From IMG/VR virus record IMGVR_UViG_3300030430_000052, positions 1-20,146 of that record: a DNA stretch of 20,146 nucleotides. The stretch is one strand, 5' to 3'. Position 1 is the first letter of the stretch. Each line of letters opens with the position of its first letter. The notes under the pieces were generated by a model that was given only the letters and a program-made list of their open reading frames with translations, had not been told where the DNA came from and did not search any database. Position numbers and translations under genes: made by a program. Positions 1-20,146 of the stretch are shown piece after piece. The DNA is from a virus.

Positions 1-35
1 ATCAAGCAAACTAATTTCAGCAATAGGAGAATAAA

Positions 36-218
36 ATGAAAATTGTAGATCGATCGCAAATATCTGAAGCAACACAAGTAGCTATAGATAGACAAATTAT
101 TTTGCAAAAGATGAAAGGTAACGACACTTTCAAAGATATATGGATTGGAAATGGTTGGCTAACTAAAGATAAAGATGGCAAGATTATTTTTACACCAACA
201 AAACAATTACCTTATTAG
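36..218 (+). CDS. Hypothetical protein, 60 aa
   Basis: I do not recognise this small soluble protein. It is 60 residues, lysine- and isoleucine-rich, with no membrane segment, cysteine or catalytic motif. The middle part (about residues 33-45) has an aromatic and glycine pattern around DIWIGNGWL. The start is supported by a strong Shine-Dalgarno site, AGGAG, six bases before the ATG. The same 15 bases, TAGGAGAATAAAATG, recur exactly at the next gene (216-230), where the TAG is the stop codon of this gene. The pair therefore looks like one translationally linked unit of early phage genes on the plus strand, ending at the hairpins near 549-652. Function cannot be inferred beyond small accessory phage gene. 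Confidence 0.7.
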   Translation: MKIVDRSQISEATQVAIDRQIILQKMKGNDTFKDIWIGNGWLTKDKDGKIIFTPTKQLPY

Positions 219-227
219 GAGAATAAA

Positions 228-392
228 ATGGAAAGAGATGAAGAATGGAGATTGCAAACTGCATTAGGCATAGTATCAAGAATGACTGTAGATGAATTTC
301 AAACTGAATTAGAAAAACATAAAATAGATTGTAACACTATAGATAATTATGTTTTTGATTTAGCTAAAGCAATAAAGGAGAGTAGCAAATGA
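228..392 (+). CDS. Hypothetical protein, 54 aa
   Basis: This is a short reading frame of 54 codons starting MERDEEWRLQ and ending KAIKESSK. It is charged, predicted to be mostly helical, and has one cysteine and no membrane segment. The start is supported by AGGAG placed seven bases upstream within the repeated leader TAGGAGAATAAAATG, identical to that of the preceding gene. Its stop codon (TGA, 390-392) overlaps the ATG of the next gene in an ATGA junction, which is typical of coupled phage genes and argues that it is real despite its size. I do not recognise a family. Residues 20-50 (VDEFQTELEK onward) could form two amphipathic helices, as in small phage inhibitors or adaptors, but that is only a guess. 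Confidence 0.65.
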   Translation: MERDEEWRLQTALGIVSRMTVDEFQTELEKHKIDCNTIDNYVFDLAKAIKESSK

Positions 393-565
393 GTGAAGAA
401 AGATTTGAAGATGCACCTGAAGCATTAAAAGAAAAAGATTATCAAAGGTACATACCTAAACCTTATATGAATTATTTCAAATCAGTTCAGTTTTATTCTG
501 ATCGAGATGAAAAAATTCAACCTAAAGGTATGACCGCTGATTACAGAGGTTATGCGAAAGCTTAG
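389..565 (+). CDS. Hypothetical protein, 58 aa
   Basis: This 58-codon frame begins MSEERFEDAP at the ATG of an ATGA overlap with the preceding stop, with GGAG (377-380) eight bases upstream. The protein is rich in tyrosine, lysine and acidic residues, with clusters DYQRYIPKPYMNYFK and MTADYRGYAKA. It has no membrane segment and no cysteine. I do not recognise it. Its last codons and stop lie within the first of two stem-loops (549-576): the stop TAG at 563-565 falls in the hairpin loop, so ribosomes finishing this gene would disrupt that structure. It is the last gene of the leftmost small-gene cluster before the promoter of the recombination operon. Confidence 0.65.
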   Translation: MSEERFEDAPEALKEKDYQRYIPKPYMNYFKSVQFYSDRDEKIQPKGMTADYRGYAKA

Positions 566-576
566 GTTCGCATAGC
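549..576 (+). other. Stem-loop over a stop codon
   Basis: Positions 549-558 pair with 567-576 over ten pairs (core TATGCGAA / TTCGCATA, nine Watson-Crick plus one G-T wobble), leaving an eight-base loop that contains the TAG stop codon of the 58-aa gene. No T-run follows, so it is not a classical intrinsic terminator. It may be an RNA processing site, a transcript-end stabiliser or part of a larger structure with the hairpin directly downstream. Confidence 0.6.
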
Positions 577-578
577 AA

Positions 579-652
579 GTAGAGATTAGTTCCATGGCTA
601 AGTTTTGTTATTGAGAATGGTGAACTTAGTTATCCTTTCTACTAATCTCTAC
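579..652 (+). other. Long bipartite stem-loop upstream of the recombination operon
   Basis: A perfect 12-base inverted repeat, GTAGAGATTAGT (579-590) and ACTAATCTCTAC (641-652), encloses a second stem, 594-604 with 623-633 (eleven pairs including two G-T wobbles, core CTAAGTT / AACTTAG). The internal loop is three bases on the left and seven on the right, and the apical loop is 18 bases. About 23 pairs in 74 bases is far more than neighbouring sequence shows. It starts two bases after the 549-576 hairpin and ends 11 bases before the -35-like hexamer at 664. Plausible roles are transcription boundary, RNase III site, small structured RNA, or a DNA cruciform for replication or protein binding. 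The sequence alone does not choose between them. Confidence 0.6.
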
Positions 653-663
653 ACATTAAGTGC

Positions 664-692
664 TTGATTTATAACAATAAATGTAGTATGCT
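664..692 (+). promoter_or_regulatory. Sigma70-type promoter for the exo operon
   Basis: TTGATT (664-669) and TATGCT (687-692) are separated by 17 bases, close to the TTGACA-17-TATAAT consensus. The flanks are AT-rich and the element sits 22 bases before the exonuclease ATG, after the paired hairpins that would end the previous unit. This is a consensus match by eye in an AT-rich genome, so chance similarity is possible. Confidence 0.5.
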
Positions 693-703
693 GATAGCAA
701 GAT

Positions 704-713
704 TGGAGGTCTT
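704..713 (+). promoter_or_regulatory. Shared RBS leader, copy 1 (before exonuclease)
   Basis: TGGAGGTCTT immediately precedes the exonuclease ATG (714), whose A completes the shared motif TGGAGGTCTTA. The same 11-mer precedes the Erf gene (1565-1575) and the ParB-like gene (2798-2808). GGAGG is a strong Shine-Dalgarno site; the conserved TCTTA beyond it is not explained by ribosome binding alone. Confidence 0.7.
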
Positions 714-1529
714 ATGACAACAGAACTACGTCACGCACCTATGCGTGAAGACTTTATCAGAGGTAGCGATATGGTATCTTTGATGCAAGGCAAGTGGGAA
801 GAACTATGGAAAATTAAAATGGGATTGCTTGGTCGTAAAGATTTGCGACATGAGTTCAATGTTAGATTAGGTTCTTTCACAGAAACTTTTAACTTAATAT
901 GGTTACAAGAATACTATGAGTATGACTTTGTGCCACAGCAAGAATACACAAAAATGTATGGCAGTATAAAACTACAAGGTACATTAGATGGTGTAGAAAT
1001 ATCACCTGATAGAAAGATTGGTGTAGAATGTAAACATACACATAGTCGTAATGATATGGACTATATGTTGGATTACTATATGCCACAAATGCAGTTCTAT
1101 ATGTATATATCAGGTCTGCCTAAAATGGTGTTCTCTGTTATCTTTGGTAACAAACATGAATGTGTGATTGTGAGTGAGAACAAGGACTATCAAAATGATA
1201 TGCTCGATAAGATCAAGGCATTTTGGGAGTATGTTACACACAATGAAAGACCAGAGGATATGCTAATAAAAACTAAACAAAGCATTAAAGATAACGTGGC
1301 AATCAATGGCAAAGTCAAACGTGACGCTTCATCTAGTAATAGCTTTACTGTAGCAGTTAATCAATATCTACATAATGAAGACGCTGCTAAACTATTTGAA
1401 CAAGCTAAAAAAGATATTAAAGCAGAGATGAAAGATAATGAGTCAGAGGTCTATACAACAAATGGACCAATAACTATAAGTGCAAAAAGAGATAAGCGTG
1501 GGTCTATACGCATAACAAAAAAGGGATAA
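714..1529 (+). CDS. YqaJ/lambda-type exonuclease
   Basis: This 271-aa protein matches the YqaJ-like viral recombinase nucleases (PD-(D/E)XK fold), which resect double-stranded DNA ends 5' to 3' to expose single strands for an annealing partner. Visible motifs in order: IRGSD at 15-19 (the family's G-[IGS]-SD block), GSFTE with E57, GTLDG with D92, ECK with E105 and K107, and PQMQFYMY with Q127. Together these make the metal-binding and catalytic set. The C-terminal part (about 185-271) is lysine-rich and probably binds DNA. The ATG at 714 follows GGAGG with good spacing. It is the first gene after a promoter-like element and lies directly upstream of an Erf-type annealing protein, the usual exo/annealase partnership. 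A stem-loop overlaps its stop codon. Identification is confident; exact substrate polarity is inferred from the family. Confidence 0.92.
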   Translation: MTTELRHAPMREDFIRGSDMVSLMQGKWEELWKIKMGLLGRKDLRHEFNVRLGSFTETFNLIWLQEYYEYDFVPQQEYTKMYGSIKLQGTLDGVEISPDRKIGVECKHTHSRNDMDYMLDYYMPQMQFYMYISGLPKMVFSVIFGNKHECVIVSENKDYQNDMLDKIKAFWEYVTHNERPEDMLIKTKQSIKDNVAINGKVKRDASSSNSFTVAVNQYLHNEDAAKLFEQAKKDIKAEMKDNESEVYTTNGPITISAKRDKRGSIRITKKG

Positions 1530-1548
1530 GCGACCCACTTACCCCTTT
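1520..1548 (+). other. Stem-loop overlapping the exonuclease stop codon
   Basis: Positions 1520-1530 pair with 1538-1548 (AAAGGGATAAG with CTTACCCCTTT) over eleven positions with one A/C mismatch, leaving a seven-base loop. The TAA stop (1527-1529) is inside the left arm. Only TTTAT follows, so termination would be weak; it may act as an attenuator or RNA end-protecting or processing hairpin between exo and erf. Confidence 0.5.
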
Positions 1549-1564
1549 ATAACTATCTGTAAAA

Positions 1565-1575
1565 TGGAGGTCTTA
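1565..1575 (+). promoter_or_regulatory. Shared RBS leader, copy 2 (before Erf)
   Basis: TGGAGGTCTTA, identical to the sequence before the exonuclease and the ParB-like gene, lies one base before the ATG at 1577. It contains the Shine-Dalgarno GGAGG (1566-1570) at six-base spacing and fixes this start. Confidence 0.7.
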
Positions 1576-1576
1576 C

Positions 1577-2074
1577 ATGACAGATACTAAAACTAATACC
1601 AAGAATGGTACTAAAAGTAAAGTTTACAACTTACGAAGTGCTATGCTTGAGTTCCAAAAACTTGCTGTTACTGCAAAAAAAGATGGCAAGAATCCTCACT
1701 TCAGAAGTAACTACTCTACATTGGAGTCTGTTATTACTGCTGTGAATCAAGGTAATCAGTTTGGTTTATTCTTTACCCAAGAGATTGACTACGTTTATGT
1801 CAGTCACATGGAAACCAAATCAGAGGTAGTTGTTGTTACTACAGTTCGTCACGTTGATGATGAATCTACTTATGTGTCAAAGCTACCAATAATATTATCT
1901 AGTGCAAACTATGAGAACCCTCAAAAGATTGGCTCTGCTATCACATATGCAAAGCGATATACATTGCAATCAGTATATGGTCTGCCATCAGAAGATGATG
2001 ATGGTAATGAAGCAAGTAAGCCTACAATCCAAGTCAGCAAACCAAAGATGAAAGGAGAAGATGATGGATTATGA
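1577..2074 (+). CDS. Erf-family single-strand annealing protein
   Basis: This 165-aa protein belongs to the Erf-type annealases (P22 Erf superfamily), which bind single-stranded DNA made by the exonuclease and pair complementary strands. Two family hallmarks are visible: NPHFRSNYSTLESV at residues 39-52 and GSAITYAKRYTLQSVYGL running into the acidic stretch SEDDDGNEA at 119-146. The C-terminal 20 residues are a short lysine- and acid-rich tail, so the protein is close to the minimal Erf core and lacks the long C-terminal domain of P22 Erf. The start is set by the shared leader TGGAGGTCTTA. Its stop overlaps the start of the next gene by about 14 bases, tying annealase and the SSB-like protein into one translation unit. 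Family assignment is strong; the role in phage replication or genome concatemer processing is inferred. Confidence 0.9.
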   Translation: MTDTKTNTKNGTKSKVYNLRSAMLEFQKLAVTAKKDGKNPHFRSNYSTLESVITAVNQGNQFGLFFTQEIDYVYVSHMETKSEVVVVTTVRHVDDESTYVSKLPIILSSANYENPQKIGSAITYAKRYTLQSVYGLPSEDDDGNEASKPTIQVSKPKMKGEDDGL

Positions 2075-2483
2075 TAATACAGATAGAGGTAGTTTCTTCA
2101 AACCACGAGCAGATGAAAGTCTGCTTGTGCAAGGGAAACTAGACAGTCAAGGTACAGAATATCGTATTGCAGTTGTCAAAGCCTCACTACCTGATGGTGG
2201 TACAGCACGAGATGTCTATGTCAAAGTCGGTACTATGTATGAGAATGACAAGTCATTGAATGAAAAAGCACCTGACTTTAGTGGACCAGTCACTATGCCA
2301 AGCCAAGAAAAGCGTAGGATTGCTTGTTGGAAAACTATATCCAAAGATGGTAATACTAAGTTTCTATCTGCACGGATAGGTGACAGTACACCAAGAGTAG
2401 AAGAACCTGCAAAAGATCAAACTATAATAGAAAATGAATCAGTATTAGGAGATATAAATGACCCAGACGAAATACCCTTCTAG
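2061..2483 (+). CDS. Putative single-stranded DNA-binding protein with acidic tip
   Basis: This 140-aa protein ends in DPDEIPF, almost the signature of the bacterial SSB C-terminal tip (DDDIPF), which docks replication and repair proteins. Residues 10-108 form a beta-rich core with GSFFKP, an APDF motif (70-73), RRIACWKTISKDG (85-97) and FLSARIGD (101-108). That pattern recalls DUF736-type phage and plasmid proteins more than a standard SSB OB fold. Residues 111-133 look like a flexible linker. The position directly after exo and erf supports a recombination or replication SSB role. The start may be the ATG at 2061 or the one at 2064, which has better spacing from AAAGGAGA (2051-2058). What is seen is the tip and the context; the ssDNA-binding activity is inference. 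Confidence 0.65.
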   Translation: MMDYDNTDRGSFFKPRADESLLVQGKLDSQGTEYRIAVVKASLPDGGTARDVYVKVGTMYENDKSLNEKAPDFSGPVTMPSQEKRRIACWKTISKDGNTKFLSARIGDSTPRVEEPAKDQTIIENESVLGDINDPDEIPF

Positions 2484-2793
2484 TGGATTAGCAAGAACCC
2501 ATGACCCTAAAACGTCATGGGAAGCTGCTGAAAAAGTTGACACTAATAGACTAGAGTCATTAGTTTTAACTGTAGTAAAAGAGCATGGTGCTAATGGTGC
2601 GACACACGATCAAGTATTTAATTACTTAGAAGACACACAACTGTGGAAGAAGTACACAGCTATGATGCCAAGAGAAAGTAGTATCACACCAAGATATAAG
2701 CAACTTGAAAATAAAGGCTTGATCTATCGTGATGGCACTACAAGAAAAGGTAGCATGGGTAGAAGCCAACTAGTAATGTACTATAAAAATTAA
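2458..2793 (+). CDS. Small winged-helix-like phage protein
   Basis: This 111-aa protein begins with a phage-type N-terminus, SSGLARTHDPKTSWEAAEKV (residues 8-27), the D-P-x-T-S-x-x-A-A pattern common in small phage proteins of unknown role. It continues with a segment that looks like a winged helix: helix LESLVLTVVKEHG (32-44), helix-turn-helix-like ATHDQVFNYLED (48-59), recognition-like ITPRYKQLENKGLIYRDG (76-93) and a basic wing TRKGSMGRSQ (95-104). It therefore probably binds DNA, as a repressor, activator or replication accessory factor. AGGAG (2447-2451) precedes the ATG, and the gene overlaps the SSB-like gene by 26 bases, so it is co-expressed with the recombination genes. The family is recognised only by pattern and its target is unknown. 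Confidence 0.65.
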   Translation: MTQTKYPSSGLARTHDPKTSWEAAEKVDTNRLESLVLTVVKEHGANGATHDQVFNYLEDTQLWKKYTAMMPRESSITPRYKQLENKGLIYRDGTTRKGSMGRSQLVMYYKN

Positions 2794-2797
2794 TGAA

Positions 2798-2808
2798 TGG
2801 AGGTCTTA
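2798..2808 (+). promoter_or_regulatory. Shared RBS leader, copy 3 (decides ParB-like start)
   Basis: TGGAGGTCTTA here matches the leaders of the exonuclease and Erf genes exactly and abuts the ATG at 2809. An in-frame ATG at 2797 overlaps this motif and has no Shine-Dalgarno site of its own, so 2809 is the better start. Confidence 0.7.
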
Positions 2809-3549
2809 ATGAATAGTATTAATAAAAATAAAATACATGTAACTAGTGACTATGATCAATTTACTTATCTTGTAGGTAATCGAGATATAGTTAATAAGCA
2901 CGTCAAAGATTTATCTAATGAAATGGATAATCGTGACTTAGAAATTCCTATCATTGTAAATGAAAAGATGGAAGTATGTGACGGACAGCATAGACTTGAA
3001 GCATATAAAGTATTAGGTAAGCCAGTACATTATATAATTAAAGAAGGTCTTGAGTTGCAAGACATTCGTAAATTAAATTCAGTCTCTAGAAAATGGACTA
3101 TGCAAGAATATCTTATGAGTCATTGTAAGCTACAGAATAAAGAATACTTAAGTCTTGAATGGTTTGTTCGAACCTATGGTTTTAGTGTAACAGATTCTAT
3201 AGCTATGTTAAATGGTAAAGGATATGTAAATACTCATGATACTCAATGTTTTAAAGAAGGCACTTTTGTTATTCACGATTTAGAAAAAGGCAAAAGAATG
3301 GCTACTTGTATTTTACGTTGTGGAGAATACTTTGAGCATTTTAGAAAGAAATCTTTTATTCATGCAATGATATCTGCATTAAGTGATCCTTCTTTTGTAT
3401 GGAGTATGTTTGATAATAAATTAAAAAACTTTTCTAGTTTATTACGCAATCAAGGTAGTCGTAATGATTTTATTATTAATATTGAAAAGTTATATAATTA
3501 TAAAACTAGTCCTGATAGAAGAATAAGACTAAAAGTTTATGGGCAATAG
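2809..3549 (+). CDS. ParB-like N-terminal domain protein
   Basis: This 246-aa protein carries a ParB/sulfiredoxin-type N-terminal domain. The key motif is IIVNEKMEVCDGQHRLEAY (about 48-66), where DGQHR is the family's G-x-H/R-R nucleotide-binding box, followed by VLGKPVHYII (68-77). The next region, IRKLNSVSRKWTMQEYL (86-102) and then WFVRTYGFSVTDSIAML, resembles the helical DNA-binding part that follows ParB boxes. The C-terminal 100 residues are aromatic- and lysine-rich and unassigned. Phage members of this group occur beside replication and recombination genes and may act as DNA-binding regulators, nucleases or CTP-dependent switches; the sequence does not decide. I chose ATG 2809 because the shared leader TGGAGGTCTTA ends there. 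It is the last plus-strand gene before convergence with the late operon. Confidence 0.75.
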   Translation: MNSINKNKIHVTSDYDQFTYLVGNRDIVNKHVKDLSNEMDNRDLEIPIIVNEKMEVCDGQHRLEAYKVLGKPVHYIIKEGLELQDIRKLNSVSRKWTMQEYLMSHCKLQNKEYLSLEWFVRTYGFSVTDSIAMLNGKGYVNTHDTQCFKEGTFVIHDLEKGKRMATCILRCGEYFEHFRKKSFIHAMISALSDPSFVWSMFDNKLKNFSSLLRNQGSRNDFIINIEKLYNYKTSPDRRIRLKVYGQ

Positions 3550-3557
3550 TCGTAATT

Positions 3558-3586
3558 GGTATAGTAATTGCAAATATTACTGTATC
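3558..3586 (+). other. Stem-loop downstream of the ParB-like gene
   Basis: Positions 3558-3568 pair with 3576-3586 over eleven pairs, two of them G-T wobbles, with a seven-base loop. It starts nine bases after the ParB-like stop codon. No clear T-run follows, so it could protect or process the 3' end rather than terminate alone. Confidence 0.45.
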
Positions 3587-3640
3587 TTGATGATTTGCCA
3601 CTACCATAGAGAAGATGAGTAAAAAAAGTCTTGATATAAG

Positions 3641-3679
3641 AGTCATACAGAGGGGGTAAATACCTCCTCTAGTATGATT
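3641..3679. terminator. Hairpin between convergent operons, possible bidirectional terminator
   Basis: A long hairpin pairs AGAGGGGGT (3649-3657) with ACCTCCTCT (3662-3670) around a four-base loop. It continues below a single bulged A (3671) with eight more pairs, 3641-3648 with 3672-3679. It lies between the stops of the plus-strand ParB-like gene (3549) and the minus-strand endolysin (3697), where a bidirectional terminator is expected. T-runs are weak: ATTATA on the plus side, and on the minus side seven Ts only about a dozen bases further on. Confidence 0.6.
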
Positions 3680-3696
3680 ATACCCTAGAATATCTA

Positions 3697-4152
3697 CTAA
3701 GTCTGTATGTTTCTCATACGTTCAATAAGACGATTTGCTCTATTTGGCACTTGTTTTGCCCATCTAGAGTCTAACATTTGGTTAGCAGCCTCTGTCCAAT
3801 CACTAGAATCTATAGCTCTTTTCATCTTGTGAAAGCGAGATAGTCGAGGTCTGCCCATATTAAACATCATATTGCATAGAATTTTTTGTGCTTCAGCAGG
3901 TAACTCTTCGAACTGTGGATAAAGTAGTTTTGTTTCTGCTACACAAGTATATAAATCTGATTCAAATAATTCAGTTACCCTTTCATCATCTACTTTTGTG
4001 CCAACATCTAGTCCATGTTCAGGATCATGCTCACGGATAAGATGACCAACACCTACAGTTGGTAAGCCAAGATGATCGAGGTAGACTTCATGTACCACTC
4101 CTTCATCAGCTTTTATTTCTTCTGTCATTTCATTAAAAGTATCTGTATTCAT
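3697..4152 (-). CDS. Endolysin, T4-type lysozyme (GH24)
   Basis: This 151-aa protein is a glycoside hydrolase family 24 muramidase that cleaves the glycan strands of peptidoglycan at the end of infection. The catalytic triad has exact T4 lysozyme spacing: E17, then eight residues, D26, then five residues, T32, in the context ADEGVVHEVYLDHLGLPTVG followed by VGHL. The block LPAEAQKILCNMMFNMG (83-99) matches the conserved second half, and LDSRWAKQVPNRANRLIERM (127-146) the typical C-terminal end. There is no signal peptide or transmembrane anchor, so release should depend on the holin. The ATG follows AAAAGG and forms an ATGA overlap with the holin stop. It is the last gene of the late transcript. 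Confidence 0.93.
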   Translation of the reverse strand: MNTDTFNEMTEEIKADEGVVHEVYLDHLGLPTVGVGHLIREHDPEHGLDVGTKVDDERVTELFESDLYTCVAETKLLYPQFEELPAEAQKILCNMMFNMGRPRLSRFHKMKRAIDSSDWTEAANQMLDSRWAKQVPNRANRLIERMRNIQT

Positions 4153-4547
4153 TTTGTAACCTTTTTATATTTTTCAAATGTACGGAGTCCACCCAATCCG
4201 AGCATGCCCATCAGCACAGTCATCAATGATCCCATGTCAAACTCAGGCAATGGTGGCATAGTGACACCAAACATAGCAGTAAAAAATATAACAAAAGGTG
4301 CTAAAACAAAGTGCCATGCCAAAGCGATACCACACACCCAACCAATAAAAGGACGCCAACTTGCAACAAACCAATGTCTTGATTGTGCTTCCATCTTGTT
4401 AACTTCTATCTGAGATTTAGCAAGTTCTTGTGCGTGTTTCTCAGCCATAGTAGCAATGTCATGTGCCAGTTTATTCTTAGTATCTTTATCTTCAATGAAT
4501 TTGCCTAATAACTTGGTGGCAGGACCAATCAATGCTTGTATCACCAT
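4149..4547 (-). CDS. Holin, three-transmembrane gene-transfer-agent type
   Basis: This 132-aa protein looks like the 3TM holin family also found in gene transfer agents. Such holins form inner-membrane lesions that let the endolysin reach the wall. An amphipathic N-terminal region (1-55, rich in K, E, Q) precedes the conserved SWRPFIGWVCGIALAW (63-78). Hydrophobic stretches cover about 66-94, probably two segments, and 105-122, followed by a basic tail. It directly precedes the endolysin with a 4-base ATGA overlap. The start could be ATG 4547 or the next codon GTG 4544; GAGG lies two bases from the former and five from the latter, and GTG would make a tidy GTGA overlap with the upstream stop. 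Lysis timing and triggering cannot be read from sequence. Confidence 0.82.
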   Translation of the reverse strand: MVIQALIGPATKLLGKFIEDKDTKNKLAHDIATMAEKHAQELAKSQIEVNKMEAQSRHWFVASWRPFIGWVCGIALAWHFVLAPFVIFFTAMFGVTMPPLPEFDMGSLMTVLMGMLGLGGLRTFEKYKKVTK

Positions 4548-4735
4548 AACCTCATTTGTTCATTTACTTTAACTAATTTTACAAAACAATCATACTGTTT
4601 TTGCTCTTGTCCGATCTTAACTGTCTGCCCATCTAGGTATGACTTAAAATAGTCAGCAGTCTTAACTGATTGAAAATGTAATGTGCCTGCAGGATTTCCT
4701 GCAAGATAACACATAAGTAAGAAAGCAGGCTTCAC
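4541..4735 (-). CDS. Small lysis-cassette protein, 64 aa, GTG start
   Basis: I do not recognise this small protein with certainty. From the GTG at 4735 it has 64 residues: an N-terminal hydrophobic stretch KPAFLLMCYLAGNPAG (2-17) and a polar remainder with YFKSYLDGQTVKIG and a second cysteine. The GTG start forms a GTGA overlap with the stop of the upstream 160-aa gene and has GGAG upstream; the longer frame starting at 4816 would run 85 bases into that gene and has a poor N-terminus. The hydrophobic start could be an export signal. LLMC is not a good lipobox, because the residue before the cysteine is bulky. Lying between a membrane protein and the holin, it may be a lysis accessory or periplasmic factor, but no function is shown. 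Confidence 0.6.
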   Translation of the reverse strand: MKPAFLLMCYLAGNPAGTLHFQSVKTADYFKSYLDGQTVKIGQEQKQYDCFVKLVKVNEQMRLW

Positions 4736-5214
4736 CCTCTTTTCTCCTTCCATAACCATGCTAAGAATACGACAAAACCTATAATAGTACAACAAAGTAA
4801 AACAATACCAATCCACTCAGCAATCTTTCTTCTAAGTTCTTGACGTTCATAGATTTCTTTTTGTCTTTGCTTTCGTATCTGTCCTTCCATGTGCAGTATC
4901 TCATTCCAAGAATTAGCACCATAGTGAAAGTTTATAAATGATTTTAGTTCTTGTCTTTGTGCTTCAAGTTTTTTTTTAGCAGTAAAAGCCTCGATAGCAG
5001 ATGTTTTAATGTCATCACCTTTGAATAGCTTTTGTAATAAAGATGGATTCTTAGCTTTCTTTTCACTATTGTCTACGTCAGACACAGCACTAAGCCAACG
5101 ACCTAAATCTTTACCCATAGATTCTACATCTTTACCGATTGCGAAACCTTTTTTGATTGCCCCAAAAGCCTTAGAAGCTGCTGTCAAAGCTAATCCTATA
5201 GTAGCTGGGTCCAC
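4732..5214 (-). CDS. Membrane protein with coiled-coil and C-terminal anchor
   Basis: This 160-aa protein has an Ala/Gly/Lys-rich N-terminus (DPATIGLALTAASKAFGAIK, 2-21), a charged middle and a lysine-, glutamine- and glutamate-rich helical stretch (about 105-132) leading into one transmembrane segment (about 133-155) and a short basic tail (KEKRG). Similar proteins occur beside lysis or tail genes in other marine phages, as far as I recall, without a known function. The order helix, TM, short tail at the C-terminus recalls neither a classical i-spanin (TM first) nor a pore-forming holin. The start is GTG (5214) with GAGGT upstream, one base after the previous stop. Possible roles are lysis regulation, an antiholin-like function or a membrane-associated virion assembly factor. 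Confidence 0.65.
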   Translation of the reverse strand: MDPATIGLALTAASKAFGAIKKGFAIGKDVESMGKDLGRWLSAVSDVDNSEKKAKNPSLLQKLFKGDDIKTSAIEAFTAKKKLEAQRQELKSFINFHYGANSWNEILHMEGQIRKQRQKEIYERQELRRKIAEWIGIVLLCCTIIGFVVFLAWLWKEKRG

Positions 5215-5215
5215 T

Positions 5216-5407
5216 TTACCTCACTAACAATCCTATTAAAAGGATAATGGTTGTTCCTGCTGTGCCAATCATAATATGTTCAATACGTTTAATACGAAGA
5301 ATAGTTTCTTTCCATCTTTCTGCACATACAGCTTCATGTGTATCTATCTGTGACTTTACTTCTGTTACTGATGGTCTAGGCATATATTCTAATATTATAC
5401 CCCACAC
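5216..5407 (-). CDS. XhlA-like small membrane protein
   Basis: This 63-aa protein has a charged N-terminal half (VTEVKSQIDTHEAVCAERWK, 14-33) and a helical RIKRIEHIMIG lead into one C-terminal transmembrane segment (about 44-62) ending in LVR. This soluble-helix-then-TM plan resembles hemolysin XhlA-type proteins of phage and defective-phage lysis cassettes, which work with a holin and endolysin. The GTG start at 5407 shares its last base context with the previous stop (TAGTG) and has AAGG upstream; an ATG at 5383 (giving MPRPSVTEVK) is an alternative with no clear Shine-Dalgarno site. The single-TM design and its neighbours favour a lysis accessory role. Family assignment is by architecture rather than a diagnostic motif. 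Confidence 0.6.
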   Translation of the reverse strand: MWGIILEYMPRPSVTEVKSQIDTHEAVCAERWKETILRIKRIEHIMIGTAGTTIILLIGLLVR

Positions 5408-5625
5408 TAAGAAGCCTTATCTTCTTTTGTGTTTTGTAAAGATTCTTTTAATTTATTAACATAGCCTTCTTGTAGAAAAGCATTTTCATCTAAAGCAATT
5501 CTAAGTTGATGAGCATCAGCTTGTAGTTTAGAAAGTCTATTAACTATAATAAGTTGTGACTGATTAAAGTCATCTTTGGTATAATCTTTACCATCTATAT
5601 TAATAATATTATTTTTTTCTACCAT
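5407..5625 (-). CDS. Hypothetical protein, 72 aa, small helical phage protein
   Basis: This 72-aa protein opens with a short beta-like segment IINIDGKDYTKDDF (7-20) and continues as one long predicted helix, QSQLIIVNRLSKLQADAHQL and onward to about residue 66. The pattern of an I-D-G-K-x-Y start followed by helices is shared with small uncharacterised phage proteins (I think of the DUF6447 type) that sit between tail fibre and lysis genes. There is no membrane segment. The ATG overlaps the upstream stop by seven bases, and GGAG lies ten bases before it. A coiled-coil oligomer, perhaps an assembly factor, is a plausible form, but no role is known to me. Confidence 0.6.
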   Translation of the reverse strand: MVEKNNIINIDGKDYTKDDFNQSQLIIVNRLSKLQADAHQLRIALDENAFLQEGYVNKLKESLQNTKEDKAS

Positions 5626-5948
5626 GATGTAGGAACTCCATTTTTAATTGTTGGTGTACTTTTTTCTCTTTCTATTTGATCTGTTACCTGCTTTTCATAT
5701 GCAGTAACTTCTGTATTACCTAATTTAGTTTTTAGTAAAGCTATTACATTATCTTCAGTTAATTTTTCAAACTCAATAAATGATGAACCTATATCTTGCT
5801 CGTCATATACAAGCATAGTGTATCCACTTGTATAACCATTATATTCACCATCTTCTTTTCTTGCAGACCATTTTACATAGGTAATAACATCTTTCTTGTC
5901 ACCTATATCTTGTCTAACTAAATCTTTTATTTCCCATATAACTGACAT
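5619..5948 (-). CDS. Hypothetical protein, 109 aa, found near phage tail genes
   Basis: This 109-aa protein starts SVIWEIKDLVRQDIGDKKDV and contains an aromatic and glycine-rich stretch, DGEYNGYTSGYTMLVYDE (33-50). It then has a helical segment LTEDNVIALLKTKLG (63-77) followed by an acidic/basic helix (80-95) and the C-terminal GVPTSW. This order, W-x-I at the start, Y/G-rich beta hairpin, L-T-E-D-x-V-I block and a tryptophan near the end, matches a widespread family of uncharacterised phage proteins (DUF7936-like, from memory) near tail fibre genes. A strong site, TAGGAGTAAAAT, precedes the ATG; its TAG is the stop of the upstream gene. It may be a small virion or fibre-assembly protein. Confidence 0.65.
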   Translation of the reverse strand: MSVIWEIKDLVRQDIGDKKDVITYVKWSARKEDGEYNGYTSGYTMLVYDEQDIGSSFIEFEKLTEDNVIALLKTKLGNTEVTAYEKQVTDQIEREKSTPTIKNGVPTSW

Positions 5949-5957
5949 ATTTTACTC

Positions 5958-6371
5958 CTATTTATACGGACTTGTGCCAAGTAAATTAGTATCCCATGCT
6001 GCTTTTAATTCAGTAGTATTTGTGGCATTTTTTATTGCATCAGTTGCAGTAGCATCTCTTAATTTAGTCTTTGTTTCTTTGATTGTATTCTGTGCAGATG
6101 TATCACCATTTTCTAATGCAACCATAAACTTAGCATCTTCTTCTAAAAATAAAGGTTGTCTAGCTTCTCTAACTTTTTCTTTAAATAGCTCTTTAGCTTT
6201 ATCTATATCTTCAGTAATAGTTGTGCCTGACAAAGACCAAGCATCTCTAAAATGATATTCACTTGGTACTGTTGCTCTATCAAATCTTATAGAATTTCCA
6301 TCTTTGTCGATTGCAGTTCTTACTGGATTAGTAACTGTTTCAACATAACCACTTTTAAAATCTTTACTCAT
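5958..6371 (-). CDS. Probable tail fibre assembly chaperone, copy 2
   Basis: This 137-aa protein contains the motif HFRDAWSLSG (40-49), the F-R-x-[AS]-W element seen in phage tail fibre assembly proteins. It is followed by a helical region DIDKAKELFKEKVREARQPL (about 55-74) and a segment LEEDAKFMVALENGD, both typical of such chaperones, and ends LLGTSPYK. The start at 6371 was chosen because GGAG lies nine bases upstream and the ATG forms an ATGA overlap with the preceding stop; an in-frame ATG at 6386 lacks this spacing. Second of two adjacent genes with the F-R-x-[AS]-W motif directly downstream of the tail fibre gene, it probably helps fold or trimerise the fibre. Whether it instead stays in the virion is not clear from sequence. 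Confidence 0.65.
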   Translation of the reverse strand: MSKDFKSGYVETVTNPVRTAIDKDGNSIRFDRATVPSEYHFRDAWSLSGTTITEDIDKAKELFKEKVREARQPLFLEEDAKFMVALENGDTSAQNTIKETKTKLRDATATDAIKNATNTTELKAAWDTNLLGTSPYK

Positions 6372-6814
6372 TGAACTATTCTCCATGAATTTCTAAACTC
6401 TCTTGTTTGAGGTAAATCTTTTTTATATATAATTCTTAATTTTGGATAGTTAGACTCTTGATAATTACCCCATATTTTTTTATCTAAACAAGATGTAATA
6501 AGATATTCTATTGCCCTTTCTTCTGTCATTGGTTTAGCAGGTTCAACATATCTCCATAAGTAATATGCTCTCTCAGGACTTGTGTTTTCATCTCTAGCTT
6601 CAATATTTGCCCACTCTGGTAATAAGATACCACCATTTAATGCACAAGGTAACCAACGATTACAAGCATGTAAAACAGCTACTTCTGCACCAACATCATC
6701 ATCAATATCTACATGTAAAACGCAATATTTACTTTCCTGCTGACCTAAATGATCTCTTGCCCATTCTAGTCTTTCAACTAATGGAACACCAATAAAGTTT
6801 GGTGTTGGTATCAT
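6368..6814 (-). CDS. Probable tail fibre assembly protein, copy 1
   Basis: This 148-aa protein lies immediately after the tail fibre gene, with an ATGA overlap. Its last residues, TREFRNSWRIVQ (137-148), carry the R-x-F-R-x-[AS]-W ending found in many phage tail fibre assembly chaperones. The body has a DIDDDVGAEVAVL acidic block (36-48), a CNRWLPCAL segment with two cysteines (51-59), and a helical region MTEERAIEYLITSCLD (95-110). The next gene carries the related motif HFRDAW, so two proteins may share the fibre-folding task. Length and position fit a chaperone rather than a structural part. Assignment rests on the C-terminal motif and on context; the N-terminal two thirds are not recognised. 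Confidence 0.6.
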   Translation of the reverse strand: MIPTPNFIGVPLVERLEWARDHLGQQESKYCVLHVDIDDDVGAEVAVLHACNRWLPCALNGGILLPEWANIEARDENTSPERAYYLWRYVEPAKPMTEERAIEYLITSCLDKKIWGNYQESNYPKLRIIYKKDLPQTREFRNSWRIVQ

Positions 6815-9072
6815 GCTGATTGTCCCATAGTCATAGCCATCATACGACTACCTTCTTGCACACCACCATTTCTATCACCCATAGTAAATCTAAATGCACC
6901 TGCTGAAGGATTATTTTGTAAAGTTAACCAAGCAAAAGTGCCACTAAACTTACTACCAAAAGATATACAATAATTTGCATTAGCATAATTATGATTTACT
7001 TGTACTGTTTGTTGACCAGTTCCATGATCGACATAACCTTGAGTATTATGAGCATCTATCTGTGAATTACCATTACCAGTAAGCCAACACTTACTTATAC
7101 CTCTTGTTCCATTTAGTGTTGTGCCTTGGTTATCAGTTCTAATTTGTATGTTATTATTATCAACAGAAAACATGGTTGTGCCACCTACAGCAGTACCAGT
7201 TCCTGCTCTATTAAAAAACATAACAGGTGCAGAATGATCGGAGGTGAAAAATAAATTTGCACCATTAGCACCAAGTTTAAATGTTTGCTGTGCTTCTGCT
7301 GTCAAATAGATTTGACTATCTACATTATTATTAGCACCTGAAACATGAAGCTTAGCACTTGGTGCAAGATTAAAACCTATTCCAAGCCTACCATTTTCCT
7401 CCATAGCAAATCTATAGCCACCTGCACTTGTACTAAATCTAATAAAATCACTTTCTGTTCCTTGTATTTTTGCATTAGCAGAACCAAAGTGTAAGCTATT
7501 ACCTGAAGGAATTGTTAAGTTTGTACCATCAAAAGTAAGATTAGCTTCAGCTTCTAAAGTATTAGCTGATGAACTACCAGTTATAACTCTGTTATCAGCA
7601 TTGTTATTTATTGTTGTGCCACTAACAGTATCAAAAGATAAATTACCACCACCATCAGTTTTTAAAAATTGACCTGCACTTCCATCTGATGTTGGGTGTG
7701 ACAACCCATCAATAATTACTTTACCACTACCATCAGGTGTTATGGCAATATTGCCACCTGATACAGATACGATTGAATTACCATTAACATCTAAGTTACC
7801 ACCTAATTGTGGTGTACTATCCTCTACTAAATTTGATATTGCACCACCAACAGATACAAAACTAGAACCATTAAAAAACTTTAAATTATTATCTGTAGTG
7901 TTATAAACTAAATCACCTTCATCATTATTTGAACTTGGGTCTGTACTTGCAACTCTATATCTTTCTGCAAAACTATTAACACCTGATATATTATTAGCAA
8001 CTGTTGTAACATTACTTGCTACTCCTGCTACAGTCGCAATATTAGAAACTACACCACTAGCACCTAATGTAGCCATATTTGTAACATTGTCTGAGGTAGC
8101 TAATATATTTAAATCAGCAACGATAGCACTTGTTGCTAAAGTATTTAAGTCACTTACTATATCACTTGTCGCAAGTGTATTAATATCAGACACAATATCA
8201 CTTGTTGCTAAAGTATTAAGATCACTAACTATATCTGATGTAGCTAAAGTATTTAAATCTGCAACAATATCAGATGTAGCTAAAGTATTCATGTCTGCAA
8301 TAACATCAGTTGTTGCTAAAAGAGCCATATCTGCAATGACATCTGCATTAGCCAGTAAAGCCATATCAGCAATCACAGCACTATCAGCAAGTAAAGCCAT
8401 GTCTGCCACAACATCACTATTAGCTAAAGTAGTAACATTAGAAGCAATACCTGCAACAGTAGAAACATTTGATGATATACCTGCAACAGTAGTCACATTA
8501 GAACTTATGCCTGCAACAGTATTTATATTAGCTGTAATAGCAGATAATGAATTTACATTAGCGATAGTAGGTCCTGCTTCAGCAGCGCCAGTAGTTGCAT
8601 TAAATCCTAATACAGTACCCTTTCTTGAATCTTTCAAAGGTAAAGTCAAACTTACTGCTTCATCTGAATCTTGTAATCTTAATGCTCGAGAGTTTTCATC
8701 ATCTGCATCTGTAATCATTGTAAGTAATGTATCTAACTCTGTATTAAGTTTAGATATTTCAAATGCACCACCACTAGGAAAATCTGTAGTTCTTGCTAAT
8801 GGTATTGATCTAGTAATAATTACTGTACTGCCACCAGTAGCACCAGTTACAGATGTTGTAACTGTTCCAGTAGAACCATCACCACCAGAAACAGTATATT
8901 TAGTAGTATTAGAAACTGAAGCATCAAATGTCCTCGCCACATTATCTACAAATACATTTAAGTCTGTGCTTTGTGTAAAAAATACAAAAGGAACTGGAAA
9001 AGATGTTTGTGTAGCACCTTCATTTACTGTGTAACTTATTCTTGGTGTATTTGCACTTAAAGCTATAGTCAT
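6811..9072 (-). CDS. Tail fibre protein with T7 gp17-like N-terminus
   Basis: This 753-aa protein is the likely receptor-binding fibre. Residues 1-150 match the T7 gp17-type attachment domain (SYTVNEGATQTSFPVPFVFF at 13-32, ITRSIPLARTTDF at 86-98, LNTELDTLLTMITDADDENS at 109-128), which fixes the fibre to the tail. Residues 175-214 hold ten-residue repeats of the TVAGISSNVT type, and 217-348 hold eleven 12-residue repeats around ATSDIVSDLNTL, probably an elongated trimeric shaft. Then come beta-rich segments common in marine phage fibres (DSTPQLGGNLDVNGNSI, 418-434; ITPDGSGKVIIDG, 444-456). The C-terminal 95 residues resemble a small tip domain (KCWLTGNGN, then HGTGQQTVQVNHNYANANY). AAAGG precedes the ATG. 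Two probable chaperone genes follow. Host specificity should lie in the distal third. Confidence 0.87.
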   Translation of the reverse strand: MTIALSANTPRISYTVNEGATQTSFPVPFVFFTQSTDLNVFVDNVARTFDASVSNTTKYTVSGGDGSTGTVTTSVTGATGGSTVIITRSIPLARTTDFPSGGAFEISKLNTELDTLLTMITDADDENSRALRLQDSDEAVSLTLPLKDSRKGTVLGFNATTGAAEAGPTIANVNSLSAITANINTVAGISSNVTTVAGISSNVSTVAGIASNVTTLANSDVVADMALLADSAVIADMALLANADVIADMALLATTDVIADMNTLATSDIVADLNTLATSDIVSDLNTLATSDIVSDINTLATSDIVSDLNTLATSAIVADLNILATSDNVTNMATLGASGVVSNIATVAGVASNVTTVANNISGVNSFAERYRVASTDPSSNNDEGDLVYNTTDNNLKFFNGSSFVSVGGAISNLVEDSTPQLGGNLDVNGNSIVSVSGGNIAITPDGSGKVIIDGLSHPTSDGSAGQFLKTDGGGNLSFDTVSGTTINNNADNRVITGSSSANTLEAEANLTFDGTNLTIPSGNSLHFGSANAKIQGTESDFIRFSTSAGGYRFAMEENGRLGIGFNLAPSAKLHVSGANNNVDSQIYLTAEAQQTFKLGANGANLFFTSDHSAPVMFFNRAGTGTAVGGTTMFSVDNNNIQIRTDNQGTTLNGTRGISKCWLTGNGNSQIDAHNTQGYVDHGTGQQTVQVNHNYANANYCISFGSKFSGTFAWLTLQNNPSAGAFRFTMGDRNGGVQEGSRMMAMTMGQSA
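8029..8424 (-). repeat. Tandem 36-bp coding repeats (eleven 12-residue units) in the tail fibre
   Basis: Eleven consecutive 12-residue units (fibre residues 217-348), consensus ATSDIVADLNTL, are encoded by diverged 36-bp units. Hydrophobic residues recur at unit positions 5, 6, 9 and 12. Units at the start read ANSDVVADMALL and those in the middle ATSDIVSDLNTL. The DNA copies differ at many third positions, so conservation is at protein level. Confidence 0.85.
8431..8520 (-). repeat. 30-bp coding repeats (TVAGISSNVT units) in the tail fibre
   Basis: Three 10-residue units, TVAGISSNVT, TVAGISSNVS and TVAGIASNVT (fibre residues 185-214), precede the 12-residue array, and a related unit TVAGVASNVT reappears after it (347-356). 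The two repeat types thus flank one another like nested shaft segments. Confidence 0.8.
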
Positions 9073-9110
9073 ATTTAACCTTTACATTATTTGCTATATA
9101 TTGTCCACTT

Positions 9111-12100
9111 TTAATATCTACTACCACCCATAGCTCTTAGGTCATCATCTAAACCTAAAAGACCTAAAAGAGGAAAGTTATAAGATACTCTTTTTAATCC
9201 TTCTTCAGTTCTATCATTTAATAAGTCATTAGCACCAAGTATCCATTCACGATACATACTTGGTGTAGCACCTGCAAAACCAAATGCAATATCCCAACCA
9301 GTTGCATTATATCTTCCTTTTAACCAAGATGTATCAGGATCATGTATACCTGAAGCTATTGCAGTTTCTACACCTCTATAAGCAAGGTCAGAATAAATAC
9401 CCATTACACCTGAATAATCTACTAATCTAGTTATTAATTCAGGATAATCTTTTTCTTCAAACCACCAACTTGGCTTTCTCATAGATAGTGTTAGATACGC
9501 CATACCTAATAAGGCAATCACACCACTTAATCTATGTTTTTTATTTGGATCAAACATTGCTCTAGTTATTCTTTGGTTAGCAGCAAAAGCAAAATTATAA
9601 AACTGAAAAGGCCATGCCATTACACCTGATTCAATACGAGCAATAGGATATCTATAAGTGCCATCAGCTTGTTTGCCAACAGAGGCTTGAGGATCAGGCT
9701 CAATACCAAAGCGTTTCATGTATGGTCTATATTTCTTATAAACAAAACCATCTGCAAAACTAGGTCTATCAAAAGCTGTTGCGTGCATAATTGTATTACG
9801 AGAAGCAGTATTAAGATAGGTCATCATTTTTGATTTAAGGTTACGTTGTGCTTTAGTATCTGTCTTCCATTGCGTTAAATTTAATAATGGCATTTCAGTA
9901 TCAGTAAACTGCCATGCACCACCTTCTAATAACTCTTTGGCTTCTTTTCTGCCAATACCATATCTTTGCAATTCAATAATATCAAACTCATCTAAAGTAT
10001 CGTAATTTTTTATTTGTTTATAAAACTTTGGAATACGAATAGCAGCATCAATTAACTTACCAGTTTGTGTTACTAAAGCTAAGCCATTTGCTTTATAGTA
10101 AAAGTTTTCTGCTTGATCTAAAACTTTTTCTACACGACCAACCTGATTAGGTCTTAACATATCATTTAACAACATAGTTTGAATGTTGTTTCTTTGTAAA
10201 TCTAAACCTTCTAAAGAATGTTGTAAGTCTTTAGCATTAGCTTTCATACGATCAAAGTTACCATCAACTGCTCTAAATACTGCTCTTAAAACATTACCCA
10301 AACCATGTTCAAAGATAGGCATTGCAACAGTTTCAGTTAATGAAGTAATACCTGCTGTTGTAAGATATGCCATACCAGTTAATTTTTTAGAGGCACGAGC
10401 AAAAGTAGTATCCATTCTTTCAGGATCACGAGTCATCTGACCTGCAACCCTCATATAATCAGCAAGTAAATCAGACTTAATTTCTGCAATTTGTTTGTCT
10501 GTATACTTTTGTGATATCATTTGTTCTTCTAATCGATCAAGAATATAATCAAAAGAATCATCACCAAACTTTCTTGCATACTCACTTCTAAATGCCATCA
10601 TTTGTGCATACTTACTAAAGACACTCATGTCTTTTATCATAAATTTTTGCACTTTATATTCAGGTATATTAGTTGTTCGCATCATAATATGTTTTGATTT
10701 ACCGATACTATATGGCTTGGCAAAACCATATGGGTCATCACCAAAATCTTTTATGTTATCAACTGTTTCACTAGCGAACTTTCTAGCTTGATCTATAGAT
10801 AAAACTTCATCAGTTTTATATCCACTACCAGTCCATCTTGTATATTTACCTTCTTCTAAAAAATGTTTTGCAAATACTTCTGTCAGTTCATCTGCCACTT
10901 CTTTATTTTCTCTAATCCTAATTTTATCATAATAAATAGGCATACGAAAATTTTCTCGTGTTGGATTGTACTCTTCATAGAAAGCTATTCTGTCTGCCAT
11001 TTTCTTTCTATTAATAGATAAGATGTTTCTGAAGACAGGGTCTTTTTCTAGTTGTATTCTTTTGTCATAGTTTTCAAGTTCAGCAATTAAAGATTTTAGC
11101 CTACCTTTGATAATACTTTGATTCATAAAGACACCAGTATCTTGAGCTAGTTGATCAAAATATTTATTATAGGCTTCTATTTTTCTTATAGCTTCTTTTT
11201 TAAACTCAGGTAATTGTGGATAATAATTAGCTTTCCATTTAGGATCACTCATAAGAATATTTAAATTAATCATTTCTTCTTCAAACTCTTTAGGAGTAGG
11301 AAACTTTTGATCTGCTCTTATAGGTCCTTGTCCTGCAACATCACTTGCATAAAATGTTTCAGGTTTTTTACCCATAGCATTTTGATATTTAACTAAAGGT
11401 CCTTGATAATCTATACCCATAAATCTACCAGTACCTTCAGTTTTAATTAAATTATTCATATATATTTTACGAATGTCTGCTTCTAAATGTAAACCTTTGC
11501 CACTATGAATATTTTGCATCATATCAATAGATTGTATAGGTGGACCTTTTATAGGAACAGAACCATTATATGCGACATCTAAGTGAAACTTTTTTACTTC
11601 AGGTGGTGCTTCTCTACCACCATATTTAAATAATTGTAATCTTCTTGATGGTAAAAGGTAATTAGTAAAAGCAAATCGATCTATAGTTTCTTCTTTTAGC
11701 CCACTATTGATTGGTCCATTTTCATATGCCTTATCAAGTTCTTCTACATTTTCTACTTTAGGATTTGGATTTTTTTTCTTTTTGTATTTATCTGCAATCT
11801 TAGTAAAACGATTAGCAACACCTCTTGCACCACCACCTAATAAACCTGCAAACACAGTATTACCTGCTATGTTAGTTGTTGTTTCAATAGGAGTATTAAA
11901 AGGATCAAAGGGGGCTCTTAATAATTCACTACCAATACCAAATATACCACCAACCTTTGCTGACTCTTTTGCCACACCAAAAGCAGACCTAGCTGTCCAA
12001 GCAGCACGAATACCTACATTAAAAACTGGGTGAAAGAAAGCTATATTTAAAGGGTCAACTACACCTGCTAGTATAGTCGAAGCTAATCCTGCTCTATCAT

Positions 12101-12449
12101 AGACTCTTCTGTTCTGTTCTATTGACTGAACATTTTGTTTTATAAAGTTATAATGATCTATATTTTTTGCTCTTGATAATTCTTCTGCATACACAAAATC
12201 ATTATTATCTTGTATAGTTTTTTTAAAATCAAACTCTTCATCATAATCTACATCTGCAAACATATTATGTTCTTGTATTGCATTAGTAATAGGAAGCCAT
12301 TGATATTTAATACCTGAAGCAAAACTATCATAAAAGTCAGGATCGACTCTACCTTCACTATCAGGGTATATGAAATGTAAAGGTGTAAAATCTTGATTAC
12401 CAGTTGGTTTAAAATCAGTTACAATACTATCAGTATATTTTAGTTCCAT
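9111..12449 (-). CDS. Large internal virion (ejection) protein, 1112 aa
   Basis: This 1112-aa protein occupies the place of T7 gp16, directly before the tail fibre gene, and is probably an internal core protein ejected into the cell at infection. Visible features: an aromatic, acidic N-terminal region (1-110), hydrophobic/glycine-rich segments at about 119-139 and 192-210 that could enter membranes, a long helical charged middle, a block ITSLTETVAMPIFEHGLGNV, and near the C-terminus an aromatic block MAWPFQFYNFAFAANQR followed by a hydrophobic helix GVIALLGMAYLTLSM (around 975-990). Such blocks occur in internal virion proteins of marine podoviruses. No lysozyme motif is apparent here; that domain is in the neighbouring 1088-aa protein. 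The ATG shares its A with the upstream stop (TAATG). Exact equivalence to gp16 is inference from order and size. Confidence 0.75.
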   Translation of the reverse strand: MELKYTDSIVTDFKPTGNQDFTPLHFIYPDSEGRVDPDFYDSFASGIKYQWLPITNAIQEHNMFADVDYDEEFDFKKTIQDNNDFVYAEELSRAKNIDHYNFIKQNVQSIEQNRRVYDRAGLASTILAGVVDPLNIAFFHPVFNVGIRAAWTARSAFGVAKESAKVGGIFGIGSELLRAPFDPFNTPIETTTNIAGNTVFAGLLGGGARGVANRFTKIADKYKKKKNPNPKVENVEELDKAYENGPINSGLKEETIDRFAFTNYLLPSRRLQLFKYGGREAPPEVKKFHLDVAYNGSVPIKGPPIQSIDMMQNIHSGKGLHLEADIRKIYMNNLIKTEGTGRFMGIDYQGPLVKYQNAMGKKPETFYASDVAGQGPIRADQKFPTPKEFEEEMINLNILMSDPKWKANYYPQLPEFKKEAIRKIEAYNKYFDQLAQDTGVFMNQSIIKGRLKSLIAELENYDKRIQLEKDPVFRNILSINRKKMADRIAFYEEYNPTRENFRMPIYYDKIRIRENKEVADELTEVFAKHFLEEGKYTRWTGSGYKTDEVLSIDQARKFASETVDNIKDFGDDPYGFAKPYSIGKSKHIMMRTTNIPEYKVQKFMIKDMSVFSKYAQMMAFRSEYARKFGDDSFDYILDRLEEQMISQKYTDKQIAEIKSDLLADYMRVAGQMTRDPERMDTTFARASKKLTGMAYLTTAGITSLTETVAMPIFEHGLGNVLRAVFRAVDGNFDRMKANAKDLQHSLEGLDLQRNNIQTMLLNDMLRPNQVGRVEKVLDQAENFYYKANGLALVTQTGKLIDAAIRIPKFYKQIKNYDTLDEFDIIELQRYGIGRKEAKELLEGGAWQFTDTEMPLLNLTQWKTDTKAQRNLKSKMMTYLNTASRNTIMHATAFDRPSFADGFVYKKYRPYMKRFGIEPDPQASVGKQADGTYRYPIARIESGVMAWPFQFYNFAFAANQRITRAMFDPNKKHRLSGVIALLGMAYLTLSMRKPSWWFEEKDYPELITRLVDYSGVMGIYSDLAYRGVETAIASGIHDPDTSWLKGRYNATGWDIAFGFAGATPSMYREWILGANDLLNDRTEEGLKRVSYNFPLLGLLGLDDDLRAMGGSRY

Positions 12450-15400
12450 TACATATACTCGTTATTTAAGAAATCTACATTATCCCTTATATGAAATCCT
12501 AAGTTACCTGCTCTATCTTTTACTCGTCTTGCTGTTTGATAATAAAGTGGAGTCTTTGTTGGACCAAACTTACCTTCATTATAAACTTGATGAAATCCTG
12601 CTAACTTAAAATAATAGTTTCTTAAATCAATATCCTCTGCATTTATAGCATTTTCTATTGCTGCAAAATATAAAGGAAACTCTTTTTTTAATCTTTCATG
12701 TCCATACTGATATGAAAAATCTATGAGTGCTGCTTGTCTTGGTGTTGCTAAGTTTGAAAAATTTTCATAATCATTATTATAAGTATCATAAATCTTTTTG
12801 ATTTTATTATTATACATTTTAATACCAATTTCTTTAGGTAAACCAATATTATTTCTCTTAAAATCATTAGCCATTTTTAAAAGTTCTTTGCCATCAAACT
12901 TACCTGACAATAATTTTGTTTGTAAATCTTTCAGAGGTTGCACAAGTTCAGTTGGCATTTCTGCATAATCATCATCTTCAAGATATCTAACATTAAAACC
13001 AAAACCTAAACTTATTGTATTTCTATCTCTATATGTACCAGTACGATAACCTTCATGTTTCGCTGTATATTTAGATATATCAATCATATTATCTTGTATT
13101 TCTACTGCTACATCAGGAGTCATAAACTCTTCATATAAGTTCATAACTTTATCTTTAAGACTAAAATTATCTATCGTTTGTTTAGTCATTATTCTCCATG
13201 CAGGATTTTCATAACCTTTTTCTAATACTTTATTTTCTAGATAATTAGTTTCTAATCCATTCACATAGTTAGTAAAACCTGCATCTTTTAATTCTTCTTC
13301 TGCTCTTTTACTATCGTTTGATAACTTAGTAGGATTAACCATTTCATAACCATCAACTTCAGATATCTCAGTTTTTTCTACTTCAGTATCAATAGGAAGA
13401 TTTAACATTCTTTCTGTAAAGCCACCTATAAATTGTCTTGGCACTACTACTCCACCTTTAAAGTCATTATAACCAGAGCCACCTGCTCGTGGAGAAATAG
13501 GTGAAAACATATCACCATATTCAAACTGCATAAATTTAGGTTTATATAAACCACCATCTTTTTTACTGTTTGCTATTTTTATTAGTCTAGAATTAAAAGC
13601 ATTATTAAGAGATTGCTTTCTAAGTTCTTCGGTATCAATAGCATTCTTTTTATCAAACTCAATAGTATTTATTGTTATGGTACTGCCTTCTAAACCTTTA
13701 ATAGGCTCTGCAAATCTATTTACAAGTGTAAAACTTTGATCTCCAAACTGTGAGTTTCTAAAATCAGGTAATAAGAATACATCATCACCAATACCACCAA
13801 AATCATTACCTCCATTATCAAAGAGTTCTTTGTTTACATAAGCAATAAAATCATCATACTTTGCACCATATTTTCTTTTTGGTGAGTAAATAGTTCTTGT
13901 ATCAATATCTCTATGAAATAAGTCTATAACATTATCATCTTCTACAAACATTGTTTCATAAGTATTAAACAAAACTTCTTTTACACCATCAAAAGTAAAG
14001 TCAACATTGTCTCCATCAATGCCCTTAAGTTGTTTATAAAATAATAGTTTTTTTGTATAAGGTCGCATCATAGACCAAGCATGACGAGGAACATCAGCTT
14101 TTTCTAATACAAAATCTAAACCTTTTTCTACAGATTCTACATTAGCATTATCATCAAAAGCATTAACTGTAGTAATCACAGCATTATTAACTTGCTCTTG
14201 ATTAGCAGGCAAAGTATTTACTAAGTTATAAGCCTTAAGAATATCACCACCATTAACTCTAGTTATATGATCTATTATATTCATTTTACCATAGACATCA
14301 TCATAACCATTTAGCGTACTTTTACCATCAGGGGTATAAGCTATATTTCTCCATGTATCTAAATGTCTTTGTGCCAATACTTGTTTTTGTTGTGGACTTG
14401 CATTTGCAAAAGGAGGTCTATTTAAAAAATTATTTGTTGAATATAAGTTATGTATTGTATTAGGCAAAAATGCAGCATTAGATAAATTTTGTAACATAAG
14501 ATTATATTTATCTGTTGGCAAAGTAAAAAATGTTTCTAAATCAAATTTATCTATATTTAAATTTTTAGCTAAACCTACATCAAGCATATCTCTATTTTTT
14601 TGTGTATTTTTTAAGATAAGACCAGAAGTACCATTTAAATAAGCACTACCTTTTGCAGCAGTATTCTCATTCTTTAATAATCCATTAGTAAGTTTATTTG
14701 CATCACCTGAACGATCAGATATTCGTCTCGTAATAAAATCCATGTCAGTTTTATCAAGTGATAATGTTTCTCTTAAATCATGTATTTTTTGTAGTTGTGG
14801 CAAAGTTAATGTGCCAACTGAAGAATTAATTAATGTGTTGACTAATTGTTGACTTGGTTTCTTACTTTGTATTAATTGTTCTATTCCTTTAATAGCACCT
14901 GAGTTTTCTCCTAAAGCATCAATAGCATTATTTATAACTCCAAAAGCAAGATTACGTTTCATAGTTCTTTTTAACTCTTGAGCCTTTGGTGCTTTTATAT
15001 CTCCACTTGCTATAAGTTCTGAAATCTGTAAGTTAATATTTTTTTGTGCTGTAGCTAGGTCATCTTTCTTTTTTTGTAATGTGTCACCTTCAACTAAATC
15101 AGGGATATCTGCAAACTCAAAATTTTCTATATCATATTGTAAAGTTTCTAAAGTACCTATAGTATTTTCAATGCCTATAAGTTTATTAGCAGCAGCAATT
15201 CTTTCTTCTCTTTCTATAGTATCATTTAATATTTTATTAGAATGAAGAACTTGTTTGTTTACAATTTTTGCTTTGAACTCAGGTATAAAATCAGCCATAC
15301 CATTATCACGAAATGTTTTTTCTAAACCTAAAATATAATTCTGTGCTTTTGTATCAAAAGTTTTTTTATCTAATTTATTTTCAGAATGTAGTTTATTAAA

Positions 15401-15715
15401 ATATTCATTGGTTTTATTTATCATAGCATTAGCATATCTTTGACTTAGAATAGCATTTGCTTTTTCTGAACCTACTGCTGTAAATCTTGGTCGTTCAAAA
15501 CTAAGTTTTCCATTTTCATCTTCAATAACTAATGTTTTAGCAGTATTAACATCTTTTTTAATTGCATCATTCTTAGCTTCTTCCCATGCAATTTTTTGTA
15601 CTGAATTAAATAAATTAGCTTGTGAAACAGCCAAATCAACTGCACCAGTATTTGATGACACTACACCAACTGGTCTATTTCTAAATGTTGTTCCTTTGCT
15701 TTTAATAAATACCAT
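12449..15715 (-). CDS. Internal virion protein with C-terminal lysozyme-like domain
   Basis: This 1088-aa protein lies where T7 gp15 or gp16 would be. Residues 1-860 are mostly helical, rich in K, N and D, without recognised motifs, as in ejection-core proteins. The C-terminal 200 residues look like a GH24-type muramidase: KHEGYRTGTYRDRNTISLGF gives E888, then eight residues, D897, then T900 in TISLGFGF (the usual TIGYG position), followed by ATPRQAALIDFSYQYGH, the typical second block. The D-to-T spacing is shortened by three residues relative to T4 lysozyme, so activity is likely but unproven. It would thin the peptidoglycan during genome entry. The ATG follows the previous stop directly (TAAATG) with no obvious Shine-Dalgarno site, suggesting translational coupling. 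The T7 counterpart carries its transglycosylase at the gp16 N-terminus instead. Confidence 0.78.
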   Translation of the reverse strand: MVFIKSKGTTFRNRPVGVVSSNTGAVDLAVSQANLFNSVQKIAWEEAKNDAIKKDVNTAKTLVIEDENGKLSFERPRFTAVGSEKANAILSQRYANAMINKTNEYFNKLHSENKLDKKTFDTKAQNYILGLEKTFRDNGMADFIPEFKAKIVNKQVLHSNKILNDTIEREERIAAANKLIGIENTIGTLETLQYDIENFEFADIPDLVEGDTLQKKKDDLATAQKNINLQISELIASGDIKAPKAQELKRTMKRNLAFGVINNAIDALGENSGAIKGIEQLIQSKKPSQQLVNTLINSSVGTLTLPQLQKIHDLRETLSLDKTDMDFITRRISDRSGDANKLTNGLLKNENTAAKGSAYLNGTSGLILKNTQKNRDMLDVGLAKNLNIDKFDLETFFTLPTDKYNLMLQNLSNAAFLPNTIHNLYSTNNFLNRPPFANASPQQKQVLAQRHLDTWRNIAYTPDGKSTLNGYDDVYGKMNIIDHITRVNGGDILKAYNLVNTLPANQEQVNNAVITTVNAFDDNANVESVEKGLDFVLEKADVPRHAWSMMRPYTKKLLFYKQLKGIDGDNVDFTFDGVKEVLFNTYETMFVEDDNVIDLFHRDIDTRTIYSPKRKYGAKYDDFIAYVNKELFDNGGNDFGGIGDDVFLLPDFRNSQFGDQSFTLVNRFAEPIKGLEGSTITINTIEFDKKNAIDTEELRKQSLNNAFNSRLIKIANSKKDGGLYKPKFMQFEYGDMFSPISPRAGGSGYNDFKGGVVVPRQFIGGFTERMLNLPIDTEVEKTEISEVDGYEMVNPTKLSNDSKRAEEELKDAGFTNYVNGLETNYLENKVLEKGYENPAWRIMTKQTIDNFSLKDKVMNLYEEFMTPDVAVEIQDNMIDISKYTAKHEGYRTGTYRDRNTISLGFGFNVRYLEDDDYAEMPTELVQPLKDLQTKLLSGKFDGKELLKMANDFKRNNIGLPKEIGIKMYNNKIKKIYDTYNNDYENFSNLATPRQAALIDFSYQYGHERLKKEFPLYFAAIENAINAEDIDLRNYYFKLAGFHQVYNEGKFGPTKTPLYYQTARRVKDRAGNLGFHIRDNVDFLNNEYM

Positions 15716-16162
15716 TTAGACAACTTTACTTGTATTATATCCTGCATTAAGCATTGTGCCAAATGCTTGTAGACGATATGCTTTTGATTTATTATTAGCT
15801 CTTAATACAGCCATTTGTGCTTCTTGTGCAAACTTTGAAAGCTGTGCTTTGCTTTGTAATCTTGATCTATTAGCAGCAATTCTAGTATTTTTTTCTGCTT
15901 TTTCTTGCAGTTTTTTAAATGATCTATCACTACCTTCATCTCTGCCACTAACACCTGCTAATGCAATATTAGTTGCTTCATAAGATTTAAAATCTGCCAT
16001 GATTGCATTATGATCTTGTAATGCTCTTAATTGTTCAAACTTAGCTTGTTCTCCTATTCTTCTTTCTGCTAAAGCACCTTCTTGTTGTGCTGCTTTTGCT
16101 GCTTGATTATAAGATTGTGCTGTTACTAATGCCGAACCTAATGCTAATGCTAATTGTATCAA
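15716..16162 (-). CDS. Internal virion protein, gp14-like
   Basis: This 148-aa protein is alanine- and glutamine-rich, with a hydrophobic N-terminus (IQLALALGSALVTAQSYNQA, 2-21) and a long helical body. A short loop LAGVSGRDEGSDRSF (68-82) interrupts two helices. This plan and its position between the gp12-like tail protein and the large ejection proteins fit T7 gp14, which forms a conduit in the outer membrane during DNA entry. The start is TTG (16162) in a TTGA overlap with the gp12-like stop, with AGAGGT about eight bases upstream; no ATG lies near. Sequence similarity to T7 gp14 itself is weak, so the call rests on order, size and composition. Confidence 0.72.
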   Translation of the reverse strand: MIQLALALGSALVTAQSYNQAAKAAQQEGALAERRIGEQAKFEQLRALQDHNAIMADFKSYEATNIALAGVSGRDEGSDRSFKKLQEKAEKNTRIAANRSRLQSKAQLSKFAQEAQMAVLRANNKSKAYRLQAFGTMLNAGYNTSKVV

Positions 16163-18426
16163 AATGCTACCTCTACTATCATTCCATTTATTTGTAAATC
16201 TAAAGGAAAAGACTGTGATACTGTTACTCTTGGATCACGACTATACCCTAATAATCTAAATTCTTCTTTACCAGTTACTGGAGGTCTATCTGCTGACATG
16301 TCATCTGTTACATTTCTTATAACTAAATCTCTTGTTGTTGATGTTGTATTTGGTCCAGTAACACTTACAGCAAGTGTTTCAAATAAATCTAATGTAACTT
16401 TAGGTATTTGTCTTGGCTCTCCAGTCAAAGGTCCTCCAGTAATCTGTGCATCTATAGGTAATGTTTTAAGTGTAGGTGTAAAAGCATAACCAATAAATGC
16501 TTGTGATATACCAGTTTTAACACTACTCACATCTATTTGTCCACCTGATACTGTAAACTGCCCAAGAAAATCATTACCATTCGTAGCTTTTACAACAGCA
16601 TTATTACTAAAATGTGATGTTAAACTACTGAAAACACTAGCACTACCACTAAAGCTATCACAGAAATCCATTGGCATATCATCTTGAAACTCTTCTAAAA
16701 ATAACTTTGTAGTGCCTGAGCCATCATCTCTAGCACATACTACAAATAATCTTTCATGTACTGAACATATACTATGCCATAATCCTTGAGTATTCCATAA
16801 ACTCCAACCTGCTTTTTGATCTCCACGGACAGAATAGAATACAGCTATAGTACCATCATTATTAATTAAAAAAGCATAAGACTCACTTCTATTTAATGCA
16901 CCTTTGATAGATGTTTGTTGTACTGGATCAAGTATAAGATGTGGTGCAAGACCTGAAACAGCTACAGAAGTATACGCACTTTCTGCATCTGTAAATAAAA
17001 ACTCTCTTAATGCACTTCCAGTTTTCTGTATAAATAAAGTAGCACCATCAAATACTGTTGGTTTTACAAAGCTACTACCAAAAGGTGTTTGTCTTCTTAT
17101 CTGTGCATTAGCAGGTGTAACTGGTTTACCTTGTACTGTAGGAATAAATAATTCAGCACCACTAGTAAATATTTGTAAATCTCTATTAGAGACTAAATGT
17201 CTAATAGAAAATATTTCACCAACATTAGCAGTTAAATCTAAAGCATCATTATCTTCTGCTTCACCTATATCAAAATTAAAAAACTGCCCTGACTTACTAC
17301 CCCATATACCATCAGGTTGAGCTAAAGTACCACCAAACCATAATCTATTTTGATGAAATGTAACAGCAGCAGGATATCCTCGAAGAGCAGAATAACTTTG
17401 CTCACTAAATTCTGTAGTTGCTGCACCAGTAACAATACGAGGACTACCACCTCCTATAGCACTAGATGTTGCAGTTGCACTACCACCTGCTGTAAACTCA
17501 AATGTATTTTCATCTGGAACAGCAGTTATAGTTCTTGCACCATTTATATTACTATTGGCTATTCCACCTACAGCACCTGATCTTTGAAAAGTTACAGAAG
17601 CACCAGTAGCTAAACCATGTAATGCTTTTGTTACTCTAACTGTTCCACTACCTTCAAATACCTCAAGACTATCTACCTCCAATTGTTGAATTAGCGTACC
17701 TTGTATTGTGCCAGTAACTTGAGTAGCACTTGTAAAGTTTGTAATTCTAACTCTAGTTTCACCTATTAATAAATCAACACCAACATGACCTGATACAAAG
17801 TAATCTGCTGATGTAGTAAGAGTAACACTACCAGTTGTACCACTAGCAGTTATAGTCATGCCTAATGGTTGAAAACTAAAATATGGCTGAAATATGTCAT
17901 TACCATCTCTTGATGTATCAAAATTAAAAGTTGATATAGTAAATGTTGTTAATCCAGTTCTCTCCAATATTCTAGTTTGAAAAGTATTATGACATATAAA
18001 CATTAGATCACCTTGCTGTGCAAAAGTGATCTCTTCTAGATAAGGGTCTGAATTTGTATTAACTAGCCATGATTGACTAGTTAATGATTGTATAGAAGCT
18101 ACTGCACCAGTAGTAGGGTGTATTTGAAATATCTCAATTCGTGTATTGCTAAAAGCTATTATATATTTTTCATCATCTGAGAATATAAAAGGTTCTATTC
18201 TTACACTCTGTCTAAGCGTAGCAAGTGCTGTAAAAGAAGGATTGCTTCCAAAATTATGTAATCTTTTTGTCCCAGTTCTTTTTTTTAAACCACCTTCTGA
18301 TCTAATAAAAAAGTTTCTAACCTCTTCTGCTGCATTTGTATAAACTCTTGTATCAGTTCTTGATGTTAAAGCAGGACTAACTTCACCAAATTGAAAGTTA
18401 TTCAATGGCACTCTTATTCTTGCCAT
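16159..18426 (-). CDS. Tail tubular protein B, gp12-like
   Basis: This 755-aa protein is the T7 gp12-type nozzle of the short tail. The N-terminus RVPLNNFQFGEVSPALTSRT (5-24), with EVRNFFIRSEGGLKKRTGT (35-53), is the hallmark of the family, as is SALRGYPAAVTFHQNRLWFG (346-365). Residues about 255-330 (TVRVTKALHGLATGASVTF, then RTITAVPDENTFEF) resemble the small beta domain known in databases as E1 FCCH-like and look inserted into the tail protein. The rest is beta-rich, with cysteines in the 560-610 region. It abuts the gp11-like stop (TAAATG) with AGGAG upstream. It should assemble as a hexamer under the gp11-like ring and bind the fibres; stoichiometry is from T7, not from this sequence. 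Confidence 0.88.
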   Translation of the reverse strand: MARIRVPLNNFQFGEVSPALTSRTDTRVYTNAAEEVRNFFIRSEGGLKKRTGTKRLHNFGSNPSFTALATLRQSVRIEPFIFSDDEKYIIAFSNTRIEIFQIHPTTGAVASIQSLTSQSWLVNTNSDPYLEEITFAQQGDLMFICHNTFQTRILERTGLTTFTISTFNFDTSRDGNDIFQPYFSFQPLGMTITASGTTGSVTLTTSADYFVSGHVGVDLLIGETRVRITNFTSATQVTGTIQGTLIQQLEVDSLEVFEGSGTVRVTKALHGLATGASVTFQRSGAVGGIANSNINGARTITAVPDENTFEFTAGGSATATSSAIGGGSPRIVTGAATTEFSEQSYSALRGYPAAVTFHQNRLWFGGTLAQPDGIWGSKSGQFFNFDIGEAEDNDALDLTANVGEIFSIRHLVSNRDLQIFTSGAELFIPTVQGKPVTPANAQIRRQTPFGSSFVKPTVFDGATLFIQKTGSALREFLFTDAESAYTSVAVSGLAPHLILDPVQQTSIKGALNRSESYAFLINNDGTIAVFYSVRGDQKAGWSLWNTQGLWHSICSVHERLFVVCARDDGSGTTKLFLEEFQDDMPMDFCDSFSGSASVFSSLTSHFSNNAVVKATNGNDFLGQFTVSGGQIDVSSVKTGISQAFIGYAFTPTLKTLPIDAQITGGPLTGEPRQIPKVTLDLFETLAVSVTGPNTTSTTRDLVIRNVTDDMSADRPPVTGKEEFRLLGYSRDPRVTVSQSFPLDLQINGMIVEVAF

Positions 18427-19014
18427 TTAACTTCTCCTATCGTTTATAAATCTTCTTGTTGATAGTCTTCTTGAAGTTTGTTGCTGTGAATCTAAGTTTC
18501 TAGCTTTTGCTAATAATTGTTGTGCTTTTTGTTCTATTCTTACCATTAGTCCATCATCTCTTGCTATAGATGTAGCAAAAATAGAAGCCAACGCATACTC
18601 TACTGCTAATGAAAAATAACTTGGAAATGTATCTTCGGTTGCTCTAAATGTAAAGTCTGCAATCAAAGTATCTTGTGTGCTTTGATTAGAAAATACTTTA
18701 TCTCCATATACAGTAAAATCTATTAAAGAATCATTAACTGTTATAGTGTGAACTACTAATGTTGTTGTAGGTAGTTGATGTGCAATAGAGAATCTGCCAG
18801 TTGGTGCATCTGATAGTTGTGCCAACTCAGCTTGTTCTGTAGCAAACCTCCATCTTGCACTAGATAATGTTGCTCTTACAACATCTTCATACATATTTGT
18901 GGCTACAACAGCTTCATTACTTTGATCTCCAAAACTTGTTATAGGTTCTGCACCTATTAATATTAATGCTCTTGACGCTATGTCGATTGCTGAATTTGCT
19001 GCTGTACTTGTCAT
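18427..19014 (-). CDS. Tail tubular protein A, gp11-like
   Basis: This 195-aa protein matches T7 gp11, the adaptor ring joining portal and nozzle. The start, NSAIDIASRALILIGAEPIT (7-26), the segment VVATNMYEDVVRATLSSARW (36-55) with RFATEQAEL, and the late helix FSLAVEYALASIFATSIARD (134-153) are family features; it ends basic (RRLSTRRFINDRRS). Length is typical (about 196 in T7). The ATG at 19014 has no Shine-Dalgarno site within 12 bases; instead a perfect hairpin (19022-19041) lies seven bases upstream with AAGG directly before it, suggesting a folded ribosome-binding site or attenuation between capsid and tail genes. It sits directly upstream of the gp12-like gene with no gap. Confidence 0.88.
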   Translation of the reverse strand: MTSTAANSAIDIASRALILIGAEPITSFGDQSNEAVVATNMYEDVVRATLSSARWRFATEQAELAQLSDAPTGRFSIAHQLPTTTLVVHTITVNDSLIDFTVYGDKVFSNQSTQDTLIADFTFRATEDTFPSYFSLAVEYALASIFATSIARDDGLMVRIEQKAQQLLAKARNLDSQQQTSRRLSTRRFINDRRS

Positions 19015-19021
19015 ATAAGAT

Positions 19022-19041
19022 GAGGGGGATTACTCCCCCTC
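19022..19041 (-). promoter_or_regulatory. Hairpin between Shine-Dalgarno site and gp11-like start
   Basis: A perfect eight-pair GC-rich stem (GAGGGGGA / TCCCCCTC) with a four-base loop fills the gap between the 101-aa gene and the gp11-like gene. On the minus-strand transcript AAGG ends just before the stem and the ATG begins seven bases after it, so folding would place Shine-Dalgarno and start at normal spacing. No T-run follows in the minus direction; CCTTTTAA follows on the untranscribed side. Confidence 0.6.
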
Positions 19042-19045
19042 CCTT

Positions 19046-19351
19046 TTAATCGCTATCGGCTGTACTTAAGTCTGAACCATCACCACAGTCTATTGCTGTG
19101 GCTGATACAGATTTAACTACTGTAGCTGATAAAGTTTTATGGGTTGAATTAGCATCACATATTAGAACGACATCACCTTCTTTCATCATTCCTAATGCTG
19201 ATTGACCATTCATTTCACCACCAGTTGCGTCTGCTGTAGAAAAATAGTTTGCTGCTCTTACTACAGACAAAGCATCATTTGAGGTGTAGTACCATAGATT
19301 AACACCACTACCACCTGCTAGTCGTGTCAAGTTACTCATATCTAAAGCCAT
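19046..19351 (-). CDS. Small virion-associated candidate, 101 aa
   Basis: This 101-aa protein follows the capsid gene, where marine podoviruses often carry a small structural protein (head decoration or fibre) of unknown fold. Its pattern is distinctive: ALDMSNLTRLAGGSGVNLWY (2-21) with YYTSNDALSVVRAANYFSTA (21-40), then a beta-rich part MMKEGDVVLICDA (55-67) and repeated TLSATVVKSVSATAID (73-88). An acidic end (DGSDLSTADSD) completes it. No signal peptide or membrane segment is present. A strong TAAGGAG site, which includes the capsid gene's stop, sets the ATG. High expression with the capsid protein is expected from this coupling. A decoration role is inference only. Confidence 0.65.
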   Translation of the reverse strand: MALDMSNLTRLAGGSGVNLWYYTSNDALSVVRAANYFSTADATGGEMNGQSALGMMKEGDVVLICDANSTHKTLSATVVKSVSATAIDCGDGSDLSTADSD

Positions 19352-19361
19352 AATCTACTCC

Positions 19362-20146
19362 TTAAGTATTATTATCTAGAACTTCATATACGCCATTGTC
19401 ATCAATAACAGTAGCACCCATTGACATCATTGAAGTTGCCAAGTGTGATACTTTTTCAGCGACATAATTAAGTTCAGTTGTTACATCTGCACCAATACCT
19501 AAACCAACAGCAGTCATATGATATGCCATATTCTTACCTGCTGTAATTGCAGCAGTTGAGAATATCTTGAATCCTAAGAATTCTTTCATTGTCATACCAC
19601 CTGCAAAAGGTAGATTCTGCTCACCAACAAAGTCTGATGATGCAAACTCATTAATTAAAAATAAGTCAGCATATCCTTTTGGGTGCATTGCTAAATATCT
19701 CTGTCCATCTTCAGGAATATTTGCAGTACCAAAAGTTTCAAACAATGTTAACAAGTCAGCTTTCTCAACTGCACCACCAGTATCATGGATTTGAGTTGAG
19801 TTAGCACCTGCGTCCATAGCTGTATACAGCAACTCATCAGTCTTACGACCTAGAGCAGCAGCAGCACTTGTTGCTATTGCTTGTCTTTCATCAATGTTAG
19901 TTTTTAACTCATCTAATTTATCAATAAATTCTGCTGCAAAAAAGTCTTGCATAGTAACATTGACATTAGTGTGAGCCAATTCCATTGGTGTTACTTGTCC
20001 ATTTCTAGACTTTGTACTTGCAGTTCCAGTACCAATCTTTTGAAATCGTACTGTGTTTCCATTCACATTACTTACTGTACGAACAGTATTTCTAAGTTTA
20101 CTGCCCATTCTCTGATAAGCTAAATGAACTTCTGTTTCGAACTGCG
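19362..20146 (-). CDS. Major capsid protein, 5' end outside the window
   Basis: This is the C-terminal part of the major capsid protein (HK97-like fold by family). The frame stays open to the window edge: upstream of the first in-window Met (20108) it reads QFETEVHLAYQRMGSKLRNT, which continues a conserved capsid N-terminus, so 20108 is not the start. About 260 codons are visible. Recognisable parts are VRFQKIGTGTASTKSRNG with its K/R-rich loop, VNVTMQDFFAAEFIDKLDEL, an AALGRKTDEL helix, GQRYLAMHPKGYADL and the C-terminal LATSMMSMGATVIDDNGVYE. The gene ends TAA within the next gene's TAAGGAG site. It probably builds the icosahedral shell; scaffold and portal genes must lie beyond 20146. Confidence 0.88.
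   Translation of the reverse strand, partial: QFETEVHLAYQRMGSKLRNTVRTVSNVNGNTVRFQKIGTGTASTKSRNGQVTPMELAHTNVNVTMQDFFAAEFIDKLDELKTNIDERQAIATSAAAALGRKTDELLYTAMDAGANSTQIHDTGGAVEKADLLTLFETFGTANIPEDGQRYLAMHPKGYADLFLINEFASSDFVGEQNLPFAGGMTMKEFLGFKIFSTAAITAGKNMAYHMTAVGLGIGADVTTELNYVAEKVSHLATSMMSMGATVIDDNGVYEVLDNNT

Follow-up and report, generated by a model that had tools for sequence, protein, structure and literature searches.

Between a small open reading frame and the recombination genes of a marine phage, two strong stem-loops follow one another within about 100 bases, and the question is what such densely paired sequence does in this position. The initial annotation offered a structured small RNA, an RNase III processing site, a transcription boundary or a cruciform as candidates. 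The gap lies in a window of 20,146 nucleotides, the whole stretch analyzed here, which belongs to a 26-kb fragment record; packaging and virion genes occupy the minus strand, and the plus strand carries an early-type operon.

The paired interval and its surroundings

Both stem-loops are present, and none of 200 shuffled sequences folds as well as the plus-strand RNA of 540-660 (-39.3 kcal/mol, z -5.06; minus-strand fold -29.2, z -3.79). The unusual pairing density claimed for the interval was borne out when both strands of the whole window were scanned in intervals of 104 nt: of the 1,544 intervals, 549-652(+) folded with the lowest MFE (-38.3), and only one had a lower z than its -6.55, with a slight bias in its favor as the exact start 549 was added to a 26-nt grid; the nearest regular grid window (547) was third by MFE (-34.0). 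The lowest z of the scan (-6.7) belongs to 19033-19136, where two minus-strand virion genes meet.

The first stem-loop, H1, pairs 549-558 with 567-576, and its loop (559-566, AGCTTAGG) contains the TAG (563-565) that ends the small ORF, so the 10-pair hairpin with a stop codon in its loop is as first described. In two relatives (L017 and L099), H1 has a GAAA-loop version that is 10 nt shorter, with 7 bp. The second stem-loop, H2, has the perfect 12-bp outer arms that had been noted (579-590/641-652), followed by an asymmetric internal loop (3/7 nt), an inner stem of 12 pairs with several G-U (594-605/622-633) and an apical stem of 5 pairs (608-612/616-620). The stem is bipartite as the initial annotation proposed, but the fold gives 29 pairs and not 23. 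H2 is followed by ACATTAAG. Neither stem is followed by a T-run, again as first read, and with the U-tract absent the combination of GC-rich stem and U-tract that defines an intrinsic terminator is not found here; a terminator scan likewise gave no site at 549-652. ARAGORN found no tRNA or tmRNA, and the Rfam covariance models gave no match at gathering score and no credible one at permissive E-values.

Table 1. Features around the stem-loops, in window coordinates
Feature	Position	Strand	Basis and remarks
Small ORF, 58 aa	389-565	+	ORF list; the left conserved block is its 3' end, which overlaps H1
H1, 10-bp hairpin	549-576	+	RNA fold
H2 (cassette C2), 74 nt	579-652	+	RNA fold; same element in relatives
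CATTAAG, start of the right conserved block	654-660	+	Sequences of relatives
Promoter-like element, TTGATT-17-TATGCT	664-692	+	Read from the sequence and relatives
Small palindrome, TGCTGATAGCA	689-699	+	Overlaps the -10-like hexamer; kept in relatives
RecE-like recombination exonuclease	714-1529	+	phrog_434, E 1.7e-24
Erf-like single-strand annealing protein	1577-2074	+	phrog_155, E 5.3e-29; PF04404, E 1.5e-22

The small ORF has no family match in PHROG or Pfam, and the near 150 bp on this left side are 85-99% identical among relatives, with many pairs at 95-99%. On the right, 12 nt downstream of the end of H2, begins the -35-like hexamer of a promoter-like element that is kept in the relatives read, but is a weak match to the sigma-70 consensus (8/12) and fell below the threshold of a consensus promoter scan, which made no call. 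The palindrome overlapping its -10-like hexamer is a possible repressor operator, and 58 stretches were found with TATGCTGATAGCA....TGGAGG. A ribosome-binding sequence, GGAGG, lies between the promoter-like element and the exonuclease start. Profile matches identify the exonuclease and Erf genes (Table 1), which agrees with the earlier reading of an adjoining recombination operon. Between these two genes, a hairpin (1520-1548) is terminator-like on the minus strand, and many relatives have hairpins related to it (AAAAGGGTAAGCAGACCCACTTACCCTTTT).

Stem-loop cassettes in the slot

The same interval was read in relatives, which were exonuclease homologues and contigs that share the promoter-like element, and the stem-loops found there were grouped by hand into cassette classes C2 to C18. 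The interval is a slot bounded on the left by the conserved end of the small ORF and on the right by the conserved promoter-like element ahead of the exonuclease and Erf genes. About half of the 46 distinct slots read are empty (e.g., in L001, L003, L004, L005, L008, L013 and L018), and in most of these CATTAAG abuts the AAAGCA of the small ORF (AAAGCACATTAAG), as in L001 and L003. The remainder hold one or more stem-loops. The hairpin of the window, C2, is present in L002, L017, L083 and L099 and in part in L100, while others, singly or up to several in tandem, are found in L006, L007, L009, L010, L011, L012, L016, L019, L022, L101, L104-L106, L108, L110, L124, L127 and L138; in L011, L105 and L108, several different elements are arrayed together. 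What is exchanged is non-coding, a stem-loop some 35-120 nt long. Most cassettes are mutually unrelated, and H2 and most of the others have no U-tract; in L108, a T8 run comes after C13. Of the filled inserts tested, most folded better than 100/100 shuffles and the others better than 97-99, which was not the case for the two empty slots tested. The expectation that relatives would keep the hairpin was thus true of the carriers, but many close relatives lack it or have a different one. An exchangeable cassette in a hotspot was not anticipated by the earlier reading.

Cassette exchange at the slot is well supported. The 150 bp on each side are mostly 87-100% identical between relatives, often at least 95%, and DNA further upstream drops to 41-70% where the near 150 bp stay conserved. 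Between L016 and L017, identity is 99% on either near side, yet one carries C4 and C7 and the other C2; L017 and L019 (99%/100%) differ in having C2 and C8; and L008 and L010 (97%/99%) have an empty slot and C3 plus C4, respectively. On an exonuclease tree of 18 rows, cassette content needs 8 changes (gain or loss), and C2 falls on two separate branches (the window with L002, and L017). C4 is found in varying company: after C2 (L099), after C3 (L009), before C7 (L016) and before C17 (L101). Two conserved edges around a variable insert fit what homologous exchange between co-infecting phages needs, and cassettes may be swapped in co-infected cells by recombination through both edges.

Sister cassettes are also reused at other loci. 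C3 recurs, 46/46 nt, in L102 and L103 between genes unrelated to this operon, and was found in no plasmids or GTDB genomes. C17 occurs in two unrelated genomic contexts. C2 itself was found in this slot only: outside it there was no genuine match in cultured phages (chance level only), in GTDB genomes or in other viral contigs, where the hits in L140 and L141 match 17 nt by chance.

Several further structures were observed in these sequences. The internal loop of H2 and C5 show a circularly permuted likeness, with GTTATTCCTTC and GTTCCAT in swapped order, over about 18 letters only. The C10 stem-loop (L105:341-409 and L108:5803-5871) contains AGGAT..AAACTTC..ATCCT..GAAGTTT inside a 14-bp stem, within which an H-type pseudoknot could form. 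A second region rich in long inverted repeats and nested hairpins (L089:4130-4840, L083:1193-1624, L099:944-1368 and L131:423-1457) contains an element in which a long stem encloses CCCCCCTTACCCCCC; in L089 it lies between the terminase small-subunit gene and a divergent early operon. Hairpins with GTAGCTACG-type arms were seen at L021:768-801, L022:1139-1170 and L105:3184-3228, and the first of these encloses AAGGAG and an ATG, an arrangement suggestive of a sequestered ribosome-binding site.

Strand sense and covariation

The folds of C2 differ between strands, with 29 pairs on the plus strand, 5 of them G-U, and 21 pairs without G-U on the minus strand. At all five C2 loci, the plus-strand fold is better by 8.7-11.2 kcal/mol. 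Across the C2 alignment, pairing holds in 97.9% of cells, and the outer stem of 12 bp is invariant throughout. Three pairs change on one side only and keep pairing through G-U on the plus strand, and two apical pairs are broken in some sequences. No pair is changed on both sides, among homologues that are too few and too similar, and covariation of H2 is not demonstrable because the outer stem never varies; the covariation check proposed initially gave no compensatory changes. The changes seen are compatible with RNA on the plus strand, and the G-U pairs favor such an RNA for H2 over the cruciform that had been among the candidates; the structured small RNA, the RNase III site and the transcription boundary are all retained as candidates. 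The plus-strand preference is clear for C2, C3, C9, C10 and C17, and absent or reversed for C4 (2/3), C6, C7, C8, C12 and C18. In C4, a core of roughly 27 nt is kept nearly unchanged, and the arms are re-paired.

Covariation is seen in the sister cassette C17. It is about 110 nt long, with the conserved core ACCACTGGTTnnATCrGGTCTAnGGTATGTAA and covarying outer and inner stems, and was found at L127:11355-11475(+), L101:2395-2512(-), L122:2488-2605(+), L022:3810-3935(+), L143:4162-4290(+), L145:1413-1541(+) and L146:4604-4733(-). In the last three it has other arms and lies between small ORFs and a convergent gene, which in L143 encodes a helix-turn-helix (HTH) domain. Ten pairs are changed on both sides, and the covariation score of 0.379, compared to 0.162 (sd 0.023) when shuffled (0/500) and at most 0.10 in slid controls, applies to a 29-pair structure derived from the same seven related sequences on which it was scored. 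One G-U pair is kept in 7/7 sequences. The members scanned had no Rfam match. The covariation evidence is good rather than conclusive, and C17 is a candidate new RNA family.

Function of the cassettes and related systems

The function that we infer for H2 is that of a horizontally exchanged 3'-UTR stem-loop cassette, at which the upstream transcript would be processed or would have its 3' end defined or protected, a reading in which our confidence is evenly balanced. H2 would act as plus-strand RNA in the 3' untranslated region of the upstream operon's transcript, where the long stem may set or shield the 3' end as a barrier to 3'-5' exonucleases, and/or may be a double-strand cut site like the RNase III sites of phage T7, and so would separate this transcript from the exonuclease unit. 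The position after a stop codon and before the promoter-like element, the missing U-tract, the RNA sense and the interchangeable, unrelated stems all fit a 3'-UTR element. As empty slots are common, the element would be dispensable or conditional. Several points weigh against this reading. Selection on pairing is unproven for H2, with its outer 12 bp never varying, the plus-strand preference fails in several classes, and the promoter-like element is weak. Since C2 was found in this slot only, its own mobility to other loci stays putative, and the DNA changes would also fit gain and loss without RNA function.

The slot's place between the end of an operon and a promoter-like element would also suit terminators or attenuators that keep read-through from reaching the exonuclease promoter, whether they depend on a factor or are intrinsic and lack a U-tract. 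C17 between convergent genes and the T8 run after C13 point in the same direction. We nevertheless consider this unlikely for H2 and its replacements, as H2 and most cassettes lack a U-tract, the terminator scan was negative, and the conserved core sequences of C4 and C17 are unexpected for plain terminators. These cores with re-paired arms, together with the multi-element arrays, the rapid turnover and the absence of Rfam matches, agree with self-standing structured regulatory RNAs collected in arrays, which could be trans-acting small RNAs, aptamers or decoys and might counter host defence. That H2 is one of these is rather doubtful, however, as it has no visible promoter of its own and no separately conserved core is seen among its few homologues. 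The broader proposal, that marine phages keep an RNA cassette slot for exchanged structured RNAs with their own cores that act in trans, e.g., as decoys or regulators against host defence, and that H2 is included, seems to us distinctly doubtful.

The presence/absence polymorphism between conserved edges may have a different origin if the inverted repeats act as DNA, either as selfish hairpin elements or as cruciform or recombination sites that insert at or mark the slot. The identical C3 at unrelated loci and the adjoining recombination genes agree with this, but on the other strand the G-U pairs kept in C2 and C17 become A-C mismatches, which weakens a DNA cruciform, and most cassettes are unrelated to each other; we regard such a role as improbable. 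Functionless hairpin debris, gained and lost with a hyperplastic early region, would account for the roughly half of slots that are empty and for the differences between near-identical relatives. It is very improbable, given that the filled slots tested hold strong stem-loops and not random sequence, and that C17 covaries.

The preferred 3'-UTR reading can be compared to known systems. Stem-loops in bacterial 3'-UTRs protect mRNA from 3' exonucleases and, like H2, are long, stable stems directly after a stop codon, but they are normally not exchanged as cassettes with conserved cores. T7 RNase III sites are fixed and have upper stems that are related in sequence. The T7 intergenic regions that we take to be R0.3, R0.5, R1, R1.1 and R1.3, which are unannotated in NC_001604, folded into stable stems, mostly two-part. 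H2 is likewise an irregular duplex (12 bp, the 3/7 loop and 12 pairs) with an asymmetric internal loop, located between genes and without a terminator U-tract; unlike these sites, it is longer, unrelated in sequence and replaceable, and its cleavage is putative.

PeSLs are said to be composite promoter-terminator stem-loop motifs of T4-type phages, whose stem-loops reportedly act as terminators insulating the promoter from read-through. They appear to be the nearest described system to the H2 slot. Among the references of PMC5931544 is Comeau, Arbiol and Krisch (2014, doi 10.1093/gbe/evu129) on PeSL cassettes of T4-type phages. Shared features are fast variation between close relatives, a hyperplastic early region and a plausible part of homologous recombination in the exchange; the PeSL stem-loop lies by a promoter, and H2 lies by the weak promoter-like element, a putative promoter. 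In the slot, however, only the stem-loop is swapped while the promoter-like element stays, and the stem-loops are of many unrelated kinds, in arrays and mostly without U-tracts. We do not file H2 as a PeSL because repeated copies in one genome were not seen, C2 (540-660) being present once in the 26-kb fragment record, and because terminator activity is only putative. H2 thus resembles PeSL cassettes and T7 RNase III sites, and we assign it to neither.

The gap before the recombination genes resembles a docking site where structured elements can be exchanged, probably where the upstream mRNA ends. Work on phage mosaicism has mostly concerned exchanged genes, whereas here a non-coding stem-loop is swapped, and the cassette carried differs between phages whose sequences around the slot are almost the same. 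If the cassettes are 3'-end or processing elements, the stability of early mRNA would be tuned by swapping parts. If some of them act in trans, uncultured marine phages would be a store of undescribed structured RNAs, of which C17, covarying and without an Rfam family, may be an example.
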